From a virus, in IMG/VR virus record IMGVR_UViG_3300025083_000086, positions 1-40,706 of that record: DNA of 40,706 nt. One strand, 5' to 3'. Below the pieces are notes generated by a model that ran no database searches, had not been told where the DNA came from, and saw only the letters and a program-made list of their open reading frames with translations. Position 1 is the stretch's first letter. Every line of letters starts with the position of its first letter. Positions 1 through 40,706 of this stretch are shown in pieces. The position numbers were made by a program, and so were the translations under genes.

Positions 1-127
1 ATCAAGACTATACAGGGGATAACTCTACTACTACGTTTAGTATCCCTTTTACATACACTGCCACTAGTGAAATTAGTGTAACGGTAGACGGTGTGGCTCA
101 AACTGGCCTTTCTTTTCCTTCTGCCTC
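1..127 (+). repeat. Left copy of terminal overlap (tail-fibre 5' region)
   Basis: Bases 1-127 are identical to 39826-39952. Similarity continues beyond, at about 96% by eye over the next 350 nt, until indels appear in the Ala-rich shaft. The first mismatch is T at 128 against C at 39953. This marks closure of a circular map (unit about 39,825 bp) or a second allele of the same gene. Confidence 0.9.
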
Positions 128-2618
128 TCAAGTAACCTTGACTTCTGCACCTGCCTCTGGTACTCTGGTACAGGTTCGCCGTACTACAAGCCTTACGGCA
201 CGTGCAGTTGACTTTGCGTCAGGCTCAGTATTGACTGAGGAAGACTTGGATAATTCAAGCATCCAAACCTTCCACGCTTCTCAGGAAGCTATTGACCGTG
301 CTAACGACTCTATTGCTGTAGATGATGACGATAAGTATGACGCACAAAACAAAGTTATTAAGAACGTAGCTACGCCTACCAACGCTAACGATGCTACAAA
401 CAAGTCTTATGTAGATACAGGAGCCAATAACGCTGCCACAAGCGCAGCAGCGGCTCTTGTCTCTCAGAACGCAGCAGCAGCTTCTGCCACAGCAGCAGCG
501 AACAGTGCCACAGCAGCCGCTGGATCAGCTACTACTGCTGCCAGTGAAGCAACAGATAGTGCTAACTCAGCCACTGCCAGCGCATCGTCAGCCACTGCTA
601 GTGCCAACTCAGCGTCAGCGGCCTCGACTTCTGAGAGCAATGCGGCTTCTTCAGCCTCGACTGCCTCAACTCAAGCCGCTAATAGTGCTACATCTGCGAC
701 TAATAGTGCAAACTCTGCGACTGCTAGTGCAAACTCTGCTACAGCATCGGCTGGATCGGCATCGACTGCGAGTACACAGGCGGCACTAGCTACCACTAAT
801 GGGGCGGCACAGGTTGCTCTAGCCACAACTCAGGCTAACAATGCAGCAACTTCAGCTACAGCAGCAGCTAACTCAGCTACAGCGGCAGCCACAAGCGAGA
901 CTAACGCAGCCAACAGTGCAGCAGCAGCGGCAGCAGCTTTTGACAACTTTGATGATACTTATCTTGGCAGTAAGACTAGCGATCCAACGGTTGACAATGA
1001 CGGTGACCCGCTTACTCAAGGTGACCTCTATTTTAATAGCACTGCCAACGAGATGCGTGTCTATGATGGCGCAAACTGGATTGCAGCATCCTCTGCTGGT
1101 GCAGCATCACTGATCCTGTATGAATACACAGCGACTTCAGGGCAGACTACTTTCTCAGGTGCTGACGATAACTCAGCAAGCCTGTCCTATAGCGTAGGTA
1201 ATATCCAAGTTGTAATGAACGGTGTCATCCTTGACCCATCAGACTACACAGCTACCAGTGGTACAAGCGTTGTGCTGGCCTCTGGTGCGGCTACTGGTGA
1301 CTTGGTAAACATCTATGCCTTCAAGAGCTTCACTGTGGCCGACACGGTGTCTGCGTCTGCTGGCGGTACATTTGCTGGTGCGGTTGGCTTTGGTGCTGGG
1401 GCTACTGTTACAGGCAACGTCACTGCCGATGGTTTGCGCTTAGGCGATGGAGATTACGCAGCTTTTGGCGACGGGCTAGATTTACAAATCCTGCATAACT
1501 CTGCGGACTCTTTTATAACCGATGCTGGCACTGGGGATATGTATATTCGCGGTGACAACTCGCTATTAATTCAGCAACTAGATGGCACGAAAAACAAGGC
1601 TCAGTTTATTACTGGTGGTGCCGTGAACCTGATGCACAACGGAACAACTAGGTTCTCTACCAGCAGTACAGGCGTGGATGTCACTGGCACTGTGACGGCT
1701 GATGGACTTGACGTAAGCGGTACCTCTACATTCGGCACATCTAGCGCAGATACGAGATTTAACTTTGATGGGCCAAACCAGTATCGTGCAGTTTTCAAAA
1801 GTGGTGGCACTGTTGGTGGTCAAATCGGTGCTGGTGGCGCAGACGACTTGCGTTTCAGTAATGCGGCTGGTGCAACTGTTGCCACTATTAAAAATGGCAA
1901 CTTGGGCATTGGCGAAACTGCCCCTGTTACACCGCTCACCATTGCAACCACCAACAAACTAGGGTCAACCTTTACTGGCACAACAAACGGTGAAGGTCTT
2001 ACGGTTACGCAAACAGATTACAGCGCTGGCAACTACGTTTCGCTGGTTGAAGCTGCGTATGATGACAGTAATGATGCAAACCCAAATGTCCGTATCGGTG
2101 CAATGTTTGACGGTGGCGGCTCAACCCTAGCGTTTGGCACGTCAAATAGTTTTGGCGCTGGCATCACCAACACTGCTATGTCTATCGACGGCAGCGGCCG
2201 TGTGACGATGCCTAACCAGCCCTGCTGTTTCATTCAAGGGGCATCCTCGACAAACCATAACTACGGTAGCGGTGGAGTTATTATTAATTTCGCCCTTAGT
2301 GGTAATGGGGCTTTTACTCAAGGTGGCATAACGCATAACACTGGTAATGGAAGACTAACCGTTCCTTCCGCTGGACGCTATCTTTGCGGAATGACTTTCT
2401 ATGACAACGATGGAAGTGCGGGGGCGGCTCGTGCTGGTATTCGCCACAACGGTGCAATGAGGGGTCACACTCATACAGAGTTCAACAATGGTCAAAGCGC
2501 AGTGACAGTGCTTTTGAATATGGCGGCTAACGACTACATCGACTTCCAGCAAGTTTACGGAACCGCCATCTACATGGGGCCGCATCACTTTTATGGTTTT
2601 ATAACCAAACTCAATTAG
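3..2618 (+). CDS. Tail fibre protein, T7 gp17-like, 5' end cut by window edge
   Basis: The reading frame is open from the first bases. By comparison with the second copy at 39813, only the first five codons (MAFSY) are missing. The N-terminal part, about 110 residues, looks like the T7 tail-fibre N-terminal domain that attaches the fibre to the tail. Then comes an Ala/Ser/Thr/Asn-rich stretch, about residues 130-310, made of imperfect short repeats such as NSATAS and TQAALATTNGAAQ, typical of a trimeric coiled-coil shaft. The C-terminal third is beta-rich, and its last 130 residues (PSAGRYLCGMTF, AGIRHNG, the final YGFITKLN) resemble a C1q-like jelly-roll knob, the likely receptor-binding tip. 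It is followed 10 nt later by a small partner gene. The family call is confident; the C1q-like tip is inferred from sequence flavour only. Confidence 0.9.
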   Translation, partial: QDYTGDNSTTTFSIPFTYTATSEISVTVDGVAQTGLSFPSASQVTLTSAPASGTLVQVRRTTSLTARAVDFASGSVLTEEDLDNSSIQTFHASQEAIDRANDSIAVDDDDKYDAQNKVIKNVATPTNANDATNKSYVDTGANNAATSAAAALVSQNAAAASATAAANSATAAAGSATTAASEATDSANSATASASSATASANSASAASTSESNAASSASTASTQAANSATSATNSANSATASANSATASAGSASTASTQAALATTNGAAQVALATTQANNAATSATAAANSATAAATSETNAANSAAAAAAAFDNFDDTYLGSKTSDPTVDNDGDPLTQGDLYFNSTANEMRVYDGANWIAASSAGAASLILYEYTATSGQTTFSGADDNSASLSYSVGNIQVVMNGVILDPSDYTATSGTSVVLASGAATGDLVNIYAFKSFTVADTVSASAGGTFAGAVGFGAGATVTGNVTADGLRLGDGDYAAFGDGLDLQILHNSADSFITDAGTGDMYIRGDNSLLIQQLDGTKNKAQFITGGAVNLMHNGTTRFSTSSTGVDVTGTVTADGLDVSGTSTFGTSSADTRFNFDGPNQYRAVFKSGGTVGGQIGAGGADDLRFSNAAGATVATIKNGNLGIGETAPVTPLTIATTNKLGSTFTGTTNGEGLTVTQTDYSAGNYVSLVEAAYDDSNDANPNVRIGAMFDGGGSTLAFGTSNSFGAGITNTAMSIDGSGRVTMPNQPCCFIQGASSTNHNYGSGGVIINFALSGNGAFTQGGITHNTGNGRLTVPSAGRYLCGMTFYDNDGSAGAARAGIRHNGAMRGHTHTEFNNGQSAVTVLLNMAANDYIDFQQVYGTAIYMGPHHFYGFITKLN

Positions 2619-2628
2619 GAGAAAACAG

Positions 2629-2925
2629 ATGTCTCACACATTTAGTGTTACTGTTAGTGACGCAGAATATAAGTCACTACAATATGCGGCGGCTGACCCT
2701 CAAGATTGGGTTGAGAACGCTGTTACAACTCGCTGTCAGGTAGGGGGTGATGACATCATTGCCTTGCTTGTAGCCCACTGCAATGCCAACAACGTGCAAA
2801 TTGCAACAGGTCGTGACGCCCAAATCACTCAAGCATACACCCTTGAGGTTGTAAAGACTGCGGCTGTGCGTAATGCAGAGGCCGAAGCAGAGATAGCGGC
2901 ACTAGCAGGGGGCGGCGATGAGTAG
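2629..2925 (+). CDS. Small conserved protein between the two fibre genes
   Basis: A 98-residue protein starting at ATG after a good ribosome binding site (AGGAGA, ending 8 nt upstream). It begins MSHTFSVTVSDAEYKSL and ends in an Ala/Glu-rich helix and GGGDE. No signal peptide, membrane segment or catalytic motif is visible. The ATG of the next fibre gene lies inside its last codons (8-nt overlap), so the two are translationally coupled. Position between two fibre genes suggests a fibre-associated or assembly protein, but that is inference from context. I recognise it only as the kind of short protein often found after marine phage tail fibres. Confidence 0.75.
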   Translation: MSHTFSVTVSDAEYKSLQYAAADPQDWVENAVTTRCQVGGDDIIALLVAHCNANNVQIATGRDAQITQAYTLEVVKTAAVRNAEAEAEIAALAGGGDE

Positions 2926-5077
2926 AGCAAGAGACTTAGCAGACAGTGCCGATAAGGACATTGTAGGCACCCTTACAGTAGACGGCATTGAGGTGGACGG
3001 CGGCACGGTTAAGCTGGACGGCAACTACCCGACAGGCACAAACAATGTGGCGTTAGGTGATACTGCATTGGATAGTGTGGCCTCTGGTGGCACATCAAAC
3101 ACGATGGTGGGTTTTGCGGCTGGAACTGCAATTACTACAAGTGATAACAACACGGGTTTTGGGTATGCCGCTCTATACACGTCAACAGGAAATCAGAACA
3201 CTGCTGTTGGTTCATCAGCTTTAGTTAGTTCTACTACTAGCGATAATAATACCGCGATGGGGCATTCTGCTATGTATGCCAACACTACTGGCACTCAGAA
3301 TGTAGCGATAGGCGCGTTTTCTTTGGATGCAATTACAACAGGTAGCTATAACAATGTTCTTGGCTATGGTGCTGGCGGTGCAGTTACAACAGCTAACGGT
3401 AACACAGCTATGGGTCACACCGCCCTAACTAGTACAACCACTGGAGTTAATACTGGCTTTGGCTATGAGGCAGGATACTACACCACAACTGGCACAAGCA
3501 ACACTTCTGTAGGTTATCAAGCACTGAAAGGCACCACTGCTACAACGGCAAGCCACAATACTGCTGTGGGTCATCAGGCACTCGCCGCAAACACCACAGC
3601 CTCTTACAACACTGCTGTAGGTAATGATGCACTTAAATCTAACACCTCTGGCGCACAGAACTCCTCTTTAGGACATCATTCTTTATTAAACAACACCTCT
3701 GGGTCTTACAACACAGCAGTCGGTCAGGGCGCGATGGTGTCTAACACCACTGCAAACAATAATACCGCTGTGGGTATGAATAGCCTATATAACAATACCA
3801 CTGGCGCAAACAATGTTGCTGTCGGATTGAACGCACTGACCGCTAACACAACTGCTGGCAACAATGTAAGTGTTGGCAATTATTCTTTGTACAACACGAC
3901 AACTGGAGGAAACAATGCTGCGTTTGGTGATGGTGCGCTGCTAACAAACACAACTGGCATATTTAATACTGCGGTGGGCAATAGCGCACTAAGAAATTCT
4001 ACAACAGCATCTAACAACGTAGCCGTTGGCTATAACGCATTGATTGCAAACACCACCGCAACTCGCAACACGGCTTTGGGTAATCAGGCTGGGTATGCTA
4101 ACACCACTGGCTATGGCGGTGTATTTGTAGGACAAAAAGCTGGATACGCTTCAGCAACTTCCAACTTGAATACTATGGTTGGTGATAATGCTGGTCTAAA
4201 CACAACTGGCGCACAGAATACATTTATTGGTCAAGGTGCTGGTAGCACAACTACTACTGGCTCAAAGAACACCATTCTTGGTCGCTATGACGGCAATCAG
4301 GATGGCCTAGACATGCGCACAGCCTTCAACAATATCGTGCTGTCTGATGGCGATGGCAATATTGGTATGTGGTATGATAGTCAACGCTGGAGAATTTCAA
4401 ATAGTGGTCAAAATAATTTTTGGCCAAATACGGGTTCTGTAAGTGGAAGAAATGGTATTGTACTTGACGGACATACTGGCGGTGGCAGTGGGTATGTTGG
4501 TGTTACAGGCGGTAATGTTGTATTATACTTAGACAGGAACGATACTGACGGCACGTTAGTTTTATTTTCCCACGCAGGAACAAATGAAGGTAGCGTTAGT
4601 GTCAGTGGCACTACCGTGTCATTCAACGGTGGACACCTGTCTCGCTGGTCACAAGCTACAGACGGCAACCGTATTGACGGCCTACTCAAAGGCACCGTGA
4701 TGACTAACTTAGATCAGATGGCTGAGTGGACTAAGGATGACGTGACAGAAGATAATGAACAGCTAAACTGTATGGCTGTATCTTCAGTAGAAGGTGACCC
4801 AAATGTTGCTGGCGTGTTCGTCAACTGGGATGATGATGACGAGGACTACACTGCCGACATGAATATCGCAATGACAGGAGACATGATTATCCGCATTGCA
4901 CAAGGCACAACTGTCGCACGAGGTGACTTGCTAATGAGTGCTGGCGATGGCACGGCAAAGCCGCAAGGTGACGACATTGTTCGCAGCAAAACAATCGCAA
5001 AAGTAACATCAACTAATGTATCGCACACCTATGACGATGGGTCATACTGTGTGCCTTGCGTCCTAATGGCTTGTTAA
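2918..5077 (+). CDS. Repeat-rich tail fibre/adhesin-like protein (17-residue repeats)
   Basis: A 719-residue protein. After about 40 N-terminal residues come roughly two dozen tandem repeats, up to about residue 450, mostly exactly 17 residues long. The consensus is N-T-A-V-G-x-x-A-L-x-x-N-T-T-x-x-x, for example NTAVGNDALKSNTSGAQ. This pattern resembles the head repeats of YadA-type trimeric adhesins, which fold into a left-handed beta-roll. The C-terminal 270 residues are non-repetitive, with GMWYDSQRWRISN, an acidic DDDDEDY stretch and a Cys-containing tail (SYCVPCVLMAC). No signal peptide is present, so it is a virion part rather than a secreted protein. It probably forms a second fibre or adsorption module. 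A self-cleaving C-terminal chaperone domain is possible but not demonstrable here. Confidence 0.8.
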   Translation: MSRARDLADSADKDIVGTLTVDGIEVDGGTVKLDGNYPTGTNNVALGDTALDSVASGGTSNTMVGFAAGTAITTSDNNTGFGYAALYTSTGNQNTAVGSSALVSSTTSDNNTAMGHSAMYANTTGTQNVAIGAFSLDAITTGSYNNVLGYGAGGAVTTANGNTAMGHTALTSTTTGVNTGFGYEAGYYTTTGTSNTSVGYQALKGTTATTASHNTAVGHQALAANTTASYNTAVGNDALKSNTSGAQNSSLGHHSLLNNTSGSYNTAVGQGAMVSNTTANNNTAVGMNSLYNNTTGANNVAVGLNALTANTTAGNNVSVGNYSLYNTTTGGNNAAFGDGALLTNTTGIFNTAVGNSALRNSTTASNNVAVGYNALIANTTATRNTALGNQAGYANTTGYGGVFVGQKAGYASATSNLNTMVGDNAGLNTTGAQNTFIGQGAGSTTTTGSKNTILGRYDGNQDGLDMRTAFNNIVLSDGDGNIGMWYDSQRWRISNSGQNNFWPNTGSVSGRNGIVLDGHTGGGSGYVGVTGGNVVLYLDRNDTDGTLVLFSHAGTNEGSVSVSGTTVSFNGGHLSRWSQATDGNRIDGLLKGTVMTNLDQMAEWTKDDVTEDNEQLNCMAVSSVEGDPNVAGVFVNWDDDDEDYTADMNIAMTGDMIIRIAQGTTVARGDLLMSAGDGTAKPQGDDIVRSKTIAKVTSTNVSHTYDDGSYCVPCVLMAC

Positions 5078-5088
5078 AGGATAGTAAA

Positions 5089-5331
5089 ATGGACGAACTA
5101 ACAGCAGAACAAATCGCACAAAACTACTCAGCGATGGGTGACAGCGTTGACCTCATCAATGCTATCATTGCTGGCGATGCAATGGCAGACGATGATGCAG
5201 AAGAGCGTCAGGGTTGCGTAGACCGCAATGTTGAGCATCTTGAATTGATGGTGGCAAAGGACTACTGGACTTCAGAAGACATGACAGCAGCTAATGCAGC
5301 CATTACGGCTGGTAACGCCTACACTGCATAA
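5089..5331 (+). CDS. Small acidic Ala-rich hypothetical protein
   Basis: I start this gene at ATG 5089 (MDELTAEQIAQNY) and not at the longer in-frame ATG at 5056. An AAGG element ends 8 nt before 5089, and the longer start would run inside the previous gene. The product is 80 residues, acidic and helical, with no transmembrane segment. Its stop overlaps the next ATG by one base (TAATG). It lies between the fibre genes and the lysis block, and similar short proteins follow fibre genes in other marine phages. Function unknown; a tail-fibre assembly role is only a guess from position. Confidence 0.7.
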   Translation: MDELTAEQIAQNYSAMGDSVDLINAIIAGDAMADDDAEERQGCVDRNVEHLELMVAKDYWTSEDMTAANAAITAGNAYTA

Positions 5332-5534
5332 TGAAGCTACAGCAAGTCATGGAACCAGAACTCAAAGTCCAGATGGAACTGGATGCTCACGAAAAAGAAT
5401 GTGCCATCCGTTATGAGATGGTGCATGGCAAGCTAGAAAGCCTCGACAAGCGTATGTGGAGGCTTGAAGCAATGATAATGGGGTCAACGGTAATCATCGT
5501 TGGCCTAGCAGCATCGTTGCTAATGAAAGTATAA
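5331..5534 (+). CDS. Small coiled-coil protein with C-terminal membrane anchor (XhlA-like)
   Basis: A 67-residue protein. The first 45 residues are charged and heptad-like (ELKVQMELDAHEKE, KLESLDKRMWRLEAM). The last 20 (GSTVIIVGLAASLLMKV) form one hydrophobic membrane helix. This layout of coiled coil plus C-terminal anchor resembles the haemolysin XhlA family, which helps holins and endolysins during lysis. It opens a run of small membrane proteins that ends in a holin and an endolysin, which supports a lysis role. The family assignment rests on architecture, not on a clear motif. Confidence 0.65.
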   Translation: MKLQQVMEPELKVQMELDAHEKECAIRYEMVHGKLESLDKRMWRLEAMIMGSTVIIVGLAASLLMKV

Positions 5535-5544
5535 GGAGACAGCT

Positions 5545-5622
5545 ATGATTGGCTTACCCCCTGTTGATGCGATTGAAATTGCATTGCTTGTAGTAATCAT
5601 TATTCTTATTGTTAGAAAATGA
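5545..5622 (+). CDS. 25-residue single-pass membrane peptide
   Basis: ATG at 5545 follows a good AAGGAG element at 5533-5538. It encodes MIGLPPVDAIEIALLVVIIILIVRK, in which about 15 consecutive residues are hydrophobic, followed by a positive RK end. The stop TGA overlaps the ATG of the next gene (ATGA at 5619). The strong ribosome binding site, precise overlap and position in the lysis block argue that it is real despite its length. It could be a mini-holin, an antiholin or another membrane-active peptide; the sequence does not decide between these. Confidence 0.6.
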   Translation: MIGLPPVDAIEIALLVVIIILIVRK

Positions 5623-5849
5623 TACATGTATTCCTCTTGCTAGTCTATCTAGGTACAGGAGACTCTCGTAAACTGACTAGCGGAGATATGTACTTTCGTG
5701 ATGTAAACGATTGTAACTATTTCGCTAGTCGGGTTGCGAAAGCTTATGGCAACTATCAATACTCAGCATACATAGACCCCAAAGACAGGGTAACAGCCTA
5801 CTGCGTACCTAAATATGTAGACCAAGACAGCGTGAGGATATACGAATGA
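5619..5849 (+). CDS. Small exported or membrane-anchored protein with two cysteines
   Basis: A 76-residue protein starting in an ATGA overlap. The N-terminus MIHVFLLLVYLG is a short hydrophobic stretch that could be a signal anchor. The rest is polar with Cys at about positions 33 and 62, which could form a disulfide outside the cytoplasm. Phages often carry similar short proteins with this N-terminus and a central YFRDVNDC-type motif in or near their lysis genes. Function unknown. Its place between membrane peptides and the holin suggests a cell-envelope role. Confidence 0.65.
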   Translation: MIHVFLLLVYLGTGDSRKLTSGDMYFRDVNDCNYFASRVAKAYGNYQYSAYIDPKDRVTAYCVPKYVDQDSVRIYE

Positions 5850-6322
5850 TTGATCCAATTTCAGCTATGGCGACAGCTAACGCTGCCTTTAGAACCATTA
5901 AACAGGGTTTTTCAGTTGGTAGAGACATCGAACAGATGGCCTCTGACCTGTCTCGCTGGATGGGTGCTTTATCTGACTTGGAACAAGCAGAAAAAGAAGC
6001 TAAGAATCCCCCTATATTTAAGAAGCTTTTCTCTGGTTCTACAGTAGAGCAGGAAGCCATACAAGCTTTCGCGTCTAAAAAGAAAGCAGAGCAGCAGAGA
6101 TATGAGCTAAAGCAGTGGATTAGCCTTACTATGGGCAAGAGTGCGTGGGATGAATTAATACGCATGGAAGGCCAGATACGTAAACAACGTCAAGAAACCA
6201 TTTACAGACAGCGAGAACGCAGAAGAAAATTTGTAGAAGTTGCGGCTGTTTTAACTATTAGCCTTACAGGTATAGGTCTTCTTGTTTTGTTTATTATATG
6301 GTTAAAAGGAATAGCAGGATGA
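5846..6322 (+). CDS. Hypothetical protein with charged helices and C-terminal membrane segment
   Basis: A 158-residue protein. Residues 1-110 are helical and rich in Lys, Gln and Glu. Residues about 110-128 are strongly basic (RKQRQETIYRQRERRRKF), and residues 130-153 form a membrane helix (VAAVLTISLTGIGLLVLFIIW). This tail-anchored layout would put the bulk in the cytoplasm. It starts in an ATGA overlap and its stop overlaps the holin ATG in the same way, so the block is translationally coupled. It is not an obvious spanin, because inner-membrane spanins carry the membrane segment at the N-terminus. Role unknown; lysis is inferred from its neighbours. Confidence 0.7.
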   Translation: MIDPISAMATANAAFRTIKQGFSVGRDIEQMASDLSRWMGALSDLEQAEKEAKNPPIFKKLFSGSTVEQEAIQAFASKKKAEQQRYELKQWISLTMGKSAWDELIRMEGQIRKQRQETIYRQRERRRKFVEVAAVLTISLTGIGLLVLFIIWLKGIAG

Positions 6323-6702
6323 TTAATGTATTACTACAAGGTTTATTTGGTGTAGCCAGTAGCGCAGTCGAAGGCTACGTGGACACAAAGAAAGCCAAAG
6401 CCAAACAGAAGCTTGTAAAGATTGAAGCTGAAACTAGCATTATGGAAAAAAAGATTGCTGGTGAAATTGATTGGGACAAAGAAGCCATATCTGGCTCAAA
6501 GGAGAGTTGGAAAGATGAGTATCTTACAATCTTGTTCAGTATACCACTACTACTATGCTTTATACCCTTCACTGTCGAATACGTTGAGAGAGGATTTGAA
6601 GCGTTATCTCTCACGCCAGACTGGTACAGGTACACGCTAGGTATTATCGTAAGTGCGTCTTTTGGTATCAAGGGTGCTACAAAGATGTTTGGTAAGAAAT
6701 AG
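6319..6702 (+). CDS. Holin, 3TM-type family
   Basis: I start at ATG 6319 (MINVLLQGLFG), which overlaps the previous stop as ATGA and has AGG just upstream. The longer GTG/ATG start at 6298 would run into the previous gene. The 127-residue product has a charged middle and the typical SWKDEYLTILFSIPLLLCF segment near residue 65. The WYRYTLGIIVSASFGIKGATKMFG segment lies at the C-terminus. The amphipathic N-terminus plus two clear membrane helices fit the Holin_3TMs type found in marine phages and gene transfer agents. It sits directly before the endolysin, as expected for the pore that times lysis. Confidence 0.75.
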   Translation: MINVLLQGLFGVASSAVEGYVDTKKAKAKQKLVKIEAETSIMEKKIAGEIDWDKEAISGSKESWKDEYLTILFSIPLLLCFIPFTVEYVERGFEALSLTPDWYRYTLGIIVSASFGIKGATKMFGKK

Positions 6703-7175
6703 TGTACCATATGTGGGACATGCACAACAGAACCACAGAAGAACAGGCAAAGAGAAACAGAATGACACAGCTAGTTGAACAACTTAAACGCCACGAAGGA
6801 TTGAGGTTAAAGCCATATCAATGCACTGCTGGAAAGCTAACTATCGGAATCGGACGAAACATCGAAGACATTGGCATTTCGGAAAGCGAAGCAGAAATGT
6901 TGCTGTCCAACGACATACAACGAGTGGTAACACAGTTGAAGGAAACCTTTCCGTGGACGCTGGACTTAGACGAGGTACGTTTTGCAGCTCTCGTCAACTT
7001 TACCTTCAACGTAGGGATAGGAACAACCAGCAAGTTCGTAAACGCAATGGCTCTGCTAAAGGGAGGAAACTTCGATATGGCAGCAGACGAGTTTCTGGAC
7101 AGTAGATGGGCTAAACAAGTAGGACAACGCGCTGTAGAGATTACAGAGCAAATCCGTACAGGAGAGTGGCAGTGA
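6702..7175 (+). CDS. Endolysin, T4-like lysozyme (GH24), catalytic Asp replaced by Cys
   Basis: The product degrades peptidoglycan at lysis. The motif HEGLRLKPYQCTAGKLTIGIG aligns with the T4 lysozyme active site. Glu is conserved, the residue nine later (Asp20 in T4) is Cys, and Thr26 is conserved, giving E-8-C-5-T instead of E-8-D-5-T. Cys at this place is known to be compatible with activity in this family. The C-terminal half has the usual RFAALVNFTFNVG and the Gly/Arg-rich end. No signal peptide is visible, so release needs the holin upstream. The start is uncertain: GTG 6702 overlaps the holin stop by one base, and ATG 6711, 6720 and 6762 are alternatives. 6762 gives the spacing to the catalytic Glu seen in T4 lysozyme. 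Confidence 0.88.
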   Translation: MYHMWDMHNRTTEEQAKRNRMTQLVEQLKRHEGLRLKPYQCTAGKLTIGIGRNIEDIGISESEAEMLLSNDIQRVVTQLKETFPWTLDLDEVRFAALVNFTFNVGIGTTSKFVNAMALLKGGNFDMAADEFLDSRWAKQVGQRAVEITEQIRTGEWQ

Positions 7176-7387
7176 CAGAAAAACAACAGATGGACACTTT
7201 GCACGAAGCTGTAACGCAAGAGCTACTGCTACGTGTACGAAGTGGGGAAGCCACAGCCAGTGAGCTATCAGTAGCTGTCAAATTTTTGAAAGACAATGGT
7301 GCTTCTCTTGATGCAATCATGGCAGAGAGTCCTATGGCAAACCTGTTAAACGATCTACCCTTTGATGTAGCAGAGAGTGTACAGTGA
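7172..7387 (+). CDS. Small terminase subunit, T7 gp18-like
   Basis: A 71-residue protein (MTEKQQMDTLHEAVTQELL). The start is GTG 7172, overlapping the endolysin stop as GTGA, with GGAG at 7161-7164 seven bases upstream; a GTG two codons earlier is less well spaced. Features are a helical N-terminus and the SGEATASELSVAVKFLKDNGAS segment, typical of DNA maturase A of T7-like phages. It should recognise concatemeric DNA and recruit the large subunit, whose start overlaps its stop (GTGA). Length and position match the family. Confidence 0.8.
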   Translation: MTEKQQMDTLHEAVTQELLLRVRSGEATASELSVAVKFLKDNGASLDAIMAESPMANLLNDLPFDVAESVQ

Positions 7388-9060
7388 CAAACATTCCAGA
7401 GCCTCTTAGAGACTTTAGGAACTTTACCTACCTAGTATGGCAGCATCTAGGACTACCAGAGCCTACTCCTGTACAGTATGACATAGCTAACTACCTACAG
7501 AGTAGTCCCAAGCGTAGCATCATTGAGGCTTTTCGTGGTGTAGGTAAGTCCTACATCACTGCTGCCTACGTGGTACATCAGCTATTGCTAAACCCACAGC
7601 TAAAGTTTATGGTTGTCTCTGCGTCTAAGGCACGTGCTGATGACTTCTCTACATTCACACAGCGTATCATTGTAGAGCTACCTATATGCCAGCACCTAGT
7701 TGCTAAAGAAGGTCAACGCTGGTCTAAGATAGCCTTTGATGTTGCACCTGCTAAAGCATCTGGTAGCCCCTCAGTGAAGTCTGTGGGTGTTACAGGACAG
7801 CTTACAGGTAGCCGTGCTGACATTATCATTGCTGATGACGTAGAAGTTCCTAACAACAGTATGACGCACATGATGCGTGAGAAGCTGTCAGAGACTGTCA
7901 AGGAGTTTGACGCTGTTCTCAAGCCTGATGGCAAAATTATCTACTTGGGTACACCTCAGAACGAGATGTCCCTATACAACGTACTACTAAACCGTGGTTA
8001 CGAGATGAGGGTTTGGCCTTCACGCTACCCTACCCTAGATCGCGCAGAGAAGGCGTATGGGGGCAGGTTAGCACCTTCGCTGTATGAAACCCTACAAAAC
8101 AAGCAAGAGGCTGTGTATGGGCTTCCTACAGACCCTAAACGGTTTGACGATGAAGATTTGATAGAAAGAGAGCTAAGTTATGGTCGAAGTGGTTTTGCTT
8201 TGCAGTTTATGCTGGATACTTCACTTTCTGATGCAAACAAATATCCGCTTAAACTAAGTGACCTACTAGTATACTCATGTGATAAAGACACAGCACCAGA
8301 GAAGATGGTGTATGGTGTTATGAAACCTATGCACGACTTGCCCAATGTTGGACTCTCTGGGGATAAGTTTTACGCCCCTGAGGACACGATAGGTCGGCAG
8401 AGGTACTCTGGTAGCATCTTAGCCATTGACCCCTCTGGTAGAGGCTCTGACGAGACTGCATACGCCGTTGTAAAGATGTTAAACGGTTTCCTGTATGTTG
8501 TAGATGCTGGGGGTGTTGAGGGTGGTTACACAGATGTAGCACTACAACACCTGACTGACCTAGCTAAGATACATCAGGTAAACATGGTTCTCATTGAGAG
8601 TAACTTTGGTGACGGTATGTTTACGGAGCTACTCAAGCCACACCTGCTCAAGAGCTATCCCATAGCTATGGAAGAGGTTAGGCACAATACACAGAAGGAA
8701 GCACGTATCATTGACACCCTAGAGCCTGTTATGAACCAGCATAGGCTTGTTATAGACCCTAAGGTTATTCAGAAGGACTATGACAGTGTACAGAATATGC
8801 CACCTGAGAAGGGCATTAAGTACATGCTGACGTATCAGATGACTAGGATTACTAGACAGCGAGGAGCATTGGCACATGACGACAGGCTTGACGTTCTTGC
8901 TATGGCAGTGCAATACTGGGTTGACCAAATGGCTGCTGATGCAGATACAGAAATCAGAATCAGAAAAGAAGAACTACTGGACAATGAACTAGAAAAGTTT
9001 ATGTCTCACCTGAATGTTTCTACCATAGAGCAGAAGCAGGAGGGCTGGTTACAGTTCTAA
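7384..9060 (+). CDS. Terminase large subunit, T7 gp19-like packaging ATPase/nuclease
   Basis: A 558-residue protein that packages concatemeric DNA into the prohead through the portal. The N-terminal ATPase has Walker A AFRGVGKS (about residues 49-56) and Walker B IIIADDVEV (about 145-153). The C-terminal RNase-H-like nuclease has AIDPSGRGSDETA (Asp near 347) and a late DDRLDVLAMAV (near 499), which supply metal-binding acids. The gene starts at GTG 7384 overlapping the small terminase stop. It is the last gene before the long noncoding region, as in T7, where gene 19 lies at the right end of the linear genome. Length is close to T7 gp19 (586). Confidence 0.95.
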   Translation: MTNIPEPLRDFRNFTYLVWQHLGLPEPTPVQYDIANYLQSSPKRSIIEAFRGVGKSYITAAYVVHQLLLNPQLKFMVVSASKARADDFSTFTQRIIVELPICQHLVAKEGQRWSKIAFDVAPAKASGSPSVKSVGVTGQLTGSRADIIIADDVEVPNNSMTHMMREKLSETVKEFDAVLKPDGKIIYLGTPQNEMSLYNVLLNRGYEMRVWPSRYPTLDRAEKAYGGRLAPSLYETLQNKQEAVYGLPTDPKRFDDEDLIERELSYGRSGFALQFMLDTSLSDANKYPLKLSDLLVYSCDKDTAPEKMVYGVMKPMHDLPNVGLSGDKFYAPEDTIGRQRYSGSILAIDPSGRGSDETAYAVVKMLNGFLYVVDAGGVEGGYTDVALQHLTDLAKIHQVNMVLIESNFGDGMFTELLKPHLLKSYPIAMEEVRHNTQKEARIIDTLEPVMNQHRLVIDPKVIQKDYDSVQNMPPEKGIKYMLTYQMTRITRQRGALAHDDRLDVLAMAVQYWVDQMAADADTEIRIRKEELLDNELEKFMSHLNVSTIEQKQEGWLQF

Positions 9061-9069
9061 AGTTACAAC
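9056..9069 (+). promoter_or_regulatory. Candidate phage RNA polymerase promoter motif, copy 1
   Basis: TCTAAAGTTACAAC, overlapping the terminase stop codon. The same 14 bases occur at 15033, 23578 and 38836. Downstream is ATGGATAAGG, with a purine-rich start as in T7-class promoters. The role is inferred from recurrence at transcription-unit boundaries. Confidence 0.55.
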
Positions 9070-9081
9070 ATGGATAAGGGC

Positions 9082-9127
9082 TGTTAAACATACCATAGTG
9101 TATATTATATGTTTAACATGTTTAACA
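9082..9127. repeat. Inverted and tandem ATGTTTAACA repeats after terminase
   Basis: TGTTAAACAT at 9082-9091 is the exact reverse complement of ATGTTTAACA at 9109-9118. A second direct copy overlaps at 9118-9127 (9-nt period). The arms could form a 10-bp stem with a 17-nt loop. No T-run follows, so it is not a standard terminator. Three ATGTTTGACA variants lie on the opposite strand at 9274-9331. Six copies within 250 bp suggest a protein-binding array, either an operator or short repeats near a genome end like those of T7. Confidence 0.7.
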
Positions 9128-9196
9128 GTCTTTAACCTACTACTTACTACTTATGTATCGGTCATAAGAATGAGGCAGGAGTAAGATGGATGTATT

Positions 9197-9226
9197 TTGG
9201 TAAAAAAATCTGAGGGGGTGTATAAT
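9197..9226 (+). promoter_or_regulatory. Sigma70-like early promoter, + strand
   Basis: A -35-like TTGGTA at 9197-9202 (4 of 6), an 18-nt spacer and a perfect -10 TATAAT at 9221-9226. Transcription would start near 9233 and run rightwards into the early genes, as the host-polymerase promoters of T7 do. Confidence 0.5.
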
Positions 9227-9249
9227 AGTAATGAACGCGCGACACCCCC
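9202..9249 (-). terminator. Intrinsic terminator-like hairpin, minus strand
   Basis: On the minus strand an 8-bp perfect stem GGGGGTGT/ACACCCCC with a 20-nt loop is followed after five bases by seven T (9208-9202). The long loop and the gap before the T-run make it less than ideal. Confidence 0.45.
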
Positions 9250-9256
9250 GCGCCAC
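9202..9256 (-). ncRNA. Candidate minus-strand small RNA of about 55 nt
   Basis: A perfect minus-strand sigma70 promoter (9291 to 9263) should start RNA near 9256. The transcript would immediately contain GGGGGTGT (9249-9242), a 20-nt loop and ACACCCCC (9221-9214), then TCAGA and seven T residues (9208-9202). That is a promoter followed at once by an intrinsic terminator, so the unit could make a short hairpin RNA and nothing else. It overlaps the + strand promoter and the first bases of its transcript. No expression evidence exists here. Confidence 0.4.
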
Positions 9257-9262
9257 TCCTTT

Positions 9263-9291
9263 ATTATACCACGTGTCAAACATTCTGTCAA
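9263..9291 (-). promoter_or_regulatory. Perfect-consensus sigma70 promoter, minus strand, with embedded repeats
   Basis: On the minus strand TTGACA (9291-9286) and TATAAT (9268-9263) are separated by exactly 17 nt, a full consensus match. One ATGTTTGACA copy abuts the -35 (9301-9292) and another lies in the spacer (9283-9274), the classical placement of repressor operators. It points toward the terminase gene although no minus-strand gene is present. Confidence 0.55.
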
Positions 9292-9331
9292 TGTCAAACA
9301 TTTGACGCCAATTCTTTGACATGTCAAACAT
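9274..9331 (-). repeat. Three ATGTTTGACA repeats (TGTCAAACAT on + strand)
   Basis: Exact copies at 9274-9283, 9292-9301 and 9322-9331. The second and third share a longer context (TGTCAAACAT, then TTGACGC or CTGACGC). The third overlaps a perfect 14-bp palindrome, TTTGACATGTCAAA, at 9315-9328. They are one base different from the ATGTTTAACA set at 9082-9127. Confidence 0.75.
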
Positions 9332-9770
9332 CTGACGCGCCAGTGCTGCATATTTGCAACATGTGTGACATTTTTAACACACTCTGTCTGTCTCTCTCTA
9401 TCTGTTCTTGTTCTGTTCATGTCCAACATGTAATACACCTTATAATATATATAAACGCATGTTCTCTATTTGTTCTTTTTTCAACATTTTTTACATTTTT
9501 TTCATTTTTGGGGTTGTGTTTATTTTTTGCCTATGCCATTATCTAATCATCAAACGAACACAAGCCTAATCACTGGCGACAATGTACTTGGTACAGATAC
9601 AAGGTGAGATAAAGCGGAAAGGTGGCTAGCCAGCATAGTTTGATAAGAGACTAAAAAAGACTTGACTAACTAATACGACTAAGACTAGACTAAGAGAATA
9701 GAAAGACACATACGCTTGATAGCGACAAGACAACCCAAGTTTGTGGAAGGGCAGGCTACAGACCCTATAA

Positions 9771-9869
9771 AACCCTTGATGGCGAAGGTTAGGCAAGGTG
9801 GGGCGTGAGTGCTTGGCCAAGCTAGGGTGGAGTCCGATAGCAAGGACAAATCCCTAGCTATAACAAGGT
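9771..9869 (+). ncRNA. Structured leader RNA upstream of the first early gene
   Basis: Successive foldable elements are visible. AACC/TT pairs with AAGGTT (9771-9790, one bulge). A 12-bp palindrome GCTTGGCCAAGC lies at 9811-9822. A two-part hairpin has GCTAGGG (9821-9827) pairing with CCCTAGC (9852-9858), enclosing GTCC (9832-9835) paired with GGAC (9844-9847). The last arm is shared with a 16-base element able to pair with 10100-10115, so two exclusive folds exist. This looks like a regulatory leader or RNase III processing region; no known riboswitch class is recognised. Confidence 0.4.
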
Positions 9870-9905
9870 GCAATGGTGCGCCTATATTGCGAGGAGTAGA
9901 AAGCA

Positions 9906-10058
9906 ATGCAAAAATCAATCACAATCGTATCACGTAAAGAAGTACAATTTCGCCGCAAGACTGCTAGGTATGGCAAGGCTATTGGTACTATGTCCAATAA
10001 TCAAGGCTATCTGGCGTTGAAGTCGCGTGATGCTGAAGGCAAGTTCGCTAAGGCTTGA
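9906..10058 (+). CDS. 50-residue basic protein, first early gene
   Basis: ATG at 9906 has a strong AGGAG at 9892-9896, nine bases upstream. The product (MQKSITIVSRKEVQFRRKT to GKFAKA) is 50 residues, basic (many Lys/Arg), without Cys, signal or membrane segment. It is the first gene after the noncoding region, in the place where T7-like phages carry small host-takeover proteins, and it lies between the arms of a 16-bp inverted repeat. Its upstream GAGGAGTAGA resembles the leader of the next gene. I do not recognise the family. A small nucleic-acid- or host-polymerase-binding protein is possible from charge and position only. Confidence 0.7.
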   Translation: MQKSITIVSRKEVQFRRKTARYGKAIGTMSNNQGYLALKSRDAEGKFAKA

Positions 10059-10069
10059 CAATATAGGGG

Positions 10070-10099
10070 ACAACAATGTATTCTCCCTGACATTGTTGT
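10070..10099 (+). promoter_or_regulatory. 9-bp hairpin in the leader of the GP88-like gene
   Basis: ACAACAATG (10070-10078) pairs perfectly with CATTGTTGT (10091-10099) around a 12-nt loop. It is not followed by a T-run, so it is not a plain terminator. It abuts the right arm of the long inverted repeat and lies 15 nt before the ribosome binding site of the next gene, so it may control translation or be an RNA-processing site. Confidence 0.5.
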
Positions 10100-10127
10100 A
10101 CCTTGTTATAGCTAGGAGGAGTAGACC

Positions 10128-10829
10128 ATGAAACTAAAGCTACTAGGCGTGGGTAATAACGCCAAGACAGTGAAGGGTGATGGCAGTGAATACTTGACTG
10201 CTATCCTGTACCTTGCGCCAGCCGATACAGTGGACGGAATCAATGTCTGTCCAATGGCAGTGCTGGCAGGTTGTAAGGCAGGGTGCCTATACAGTGCAGG
10301 GCGTGGAGCTATGAATAGTGTACAGGCAGCACGACAGCGCAAGACTATCTTATGGCGTGACTTCCGTGAGGTATTCATTGCCGACTTGATACAGGACATC
10401 ACCAAGTTCAGGGCGTATTGTATCAAGAAGGGCATCAAGCCAGTGGTTAGGCTCAATGGGACTAGCGATATACATTGGGAGCGTTATGGCATCATGGAGC
10501 AGTTCCCAGACGTACAGTTCTATGACTATACCAAAGACATCAAGCGAGTGCGTAAGGCACTGCCTGACAACTATCACTTGACACTGAGCTACAGTGAGGC
10601 TAGTACTAGGTACAGTAACATGGTGCTGGATCAGATGTGTAAGCATCAGGGACACAACATGGCAGTAGTGTTCAGGGACAAGGACAAGATACCTAAGACC
10701 TACATGGGCTTCAAGGTAGTAGATGGTGACAAGGATGACTTGCGCTTTCTTGACCCTAGAGGTGTAGTGGTGGCACTGTATGCTAAAGGCAAGGCAAAGC
10801 AGGACACCAGTGGCTTTGTAATTGGATAG
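10128..10829 (+). CDS. GP88-like protein of unknown function
   Basis: A 233-residue protein with a strong AGGAGG ribosome binding site. The N-terminal third carries a CP-x(6-7)-C-x(3)-C pattern (VCPMAVLAGCKAGCLYSAGRG) and then QAARQRKTILWRDF. This matches the flavour of the Gene product 88 family of phage proteins, whose spaced cysteines may bind metal. The centre has VVRLNGTSDIHWERYG, and a DYTKD motif lies near residue 140. Members are found in mycobacteriophages and marine phages; the role is not established, to my knowledge. Position in the early block and the elaborate leader suggest an early-expressed regulator or enzyme, which is inference. Confidence 0.65.
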   Translation: MKLKLLGVGNNAKTVKGDGSEYLTAILYLAPADTVDGINVCPMAVLAGCKAGCLYSAGRGAMNSVQAARQRKTILWRDFREVFIADLIQDITKFRAYCIKKGIKPVVRLNGTSDIHWERYGIMEQFPDVQFYDYTKDIKRVRKALPDNYHLTLSYSEASTRYSNMVLDQMCKHQGHNMAVVFRDKDKIPKTYMGFKVVDGDKDDLRFLDPRGVVVALYAKGKAKQDTSGFVIG

Positions 10830-10840
10830 GAGACAGGACA

Positions 10841-11062
10841 ATGCGAGTAACTAAACACATGCTAGAAAACAGACTATCACGCATCAACAGACGACTAGGT
10901 GTAAGCTATGCGCTAAACAATGCACCACACTACGGAGGATGGCAGTTGACATGTAATGAGGGTAGCTGTATCATTCAACATAGACTAGCACCACGTGAGA
11001 TGTTGACCTATCTTGATGGGCTGATAGTGGGCATGGACATGATGGAAGGGGCATACAAATGA
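10841..11062 (+). CDS. Conserved small hypothetical protein
   Basis: A 73-residue protein (MRVTKHMLENRLSRINRRLG) preceded by AGGAGACAGG. It has a basic helical N-terminus, a GGWQLT strand in the middle and an AYLDG-like end (MLTYLDGLIVGMDMMEG). Short proteins with an N-terminal helix, a GGW..T core and a C-terminal YLDGL helix are common in phage early regions, but no function is known to me. The next gene starts in an ATGA overlap with its stop. Confidence 0.7.
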   Translation: MRVTKHMLENRLSRINRRLGVSYALNNAPHYGGWQLTCNEGSCIIQHRLAPREMLTYLDGLIVGMDMMEGAYK

Positions 11063-11205
11063 GTGATGAAGAAAAGCTAGAGTTAGCTAAACAAAGTTTA
11101 GAGTATGTGCATGGTATTTTACTTGACATCCTGAACGGCAACGTAGATAAAGACGAAGTGATGAATGGTGTAACAGTACTAGAGTTATTGAGGGGGTTAA
11201 AATGA
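11059..11205 (+). CDS. 48-residue acidic hypothetical protein
   Basis: ATG 11059 overlaps the previous stop (ATGA), and its own stop overlaps the next ATG (ATGA at 11202). The product (MSDEEKLELAKQSLEYV) is helical and acidic, without special motifs. The perfect overlaps at both ends make it likely real. Function unknown. Confidence 0.65.
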   Translation: MSDEEKLELAKQSLEYVHGILLDILNGNVDKDEVMNGVTVLELLRGLK

Positions 11206-11402
11206 GTATGTATATAGACACGGCCTACCCTGACATAGCACAGGATGCTAGACTATCCTGTATCCTGACCAAGATGAAGGCACTAGCAGTCCAGATAGAG
11301 GATGCTGAGTGGGAAGGGCAGGACGTATCAGCAATGAGGCAGCATTTATCTAGCCTAAAGTCTAAGCATAATGATGGCGCAACATATGAACCACTGTTTT
11401 AA
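11202..11402 (+). CDS. Small hypothetical protein
   Basis: A 66-residue protein (MSMYIDTAYPDIAQDARLS) with mostly helical, mixed charge and no membrane segment. Two starts are possible, ATG 11202 (ATGA overlap) and ATG 11208; AGGGGG lies about 10 nt upstream. It ends 11 nt before the next gene. Function unknown. Confidence 0.65.
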   Translation: MSMYIDTAYPDIAQDARLSCILTKMKALAVQIEDAEWEGQDVSAMRQHLSSLKSKHNDGATYEPLF

Positions 11403-11413
11403 GGGGCAAGACA

Positions 11414-11575
11414 ATGAACGACATGAAGCAACACCTATATCTTCTAGATGAAGAAGACAAGGCTGCACCAGCGGCAGATGACTACTACTATTGGCAAAAC
11501 TTTCAAGCCTGTTTAGATAACATGCGAAGGATGGATGAGGAGCAAGACTATGAGCAACATTCTAATACCCATTGA
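11414..11575 (+). CDS. 53-residue hypothetical protein
   Basis: ATG 11414 follows AAGGGGC with good spacing. The product (MNDMKQHLYLLDEEDKAAP, then DDYYYWQNFQACLDNMRRM) is acidic and Tyr-rich. Its last 26 nt overlap the next gene. The composition (DDYYYW) and Shine-Dalgarno support it; function unknown. Confidence 0.6.
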   Translation: MNDMKQHLYLLDEEDKAAPAADDYYYWQNFQACLDNMRRMDEEQDYEQHSNTH

Positions 11576-11840
11576 TGATGACATCATGCTGTCTATCTAT
11601 CAGAATGATGACACAGGACAGCTTGAGTGCATACCTTTGAGGGGTGGTGTATATGAGGGAAATATTGGTGAGCCTGTATTCTTTTATGATGTAGCAGAAC
11701 TAGAGGACATCATCAGTGCGTGTAGGCAGGGGGACTACAAGATATTTAAGAACCAGTACACGTTTGAGTTTGAGGTAGTTAGTAATGACAATCAAGAGGG
11801 TGAACCCGATAGCGCGAGTGATGCTACAGAACAGACGTAG
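11550..11840 (+). CDS. Small acidic hypothetical protein
   Basis: I choose ATG 11550 (MSNILIPIDDDIMLSIYQN) because GAGGAG lies seven bases upstream; an in-frame ATG at 11535 is inside that element. The 96-residue product is acidic with beta-rich character (LECIPLRGGVYEGN) and an acidic, Ser-rich tail. No motif is recognised. It lies in a dense run of unknown early genes. Confidence 0.65.
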   Translation: MSNILIPIDDDIMLSIYQNDDTGQLECIPLRGGVYEGNIGEPVFFYDVAELEDIISACRQGDYKIFKNQYTFEFEVVSNDNQEGEPDSASDATEQT

Positions 11841-11913
11841 AACACAAGCAGTACCTAACAAGAAGAAGTATAACAGGAAGAAGGACAAGAAGAATGAGAA
11901 ACCAATTCGATGA
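11821..11913 (+). CDS. 30-residue highly basic peptide
   Basis: An ORF of 30 codons (MLQNRRRTQAVPNKKKYNRK and a Lys/Arg-rich end) bridges the gap between the stop at 11840 and the gene at 11894, overlapping both. Half of its residues are Lys, Arg or Asn/Gln. Very short basic proteins of this look occur in phages, but the ribosome binding site here is weak and it may be chance. Without it, only a 53-nt gap remains. Confidence 0.35.
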   Translation: MLQNRRRTQAVPNKKKYNRKKDKKNEKPIR

Positions 11914-12076
11914 CGCCTATGTTATGGGCTATCACAATGGCTATCATGCCTTGACATATAACAATGAGTATGATAGTAATGAACAGGCTCAGTATCACAT
12001 CAAGTATAAGCATGGGTACACAGCAGGTAAAATGCAGCGAGTAAAAGAGGAGCGAGAAGATGTTGACAAAAGCTGA
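11894..12076 (+). CDS. Small hypothetical protein
   Basis: A 60-residue protein (MRNQFDDAYVMGYHNGYHA) rich in Tyr, His and Asn, with a repeated GYHNGYH/GYTAGK pattern. This is the style of a family of short phage and bacterial proteins of unknown function in which a Y-x-x-GY motif recurs. AGGACAAGAAG precedes the ATG. It overlaps the next gene by 17 nt. Confidence 0.65.
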   Translation: MRNQFDDAYVMGYHNGYHALTYNNEYDSNEQAQYHIKYKHGYTAGKMQRVKEEREDVDKS

Positions 12077-12236
12077 ACTGATAACCATCATGAGCATGAT
12101 GGAAATGGCTATGAATGAAGAGTATATTTATTGTGACTTTGCAGATGAAGATGCCTTTGTAGGTCTTCACAACTACCTTGTCACGTACATGAAGATCAGA
12201 TCGTGGCTTAAAGATATGGAGAAGGATGAACAATGA
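12060..12236 (+). CDS. 58-residue hypothetical protein
   Basis: ATG 12060 has AGGAG at 12048-12052, seven bases upstream. The product (MLTKAELITIMSMMEMAMNE) is Met-rich and helical, ends DMEKDEQ and has no membrane segment. The stop overlaps the next ATG (ATGA). Function unknown. Confidence 0.65.
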   Translation: MLTKAELITIMSMMEMAMNEEYIYCDFADEDAFVGLHNYLVTYMKIRSWLKDMEKDEQ

Positions 12237-12418
12237 GTATGGGATTCAAGACCTGCCCTCACTGCGATGATGGCGAGGCAGAGGCACTGTATGCTGTCGA
12301 TGGTAAGATACAGTGGTTCTGTAATGAGTGTGGTGCTGAGTGGTTAGAAGAACCAGTATTGTATGAAGTAGTAACTAGGCAACAGCAGTGGATGCTAGAA
12401 AACTATGGTGAGGAATGA
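12233..12418 (+). CDS. Small zinc-ribbon protein
   Basis: A 61-residue protein with CPHCDDGE near residue 8 and CNECGAEW near residue 30. These two CxxC pairs 19 residues apart are a clear zinc-ribbon pattern. It starts in an ATGA overlap. Such mini zinc ribbons in phage early regions may bind nucleic acids or host transcription proteins, but nothing here identifies the target. Confidence 0.7.
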   Translation: MSMGFKTCPHCDDGEAEALYAVDGKIQWFCNECGAEWLEEPVLYEVVTRQQQWMLENYGEE

Positions 12419-12567
12419 TAGCAGTAGGTGTAGCAGGTATCATTGCTATGTGGCTAGTCATACTAGCAGGTAGTGCCAGTGACCATGAACAACTGATAGG
12501 TCTACAGCTAGTAGTAATGCTAGCAGTTATAGCAGTAATCAGTGCTGGCGTGGCTGTAACATATTAA
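12415..12567 (+). CDS. 50-residue two-helix membrane protein
   Basis: ATG 12415 overlaps the previous stop as ATGA, with GAGG just upstream. The product has two hydrophobic helices (about residues 3-20 and 29-48) separated by a short polar turn SASDHEQ. It is a hairpin-type membrane protein in the early region, far from the lysis block, so it may alter the host membrane early rather than lyse the cell. Function unknown. Confidence 0.65.
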   Translation: MIAVGVAGIIAMWLVILAGSASDHEQLIGLQLVVMLAVIAVISAGVAVTY

Positions 12568-12589
12568 ACAATGTAAAGGGGGTCTTATC

Positions 12590-13387
12590 TTGGATGTAAC
12601 TTTAGAAACAGACAAAGACCTGTTTGAACGACAGCTTGAACTAGAGACAGAGATGCTAACAGGTGGTATCCAGCGTTTCAGGAAGGCTAGAGACAGGTCA
12701 ATAGATAGAGGTATGGAATCCCACACGGCACATGGTAGAGCCATCGTGTCAAGGATTGTAGACACAGTAGCAGATGGGTTGAGGGAATACCTAGACAACC
12801 CAAGCAACAAGTCCAGAGACATTGCGTGGAAGCGCATCAAGGATATGGACGTAGAACAAGTGGCATACCTGTCAGTGGTATCGCTAGTCGATAGCATCAG
12901 CAGGAAGAACACACTGCTTTATGTGGCGCGTACCATTGGTGCTAACGTAGAGATACAGGACAGGCTTGAGCGATGGATACACAGCGAGGGTGACGTAGCT
13001 AAGAACACCATCAAGCAAGCAATGAAGAAAGCCTATGGTGCTAGACGCTATGGCCTGACCAACAAGATGAACAAGGATGGGTACAAAGAGAGCGAGTGGC
13101 AGAAGTCAGAGCGTGTGCATGTTGGGTTCAAGATGGTTGACCTCATCATCCAGCACACAGCTATTGTAAAGCTGGACACACAACAGACAGAGCGTAAGCG
13201 TAGGGCTACCTATGTCATACCTACTGAGGGTACGCTTGAATGGATTACTGCTTTCAACGAATACATAGAGACATCAAGGCCACGTTACCTACCCTGCATC
13301 ATACCACCTAAACAGTGGACAGATGTGCGTGGTGGTGGGTATCATGGTCACGACATTGACGAGCTACCAATAGTGAGGCGCAAATGA
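12590..13387 (+). CDS. T7-type RNA polymerase, N-terminal domain as a separate gene
   Basis: A 265-residue protein equivalent to residues about 25-307 of T7 RNA polymerase. Matching landmarks are an early RFRKAR (T7 EARFRKMF), VAYLSVVSLVDSIS (T7 VAYITIKTTLACL), the HVGFKMVDLIIQ segment (T7 HVGVRCIEMLIE) and a final PCIIPPKQWTDVRGGGY (T7 PCVVPPKPWTGITGGGY). In T7 this domain binds the promoter's upstream part and the nascent RNA. The start is TTG 12590, with AAGGGGG seven bases upstream, an unusual start codon. The ORF stops in an ATGA overlap with the gene for the remainder of the enzyme. No sequence is missing at the junction. Confidence 0.88.
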   Translation: MDVTLETDKDLFERQLELETEMLTGGIQRFRKARDRSIDRGMESHTAHGRAIVSRIVDTVADGLREYLDNPSNKSRDIAWKRIKDMDVEQVAYLSVVSLVDSISRKNTLLYVARTIGANVEIQDRLERWIHSEGDVAKNTIKQAMKKAYGARRYGLTNKMNKDGYKESEWQKSERVHVGFKMVDLIIQHTAIVKLDTQQTERKRRATYVIPTEGTLEWITAFNEYIETSRPRYLPCIIPPKQWTDVRGGGYHGHDIDELPIVRRK

Positions 13388-15030
13388 GCTTGAAGAAACA
13401 TCTGAATCGGTTGGGTACTCAAGACCTGACACAAGAGTACGCCTGTCTCAATGCTTTGCAGGACACAGAGTGGCGCATCAATAAGAATGTACTTGACATT
13501 ATCCGTAATCTGTGGGATAACGGACAGGAATGGGGCAAGCTACCAGCGAAGGAAGACACACCACTACCAGTGTATCCCTTTGGTAAAGAGCCTGACGAGA
13601 TGACTGATGGAGAGAGGGAAGAGTTTCGTGCGTGGTCACGCAAGCGTAATGCTATCTACTCCCAAAACAACCGTAGCGTGAGCAAGCGCATACAAGTGGA
13701 GCGAACACTACAGATAGCAGAACAGTACGCTAAGTACGACAGGTTCTACTATGTGTGGCAGAATGACTTTCGTTCACGCAAGTATGCAAGCAGCACGTTC
13801 CTCTCTCCTCAGTCAGCAGATTGGAGCAAGGCTCTGTTAGAGTTTGGCTACCCTGTTAAGATTAATAATTGGGATGACGCACGTTGGCTGTGCATACATG
13901 GTGCTAACCTGTATGGTAACGACAAGGTAAGTCTTAACGACAGAGAACTGTGGGCGTGGGACTTTGCAGAAGAAGCACACAGGATTGTTGACAACCCATA
14001 CGACAACCAGTTATGGTTGGAAGCAGACAAGCCTTATCAATTCCTAGCGTGGTGCTTTGAGTTGTCAGCCCTTGTCAAACAGGGGTGGGGGTTTGAGACA
14101 CGCCTACCTGTGTCAGCAGATGGGTCATGTAATGGACTGCAACATCTGTCAGCCATCCTACTGGATGAGCAGGGAGCTAGGGCAACTAACCTTGTACCAT
14201 CTGACCTACCTCAAGACATCTACACAGAGGTAGCAGAGGCTACAATCGCCAGTATCAAGGCAGAGGATACAGAGCTAGGGCGTAAGTGTCTTGCCTTTGG
14301 TATCGACAGGAAGCTAGCCAAGCGTCCTGTTATGATTGTACCCTACAGTGGTACACGCCACGCCTGTCGTGCCTATATTGAGGAAGCTATCAACGACAAG
14401 ATCAAGGATGGCACACCCAATCCGTTTGGTGATGACCTCTTTGAAGCTAGCAATTATCTAGCTGGTCATGTGTGGGATGCTATCAGCAGTGTGATTGTAT
14501 CAGCACGTAAGGTCATGGACTATGTAAAGAATGTTGCAGATGTTTACGCACAGATGGGACAGCACATGGAGTGGGTCACACCAACTGGTTGGGTTGTACT
14601 ACAGCAGTACAGCCAGACACAACAGAAGCGCATCAAGACTCACATCAATGGTGAGGTGGTATCACTATCCTTTCCTAAGGAGAAAGAGAACACAGTACAC
14701 AGGCACAGGACAGGGCTGGGTGCATCACCTAACTTTATCCACAGCCTAGATGCAGCAGCAATGACCAAGACTATTAACCAAGCCTCCAAGCTAGGCATCC
14801 ACGACTATGCAATGGTGCATGACAGCTACGGCACACACAGTAGCATGATGCCATTGCTTAGTGAGGTACTGCGCGAAGAGTTTGTTAAGATGTATGAACA
14901 GCATGATGTGTTGACAGAGTTGAGACAACATGCTATCATAACACTAGGCACTGAGGATGTACCTCAACCACCTTCTTGTGGCAGCCTAGACCTACGTAAC
15001 GTATTGAAATCAGACTATTTCTTTGCCTGA
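13384..15030 (+). CDS. T7-type RNA polymerase, polymerase domain as a separate gene
   Basis: A 548-residue protein equivalent to T7 RNA polymerase from about residue 308 to the C-terminus, including thumb, palm and fingers. Catalytic motifs are intact: motif A VSADGSCNGLQH (Asp near 246), motif B RKLAKRPVMIVPYSG (near 308-322) and motif C VHDSYG (Asp near 479). The C-terminal KSDYFFA matches T7 ESDFAFA. The specificity loop (VLQQYSQTQQKRIKTHINGE) differs from T7, so promoters should differ. Start ATG 13384 lies in an ATGA overlap and has GAGG at 13375-13378, five bases upstream, so it is a proper initiation site. Together with the upstream gene it should form a two-chain enzyme transcribing the middle and late genes. 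Confidence 0.93.
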   Translation: MSLKKHLNRLGTQDLTQEYACLNALQDTEWRINKNVLDIIRNLWDNGQEWGKLPAKEDTPLPVYPFGKEPDEMTDGEREEFRAWSRKRNAIYSQNNRSVSKRIQVERTLQIAEQYAKYDRFYYVWQNDFRSRKYASSTFLSPQSADWSKALLEFGYPVKINNWDDARWLCIHGANLYGNDKVSLNDRELWAWDFAEEAHRIVDNPYDNQLWLEADKPYQFLAWCFELSALVKQGWGFETRLPVSADGSCNGLQHLSAILLDEQGARATNLVPSDLPQDIYTEVAEATIASIKAEDTELGRKCLAFGIDRKLAKRPVMIVPYSGTRHACRAYIEEAINDKIKDGTPNPFGDDLFEASNYLAGHVWDAISSVIVSARKVMDYVKNVADVYAQMGQHMEWVTPTGWVVLQQYSQTQQKRIKTHINGEVVSLSFPKEKENTVHRHRTGLGASPNFIHSLDAAAMTKTINQASKLGIHDYAMVHDSYGTHSSMMPLLSEVLREEFVKMYEQHDVLTELRQHAIITLGTEDVPQPPSCGSLDLRNVLKSDYFFA

Positions 15031-15032
15031 TT

Positions 15033-15046
15033 TCTAAAGTTACAAC
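15033..15046 (+). promoter_or_regulatory. Candidate phage RNA polymerase promoter motif, copy 2
   Basis: TCTAAAGTTACAAC begins three bases after the RNA polymerase stop, in the 56-nt gap before the SSB gene. Downstream CTAGCC could hold the initiating G. It would start the DNA-metabolism unit. Confidence 0.55.
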
Positions 15047-15086
15047 CTAGCCAATCGGCAAAAACGTAGCAATCAAGGAGTAACAT

Positions 15087-15725
15087 ATGAGTGATATGAT
15101 TGTATTGAAGGGAACAGCATTGTGGGCAAAAATATTTCAGCCTGACAATCGTTTCGTAAAACCTCACGGTGAGTATTCTACACAGGTACTTGTCCCTGAG
15201 GCAGAAGCAGCAGAAGTTTGTGAACAACTGGAAGCAATGGTTGATGCCAAGTTTGCAGAAGTTGTCAAGGATAAGCCAGCACTCAAGGCTACCCTGTCCA
15301 AGCGTCCTGTTACAGAACCACACGTAGACGACAGAACAGGTGAGCCGACAGGCAACCTTGTGTTCAAGAGTAAGTGCCTCGCTGTCGTTGAAAGCAAGAC
15401 AGGTCAGACCTACGCGCAGAAGCCATCAGTGGTGGACTCCAAGCGTCAGCCTATGGCTGGCAACCAGTTAGTAGGTAATGGGTCTACCATCAAGGTAGCA
15501 GTGGAGCCTATCCCCTACTACATGGCAAGCACCAAGCAGGTAGGTGTATCACTACGCCTCAAGGCTGTGCAGGTTATTGACCTGAAAGAACATAACAAGT
15601 CTGCATCATCTATCTTCGATGACGAGGATGGCTTTGTAGCAGAGGCAGTACAGAAAGACGATGCTGCTGATGTGTTCGATGACCACGATACTTCTTCGGC
15701 TGGTGCAGATGAAGGGGACTTTTGA
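15087..15725 (+). CDS. Single-stranded DNA-binding protein, T7 gp2.5-like
   Basis: A 212-residue protein beginning MSDMIVLKGTALWAKIFQPD, with the OB-fold region of T7-like SSBs (KPHGEYSTQVLVP, GNLVFKSKC, GNGSTIKVAVEPIPYY). The C-terminal 45 residues are strongly acidic (DDEDGF, DDHD, ending DEGDF with a final Phe). This is the hallmark that lets gp2.5 contact the polymerase and helicase. It coats replication-fork ssDNA. AAGGAG lies eight bases before the ATG. Its acidic tail overlaps the start of the endonuclease gene by 17 nt. Confidence 0.9.
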   Translation: MSDMIVLKGTALWAKIFQPDNRFVKPHGEYSTQVLVPEAEAAEVCEQLEAMVDAKFAEVVKDKPALKATLSKRPVTEPHVDDRTGEPTGNLVFKSKCLAVVESKTGQTYAQKPSVVDSKRQPMAGNQLVGNGSTIKVAVEPIPYYMASTKQVGVSLRLKAVQVIDLKEHNKSASSIFDDEDGFVAEAVQKDDAADVFDDHDTSSAGADEGDF

Positions 15726-16068
15726 AGAGGCCGTGCTTTCTGACTTAGATAGTAGAGGCGTTCCATATATGTATGAGCCAGACAAGCTGGCCTATTACGT
15801 GGAACGTCACTACATCCCTGACCTAAAGCTAGGTACTATGATAGTAGAACTGAAGGGGTACTTCAGGCAAGACAGCCAGCGTAAGATGAAGGCAGTGAAG
15901 GCACAGTACCCCGACATGGATGTACGATTTGTATTCCAGAAGGCCAGTGCTACTATTCAGGGAGCTAAGAAGAGGAAGGACGGTACTAAAATGACATGTT
16001 CAGAATGGGCAGACCGTAATGGTTTTGTTTGGGCAGAGGGTACTATACCAGAGGAGTGGTTGAAATGA
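15709..16068 (+). CDS. Endonuclease I (Holliday junction resolvase), T7 gp3-like
   Basis: I use ATG 15709 (MKGTFEEAVLSDLDSRG), because the longer ORF from 15661 starts in a hydrophobic shadow of the SSB tail. The 119-residue product keeps the catalytic acids of T7 endonuclease I: Glu in FEEAV, Asp in YIPDLKL, and Glu and Lys in MIVELKGYF. The end PEEWLK matches T7 PAEWIK. It cuts branched DNA and Holliday junctions before packaging and helps degrade host DNA. It is shorter than T7 gp3 (149), lacking the basic C-terminal extension. Confidence 0.9.
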   Translation: MKGTFEEAVLSDLDSRGVPYMYEPDKLAYYVERHYIPDLKLGTMIVELKGYFRQDSQRKMKAVKAQYPDMDVRFVFQKASATIQGAKKRKDGTKMTCSEWADRNGFVWAEGTIPEEWLK

Positions 16069-16319
16069 GTATCATCGAAGTACAAGAGGAACTTGTATCG
16101 GCAGTTGATTTGAACGTAGACTTGACAACAGATGGCTTGCGTGTCTCAGTATACATTGATGACGTAGAGGTGCATGACTTTGTAGCCTACGACACCATTG
16201 CTTATACGCTAGTGGCAGAGCGAGACAAGTATCCTAACGAGATTCTTGAACGTATCCTTCGGGAGTTTAAGAACATGGCAGACATATTGGAGCAAGCAGT
16301 AGATGAATCAGGAGAGTGA
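16065..16319 (+). CDS. Small acidic hypothetical protein
   Basis: ATG 16065 overlaps the endonuclease stop as ATGA; the in-frame ATG at 16029 lies deep in that gene. The 84-residue product (MSIIEVQEELVSAVDLNVD) is acidic, beta then helical, with no known motif. It overlaps the primase-helicase start by 17 nt. Function unknown; coexpression with replication genes is likely. Confidence 0.7.
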   Translation: MSIIEVQEELVSAVDLNVDLTTDGLRVSVYIDDVEVHDFVAYDTIAYTLVAERDKYPNEILERILREFKNMADILEQAVDESGE

Positions 16320-17913
16320 GTTTATCAGGCATGAGTCCTGTCCTCACTGTGGTAGTAGTGATGCCAATGCCTTATACGCAAATGGTAATCACTACTGCTT
16401 CTCTTGTCAGACGTTCACTAAAGCAGACGATGAACAAGGAGTGATTGCAGTGACAACACAGAAACCTAACACAGCGTTCCTACCTATAGATACGGTAGCG
16501 TTAAACAAGAGAAAAATTACTGACAAGACTGCGAAGCATTGGCAGTATGGACTAAGCACTTACAAGGGTACTAAGGTACAGGTAGCAAACATGTACGACA
16601 GGGCTGGCACTCTGCAAGCTCAGAAGGTACGCTTCCCTAACAAGGACTTCACAGTTGTAGGTGACATCAAGAAGATTGGACTGTATGGTGAACACCTCTG
16701 TCGTGATGGTGGCAAGATGATTACCATTGTTGAAGGCGAGTTGGATGCCCTCTCTGTTAGTCAATGTTTTGACAACAAGTGGCCTGTGGTATCTGTACCT
16801 CAGGGCGTACAGTCAGCAAAGAAGTCAGTAGCTAAGAGCCTTGAGTGGCTGTGTAACTACGATTCCATCATCATTATGTTTGACAATGATGAACATGGTC
16901 AGGCTGCTTCCCTTGAGGTAGCTAACATCCTACCACCCAACAAGGCTAAGATTGCGAAGCTTCCCCTCAAGGATGCGAGTGACATGGTACAGGCTGGACG
17001 ACAGGCTGAACTGGTTGATGCAGTGTGGGGTGCTAAGACATACAGACCTGATGGTATCCTAGCTGGTACTGATGTGTGGGACATCGTGATTGCTAACGAT
17101 GACAAGGATTCAGTAGCCTACCCATACGTGGGTATCCAAGAGAAGACAGGTGGCTGTCGTAAGGGTGAGATTGTCACAGTGACTGCTGGCTCTGGCATTG
17201 GTAAGTCACAGTTGGCACGTGAGTTTGCCCACGCCTTTGTAAAAGAAGGGCAGACACTAGGATACATTGCACTTGAGGAGAACGTAAAGCGTACTGCTCT
17301 TGGCCTTATGTCGTTGGAGTTGAACAAGCCCCTGCACTTGAGGCAGACTGATGTGCCAGAGGAGGAGTTACGCCATGCTTTTGACGCTACCGTTGGATCA
17401 GGTAGAGTATATCTTTATGACCATTGGGGTTCTACTGATAGCGATAACCTGCTGTCCAAGATACGCTACCTTGTTCGTGGTTGTGGGTGTGATTATATTA
17501 TACTTGACCACATTAGTATTGTTGTTAGTGGTTTAGAGGGTGGTGATGAACGCCGACTTATTGACAACACCATGACTAGACTACGTGCGCTGGTTGAGGA
17601 ACTAAACTGTGGTCTGATACTGGTATCCCACCTACGCAGACCATCAGGTGATAGAGGCCATGAGGATGGCGCACAAACTAGCATGTCACAACTACGTGGT
17701 AGTGCTGCCATTGGTCAGCTAAGTGACATCGTAATAGGGCTGGAACGCAACCAGCAAGACACAGATAATGCGAACATCAGTCAGGTCAGGGTTCTAAAGA
17801 ACAGATGGTCAGGCGAAACTGGATTATGTTGTTCACTAGAATACAGCTTGGAGACAGGCCGTATGGTAGAGACAATCTTCGATGATGAAGAGGTAGACGA
17901 CATAGAATTTTAG
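16303..17913 (+). CDS. DNA primase-helicase, T7 gp4-like
   Basis: A 536-residue bifunctional replication protein. It has an N-terminal zinc finger CPHCGSS...CFSC (about residues 13-35) for template recognition. The TOPRIM primase core has VEGELDALS (about 145) and MFDNDEHG (about 191). The RecA-like helicase domain has Walker A AGSGIGKSQ (about 294-302), a downstream YIALEE, IILDH (Walker B, near 405) and LILVSHLRRP (near 443). The acidic C-terminal tail (FDDEEVDDIEF) ends with Phe, as in T7 gp4, for polymerase contact. Length is near T7 gp4A (566). It should unwind DNA as a hexamer and make primers at the fork. Confidence 0.95.
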   Translation: MNQESEFIRHESCPHCGSSDANALYANGNHYCFSCQTFTKADDEQGVIAVTTQKPNTAFLPIDTVALNKRKITDKTAKHWQYGLSTYKGTKVQVANMYDRAGTLQAQKVRFPNKDFTVVGDIKKIGLYGEHLCRDGGKMITIVEGELDALSVSQCFDNKWPVVSVPQGVQSAKKSVAKSLEWLCNYDSIIIMFDNDEHGQAASLEVANILPPNKAKIAKLPLKDASDMVQAGRQAELVDAVWGAKTYRPDGILAGTDVWDIVIANDDKDSVAYPYVGIQEKTGGCRKGEIVTVTAGSGIGKSQLAREFAHAFVKEGQTLGYIALEENVKRTALGLMSLELNKPLHLRQTDVPEEELRHAFDATVGSGRVYLYDHWGSTDSDNLLSKIRYLVRGCGCDYIILDHISIVVSGLEGGDERRLIDNTMTRLRALVEELNCGLILVSHLRRPSGDRGHEDGAQTSMSQLRGSAAIGQLSDIVIGLERNQQDTDNANISQVRVLKNRWSGETGLCCSLEYSLETGRMVETIFDDEEVDDIEF

Positions 17914-17931
17914 CTACTGCGGAGACAGAGC

Positions 17932-19638
17932 ATGGATTTAATATTCGACTTAGAAGCAGACAACCTACTTGACGATGCCACAGTAACGTGGTGTATCGTG
18001 GCTAGGGATGCTGACACAGATGAGGTACACACCTTTGACCCCAACAATATCAAGGATGGGCTAGCCTTACTTAGCCAAGCCGATACACTCATTGGTCATA
18101 ACATCATTGACTATGACCTGCGCCTTCTCAAGAAGTTGCATGGCTTTGAGTATCATGGCAACATCGTTGACACGTTGGTATACTCTAGAACTATCTGGCC
18201 TGACGTTAAAGAGATTGACTTCAAGCTAAACAAGAAGGGTACTTTCCCTCAGAAGTTGATAGGAAGTCACTCGCTCAAGGCGTGGGGCTACAGACTAGGA
18301 GAATTAAAAGGTGATTTCAATACTGGCAGCGAGAGCTTTGCAGCATACACCACTGAGATGCTCGACTACTGCATCCAAGACTGTGCTGTTACAGAAAAGC
18401 TTTATCGTAAAATTATGGAGAAAAATTTCAGCCAAGAGGCACTAGACCTTGAGACTGAGATACACACATTGCTTCTACATCAGCAGGAATATGGATTTCC
18501 TTTTGATGTGAAGGCTGCTCAATCCCTGTATGCTACCCTGTCAGGGCGTAGGTCAGAGATTGAGAACCAACTACAAGAAACTTTTGAGCCTACTATTGTA
18601 GAGCTAAAGACTAAGACTAAGACCATTCCATTCAACCCTGCTAGCCGACAGCAGATTGCTGACCGACTGATGAAGCGTGGTTGGGAGCCTCAGGCTCACA
18701 CTGATAGTGGTGAACCTAAGGTAGATGAGACAGTGCTATCTGGTATCGACATGCCAGAAGCTGCCCTACTCAGTGAGTACCTGATGCTAAACAAACGCAT
18801 TGGTCAGCTAGCTACAGGTAAGCAAGCGTGGTTGAAGATGGAGAAAGAGGGAAGACTTCATGGACGAGTTAATCATATGGGGGCTGTTACTTCTCGTTGT
18901 ACTCACGCCAATCCTAATATGGCGCAAGTTCCCAGCGTTGGTGCGCCTTATGGAGAGGACTGTAGACGTTTATTCCACGCTCCTAGTGGGTATAGTCTAT
19001 TGGGTGCTGATGCTAGCGGCCTTGAGTTGCGCTGTCTTGGGCATTATATGGCTGCTTATGACAATGGCGAGTATGCCAACACTGTAGTTAGTGGTGACAT
19101 ACACACAGCCAATCAACAAGCTGCTGGACTTCCCACGCGCAGTAACGCAAAGACATTCATCTATGGATTTCTTTATGGTTCAGGCGATGAGAAGACAGGC
19201 AAGATCATAGGTAAGGGTGCGAAGGAAGGTAGGGCTATCAAGAAGAAGTTCCTGAAGAAACTACCTGCTCTAAAATATCTCAAGGATGCTGTAGCAAAAG
19301 CAGCAGATCAGCGAGGTTGGGTCAAGGGATTGGATGGACGTATCATTCCTATCCGACATAGCCACGCAGCATTGAATACTCTACTACAGAGTGCAGGTGC
19401 TATCATCTGTAAGACATGGTACGTATACGTATCACGTGCTATCAAAGAAGCAAACTTAGATGCACAGGTTGTGGCCTTCATCCACGATGAGGTACAGGTT
19501 CTAGTTAAAGAAGGGCAGGAAGATGAAACAGGCAGACTTATTCAACGATGTATGCGAGAAGTCGAGCAACACTTCTCCTTCAGATGTCAACTCGACAGTG
19601 ATTACAAGTACGGACGAAACTGGGCAGACACGCATTGA
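17932..19638 (+). CDS. DNA polymerase, family A, T7 gp5-like
   Basis: A 568-residue polymerase with a 3'-5' exonuclease domain: FDLEADNLL near residue 5 supplies Asp and Glu, then GHNIIDYDL and YCIQDCAVTEKLY. The polymerase domain follows: motif A ADASGLELR (near 358), motif B RSNAKTFIYGFLYG (near 402-414) and motif C HDEVQV (near 517). The O-helix residue equivalent to E. coli 762 is Tyr, as in T7 Tyr526, a state linked with fast lytic replication. It is about 135 residues shorter than T7 gp5. The sequence runs from AWLKMEKEGRLHG straight to the palm, and most of the difference is upstream, so the thioredoxin-binding thumb insertion is probably absent or much reduced. Endonuclease VII overlaps its 3' end. 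Confidence 0.95.
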   Translation: MDLIFDLEADNLLDDATVTWCIVARDADTDEVHTFDPNNIKDGLALLSQADTLIGHNIIDYDLRLLKKLHGFEYHGNIVDTLVYSRTIWPDVKEIDFKLNKKGTFPQKLIGSHSLKAWGYRLGELKGDFNTGSESFAAYTTEMLDYCIQDCAVTEKLYRKIMEKNFSQEALDLETEIHTLLLHQQEYGFPFDVKAAQSLYATLSGRRSEIENQLQETFEPTIVELKTKTKTIPFNPASRQQIADRLMKRGWEPQAHTDSGEPKVDETVLSGIDMPEAALLSEYLMLNKRIGQLATGKQAWLKMEKEGRLHGRVNHMGAVTSRCTHANPNMAQVPSVGAPYGEDCRRLFHAPSGYSLLGADASGLELRCLGHYMAAYDNGEYANTVVSGDIHTANQQAAGLPTRSNAKTFIYGFLYGSGDEKTGKIIGKGAKEGRAIKKKFLKKLPALKYLKDAVAKAADQRGWVKGLDGRIIPIRHSHAALNTLLQSAGAIICKTWYVYVSRAIKEANLDAQVVAFIHDEVQVLVKEGQEDETGRLIQRCMREVEQHFSFRCQLDSDYKYGRNWADTH

Positions 19639-20017
19639 TGCAGTGACTTGCACTGTGTGTGACACCATGCAACCAGTAGCAAACTTTGAGATTGCTGCTA
19701 GTGGTGCAGTTCGCAGGACATGTAACTCTTGTCGTAGTGGACAGGCAAAGATTGTTATGAGGTTGAAGAAAGAAAACCCATACCCATCTGATGACTATGC
19801 CTGTCCTATCTGCGATAGAAATATGGATGACCTAGCTAAACTAGGCCAGCCTATGTACAACAAGTGGGTACTAGATCACTGTCACGATACCAATACATTC
19901 AGGGGATGGCTGTGCAATAGCTGTAACGCTGGGTTGGGTAGGTTCTCTGACAGTTTGGATAGGGTACTAAGGGCAACAGGATACTTAGAGGAGCATAAGA
20001 TAAAGCATGGACTTTGA
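19523..20017 (+). CDS. Recombination endonuclease VII-like HNH/His-Me nuclease
   Basis: A 164-residue protein. CTVCDTMQPVANF and CNSC form one CxxC pair set near residues 43-70, and CPICDRN lies near 96. The family signature VLDHCHDTNTFRGWLCNSCN-AGLGRFSD spans residues about 115-145, with the catalytic His in DHCH. T4 endonuclease VII resolves branched DNA; here it may add to or back up endonuclease I. The start ATG 19523 has GAAGGGCAGGAAG just upstream and overlaps the polymerase 3' end by 116 nt in another frame. A GTG at 19643 would remove the overlap but has no ribosome binding site. Confidence 0.82.
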   Translation: MKQADLFNDVCEKSSNTSPSDVNSTVITSTDETGQTRIDAVTCTVCDTMQPVANFEIAASGAVRRTCNSCRSGQAKIVMRLKKENPYPSDDYACPICDRNMDDLAKLGQPMYNKWVLDHCHDTNTFRGWLCNSCNAGLGRFSDSLDRVLRATGYLEEHKIKHGL

Positions 20018-20207
20018 TTTCTTTTTCAAAATGGTCTGCACTATCAGCTTCGCTGGTGTGACCCTATGCCTCTGCATCAAATGGATTGTAGAATCCTACC
20101 TAGACTATGTACAGGTGATGACAGGCATTAAGGTAATGACCCTCAGTAAACTAAAAGATACGCAACATGAACGAGAGGATATAGACGATGACCCTACTGC
20201 TTATTGA
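20007..20207 (+). CDS. Small membrane protein of unknown function
   Basis: A 66-residue protein with one hydrophobic stretch (FFFKMVCTISFAGVTLCLCIKWIV, about residues 5-28) and a charged C-terminal tail (HEREDIDDDPTAY). It overlaps both neighbours (11 nt and 20 nt). No family recognised. It sits within replication genes, which does not explain a membrane protein. Confidence 0.6.
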   Translation: MDFDFFFKMVCTISFAGVTLCLCIKWIVESYLDYVQVMTGIKVMTLSKLKDTQHEREDIDDDPTAY

Positions 20208-20904
20208 TGGAGACATCATTGCCTACAAAGCATCTGTGTCAGCAGAGACACCAGTTAATTGGGGCGATGGTTTGTGGACTCTACATTGTTGGGAAGATGA
20301 CGTAGCCATACGCATTGATGACCAGATAACAAAGCTTACAGAGGAAGCACCAGTACAGGATTGTGTTGTTGCTTTGTCAGACAAAGAGAACTATCGCAAA
20401 GAACTTGCACCATACTACAAAGCCAACAGAAGTAAGACACGTAAGCCTATGCTTCTACAGTGGGCAAGGGAGTACATGGCTAGTAAGTATAACACTATTA
20501 TATACAGGAGATTGGAAGCAGATGATGTCTTGGGGATACTTGGTACTGCGAATCCAGATACTATTATCTGGTCTGAAGATAAGGACTTGCTTACTGTACC
20601 AGCAAAGCATTGGATTGATGGTGAGGTTGTCAAAATCAGTGAAGAAGAAGCTAAGTACAATTTCTACTATCAAACGCTTGTTGGAGATAGTACAGACAAT
20701 TACAAAGGCTGTCCTTCGGTTGGCTCAGTTACTGCTAACAAGCTTCTATCACAAGATTGTTCGTGGGATGCAGTGGTTAGTGCATATGCTGCTAAAGGCT
20801 TATCAGAAGAGGTAGCCTTACAGAACGCACGACTAGCACGTATCCTACGTGATGGTGAGTATGATACAGACACAGCAGAGGTGAAGCTATGGCAGAGCAG
20901 CTAA
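20188..20904 (+). CDS. 5'-3' exonuclease, T7 gp6-like
   Basis: A 238-residue FEN/PIN-type nuclease starting MTLLLIDGDIIAYKAS (Asp cluster DGD). It has YKANRSKTRKP (basic arch), RRLEADDVLG (acidic metal site), IIWSEDKDLLTVP (second acidic site) and LVGDSTDNYKGCPSVGSVTANKLL (helix-hairpin-helix with Asp pair). These match the T4/T7 exonuclease order exactly. It removes RNA primers and degrades host DNA for nucleotide supply. Length is less than T7 gp6 (300). The next gene overlaps its end by 16 nt. Confidence 0.92.
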   Translation: MTLLLIDGDIIAYKASVSAETPVNWGDGLWTLHCWEDDVAIRIDDQITKLTEEAPVQDCVVALSDKENYRKELAPYYKANRSKTRKPMLLQWAREYMASKYNTIIYRRLEADDVLGILGTANPDTIIWSEDKDLLTVPAKHWIDGEVVKISEEEAKYNFYYQTLVGDSTDNYKGCPSVGSVTANKLLSQDCSWDAVVSAYAAKGLSEEVALQNARLARILRDGEYDTDTAEVKLWQSS

Positions 20905-21167
20905 GACATGAAGAGTATATGAAGAAACAGGCAGATATGGTCAACAGTCCTGCCCACTACGCAGACAGTGGTATTGAGACTATCGACTACATTGTAGATG
21001 TGCTTGGTGAGTTTGAGGCTATCAGCTATTGTCATGGTAACATCATCAAGTATACAGGTTCTCGTCTATGGAAGAAGGGCAATCCTATTGAGGATGCTAA
21101 GAAAGCTCGTTGGTACATGGACAAGATGATTGAACTAATGGAAAAGACTAAAGGGGTAAACTGGTAA
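20889..21167 (+). CDS. DUF3310 family protein
   Basis: A 92-residue protein with the family pattern VNSPAHYADSGIETIDYI and FEAISYCHGNIIKYTGSRLWKKGNPIEDAKKARWYMDKM, including the conserved NIIKY and KKARWY. The family is widespread in phages and sometimes annotated as a nucleotide kinase. The biochemical role is not settled, but it is often beside nucleotide metabolism genes, as here with MazG and RNR. It follows an overlap with the exonuclease and its stop overlaps the next ATG. Confidence 0.82.
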   Translation: MAEQLRHEEYMKKQADMVNSPAHYADSGIETIDYIVDVLGEFEAISYCHGNIIKYTGSRLWKKGNPIEDAKKARWYMDKMIELMEKTKGVNW

Positions 21168-21367
21168 TGGATAATGTAACTTTCAGGGTAGACCGTTATG
21201 ATGATGACGGTGAGTATATCGGACATGTAGAACACACCTTCCAATGTGAAGGTCATCTATCTGAGATGCTATTCAATTTCAAAGCTTTCTTACAGGGCAT
21301 GACCTTTGGGTATGTTAAGAATGTATATGCAATCAAAGACGATGGCGAAGAGGTTGGTGAGGAATGA
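21167..21367 (+). CDS. Small acidic hypothetical protein
   Basis: A 66-residue protein (MDNVTFRVDRYDDDGEYIG) with beta-strand pattern, acidic ends (DDGEEVGEE) and one Cys. ATG overlaps the previous stop by one base and the next ATG overlaps its stop (ATGA). No known motif; role unknown. Confidence 0.65.
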   Translation: MDNVTFRVDRYDDDGEYIGHVEHTFQCEGHLSEMLFNFKAFLQGMTFGYVKNVYAIKDDGEEVGEE

Positions 21368-21687
21368 TGAACCTACACGATTACCAGATGCAAGCACTGA
21401 AGACAGCAGTGTACCCTAAGAAGTATTCTATCTCCTACCCTGCGCTGGGTCTAGCCGAAGAAGCAGGAGAGGTGGCTGGCAAGATTGCTAAGATGATGCG
21501 AGATGATATATCTCTTGTTGACCAAAAGAAAAAGATTGAGGCAGAGATGGGTGACGTACTGTGGATGTTAGCAGCACTAGCCCATGACTGTGGCCTGTCC
21601 CTACAAGAGATAGCAGAGAAGAATCTAATAAAACTAAACGCACGACAGTCATCAGGTACTCTGCATGGCGAGGGAGATAATAGATGA
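21364..21687 (+). CDS. MazG-like nucleotide pyrophosphohydrolase
   Basis: A 107-residue protein with the all-alpha NTP-PPase pattern: GLAEEAGEVAGKIAK near residue 29 (EExxE metal site) and KKIEAEMGDVLWMLAAL near 56 (ExxD). One MazG domain only, the usual size in phages. It hydrolyses nucleoside triphosphates or alarmones to monophosphates. In phages this may clean the dNTP pool or alter the host stringent response. Its stop overlaps the RNR start (ATGA), so dNTP production and cleanup are made together. Confidence 0.88.
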   Translation: MMNLHDYQMQALKTAVYPKKYSISYPALGLAEEAGEVAGKIAKMMRDDISLVDQKKKIEAEMGDVLWMLAALAHDCGLSLQEIAEKNLIKLNARQSSGTLHGEGDNR

Positions 21688-23582
21688 TAAGCAACTACCT
21701 ACCAACAGACTACCAAACCTTCATTGCTACCAGTAGGTACGCACGATGGCTAGAGGACGAGAACAGGCGAGAGACTTGGGTTGAAACAGTACAACGCTAC
21801 ATCAACTACATTGCCACTACTGGTCTATCTGCTGATGATCTGGAAGAGATTGAAGAGGCTATCCTAAACCTAGAAGTAATGCCTAGTATGAGAGCGTTGA
21901 TGACAGCAGGGGTAGCGGCAGACCGTGACAACACCTGTATCTACAACTGTAGCTACCTACCAGTAGACCATATACGTGCCTTTGATGAGGCTATGTTTAT
22001 CCTACTGTGTGGTACAGGTGTAGGGTTTAGTGTTGAGCGTCAGTCTATCGCCAAGCTGCCTACTATTCCAGAGACTTTGGTTAAAGATACTCGCGCTATA
22101 AAGGTAGGGGATAGTAAAGAAGGTTGGGCTACAGCCCTACACTCCCTCATGTCTACCCTATACTCAGGCGTCATACCTAGCTGGGACTTGTCTGCTATTC
22201 GTCCAGCAGGTGCGAGGCTAAAGACCTTTGGTGGTAGAGCGTCAGGACAGGAGCCATTGAATGACCTGTTCAATTTTGTGGTAGAAAAATTTAAGGCAGC
22301 AACAGGACGTAAGCTTACTAGCATTGAGTGTCACGACATTATGTGTAAGATTGGCGAGGTTGTGGTGGTGGGTGGCGTACGCCGTTCAGCTATGATTAGC
22401 TTGTCCAACCTAAGTGATGGGCGTATGGCACACGCCAAGTCTGGTAGCTGGTGGGAGAACGAGGGTCAACGTGCGTTGGCTAATAACTCTGTAGCCTACA
22501 CAGACAAGCCTGACATGGAAGGGTTCATGCGTGAGTGGTTGTCACTCGTTGAGTCTAAGTCTGGTGAGCGTGGTATCTTCTCACGTGTCGCAGCAGACAA
22601 GCATGTAGAGATGAACGGACGTAGAGAGACAGGGCATGAGTGGGGAACTAACCCATGTTCTGAGATTATCCTACGGCCTTACCAGTTTTGTAATCTAACA
22701 GAGGTAGTGGTACGTCAAGGTGATGACCTAGATAATCTAAAGCGTAAGGTACGTCTGGCTACCATACTTGGTACAGCACAAGCCACCTTCACTAAGATGC
22801 CATACCTACGTGACATCTGGAAGAAGAACACAGAAGAAGAACGCTTGCTTGGCGTATCTCTGACAGGTATCATGGACAACTACCTACTGTCTAAGACTAC
22901 TGACAGTAAGGTGTGGCTCAAAGCCATGAAGCAGACAGCCATTGATACTAATGCAGAGTATGCTGAGAAACTAGGTATCCCTGTATCAGCAGCCATCACT
23001 TGTGTAAAGCCATCAGGTACAGTGTCACAGCTTGTTGATAGTGCTAGTGGTATTCACGCAAGACACAGCGAATACTACATACGTACTGTACGTGGTGACA
23101 ACAAAGACCCACTTACACGTTTTATGCAGGATACAGGTATCCCTGCTGAACCATGTGTAATGAAGCCCGACTCTACCACAGTGTTTAGCTTCCCAACTAA
23201 GTCACCATCTGGTGCTGTTACACGTAACGACATGACTGCATTGGAGCAACTAGAACTGTGGAAGAACTACGCATTGAACTGGTGTGAACACAAACCATCA
23301 GTAACTATCACAGTAAAGGATGCAGAGTGGATGGCAGTAGGTGCGTGGGTATATGAAAACTTTGACATCTGCTCTGGTATCTCATTCCTACCACACAGTG
23401 ACCATACATATGCACAAGCTCCTTATCAAGATATAGATAAGGAAACATATGAAGAACTCAAGAAACAGATGCCTACTTCTATTGATTGGTCAGCTTTGTC
23501 TCTTTATGAGAAGGAAGATACAACAACAGGTGGGCAAACTTTGGCGTGTACTGCTGGTGCATGTGAGCTAGTAGACATCTAA
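21684..23582 (+). CDS. nrdJ: Class II (cobalamin-dependent) ribonucleoside triphosphate reductase
   Basis: A 632-residue monomeric-type class II reductase. Landmarks are RDNTCIYNCSYLPV near residue 80 (redox Cys), FILLCGTGVGFSVE, VGGVRRSAMISL, the active-site NPCSEIIL near 322 (Asn, Cys, Glu), KPSGTVSQLVDSASGIHARH near 434 and a C-terminal thiol pair in ACTAGACELVDI. It needs adenosylcobalamin to make deoxynucleotides, so the host must have or import B12. There is no NrdA/NrdB pair, glutaredoxin or thioredoxin gene, so reduction depends on host thiols. It is shorter than the Lactobacillus enzyme (739), probably with reduced allosteric regions. Confidence 0.93.
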   Translation: MISNYLPTDYQTFIATSRYARWLEDENRRETWVETVQRYINYIATTGLSADDLEEIEEAILNLEVMPSMRALMTAGVAADRDNTCIYNCSYLPVDHIRAFDEAMFILLCGTGVGFSVERQSIAKLPTIPETLVKDTRAIKVGDSKEGWATALHSLMSTLYSGVIPSWDLSAIRPAGARLKTFGGRASGQEPLNDLFNFVVEKFKAATGRKLTSIECHDIMCKIGEVVVVGGVRRSAMISLSNLSDGRMAHAKSGSWWENEGQRALANNSVAYTDKPDMEGFMREWLSLVESKSGERGIFSRVAADKHVEMNGRRETGHEWGTNPCSEIILRPYQFCNLTEVVVRQGDDLDNLKRKVRLATILGTAQATFTKMPYLRDIWKKNTEEERLLGVSLTGIMDNYLLSKTTDSKVWLKAMKQTAIDTNAEYAEKLGIPVSAAITCVKPSGTVSQLVDSASGIHARHSEYYIRTVRGDNKDPLTRFMQDTGIPAEPCVMKPDSTTVFSFPTKSPSGAVTRNDMTALEQLELWKNYALNWCEHKPSVTITVKDAEWMAVGAWVYENFDICSGISFLPHSDHTYAQAPYQDIDKETYEELKKQMPTSIDWSALSLYEKEDTTTGGQTLACTAGACELVDI

Positions 23583-23591
23583 AGTTACAAC
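23578..23591 (+). promoter_or_regulatory. Candidate phage RNA polymerase promoter motif, copy 3
   Basis: TCTAAAGTTACAAC overlaps the RNR stop codon and precedes the virion gene block. Downstream ATTAGCGAAGG fits a purine-rich start. It would drive the late genes. Confidence 0.55.
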
Positions 23592-23611
23592 ATTAGCGAA
23601 GGTTTGTAAAA

Positions 23612-23794
23612 ATGAGAGCATTAGGCAACGATTTCAATATAACAGATGGCTTACTTAACCACCTACAAGAGTTGTATCCTGACAAACTTCCGCATGAACA
23701 AGTGTCCCCTGAGAAACTAAGCTTCCTCAGGGGTCAACAATCTGTCATACAGAAGCTTGTTGAATTACAAAACCAAGATTTTGAGGATGATTAA
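23612..23794 (+). CDS. Small hypothetical protein at the head of the virion block
   Basis: A 60-residue protein (MRALGNDFNITDGLLNHLQE) with a PEKLSFLRGQQSVIQKLVELQN helix. This LRGQ..VI..L pattern recurs in short phage proteins of unknown function near portal genes. GAAGG lies about 15 nt upstream with T/A-rich spacing. It is first after the candidate promoter at 23578. Function unknown. Confidence 0.7.
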   Translation: MRALGNDFNITDGLLNHLQELYPDKLPHEQVSPEKLSFLRGQQSVIQKLVELQNQDFEDD

Positions 23795-23795
23795 T

Positions 23796-24026
23796 ATGGG
23801 TGGACTATTTGGCAGTAAAGCACCTGCCCCCTTACCAGCCCCTGCTCGTCCTGTTACAGCAGTAACGAAAACCCCCGACATTGAACTAGATGATACACAA
23901 CTAGAGTCAACTATGCTAAAGAAAAAGCGCAAGGGTAAACGAGCATTGAGGCAAGACATAGTTAAAGACACAGCAACACAAGTAGCCAGCGAAGGTGCTG
24001 GACTACAGATACCTAAAGGACAGTAG
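23796..24026 (+). CDS. Small Pro/Lys-rich virion-type protein, paralogue A (gp6.7/gp7.3-like position)
   Basis: A 76-residue protein starting MGGLFGSKAPAPLPAPARP. The start 23796 has GAGG nine bases upstream; earlier in-frame ATGs lie in the preceding gene. The centre is acidic (PDIELDDTQLES), followed by a basic run KKKRKGKRAL and a C-terminal GLQIPKGQ. The next gene has the same order of elements. Position just before the portal and the basic-Gly-G(I/L)NI ending resemble T7 gp7.3 and gp6.7, small virion proteins. The assignment is by position and ending only. Confidence 0.65.
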   Translation: MGGLFGSKAPAPLPAPARPVTAVTKTPDIELDDTQLESTMLKKKRKGKRALRQDIVKDTATQVASEGAGLQIPKGQ

Positions 24027-24027
24027 C

Positions 24028-24300
24028 ATGGGTGGCATTATTAAAAAGCCCAAGCGTCCTGCTCCTCCACCACCTCCACCACCTCCACCTCCACCTCCTG
24101 CTGCGCCAGTAGATACTTCTGCGACAGGTGCAAGTAAAGGTGGCATGGCTGAATCAGAGCTACAACTGTCTGGTGAAGTTACAGGTGGTAGGCAGCTTAG
24201 ACGTAGGCGTAGAGGTAAACGAGCGTTGGTTGGACAAACTGCTGCTGCTGCACAAGTAGGTGGCGAAGGTACGTCTGGTCTAAATATTCCGAAGGGATAA
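24028..24300 (+). CDS. Small polyproline virion-type protein, paralogue B (gp6.7/gp7.3-like position)
   Basis: A 90-residue protein starting MGGIIKKPKRPAP, then twelve consecutive Pro, then AAPV. The start 24028 has AAAGGA eight bases upstream. It shares with the preceding gene the MGG start, Pro-rich N-terminus, a basic run (RRRRRGKRAL), a GxEG element and the ending GLNIPKG. The two are tandem paralogues with the linker expanded. The polyproline run should stall ribosomes and need host EF-P. T7 gp7.3, at the same place, ends with a similar basic segment and GGGINI. Confidence 0.68.
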   Translation: MGGIIKKPKRPAPPPPPPPPPPPPAAPVDTSATGASKGGMAESELQLSGEVTGGRQLRRRRRGKRALVGQTAAAAQVGGEGTSGLNIPKG

Positions 24301-24304
24301 GTAA

Positions 24305-25840
24305 ATGGAAGAAGAAGTAGGTACAGTAGCTAAACGCTACAGTCAGCTTGAGAGTGAGCGTGATACGTTCCTTGAGCGAGGCCGTGAGGCAGCAAAGCTA
24401 ACCATCCCTACTCTTATGCCAGAGGAAGGGCATAGTAGTTCATCTATCTATGCTACACCGTATCAAGGCATCGGAGCGAGGGGTGTAAACAACCTTGCAT
24501 CTAAATTGCTTCTTGCTCTGCTGCCCCCTAACAGCCCCTTCTTTCGTCTAACGATTGACGACTTTGACTTGCAACAAATTGCAGGTGACAATCGTGGGCA
24601 AGTAGAAGAAGGGCTGGCACGTATTGAACGTGCAGCAATGCAGGAGATTGAGAGCAAGTCTATTCGTGTACCTGTCTTTGAGGCACTCAAGCTGCTTATC
24701 GTAACTGGTAATGCGCTAGTGTATATGCCCAAAGAAGGTGGCATGAAAGTATATAGACCTGACCGTTATGTGACAAAGCGTGACGCAATGGGTAACTTGT
24801 TGGAGATTATTACTAAAGAGTCAGTGTCACCTTTGATGCTGCCTGATGCAGTAAAACAGATGATACCACCAAGTGATACACCTGTGAAGAATTATGACCT
24901 GTACACCTGTGTCAAAACTACCAAGCGTGGCTTTGACGTACATCAGGAAGTAGCAGGTATTGAAGTTCCTGCTTCACGTGGAACATTCAAGAAAGACCAG
25001 AACCCATTCATTCCATTGCGCTTTATTCGTATTGATGGTGAAGACTATGGGCGTGGTTTCATCGAAGAATACATCGGTGACTTGCGTAGTTTGGAAGCAC
25101 TAACCCAAGCTATTGTACAAGGAAGTGCAGCTTCATCTAAGGTTCTGTTCCTAGTACGTCCTAACGGTACGACTAAGACAGCTAACCTAGCTAAAGCACC
25201 TAATGGTGCGTTCCTTACTGGTGATGCTAATGATGTTTCTACTCTACAGGTACAGAAGTCAAGCGACTTCCGTGTAGCCTTAGAGACTATGCGTATGATT
25301 AATGACCGTCTTGCTGCTGCCTTCTTGTTGAATAGCAGTGTACAACGTGCAGCAGAACGTGTCACAGCAGAAGAAGTGCGCTTCATGGCGCAGGAACTAG
25401 AGACTGCATTGGGTGGAGTATACTCTATTCTATCGCAGGAGTTCCAGCTTCCACTAATCAACCTGCTACTAGAGTCATTGACAAAGCAGGGCAAGATGCC
25501 TCGTATGCCTAAGGACAGTGTTAAACCTACTGTTGTTACAGGTATCGAAGCACTTGGGCGTGGTCAAGACCTAAACAAACTTGCAACATTCTTGCAATAT
25601 CTACAGCCACTTGGCGCAGAGGTTATTGCCAGCGAGATGAACTTGGGTGACTACATAGACAGACTAGCAGCATCACTAGGCATCGACACCTCTGGACTTA
25701 TTAAGTCAGCAGAGCAGAAGCAACAAGAGGCTATGATGCAACAACAGATGCAACAGCAACAAATGTTAGAACAAACAGCTATGGGTATGGCACAGGGTGC
25801 TGCACCACAAATGGCAAAAGGCGCAGTAGAAACGGAGTAA
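24305..25840 (+). CDS. Portal (head-tail connector), T7 gp8-like
   Basis: A 511-residue protein starting MEEEVGTVAKRYSQLESERD. It has the typical ERGREAAKLTIPTLMP, RGVNNLASKLLLALLPPNSPFFRL, IIVTGNALVYM-like LLIVTGNALVYMPKE, DYGRGFIEEYIGDLRSLEAL and AERVTAEEVRFMAQELE motifs of podovirus portals. The C-terminus is Gln/Met-rich (MQQQMQQQQM). Twelve copies form the DNA channel at the capsid vertex and dock the terminase. Length is near T7 gp8 (536). The scaffold starts 3 nt after its stop. Confidence 0.95.
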   Translation: MEEEVGTVAKRYSQLESERDTFLERGREAAKLTIPTLMPEEGHSSSSIYATPYQGIGARGVNNLASKLLLALLPPNSPFFRLTIDDFDLQQIAGDNRGQVEEGLARIERAAMQEIESKSIRVPVFEALKLLIVTGNALVYMPKEGGMKVYRPDRYVTKRDAMGNLLEIITKESVSPLMLPDAVKQMIPPSDTPVKNYDLYTCVKTTKRGFDVHQEVAGIEVPASRGTFKKDQNPFIPLRFIRIDGEDYGRGFIEEYIGDLRSLEALTQAIVQGSAASSKVLFLVRPNGTTKTANLAKAPNGAFLTGDANDVSTLQVQKSSDFRVALETMRMINDRLAAAFLLNSSVQRAAERVTAEEVRFMAQELETALGGVYSILSQEFQLPLINLLLESLTKQGKMPRMPKDSVKPTVVTGIEALGRGQDLNKLATFLQYLQPLGAEVIASEMNLGDYIDRLAASLGIDTSGLIKSAEQKQQEAMMQQQMQQQQMLEQTAMGMAQGAAPQMAKGAVETE

Positions 25841-25843
25841 TAC

Positions 25844-26602
25844 ATGGCAGAAGCTATTAACACTTATCAAGAACCTGAACCTGAATCTCAAGAGCATGTA
25901 AAAGAAATGCTTGAGAAAGTAGAAGGTAGTCAACAAGATGCTAACCGTCCTGATTGGTTACCTGAAAAGTTCAAATCACCAGAAGACATGGCTAAAGCTT
26001 ATGCTGCATTAGAGGGTAAGTTGGGTCAAGGTGAACAAGAATCTGAACCAGAGGTAGAAGAACCCACTGGTGAGGAGTCTTTGTCAGAAGTCTCTGAACT
26101 ACTAGATAGTAAGGGACTAGACTTTGATGTGTTCCAAGAAGAGTACATCGAAACTGGTGAGCTATCCCCAGAAGCTTATAAAGCTTTGGAAGAGGCTGGC
26201 TTCCCACAAAGCATGGTTGACTCTTGGGTAGCAGGGCAAGATGCTCTGGCTGCACAAATGACAACCGACATGCACTCCATTGTAGGAGGTGCAGATCAAT
26301 ACACTGACATGGTTCAGTGGGCATCGAACAATCTACCCGAAAGTGAAGTCGATGCTTTCAATGCAACTATGGATACGCAAGACCCTAATATGATTAGGCT
26401 TGCTGTTCAAGGTCTTAATGCACGTTATCGTTCTGAGGCAGAACCTAACCTTATGCAAGGTGGCACAGGTTCTGTATCCACAGGTGGGCGTTTTGAAAGT
26501 AATGCGGAACTCACTTCTGCTATGAGTGACCCTAGATACGCTAAAGACCCTGCCTACAGGCAACAGGTAGCTGATAAGCTTGCTCGTTCTAGCCTGTTCT
26601 AA
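25844..26602 (+). CDS. Capsid assembly scaffold, T7 gp9-like
   Basis: A 252-residue, very acidic protein. It has the usual scaffold marks: PDWLPEKFKSPEDMAKAYAALEGKLG near residue 30, a Glu-rich linker, the FPQSMVDSWVAGQ segment and a C-terminal SDPRYAKDPAYRQQVADKLARSSLF, whose basic end contacts the capsid shell. It guides procapsid assembly and leaves before DNA packaging. It lies between portal and capsid as in T7. Confidence 0.92.
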   Translation: MAEAINTYQEPEPESQEHVKEMLEKVEGSQQDANRPDWLPEKFKSPEDMAKAYAALEGKLGQGEQESEPEVEEPTGEESLSEVSELLDSKGLDFDVFQEEYIETGELSPEAYKALEEAGFPQSMVDSWVAGQDALAAQMTTDMHSIVGGADQYTDMVQWASNNLPESEVDAFNATMDTQDPNMIRLAVQGLNARYRSEAEPNLMQGGTGSVSTGGRFESNAELTSAMSDPRYAKDPAYRQQVADKLARSSLF

Positions 26603-26869
26603 CATGTTGCATTTGGTGAGGGGGTTGTATAAGAATCCCCTCTCCTTCTAAGTACATCCTACCTGCTGGCGTTACAGGATTCCCCTAATAATAAAGGGCT
26701 GTAAGTAAGAGCCAAGTGGGGTGTATTTAGAAGGGGAAACCCTAACACGAAGCTAAACATAACAAACGATTACCCCTGACCCCTTGCGAGGGACAATCTT
26801 GGAGAAAGGATGTAGTGTAATGCAGAGTGTAATTCAACTCAACATTATACTCACTAAGGAGTAATTCAA
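26603..26869 (+). promoter_or_regulatory. Structured 267-nt leader before the capsid gene
   Basis: No ORF is convincing here. Visible folds: GAGGGGGTT/AATCCCCTC (26618-26642, 9 bp with one G-T pair, 7-nt loop). A two-part stem has TTACAG/CTGTAA (26672-26704) enclosing CCCT/AGGG. A GGG-GAAA-CCC tetraloop hairpin lies at 26733-26742. GAGTGTAAT/ATTATACTC (26825-26852, 9 bp with one G-T pair) lies just before the AAGGAG of the capsid gene. AGTGTAAT is also repeated at 26814 and 26826. Such density suggests mRNA stabilisation, processing or translational control of the most abundant protein. A degenerate promoter-like TTCTAAGTACATCCTA lies near 26646. Confidence 0.5.
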
Positions 26870-27985
26870 ATGGCACAAGCCGCTTCAAACCCTGCCTATA
26901 GCGTAAGCTTTCAGGGTCAAAACAACCTATCAGGTGACGTACGTGACCTGTTTCTCAAGCTGTACGCTGGCGAAGTCCTGACAGCTTTTGAAGAAAAGAA
27001 AGTCCTTTCGGACAAGGTGCGTACTCGCACAATCTCAAAGGGTAAGTCTGCCTCGTTCCCAATGACAGGCCGCGCAACTGCGGAATATCTGACTCCGGGC
27101 AACGAAATTACTGGTGGTACTATCCGTGCTGGTGAGCGTATCGTAACTATTGATGACTTGCTCATCTCTAGCCAGTTCATTGCTAACATTGATGAAGCAA
27201 TCAACCACTACGATGTCCGTTCTATCTACTCAAAGGAAGCTGGTATTGCACTAGCTAACGAAGCAGATAAGAACGTAGCACGTATGCTTGTAAAAGCTGC
27301 GCTGTCAACCAACGCTACACGTGCTGCTGGTCTTGTTCAAGACTACAAAGCCTTCACTGAAGAAGACTTTACTGACAATGTGACTATCGGTACTGCTGGT
27401 GGTGATGTGACTGACCCTGCAAAGCTGGCTAAAGCTATCTTTGACGCTCGTAAAGAGATGGAAGTCAAGAACGTACCTACTGAGGGCGCTGTAGTTGTAC
27501 TGGCTCCTGACCAGTATTACGCATTGATGGACGTTACTGATGGTAACAAGCTTGTCTACATGAACAAGGACTTCGGTGGTGCTGGTTCTATCGCTTCTGG
27601 CGTAGCACCTTCAATCGCTGGTATGCCTATCATTATGTCTAACCACGCTAACGTGGCTAACCTGTATCAGAACTTCACTACAGGTGATGCTGCCGAAGGT
27701 AAGACATCAGACAACGCACCTCTGGCAAACACTGCTGGTTCAGGCCGCACAACTCACTATGACCTGCCTACTGCTAACGTAGATGGCGCAGACATGGTGG
27801 CACTTGCTGCTAAGTTCAAGGGCTTTGTCTTCACACCAGACGCAGTAGCTACTGTTAAGCTGCTCGACTTGGGTATGGAGTCTGAGTACCAGATCAACCG
27901 TCAGGGTACACTCATGGTTGCTAAGTACGCAATGGGACACAACGTACTGCGTCCTGCTGCCTGTATCGCTCTGTCAGCCGCTTAG
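26870..27985 (+). CDS. Major capsid protein, T7 gp10-like (HK97 fold)
   Basis: A 371-residue protein. The N-terminal DLFLKLYAGEVLTAFEEKKVL and KGKSASFPMTGRATAEYLTPGNEI are standard T7-like capsid motifs. DDLLISSQFIANIDEAINHYD, VVLAPDQYYALMD and the late RQGTLMVAKYAMGHNVLRPAACI complete the match. AAGGAG is at the right distance, and a structured leader lies upstream. A strong intrinsic terminator follows nine bases after the stop, so capsid mRNA ends here as in T7. No second frame or frameshift product is apparent. Confidence 0.96.
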   Translation: MAQAASNPAYSVSFQGQNNLSGDVRDLFLKLYAGEVLTAFEEKKVLSDKVRTRTISKGKSASFPMTGRATAEYLTPGNEITGGTIRAGERIVTIDDLLISSQFIANIDEAINHYDVRSIYSKEAGIALANEADKNVARMLVKAALSTNATRAAGLVQDYKAFTEEDFTDNVTIGTAGGDVTDPAKLAKAIFDARKEMEVKNVPTEGAVVVLAPDQYYALMDVTDGNKLVYMNKDFGGAGSIASGVAPSIAGMPIIMSNHANVANLYQNFTTGDAAEGKTSDNAPLANTAGSGRTTHYDLPTANVDGADMVALAAKFKGFVFTPDAVATVKLLDLGMESEYQINRQGTLMVAKYAMGHNVLRPAACIALSAA

Positions 27986-27993
27986 TTTTAATT

Positions 27994-28023
27994 GGAGAGG
28001 GGTTAATAGCCTCTCTCCTTTTT
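27994..28023 (+). terminator. Strong intrinsic terminator after capsid gene
   Basis: GGAGAGGGG (27994-28002) pairs with CCTCTCTCC (28010-28018), nine pairs with one G-T, around the loop TTAATAG, followed directly by five T (28019-28023). It corresponds in position to T7 T-phi behind gene 10. Confidence 0.9.
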
Positions 28024-28037
28024 CATAGGATAGTGTT

Positions 28038-28229
28038 ATGCAGAAACTAAAAATTAAAAAGTCACGTGTAAACGAGGCAGGAAACTACACTAAACCTACG
28101 ATGCGTAAGCGCATGTTTAACAGTATTAAAGCTGGTACAAAAGGCGGTAACGCTGGTCAGTGGTCGGCGCGTAAAGCCCAGCTACTTGCCTCACGTTATA
28201 AGAAAGCAGGTGGGGGCTACACATCGTGA
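28038..28229 (+). CDS. Small basic conserved phage protein
   Basis: A 63-residue protein (MQKLKIKKSRVNEAGNYTKP) with RKRMFNSIKAGTKGGNAGQWSARKAQLLASRYKKAGGGY. This NEAGNYTKP...GQWSARKAQ pattern is widely conserved in marine phages in the virion region. It is strongly basic, so a DNA-binding or virion-packaged role is likely but unproven. ATAGGA lies upstream. It is the first gene after the terminator and overlaps the next start (GTGA). Confidence 0.8.
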   Translation: MQKLKIKKSRVNEAGNYTKPTMRKRMFNSIKAGTKGGNAGQWSARKAQLLASRYKKAGGGYTS

Positions 28230-28462
28230 AGAAGCCTCAGGAAAGCTTAAAGAAGTGGACGAAACAAAAGTGGCGTACTAAATCAGGTAAACCTTCTGCT
28301 AAGACAGGTGAACGCTATCTACCAGAAGCAGCTATCAAGTCACTGTCTGCATCAGAGTATGCAGCCACTACCAAAGCGAAGCGCGAAGGCTCTCGCAAAG
28401 GTAAGCAGTTTGTTCGTCAACCATTAAGGATTGCTAAGAAGACAGCACAATATAGGAAGTAG
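28226..28462 (+). CDS. Small basic conserved phage protein (DUF5872-like)
   Basis: A 78-residue protein beginning at GTG 28226. The pattern LKKWTKQKWRTKSGKPSAKTGERYLPEAAIKSLS, then EYAATTKAKREGSRKGKQFVRQP, is typical of a family of basic phage proteins, which I believe is DUF5872. It is about one third Lys and Arg. Carried in cyanophages and marine podoviruses; function unknown, perhaps DNA-associated. The family number is from memory. Confidence 0.75.
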   Translation: MKKPQESLKKWTKQKWRTKSGKPSAKTGERYLPEAAIKSLSASEYAATTKAKREGSRKGKQFVRQPLRIAKKTAQYRK

Positions 28463-28464
28463 AT

Positions 28465-28581
28465 ATGCCACAAGTAGGTTCAAAACATTACAGCTATACC
28501 AAAAAAGGTAAAGAAGCTGCCAAGAAAGAAGCCAAGAAAACTGGGATGCCTGTAAAAAATAAGTACATGAAGAAGAAGTAA
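28465..28581 (+). CDS. 38-residue Lys-rich protein
   Basis: ATG 28465 follows TAGGAAGTAGAT. The product (MPQVGSKHYSYTKKGKEAAK, ending YMKKK) has 14 Lys. Short proteins with the KHYSYTKKG start are common in phage virion regions. Together with three basic neighbours it forms a cluster of small basic proteins behind the capsid. Function unknown. Confidence 0.7.
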   Translation: MPQVGSKHYSYTKKGKEAAKKEAKKTGMPVKNKYMKKK

Positions 28582-28582
28582 C

Positions 28583-28837
28583 ATGGGTATTACACATGCA
28601 GGAGAAACATTCAGAGGTCTACGTATACCTAAAAGTTCCCCTAAGGGTAAGAAGTCTCATGCTGTTTTAATTGGTACTAAAGACAAACCAAAGTTAATTA
28701 GGTTTGGTGAAAAGGGTGCTAAGACTAACCAATCAGCAAAGCAACGCAAAGCCTTTAAGGATAGACACCGTAGGAACATATCCAAAGGCGAAACAAGCGC
28801 AGCTTATTGGGCTAACAAGGTCAAGTGGAAAGCTTAA
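28583..28837 (+). CDS. Small basic conserved phage protein
   Basis: An 84-residue basic protein (MGITHAGETFRGLRIPKSS). The central KLIRFGEKGAKTNQSAKQRKAFKDRHRRNISKG and SAAYWANKVKW are highly conserved among marine cyanophages and podoviruses. One base separates it from the previous stop. Function unknown; a virion or DNA-condensing role fits its charge and place. Confidence 0.8.
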   Translation: MGITHAGETFRGLRIPKSSPKGKKSHAVLIGTKDKPKLIRFGEKGAKTNQSAKQRKAFKDRHRRNISKGETSAAYWANKVKWKA

Positions 28838-28849
28838 AAGGTAAACGAT

Positions 28850-29434
28850 ATGGCAGGAACAACAAAACTAGATGCAGTCAACACGATGCTTTCTGCCATA
28901 GGCGAAGCACCAGTAAGTAGTCTCTCCTCTGGTCTGATTGAAGCAGAGATTGCAGAGAGTATTCTAAACACAGTTGACAGAGAAGTACAGTCTATGGGCT
29001 GGCACTTCAACACAGAATTAAATAAAAGCTTTGCTCAAGATACAAACGGTGAGATACTACTACCTACAGATATTCTTAGAGCAGACGCCACGCTAGCCGC
29101 AGAGAGTCCAAACTTGGTACAGCGTGGTCTAAAAATGTATGACAGAACCAACCACACATTTAACATTGGGGCATCTACACAGTTAGACATTGTAGTAAAG
29201 CTAGCTTTTGAAGATATGCCAGAAGTAGCCAAGCGTTATACAGTGCTACGCGCTACTCGCATCTTCCAAGACCGTGTGGTTGGCTCTAACACCCTACATG
29301 ATTTCCAAGAAAAAGATGAGGGTTACGCTCTTATGGAACTTAAAGAGTTTGATAAGGCTGCTGATGACCACAACATCTTTGACAATTATGACACGTATGC
29401 TATCATTGATAGACAGGGACGGAGAACACTCTAA
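28850..29434 (+). CDS. Tail tubular protein A, T7 gp11-like
   Basis: A 194-residue protein (MAGTTKLDAVNTMLSAIGEAPVSS) with LNTVDREVQSMGWHFNTE, LPTDILRADA and YTVLRATRIFQDRVVGS. These are the conserved segments of gp11, which forms the upper ring of the tail tube under the portal. Length equals T7 gp11 (196). Stop and next ATG overlap by one base. Confidence 0.95.
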   Translation: MAGTTKLDAVNTMLSAIGEAPVSSLSSGLIEAEIAESILNTVDREVQSMGWHFNTELNKSFAQDTNGEILLPTDILRADATLAAESPNLVQRGLKMYDRTNHTFNIGASTQLDIVVKLAFEDMPEVAKRYTVLRATRIFQDRVVGSNTLHDFQEKDEGYALMELKEFDKAADDHNIFDNYDTYAIIDRQGRRTL

Positions 29435-31776
29435 TGGCACTCATCAGTCAATCTATCCCCAACCTCATCAATGGGGTATCACAACAGCCACCATCCCTAC
29501 GTCTTAACACACAAGCAGAGTTACAAGAGAACGGCTTGTCAAGTGTAGTATCAGGTTTGTCTAAGCGTCCTAGCACAACCCACGTGGCTAATCTAGGAAC
29601 TATCTCTAACTTAGACAAGGCTTTTATTCATACTATTCGTAGAGATGAAAACGAGTTTTACTCTATGGTTGTGGATACCTCTGGTGTAATCAGGGTGTTT
29701 GACAAAGATGGTACTGCTAAGACTGTTACGAACAACGCAGCGTCCTACCTATCAGGCTTGACTGATCCTAGTAAAGAATTGTCTGCTGTCTCTATTGCAG
29801 ACTCTACCTTTATTGTCAATAAGAATACAGTTGTTGCCAAAGGAACAGCTACTGCGCCTACTCGTAATCCAGAAGCATTGGTATATGTCAAACAGGCTGA
29901 TTACTCATCTACTTATAGGCTGACGCTAACCAAAGGTGGTAGCTCTAGTACAGTTGAGTTTGCAACAAAAGCTAGTACGCAGGGTAACTCCCAAGAAACA
30001 CAGAACGCTGAACGTGGTGCATCTACTGACCTGATTGCAGAAAACCTTAATACATTTTCTGGTTCTACTGTTAGTACAGATTACTATGAAGACATTACTA
30101 ATGGTAGTGCTGTTAGTGGTCTAACTATTACACGCTATGACTCAGTGTTACATATCCAATCTACTAACGCTACTGACTTCCAAGTAGAAGTAGGTGACTC
30201 ACATGGTGGGGATCACTTGCTTATATTCAAGGATGAAACAGGTGACTTTAAGAAGCTACCTACCAAAGCTCCTACTGATTTTGTTATTAAGGTATCAGGG
30301 GACAATCAGAAAGCACAGGACGATTACTATGTAAAGTTTACGGCTGATGATGTGTGGAAGGAAACTATAGAACCAGCAGCACTAACACAGCTAAACGCTG
30401 CCACCATGCCACACAAACTATCTAAGCTAGCCAATGGTAACTTTCAGTTTGATGTAGTAACATACAAAGAGAGACAAGTGGGGGATGATGACACGAACCC
30501 ATTTCCATCGTTTATTGGATATACTCTGTCTGACATCTTCTTTCACCGTAACAGGCTGGGACTCCTTGCAGACGAGAATGTAATCTTCTCACGTGCAGGT
30601 GAGTTTGTAAACTTTGACTTCTTCCGTAAGTCTGTACTAACCATTGTAGACAGTGACCCCATTGATGTGGCTGTGTCCTCTAACAAGGTTAGTATTCTTA
30701 AACATGCTGTGCCATTTAACGAAGCACTACTCCTGTTCTCTGATCTTACACAGTTTAAGGTTACGGCTGACCCTGTACTTACCCCTGAGACAATCAACGT
30801 GGCTAATACCACAGAGTTTGAGGCAAGCCTACGCGCAAAGCCAGCACAAGCAGGTAAGTATGTATACTTCGCATCTAAGCGTGGTGCATGGTCAGGCATG
30901 TGGGAGTATTTTGTAGACTCTGACACAGACACTAATGACGCTACAGAGATTACGGCACACGTGCCTGAGTATCTCAATGGTGAGATTAAGAACATTCAAG
31001 CATCGTCTAACGAGGACATGCTGATTGCACAGACTGACAATGACCCTACAGCCTTATATGTATATAGATACTACTGGCAGGGCAGGGAAAAGCTACAGGC
31101 TTCTTGGTCGCGCTGGGTGTTTGGTGGAGATGTCATAGGTTACTCATTTAACCTAGCTGATATTACAGTCCTTATCAAAAGAGGTAACGACTTGTACCTT
31201 GAGCGTATAAACCTGTCGGTAGATACTGCTACAACCTACACTACTGGTAGCTTTGCTATCCACCTAGATAGACGTGTTACGTTAGCTACAGGAGGTACTA
31301 CCACACTACCTTATACAGATGCGGCTGCTATCTACGTAGATAAGACAGGTGAAATTATACCCCTATCTGCTGTTGCAGGTAAGCTAGCCAACAGTGAAGT
31401 AGTCTTTGCTGGCGTACCCTTCACGTTTAAGTATGAGTTCTCTGAGCCTGTGGTAAAACAGGACAACAAACCTGTGACAACAGGACAGCTACAGATAAGA
31501 AACTACGCTGTAGTCTACAACAAGACAGGCTTCTTTGAAGTAGACGTAGCTCCCCTCAAGAGAAGTGTTTACACAAGAAGCTTTACAGGACGCATCGTTG
31601 GTGGTGCTAACAACATCCTGAACCAAGCTGCCATCGACTCTGGCACATACCGATTTGGTGTGCTAGGTAAAGCTGGTGAAACAACTGTAACCCTAAAAAG
31701 TAGTAGTCATCTACCCTGCACATTCCAATCAGCAGAGTGGGAAGGCTTCTACGTACTACGTTCTAGGAGAATGTAA
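29434..31776 (+). CDS. Tail tubular protein B (nozzle), T7 gp12-like
   Basis: A 780-residue protein starting MALISQSIPNLINGVSQQPP with the conserved LSKRPSTTHVANL, FPSFIGYTLSDIFFHRNRLGLLADENVIFSRAGEF near residue 350, and the C-terminal GFYVLRSRRM-type end. It forms the tail nozzle below gp11 and holds the fibres. Length is near T7 gp12 (794). Confidence 0.95.
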   Translation: MALISQSIPNLINGVSQQPPSLRLNTQAELQENGLSSVVSGLSKRPSTTHVANLGTISNLDKAFIHTIRRDENEFYSMVVDTSGVIRVFDKDGTAKTVTNNAASYLSGLTDPSKELSAVSIADSTFIVNKNTVVAKGTATAPTRNPEALVYVKQADYSSTYRLTLTKGGSSSTVEFATKASTQGNSQETQNAERGASTDLIAENLNTFSGSTVSTDYYEDITNGSAVSGLTITRYDSVLHIQSTNATDFQVEVGDSHGGDHLLIFKDETGDFKKLPTKAPTDFVIKVSGDNQKAQDDYYVKFTADDVWKETIEPAALTQLNAATMPHKLSKLANGNFQFDVVTYKERQVGDDDTNPFPSFIGYTLSDIFFHRNRLGLLADENVIFSRAGEFVNFDFFRKSVLTIVDSDPIDVAVSSNKVSILKHAVPFNEALLLFSDLTQFKVTADPVLTPETINVANTTEFEASLRAKPAQAGKYVYFASKRGAWSGMWEYFVDSDTDTNDATEITAHVPEYLNGEIKNIQASSNEDMLIAQTDNDPTALYVYRYYWQGREKLQASWSRWVFGGDVIGYSFNLADITVLIKRGNDLYLERINLSVDTATTYTTGSFAIHLDRRVTLATGGTTTLPYTDAAAIYVDKTGEIIPLSAVAGKLANSEVVFAGVPFTFKYEFSEPVVKQDNKPVTTGQLQIRNYAVVYNKTGFFEVDVAPLKRSVYTRSFTGRIVGGANNILNQAAIDSGTYRFGVLGKAGETTVTLKSSSHLPCTFQSAEWEGFYVLRSRRM

Positions 31777-32234
31777 TGAAAGGCCACGTGAGAAAAAGTA
31801 CCCAAGCTGATGTTGATTACCTATGTAACAACCTCAGACCAGAAGATGCACAAGAGGTACAAGCCTCACATGGTAGTACAAAAGAAGCGTTACAGATGGG
31901 GTTTGATGATTCAGATGAATGTTGGACAATCGTGGTAACAGAGACAGACGAGATAGCAGGTATATATGGGGTTGGTAGGTATGATGACATGGTAGGTATA
32001 CCGTGGTTACTTACTACCCCCGCTATCGAAAAAGTGTGGCTACCCTTCCTTCGCGGTTCGCGTAAATGGGTTAGTGAGATTAATAATAAGTACCCCCTTT
32101 TGACTAACGCTGTGGATGCAGAGTATACAGTAGCTATTAACTGGCTACGCTTTGTCGGCTTCACATTTATAAAGAAACATGAAACATGGGGTGTAGGTAA
32201 TAGACCCTTCTTAGAATTTGTGAGGATACGATAA
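31776..32234 (+). CDS. gp13-like protein with GNAT-type fold
   Basis: A 152-residue protein (MKGHVRKSTQADVDYLCNNL) with strands and helices in GNAT order: an early ADVDYL, CWTIVVTETDEIAGIYGV and a late AINWLRFVGFTFIKKHE. T7-like phages place gp13, an internal-core assembly protein, at this spot, and homologues resemble acetyltransferases. The conserved acetyl-CoA P-loop is not evident, so enzymatic activity is doubtful. Starts and ends overlap its neighbours by one base. Confidence 0.78.
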   Translation: MKGHVRKSTQADVDYLCNNLRPEDAQEVQASHGSTKEALQMGFDDSDECWTIVVTETDEIAGIYGVGRYDDMVGIPWLLTTPAIEKVWLPFLRGSRKWVSEINNKYPLLTNAVDAEYTVAINWLRFVGFTFIKKHETWGVGNRPFLEFVRIR

Positions 32235-32833
32235 TGGATCCAATGACTATGCTTTCTATCGGGCAGTCCGTAATAGGATTTGCAGAAGAAAGTCGAAAGC
32301 AAGCTGAACTAGAAGCACGGTATCAACAAAACAGATTAGCTGCTGCTGCTTCACGTGACTTAAAAATTCAACAATTAAATCGCAGAGCTATTCAAGAAGC
32401 AGAGGCTACTGCTGGGCAAAAGTTTGACCTAGCTATCAGAGCTTTAGAAACAAGAGAACGTAGAGTAGTAACCGCTGGCGAAGCTGGTGTTAGTGGTCAA
32501 GGTATTGATGCACAGTTGGACATGACTGAGGCGCGTAAGCTTCGGGGTGACACAGTTTACAATCAACAGCTAGAGAATGTGTTTGCTGAACTTGAACTAA
32601 ACAAGATGGGTGCAGACGCAGAAGCAATGAATAGAATAAACTCCCTACAACGTGGAGTGCAGCCTAGCTTTATGACTGCTGCTGTAGGTGCCGCCGCTGG
32701 TGCATATGCAACAGAGCTTAAATATGGTGGCAACAAGTCTGGTAGTTTCCTAGATAGTATGGGACTAGGTGGTAGTGTATCACCTTATGGACAGACAGAC
32801 GTTGTACTACCTAACGTATCGACAATGAGTTAA
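32234..32833 (+). CDS. Internal virion protein B, T7 gp14-like
   Basis: A 199-residue protein (MDPMTMLSIGQSVIGFAEESRKQ) with long Ala/Glu/Arg helices (ARYQQNRLAAAASRDLKIQQL), RRVVTAGEAGVSGQGIDAQL and a Gly/Ala-rich C-terminal region. These are marks of gp14, which is ejected first and inserts in the outer membrane. Length matches T7 gp14 (196). Confidence 0.88.
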   Translation: MDPMTMLSIGQSVIGFAEESRKQAELEARYQQNRLAAAASRDLKIQQLNRRAIQEAEATAGQKFDLAIRALETRERRVVTAGEAGVSGQGIDAQLDMTEARKLRGDTVYNQQLENVFAELELNKMGADAEAMNRINSLQRGVQPSFMTAAVGAAAGAYATELKYGGNKSGSFLDSMGLGGSVSPYGQTDVVLPNVSTMS

Positions 32834-32842
32834 GAGGACAAC

Positions 32843-35800
32843 ATGGCAGAACGTAGAGTACCAGTACAAAGGCTGGATGTTCCTACAAGTGTTAAGCCTG
32901 TGGCAAGCACTGTAGACACTTATGTAAGACCTGCTGCTCCTCAGACCCAAGCAAGTGGGCTGGCTCAATTTGTTAGCGCAATCACTCCTGCTATTCAAGC
33001 AGAGGCAGATGAGCGTTTGAAGGTTCGCCTCAAGCGTGAGCGAGAGATTGAGAATGGTATTTATAAGAATAAACTTAATCAGGCACGACAAGCCTCTATT
33101 GAATTGTTGGGTAATGCCAAACTACATTATGAAAACAATCAAGAAGAATACCTTGCACTAGAAGATACCGAAGATGGCACAGCCTATGACCAAGTTAAGG
33201 CAAGGCGTAATACTTACTTTAATGATTATCTGACACAGTTAGAACAGAAGGGTACTGACCCTGTAATTATTGAAGCACTCAAGAGTGACCTTGCTACTGG
33301 TGACACTGCGTTCATGGTATCTGTGTTTGGCGCAGATAAAGAAAAGCGCAACAGAGAAGAGATTAACAACAAGCTTACTACGTCAGTGCGTACTGTACTA
33401 GACAGCGGCAACCCTAGAGAACAACAGCTTGCTACTCTTAACGACATTTTTGCAAAGCATGTAGCAGCTAACAACAACGACTTCCGTACTGCTAATGATG
33501 TTATGATGGCACTAGCAGAAGACTTGTCACTCACCAGTGCCGACAACGCTCTAACAGATTGGCTAAAGTCAGACCTGTCTAAAAACCAGTTTGGTATCGG
33601 ACGCAATGCTAAGTCTGCTGCAACTATTGAAGCACGTGCGAAGGCACAGGCTAATGCTGCTGCTTCAGGTATGACTACACAGTTGACTGCTGAAAGCTTG
33701 GCAAATAACGCAGCAGAAGCTTACACATCTGGTGAGATGTCAGCCCTTGCTACAGACAGACAGACTGTTCTAAGTAATGGTAAGGTTGTCCAGCATGACC
33801 CTAAAGACTATATTCCATACATTGAATCTGAGTTTGCTAGCGAAGTGGCACAGATTATGGGTATGGAAGAAGTAGCACCAGAAGTACGCGACTCTATGTT
33901 ACTTGAGGCAAACCGTAAGAAGTACAAGTTTTACTCTAGCTTTAATCTGATGCCCCCTGAGTTGTCTCAGTCTGTAAACAACGGACGTACTTTGTTGACT
34001 ATGGGTGACTTAACAGACCCAGATAATCTAAACAAAGCCAAGACTATGTACGATGCTTTGAACATGGCAGATGGCTACTCTAGCGGAGGTATCATATCTA
34101 CTGCCCTCAAGGGTGACGATGCTACACGATTTAGACACTTACAGTCAATGATAAATGGTGGCTATGACTTTGCTACAGCTTTAGGTAAGGTACAGGGTAC
34201 AATATTTACAGGCCGAAAAGTAGCAGTTACTGATGATGATGTGCGTGATGCAATAGATAATAACCGTTTACCGTGGTTAACCAAAGAAGCATCGGCAAGA
34301 AACATTGGTATCCTGACTGACGAAGTATCTAAGTTAGCTGACGCACTAATGCAGACTGATGTAGGCATTACAGAAGAAGAAGCTAAGAAGCAAGCTATGA
34401 TACAGGTAGCTAAAGACTTCAAAGGTATTAAGAATACTGATCGTTCTGTTACCCTGATTAAAGTAGAGAGTAACGCTATCAATGACCCTGTTAATATTAC
34501 AGCCATTGAGACAGCCCTTACTGAGATTAAGGCTGATGAGGAATTAGCTGGCTATATCAGACAAGGTTTGACTATAGACCCTCTAGAAATTATGGGGATA
34601 CAAACAGACGCAGGGTTTGAAGTTCATGTAGCCAACACTGGTAATCCTAATCAGCTTTATGTATATGCTACCCCACTAGGAGAAGAAGGTCAAGTAAGTA
34701 CACAGAACCTACTACTAGGAACTGTGAGTATTTGGGACTTTAATGCTAATAGATTGAATGGTATTAAGGAGCAGATAAAAGCTAAGTATGCTACTGCTGT
34801 AGAAGCAGAGCAAACATCTAGTGCTGCCCCCGCTGTTGGAACTGGTACAAACGTAGTAGAAGATACAATAGCCTCTGTAGAACAGGCTGTTACAACAGAT
34901 GATGATGCTGTTAGGCAGCAAGCTCTAGCTAACATTATACAAAATGTTGAACAAGCTATAGCAGCCGAAGGTGTAGACGAAGAAGCTGTGACAGAAGTTG
35001 TAGAGTCTGTAGTGTCCGATGACACAGAAATTACTACTGACGATGTTGAGACTATCTCTGCTATCATTGAGGACGAGGGCTTTAAGTCAGAGCCTTATGA
35101 TGACATGGGGCTAGACTCTGTAGGACATGGCTTGCAGATAGCATCCCTAGAGCCTGATGAACGTGCCTTGATTAAAGACATCAATAACGTAACAGAAGAC
35201 GAGTCAAAAGCAGTAGTAGCCTTGAAGGTATCAAAGACCAGAGACTTCTTTACTAACGAAGTAGCAGGGTTTGAGAACCTACCTGCATCTGCTCAGTCGG
35301 GTGCAATACAGATGGGCTTCCAGCTTGGTAGGTTTAATGTTAAAGATGAGTGGCCTAAGTTTATGGACTCTCTCAAACGTGCTGGTCAAGCAGCAGAGGG
35401 TTCTATTGAACAAGCCTCTGCATTGTTTGACGCTAAATTTAACATGTTGTACAATGTTGCAAAAGATGGTACAATTAAAGCTACTGAGTGGGCAACCCAA
35501 ACTAAGGATAGAGCATTTGAAGTAGCTGAGACTATGGTGGCTAACATTGACATGCCTTCGATTATTAATCAAGCTAGTGCTTCTACAATCAACGCTAAAG
35601 ATATGGCACAGGATAGCATACAGCAAGAAGGCACAGTCCTAGACGCACTGGAAGAGGGTAGTCCTTCGTCCAACATTATTGCTGCTCCATACAAGATGAT
35701 ATTTAGCAATGCTTTCGATCAGGTGTTTGGAACACAGAGTAAGTTTACTGCCGAAGACATTGGTGAAGACACTATGTCTGTGATACAGCAAGCGTTGGCT

Positions 35801-36220
35801 AACGCAGAAGCAAGAGGCTCTAGGAGTGTAGAGTATGACGATTATCCTCTGACTGCGCGTGGATTGAAAGTGTCATCCTTCATTGCTAACTTTAAGGACG
35901 TTACAGGTAAGAGACTGTCACCAGCCGAAAAGAAACGGATGGAAGACGAAGTTAATGCTATCTATCCTAACAATCCTATAGGCTTTGCTATGTTGGCGTA
36001 TGACCTACAGACAGACCCTGTACTAAAAGCAGCAGGATTTGTAGGTGGTTTCTCAATCCAGAAAGATGCTGAAGGTAATAAGTTTATCAAAGAGAAATGG
36101 AACTTTAACAACAAGAGTAGCACCGAAGGTACTATTTATAAGAAGGTTCGTAAGTTCTTTGGTGACTTCATGCCTATATCCGAAGAGGAAGGCTCTGAGG
36201 TATTTATCAAACTGAACTAA
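32843..36220 (+). CDS. Internal virion protein, gp15-like core with embedded lysozyme-like domain
   Basis: A 1125-residue protein between gp14-like and gp16-like genes. The N-terminal 600 residues are long helices (ARQASIELLGNAKLHYEN) as in gp15. An acidic Ala/Val/Thr-rich linker (about 640-730) is followed by a lysozyme-like domain: EDEGFKSEPYDDMGLDSVGHGL near residues 741-762. Glu and Asp align with T4 lysozyme Glu11 and Asp20, and Ser stands for Thr26 with one residue missing. LPASAQSGAIQMGFQLG follows. The C-terminal 250 residues are helical. T7 gp15 has 747 residues and no lysozyme; in T7 the muralytic domain is in gp16. It probably opens peptidoglycan during DNA entry. Confidence 0.85.
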   Translation: MAERRVPVQRLDVPTSVKPVASTVDTYVRPAAPQTQASGLAQFVSAITPAIQAEADERLKVRLKREREIENGIYKNKLNQARQASIELLGNAKLHYENNQEEYLALEDTEDGTAYDQVKARRNTYFNDYLTQLEQKGTDPVIIEALKSDLATGDTAFMVSVFGADKEKRNREEINNKLTTSVRTVLDSGNPREQQLATLNDIFAKHVAANNNDFRTANDVMMALAEDLSLTSADNALTDWLKSDLSKNQFGIGRNAKSAATIEARAKAQANAAASGMTTQLTAESLANNAAEAYTSGEMSALATDRQTVLSNGKVVQHDPKDYIPYIESEFASEVAQIMGMEEVAPEVRDSMLLEANRKKYKFYSSFNLMPPELSQSVNNGRTLLTMGDLTDPDNLNKAKTMYDALNMADGYSSGGIISTALKGDDATRFRHLQSMINGGYDFATALGKVQGTIFTGRKVAVTDDDVRDAIDNNRLPWLTKEASARNIGILTDEVSKLADALMQTDVGITEEEAKKQAMIQVAKDFKGIKNTDRSVTLIKVESNAINDPVNITAIETALTEIKADEELAGYIRQGLTIDPLEIMGIQTDAGFEVHVANTGNPNQLYVYATPLGEEGQVSTQNLLLGTVSIWDFNANRLNGIKEQIKAKYATAVEAEQTSSAAPAVGTGTNVVEDTIASVEQAVTTDDDAVRQQALANIIQNVEQAIAAEGVDEEAVTEVVESVVSDDTEITTDDVETISAIIEDEGFKSEPYDDMGLDSVGHGLQIASLEPDERALIKDINNVTEDESKAVVALKVSKTRDFFTNEVAGFENLPASAQSGAIQMGFQLGRFNVKDEWPKFMDSLKRAGQAAEGSIEQASALFDAKFNMLYNVAKDGTIKATEWATQTKDRAFEVAETMVANIDMPSIINQASASTINAKDMAQDSIQQEGTVLDALEEGSPSSNIIAAPYKMIFSNAFDQVFGTQSKFTAEDIGEDTMSVIQQALANAEARGSRSVEYDDYPLTARGLKVSSFIANFKDVTGKRLSPAEKKRMEDEVNAIYPNNPIGFAMLAYDLQTDPVLKAAGFVGGFSIQKDAEGNKFIKEKWNFNNKSSTEGTIYKKVRKFFGDFMPISEEEGSEVFIKLN

Positions 36221-36235
36221 TAGAAGGGAACAGTA

Positions 36236-36454
36236 ATGGGTAATAGTGGAATTGAATGGGTAGATAACGTGTTTGATTTCTGTGTTATCTTACTTGTAAG
36301 AATGGCTGACATGTTGGGCATGTCTTACGAAGAGATTAACATTTGGTTGTTTGTTGTTATCCAACCTGCAATTACTATATTACTGTTCCTTGAAGTCCTA
36401 CGACTAAGACGGAAAGTTAAGAGGAGATACGAATGGCTGAACAGACCTTCCTAA
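36236..36454 (+). CDS. Small membrane protein between internal core genes
   Basis: A 72-residue protein (MGNSGIEWVDNVFDFCVILL). One hydrophobic segment at about residues 13-30 and a stronger one at about 37-56 (IWLFVVIQPAITILLFLEVL) are followed by a very basic tail (RLRRKVKRRYEWL). AAGGGA lies 8 nt upstream. It overlaps the gp16-like start by 22 nt. A holin-like or infection-related membrane protein is possible; no family is recognised. Confidence 0.7.
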   Translation: MGNSGIEWVDNVFDFCVILLVRMADMLGMSYEEINIWLFVVIQPAITILLFLEVLRLRRKVKRRYEWLNRPS

Positions 36455-39400
36455 AAGACATGGAAGAACTAGGGTTTGGTGGTGCAGAACCATCTCCCTT
36501 AACAGCAACCGTCAGTGACCTCGCTCTCAAAGCTGCACGTAAGCAAGCAGAAGCAGAGCGAGAAGATTTAGGCTTTTGGGAAATGGTGGGTATGCGTCAA
36601 CTAGACGCTGGCACTATCTTCTCAGCCACCGCCCTGCTTGACAGACCAGAAGCAGGGGAACAAGAAGCCCTTACAGATGAAATAATAGAAGAGCTTACAG
36701 GTGGTATCACAGATGAACGCGCCATTACTCGTATCCTAGAGGCCGCTGGGTCTAAGGGTGTAAACTATGGTAGAGCTATTGCTAGGGAAGTTAGACAGAC
36801 TATAGAGACTAACCAAGCCCTCTCAGAGCAGGGACTGACAGGTGCAGCAGCTATGCTGTTCTCTGACGTACTAGACCCTGCTGACGCTGCTATCATGGCT
36901 GCTACGGCTGCTGGTGTATCTGCTGCTGCCCCACCTCTAGCTCCTGTCACTGCTCCTGTAGCGGCTGCTGGTGCTAAAGGTTATCGACTGTTTAGTAAGT
37001 TTAAGAACAACAAGAAATACCTAGCTATGGCAGCAGGTGTTGGTGGAACAGAACTAGCAGCACTAGAACTTCTACGTTCTCAGTCTAAGTATGACATCAC
37101 AGGTGGTGACATCATCCTCGCTGGTACAATAGGTGCAGCAGGGGGTGCTGGTTTTACAAAGCTTGGGCAGGTTATGTATAGGCGTTCAGTCGTACAACAG
37201 GCACTGCGTAAGCAAGCTGATGGTGAGCCTCTAACTGCTACAGAGACTGCTATTCTACGTCAGAATGATGACGAGATACTAGCACAAAAGTTTCGGCAGA
37301 TGGCACACGACAACGATGACTTTGGTGTAGATGAGCTAGCAGAAATTACAGGTGGTTCTGGTCTTACTCGTAAAGACTTTACACAAATGACACCTGAGGA
37401 ACTGGCAGCAGTCCCACGACAGCGTGGGGTAGGTGCAGGGGTCAGGGGTTTTCTTTCTGCTTTTGTAGAGACAAAGAACTCTGATGATGGTATTGTACGA
37501 TGGTTAGGCGATGGGCTTGGTCTAAATAGCACAGGTAATAAAGTAGGTGCTGATGGACGAGTTACTGCGGTAAACTTTGGAGCATTGGAGCAACGCGACA
37601 CACTTGTAATGCGTTACAGGTTGAGCATTGCTAACCCTATTAAAGAACTTCGTGAGCAATACACCTCTCGCACAAACATCAGCCAAGCAGATTGGAATGT
37701 TCTGGTATCTCGCCAGTTGCGTATGCCTAATCCTGCTGCTGACCCTGCTGTAGTAAAAGCTGCTAACATCTATAAGACTAAGATGAAAGAACTGGCGCAA
37801 CAAGCTGTTGATGCCAATGTAGCTGGATTTGATGTGGGAACTATATCACGTATTCAGAACTACGCCCCACGTATCTTTAACAGGGGTAACATTCGTAGGC
37901 TTCGTGAAGGCACACTCAAAGACAATGCAGATGGTAGCCTCAACGCAGCGTGGGGACAGCTAGCAGAAGCAGCTATTCGTAAAGGACAGCCTAACATTGA
38001 AACTACAGTCAAGAAAGCCCTTGAGAAGAAAAGAAAGGGTAAGGCTGTTAGTGCCAAGATGGTAAAAGACTACATCACACGTATCTCTAATGGATATATT
38101 AAAGGTGTACTAGACCCCTCTTACAATCAACGCTCTAATGCTAAGATGGCTAACGGTGACTTCGATGTAGAAGATTTCACCAATGTTATGAAGGCAGAAG
38201 GTTTTGGTGATGATGACATCGAACTAATCCTAGACGTTCTTACTGCTGATGCAAAAGTCAAAGGTCATAAACGTGCATTACCACGTATGATACTTGACGA
38301 AGCTACAGAAATCACGGTTACTGGTTCTGATGGTAAACCTTTCCAGCTACGGTTTCACAACCTGCTAGAAGAGAACATGGAAAACCTGTTTGACAGTTAC
38401 GTGTTTCAACTCTCTGGTTCTATTGGACTAGCTAGGAATGGTATTGACACTAATGAAGTAGGCTCTAGCTTTGAGACTATCATTAGTAAAATATCTAATC
38501 AGGGTGATGCTGCTAGGCAGAAAGAGATAGAGTCTCTACGTTACATGTACGAGTCTACCAACGGTAGGTTTGCCTATCGGTCTGACTTGACAGAAACACA
38601 AAAGCAGACACTACGCCGTGTGCGTGAACTTAGCTTTATGGCTAACATGGGCATGTCAGGTATGGCAGCTATCATGGAACTGTCTAATGCTATCTTTGAA
38701 TATTCGTTCTCTACTCTAATCAAAACTGTACCTATGTATGGTAAGCTAATTAGAGACTCTCGTACAGGCCAACTTAGCTCAAGAGTGGCTAGGGAAATGG
38801 AGGCTGCTACTGGTGTAGGCGGTGACGGAATTGTATCTAAAGTTACAACTATGAGAAGCAGACTTGAAGGCGATGTGTCCGAAGGTATTCAGATAGACGG
38901 AGAGATTACTAAGTTTGACGAACTGCTAGGTAAGGGACGTATCTTTACTTCTATTGCCTCTGGCTTGCAGGGTGTTACAGACGTACTGCGTAGGGTAACA
39001 CTATACAACTACGCCTCAGAGTGGGCATATGCTCACAAGGCTGGTAAGGTAGCTATGTCTCCTATCAAGAGGGAGCAGTTGGGCATTACTGATGAGATGG
39101 CACAACGTATTCGCAATCAGATTGATGAACACGCTGATTACTTGCCTGATGGTACACTCAATGGCCTGAACGCTGATAGGTGGACAGACTCTGATGCAGC
39201 AGACATTTTCTTTGCCTCTGCTCGTAGAGAAGCTACACAGGCTGTGCAAGAGATGAACGCAGGTTCAGTCAACGCACGTTTGCGTGGAGAAGTAGGTAAG
39301 TCTTTCTTTCAGTTCTTGTCCTTCCCTATGGCATCTATGGAACAACAGGCTATGAGACTTGGTGTTAGATTTGCTAATGGCGATCAGATGCAAGTAGCTA

Positions 39401-39801
39401 AGATTATGTCCTTCTCTATGATGCTGGGAAGCATGATGTACATGTCAAGGTCTTACCTTAACTCTATGGGACGTAGTGACCAAGACGAGTACATGAAGAG
39501 GCGTATGGAGACAGCTAACCTTCTACAAGGAGCATTGAGCCAGATTGGTGCAGCTTCTATGTTTGGTTACATCTACCAGCTAACTACTGGTGCTATGGAC
39601 GGTAACACTAATGCCCTGACACCTGCTGGTGTATCTATGGGTATTGGGGCTATCAAAGGTGCTGGTGACATGTGGGATGCTCTAGGTGAGGGTGAACTAA
39701 GTGAGACTGAATTACGTAGTCTTCTTCGCATTTTTCCCTTTACATCTCTATATGGAGTTAGGCAGATACTTAATGCTACCGCAAATGCGGCTACAAATTA
39801 A
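36433..39801 (+). CDS. Internal virion protein D, T7 gp16-like, without N-terminal transglycosylase
   Basis: A 1122-residue protein (MAEQTFLKDMEELGFGG). It has Ala-rich hydrophobic segments near residues 135-180 (AAMLFSDVLDPADAAIMAATAAG), an AGGVGGTELAALELL-like region, and NYAPRIFNRGNIRRL near 475. A conserved C-terminal part follows (SFFQFLSFPMASMEQQAMRLG, then YGVRQILNA). These fit the large core protein that forms the inner channel for DNA ejection. T7 gp16 has 1318 residues and starts with a soluble lytic transglycosylase domain. That domain is absent here, and a lysozyme-like domain is found in the neighbouring core protein. A promoter-like 14-mer lies inside at 38836. Confidence 0.88.
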   Translation: MAEQTFLKDMEELGFGGAEPSPLTATVSDLALKAARKQAEAEREDLGFWEMVGMRQLDAGTIFSATALLDRPEAGEQEALTDEIIEELTGGITDERAITRILEAAGSKGVNYGRAIAREVRQTIETNQALSEQGLTGAAAMLFSDVLDPADAAIMAATAAGVSAAAPPLAPVTAPVAAAGAKGYRLFSKFKNNKKYLAMAAGVGGTELAALELLRSQSKYDITGGDIILAGTIGAAGGAGFTKLGQVMYRRSVVQQALRKQADGEPLTATETAILRQNDDEILAQKFRQMAHDNDDFGVDELAEITGGSGLTRKDFTQMTPEELAAVPRQRGVGAGVRGFLSAFVETKNSDDGIVRWLGDGLGLNSTGNKVGADGRVTAVNFGALEQRDTLVMRYRLSIANPIKELREQYTSRTNISQADWNVLVSRQLRMPNPAADPAVVKAANIYKTKMKELAQQAVDANVAGFDVGTISRIQNYAPRIFNRGNIRRLREGTLKDNADGSLNAAWGQLAEAAIRKGQPNIETTVKKALEKKRKGKAVSAKMVKDYITRISNGYIKGVLDPSYNQRSNAKMANGDFDVEDFTNVMKAEGFGDDDIELILDVLTADAKVKGHKRALPRMILDEATEITVTGSDGKPFQLRFHNLLEENMENLFDSYVFQLSGSIGLARNGIDTNEVGSSFETIISKISNQGDAARQKEIESLRYMYESTNGRFAYRSDLTETQKQTLRRVRELSFMANMGMSGMAAIMELSNAIFEYSFSTLIKTVPMYGKLIRDSRTGQLSSRVAREMEAATGVGGDGIVSKVTTMRSRLEGDVSEGIQIDGEITKFDELLGKGRIFTSIASGLQGVTDVLRRVTLYNYASEWAYAHKAGKVAMSPIKREQLGITDEMAQRIRNQIDEHADYLPDGTLNGLNADRWTDSDAADIFFASARREATQAVQEMNAGSVNARLRGEVGKSFFQFLSFPMASMEQQAMRLGVRFANGDQMQVAKIMSFSMMLGSMMYMSRSYLNSMGRSDQDEYMKRRMETANLLQGALSQIGAASMFGYIYQLTTGAMDGNTNALTPAGVSMGIGAIKGAGDMWDALGEGELSETELRSLLRIFPFTSLYGVRQILNATANAATN
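38836..38849 (+). promoter_or_regulatory. Candidate phage RNA polymerase promoter motif, copy 4 (intragenic)
   Basis: TCTAAAGTTACAAC inside the gp16-like gene (codons S-K-V-T-T), followed by TATGAGAAG. It lies about 960 nt before the tail-fibre start, so it could feed fibre and lysis gene expression. Being in coding DNA, chance or codon constraint cannot be excluded. Confidence 0.4.
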
Positions 39802-39812
39802 TAGGAAAACAA

Positions 39813-40706
39813 ATGGCTTTTTCATATCAAGACTATACAGGGGATAACTCTACTACTACGTTTAGTATCCCTTTTACATACACTGCCACTAGTGAAATTA
39901 GTGTAACGGTAGACGGTGTGGCTCAAACTGGCCTTTCTTTTCCTTCTGCCTCCCAAGTAACCTTGACTTCTGCACCTGCCTCTGGTACTCTAGTACAGGT
40001 TCGCCGTACTACAAATCTTACGGCACGTGCAGTTGACTTTGCATCTGGCTCAGTATTGACTGAGGAAGACTTGGATGATTCTAGTATTCAAACCTTCCAC
40101 GCTTCTCAGGAAGCTATTGACCGTGCTAACGACTCTATTGCTCTGGATGATGACGATAAGTATGACGCACAAAACAAAGTTATTAAGAACGTAGCTACGC
40201 CTACCAACGCTAACGATGCGACAAACAAGTCTTATGTAGATACATCAGCCAATAACGCTGCCTCAAGCGCAGCAGCGGCTCTTGTTTCTCAGAACGCAGC
40301 AGCATCTTCTGCCGCAGCAGCAGCGAACAGTGCTACAGCATCGGCTGGTTCAGCCACTACTTCTGCAAATGAATCAACAGATAGTGCTAACTCAGCCACT
40401 GCCAGCGCATCATCAGCCACTGCTAGTGCTAACTCAGCGTCAGCGGCCTCAACCTCTGAGAGCAATGCGGCGGCTTCAGCGGCGACTGCTACTACTCAAG
40501 CAGCCCTTGCTACTACGAATGGTGCTGCACAGGTTTCGTTGGCGACTACACAGGCTAACAATGCAGCAGCAAGTGCTACTAATAGTGCAAACTCTGCGAC
40601 TGCTAGTGCAAACTCTGCTACAGCAGCGGCTGGATCAGCATCGACTGCGACTACACAGGCGGCACTAGCTACCACTAATGGGGCGGCACAGGTTGCTCTA
40701 GCCACG
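39813..40706 (+). CDS. Tail fibre protein, T7 gp17-like, 3' end cut by window edge (second allele)
   Basis: ATG 39813 follows AGGAAAAC. All 298 codons to the window end are open, so the 3' part is missing. MAFSYQDYTGDNSTTTFSIP and the following 100 residues match the gene at the window start with few substitutions (for example TTSLTA versus TTNLTA, LDNSS versus LDDSS, SIAVDD versus SIALDD). In the Ala-rich shaft this copy carries an additional ALATTNGAAQVSLATTQANNA unit that the first copy lacks at that position. It follows the gp16-like gene exactly as gene 17 follows gene 16 in T7, so this is the natural place of the fibre gene. Confidence 0.92.
   Translation, partial: MAFSYQDYTGDNSTTTFSIPFTYTATSEISVTVDGVAQTGLSFPSASQVTLTSAPASGTLVQVRRTTNLTARAVDFASGSVLTEEDLDDSSIQTFHASQEAIDRANDSIALDDDDKYDAQNKVIKNVATPTNANDATNKSYVDTSANNAASSAAAALVSQNAAASSAAAAANSATASAGSATTSANESTDSANSATASASSATASANSASAASTSESNAAASAATATTQAALATTNGAAQVSLATTQANNAAASATNSANSATASANSATAAAGSASTATTQAALATTNGAAQVALAT
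39826..39952 (+). repeat. Right copy of terminal overlap
   Basis: Identical to 1-127; the next base differs. The two copies stay alignable to the window end, with substitutions and an insertion in the shaft repeats. Confidence 0.9.

Follow-up and report, generated by a model that had tools for sequence, protein, structure and literature searches.

The DNA examined here lies directly downstream of the terminase genes in an IMG/VR record of a marine T7-like phage, and the question which it raises is what a consensus host-type promoter, directed along the minus strand, is doing at this place in the genome. The original prediction, made for positions 9202–9301, was that of a self-contained minus-strand unit in which this promoter, together with operator-like repeats, a hairpin and a T-run, gives rise to a noncoding RNA of about 55 nt; a device acting at the genome end was listed among other options. 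The results presented here make it highly probable that the locus is a T7-type maturation site with a direct terminal repeat (DTR) beginning at 9221, and that this repeat carries an outwardly directed, near-consensus sigma70 promoter which is a counterpart of the A0 promoter of T7. Of the options listed, it is the genome-end device that was borne out, as the stretch corresponds to the predicted left genome end and its DTR.

The window, by which we mean the whole stretch of 40,706 nt that was analysed, contains a T7-like gene set (TerS, TerL, head-tail connector, capsid, helicase-primase and RNA polymerase) and resembles marine roseophages and pelagiphages at the DNA level; the phage collection that was searched showed no close isolate from this clade. 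The terminase pair, which adjoins the site of interest, is comprised of the genes for the small subunit (7166–7387, plus strand; PHROG 891, E 1.7e-12) and the large subunit or DNA maturase B (7384–9060, plus strand), the latter recognized by its DNA similarity to annotated DNA maturase B/TerL genes, and the maturation (cis) site is located 143 bp downstream of the end of the TerL gene. Relatives were collected both via TerL and via a pattern search, and as they share kinship the counts reported for them are not independent, a factor which the tree and spacer comparisons address only in part. Elsewhere in the window, a ribonucleotide reductase gene (21684–23582) shows a match to the B12-dependent insertion domain. 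The two ends of the contig (1–882 and 39825–40706) are near-identical copies, with small differences, of the start of a tail-fibre-like gene, and the record may represent a circular assembly that was imperfectly closed or may contain two variants.

On the plus strand, the sequence beneath the proposed hairpin is a conserved element consisting of AAAAATCTGAG(G/A)GGGT(A/G), the predicted cut, TATAATA and then, at 24–25 nt, CCCCC. Its left half (AAAAATCTGAGGGGGTG; 9204–9220, plus strand) is near-invariant in the relatives, is present in many other T7-like contigs, and lies at the end of the unique region of T7, BA14, and FE44. The distal half is a C-run (9245–9249, plus strand) located 24 nt inside the predicted end, and its spacing is kept in the relatives. 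The run of seven T on the minus strand (9202–9208, seven A on the plus strand), which was correctly noted in the original prediction, overlaps the conserved A-run of this element. The motif as a whole is near-invariant downstream of TerL in nearly all relatives that extend far enough, with the C-run mostly 24–25 nt past the predicted cut and at 23–26 nt from it in 81/82 clade sequences, and it is also found in pelagiphages and roseophages. It is present in a single copy in the window, for which reason its identification as a promoter for the phage RNA polymerase was rejected.

Among annotated phages, the motif was traced to BA14 and FE44, and in both it abuts the annotated terminal repeat, the repeat starting at motif position 18 (from 39623 in BA14 and from 39668 in FE44). 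The T7 record has no annotated repeat feature, and we take its DTR to start at 39778; the sequence preceding this repeat ends in AAAAATCTGAGTGACTA, the repeat opens with TCTC, and the C-run is 25 nt in. The same start base is obtained from the repeat length of 160 bp (PMC3737178) in combination with the 39937-bp genome. With a looser pattern, another 65 T7-like sites that extend far enough downstream were retrieved, and 64 of these have the C-run 23–26 nt from the cut, a spacing that the looser pattern itself requires. Based upon these comparisons, the region 9204–9249 is very likely a T7-type terminase maturation site, at which the unique sequence of the right end joins the DTR, and the terminase very likely cuts between 9220 and 9221, which would make 9221 the left end of the genome. 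The cut is predicted at this position from related phages, the DTRs of T7, BA14, and FE44 starting at the corresponding base of the motif.

The DTR is predicted to extend from 9221 to 9399 (179 bp), with the left border placed by the T7, BA14, and FE44 anchors and the right border, between 9399 and 9400, by the conserved succession of TCTCTCTCT and ATCTGTT; the repeat is present once in the contig. The ATCTGTT sequence (9400–9406, plus strand), of which this is the sole copy in the window, is the same as that just past the DTR in T7-like phages and is annotated as the concatemeric junction in BA14. In BA14, FE44, and T3 the right border reads GTGTCCCT followed by ATCTGT, and the T7 repeat ends in the same GTGTCCCT. 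In most of the relatives the TCTCTCTCT border lies 124–210 nt from the cut, and ATCTGT occurs at the border in 38/68 sequences, the background in the flanks being 0.03 per 160 nt. The predicted length is near that of the repeats of T7 (160 bp), BA14 (194 bp), and T3 (231 bp).

The concatemer junctions of T7, T3, BA14, and FE44 resemble the one described here in the cut context (AAAAATCTGAG...TA before the cut and T after it), in a C-run about 24–26 nt inside, and in a DTR of 160–231 bp that is followed by ATCTGT(T). The interior of the DTR is unrelated to that of these four phages, and the TATAATA at the repeat start, which opens the repeat in 66/82 clade sequences, is typical of this clade. 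The same maturation motif and C-run spacing follow the terminase region in the Roseobacter phages CRP-125 and CRP-114 and the pelagiphages HTVC131P and HTVC304P, but unlike the window, no outward promoter matching at least 10/12 consensus positions was found near the cut in these phages. With a two-part site of this kind (AAAAATCTGAG...TA and T about the cut, with the C-run 24–25 nt inside), which T7 has as well, genome ends can be predicted from sequence alone for a large uncultured clade of marine T7-like phages. Upstream of the DTR, at 9083–9138 (plus strand), are short repeats (TGTTTAACA/TGTTAAACA; repeat family D1, inverted repeats I2, I4, and I8), which resemble the short repeats that flank the T7 DTR.

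These results bear directly upon the proposed small RNA. A discrete 55-nt antisense or decoy RNA, made from a promoter, a hairpin and a terminator, has in its favor the perfect promoter and the downstream stem followed by seven T, and on uncut DNA the RNA would contain both stem and T-run. The stem (GGGGGTGT/ACACCCCC) is indeed present, but it has a 20-nt loop, is separated from the T-run by 4 nt, and was not listed in a terminator scan of the window. The fold of the minus-strand RNA (−14.7 kcal/mol, z −1.31) lies inside the shuffled range, 20 of 200 shuffles folding as well, so that the stable, above-chance stem with a U-run directly after it that marks an intrinsic terminator or small RNA is not seen here; scans with Rfam and for tRNAs also gave no match. 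Comparison of the relatives, which had been suggested as a check for covariation, likewise went against the stem: in 25/82 sequences a G to A change makes the left arm GAGGG instead of GGGGG, whereas the C-run, present in 81/82, is unchanged, and there is no compensation. The left arm in T7 is GTGAC, both halves of the site are retained in promoter-less T7-like phages, and the cut splits the two arms on mature DNA. Because of the lack of covariation, the stability within the range of chance and the separation of the arms by the cut, an RNA stem was rejected. As judged from these comparisons, the arms are conserved as DNA and not as an RNA stem, the hairpin and T-run belong to the plus-strand DNA site, and a small-RNA gene at this locus is very improbable; the idea of a self-contained unit is lost with it.

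The same DNA site accounts for a plus-strand early promoter (TTGGTA-18-TATAAT; 9197–9226) which the minus-strand unit had been thought to face and overlap. This candidate was rejected, since it is the terminase cut site: the hexamer in its −35 position is not conserved, being exactly TTGACA in only 1/82 sequences, the AAAAATCTGAG just downstream is near-invariant, and the repeat begins with TATAATA. Rightward early host promoters are likelier farther in, at about 390–440 bp and close to where A1 lies in T7. TTGACA-led sites occur about 371–443 bp from the cut in 16 relatives, and a promoter scan of the window gave a putative early host promoter (TTGACT-18-TAGACT; 9662–9691, plus strand) in a T7 A1-like position. 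The first sizeable early gene (10128–10829) encodes a GP88 family protein (PF17338).

The minus-strand promoter itself was confirmed. It reads TTGACA-17-TGn-TATAAT (9263–9291, minus strand; −35 at 9291–9286, TG at 9271–9270 and −10 at 9268–9263), with the TG one base ahead of the −10, and among the 78 promoter-like sites in the window it is the sole one that matches at all 12 positions. By a first-order Markov estimate, 0.023 such sites are expected per window, and 0.0005 when a spacer of 17 and the TG are also specified. The promoter is located inside the predicted DTR, 42–70 bp from the left genome end, through which it faces outward. A minus-strand site with at least 10/12 matches and the TG is present at the equivalent position in 24 of the 77 distinct relatives whose sequence is long enough, compared to a mean of 0.16 in dinucleotide shuffles and one on the plus strand. 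The TG is present in every site with at least 10/12 matches, and all 24 carriers keep a spacing of 17–18 nt. For pairs of carriers with diverged spacers (at most 75% identity, mean 0.48), the identity is 0.97 for the −35, 1.00 for the TG, and 0.90 for the −10, versus 0.48 for the spacer; as sites were picked by their −35 and −10 matches, those two values are partly built in, but the TG and the bias in strand and position are not. In view of the conservation of the TG and this bias despite a spacer identity of 48%, the sequence is likely a minus-strand sigma70 promoter that is under selection.

The distribution of this promoter is patchy. On the TerL tree the trait shows about 13 changes (gains or losses), and the promoter therefore comes and goes; since a local repeat (the TTTGACA word) provides its −35, it may arise easily. 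In promoter-less relatives (e.g., L007, L011, and L017) the interior of the DTR contains another word (GCCTAACATTCTTA / TTAGCCATGCCTAA) in place of TTTGACA, and lineages seem to have exchanged one filler word for another, as though to match a partner protein. The proposal that an outward promoter is a general feature of T7-like DTRs was rejected, since a 10/12 site is found in only 1/65 of the other T7-like repeats. A leftward promoter is present just outside the DTR in 14/46 non-carriers versus 0/21 carriers (Fisher p 0.003), but these hits cluster among near-copies, the shuffle mean for all sequences pooled is 6.8 (maximum 12) and there were 8 hits on the plus strand, and hence a substitute leftward promoter in relatives without the DTR one is suggestive only. 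Both the patchy distribution and the membership of the −35 in a repeat would suit a neutral by-product, in which −35 boxes in the DTR originate from the TTTGACA word and promoters without any role come and go by recombination, and the A0 sites of T7 and T3 likewise lie in repeat-rich DNA. However, all 24 carriers keep the TG and the 17–18 nt spacing at 48% spacer identity, features that drift from shared ancestry would not preserve, and we regard this explanation as unlikely.

The promoter is accompanied by the repeats that were described as operator-like. Copies of the ATGTTTGACA type are present at 9274–9283, 9292–9301, and 9322–9331, and a palindrome, TGTCAAACATTTGACG (TGTCAAA-TG-TTTGACA; TGTCAAACATTTGACA), abuts the −35 at 9292–9307; the TTTGACATGTCAAA palindrome and a second TGTCAAACATCTGACG copy were found at 9315–9337 by repeat analysis. 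A palindrome of the form GTCAAA-TG-TTTGAC beside the −35 is present in 21/24 promoter carriers versus 9/53 non-carriers, and this form is rare outside the repeat. The repeats and their tie to the promoter are thus upheld, and the palindrome may be regarded as a candidate operator; no regulator gene for it was found among the early ORFs that were scanned with PHROGs.

The known promoter which most resembles this one is A0. In T7, a promoter annotated as “E. coli promoter A0 (leftward)” is present at 224, 64 bp beyond the 160-bp DTR, whereas in T3 the −35 and −10 of A0 are on the minus strand within the 231-bp DTR. A0 in both phages shares with the window promoter a host-type sequence, the minus strand, a location at the left end and an outward direction. 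The annotated A0 sites are weak by consensus (TTGACT-17-TAGGCT in the T7 region and TTGACT-13-TAGGCT in T3), whereas the window promoter matches at 12/12 positions and has an extended −10; it also differs from them in being only 42–70 bp from the end and in having a palindrome at the −35. By its place and direction, the window promoter is likely the near-consensus counterpart of A0 of T7 and T3. With regard to shared ancestry, the position and direction agree, and the rarity of 10/12 sites in other T7-like DTRs noted above also has to be considered. In searchable papers we found mentions of A0 but no stated role for it.

The maturation site, the borders of the repeat and selection on the outward promoter are supported by the sequence comparisons, and we infer from there the firing of the promoter and its role. 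The terminase would cut between 9220 and 9221, leaving 9221 as the left genome end. On incoming DNA, transcription by host RNA polymerase would begin near 9256 and reach the end of the template after about 36 nt, and the promoter spacing and the predicted end thus define a putative 36-nt run-off RNA (9221–9256, minus strand) on the mature left end, where run-off would precede synthesis of the second arm of the stem. On concatemers that have not yet been cut, leftward transcription would cross the maturation site and meet head-on the phage RNA polymerase bound for the ATCTGTT junction signal. The role which we tentatively favor, as a possibility and not as a probability, is an early accessory one, in which the first-entering DNA would capture host polymerase in an outward orientation, diverging from the early promoters that lie about 440 bp farther in. 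It is followed in our ranking by the absence of any role and by a road-block at the packaging junction.

In the latter, host polymerase on the leftward promoter would stand in the way of phage RNA polymerase pausing at the concatemer junction, so that the pause would last longer and help in the recruitment of terminase. The promoter indeed has the maturation site on one side and the ATCTGTT junction signal on the other, and it is directed against phage transcription. T7 RNA polymerase has been reported to pause at the concatemer junction, bringing in gp18/gp19 (PMC3276506, PMC5569994), and in T7 host polymerase has been modelled as a road-block, with the junction pausing thought to recruit these proteins (PMC5569994, PMC3709561, PMC3276506). 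However, in T7 the host polymerase has already been shut off when packaging begins, and host transcription from the early promoters A0–A3 is reported to need shutting off if infection is to succeed (PMC3709561); additionally, the promoter is missing from most relatives. A programmed road-block is thus, in our estimate, rather improbable.

The direction of the transcript would also fit a primer for DNA synthesis toward the end, which could help in duplication of the DTR or completion of the left end, and T7 origins use transcripts as primers. As the transcript would start within the DTR at 36 bp from the end, most of the repeat would not be copied, and such priming appears highly unlikely. A broader interpretation, which we consider doubtful, is that a selected and regulated outward end promoter with a palindromic operator makes host RNA polymerase a part of the terminus, either by loading it on the first-entering DNA or by forming, at the packaging junction, a timed road-block. 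If this were true, it would give a function to A0 of T7-like phages; the comparative data suggest that an A0-like leftward promoter can be under selection, and its role is therefore testable.

Lastly, the phage RNA polymerase in this window has an unusual organization. The T7-type enzyme is encoded (12590–15030) by two genes which overlap by ATGA, one for a 265-aa N-terminal part (Pfam RPOL_N) and the other for a 548-aa catalytic part (Pfam RNA_pol). The two parts are in different frames in 18/18 relatives in which both were found, whereas in two rhizobial phage records the polymerase is a single gene. Among the matches listed, the identity to the best phage records is about 40%. Judging from the gene sequences, this would be a single-subunit polymerase that is naturally in two pieces.
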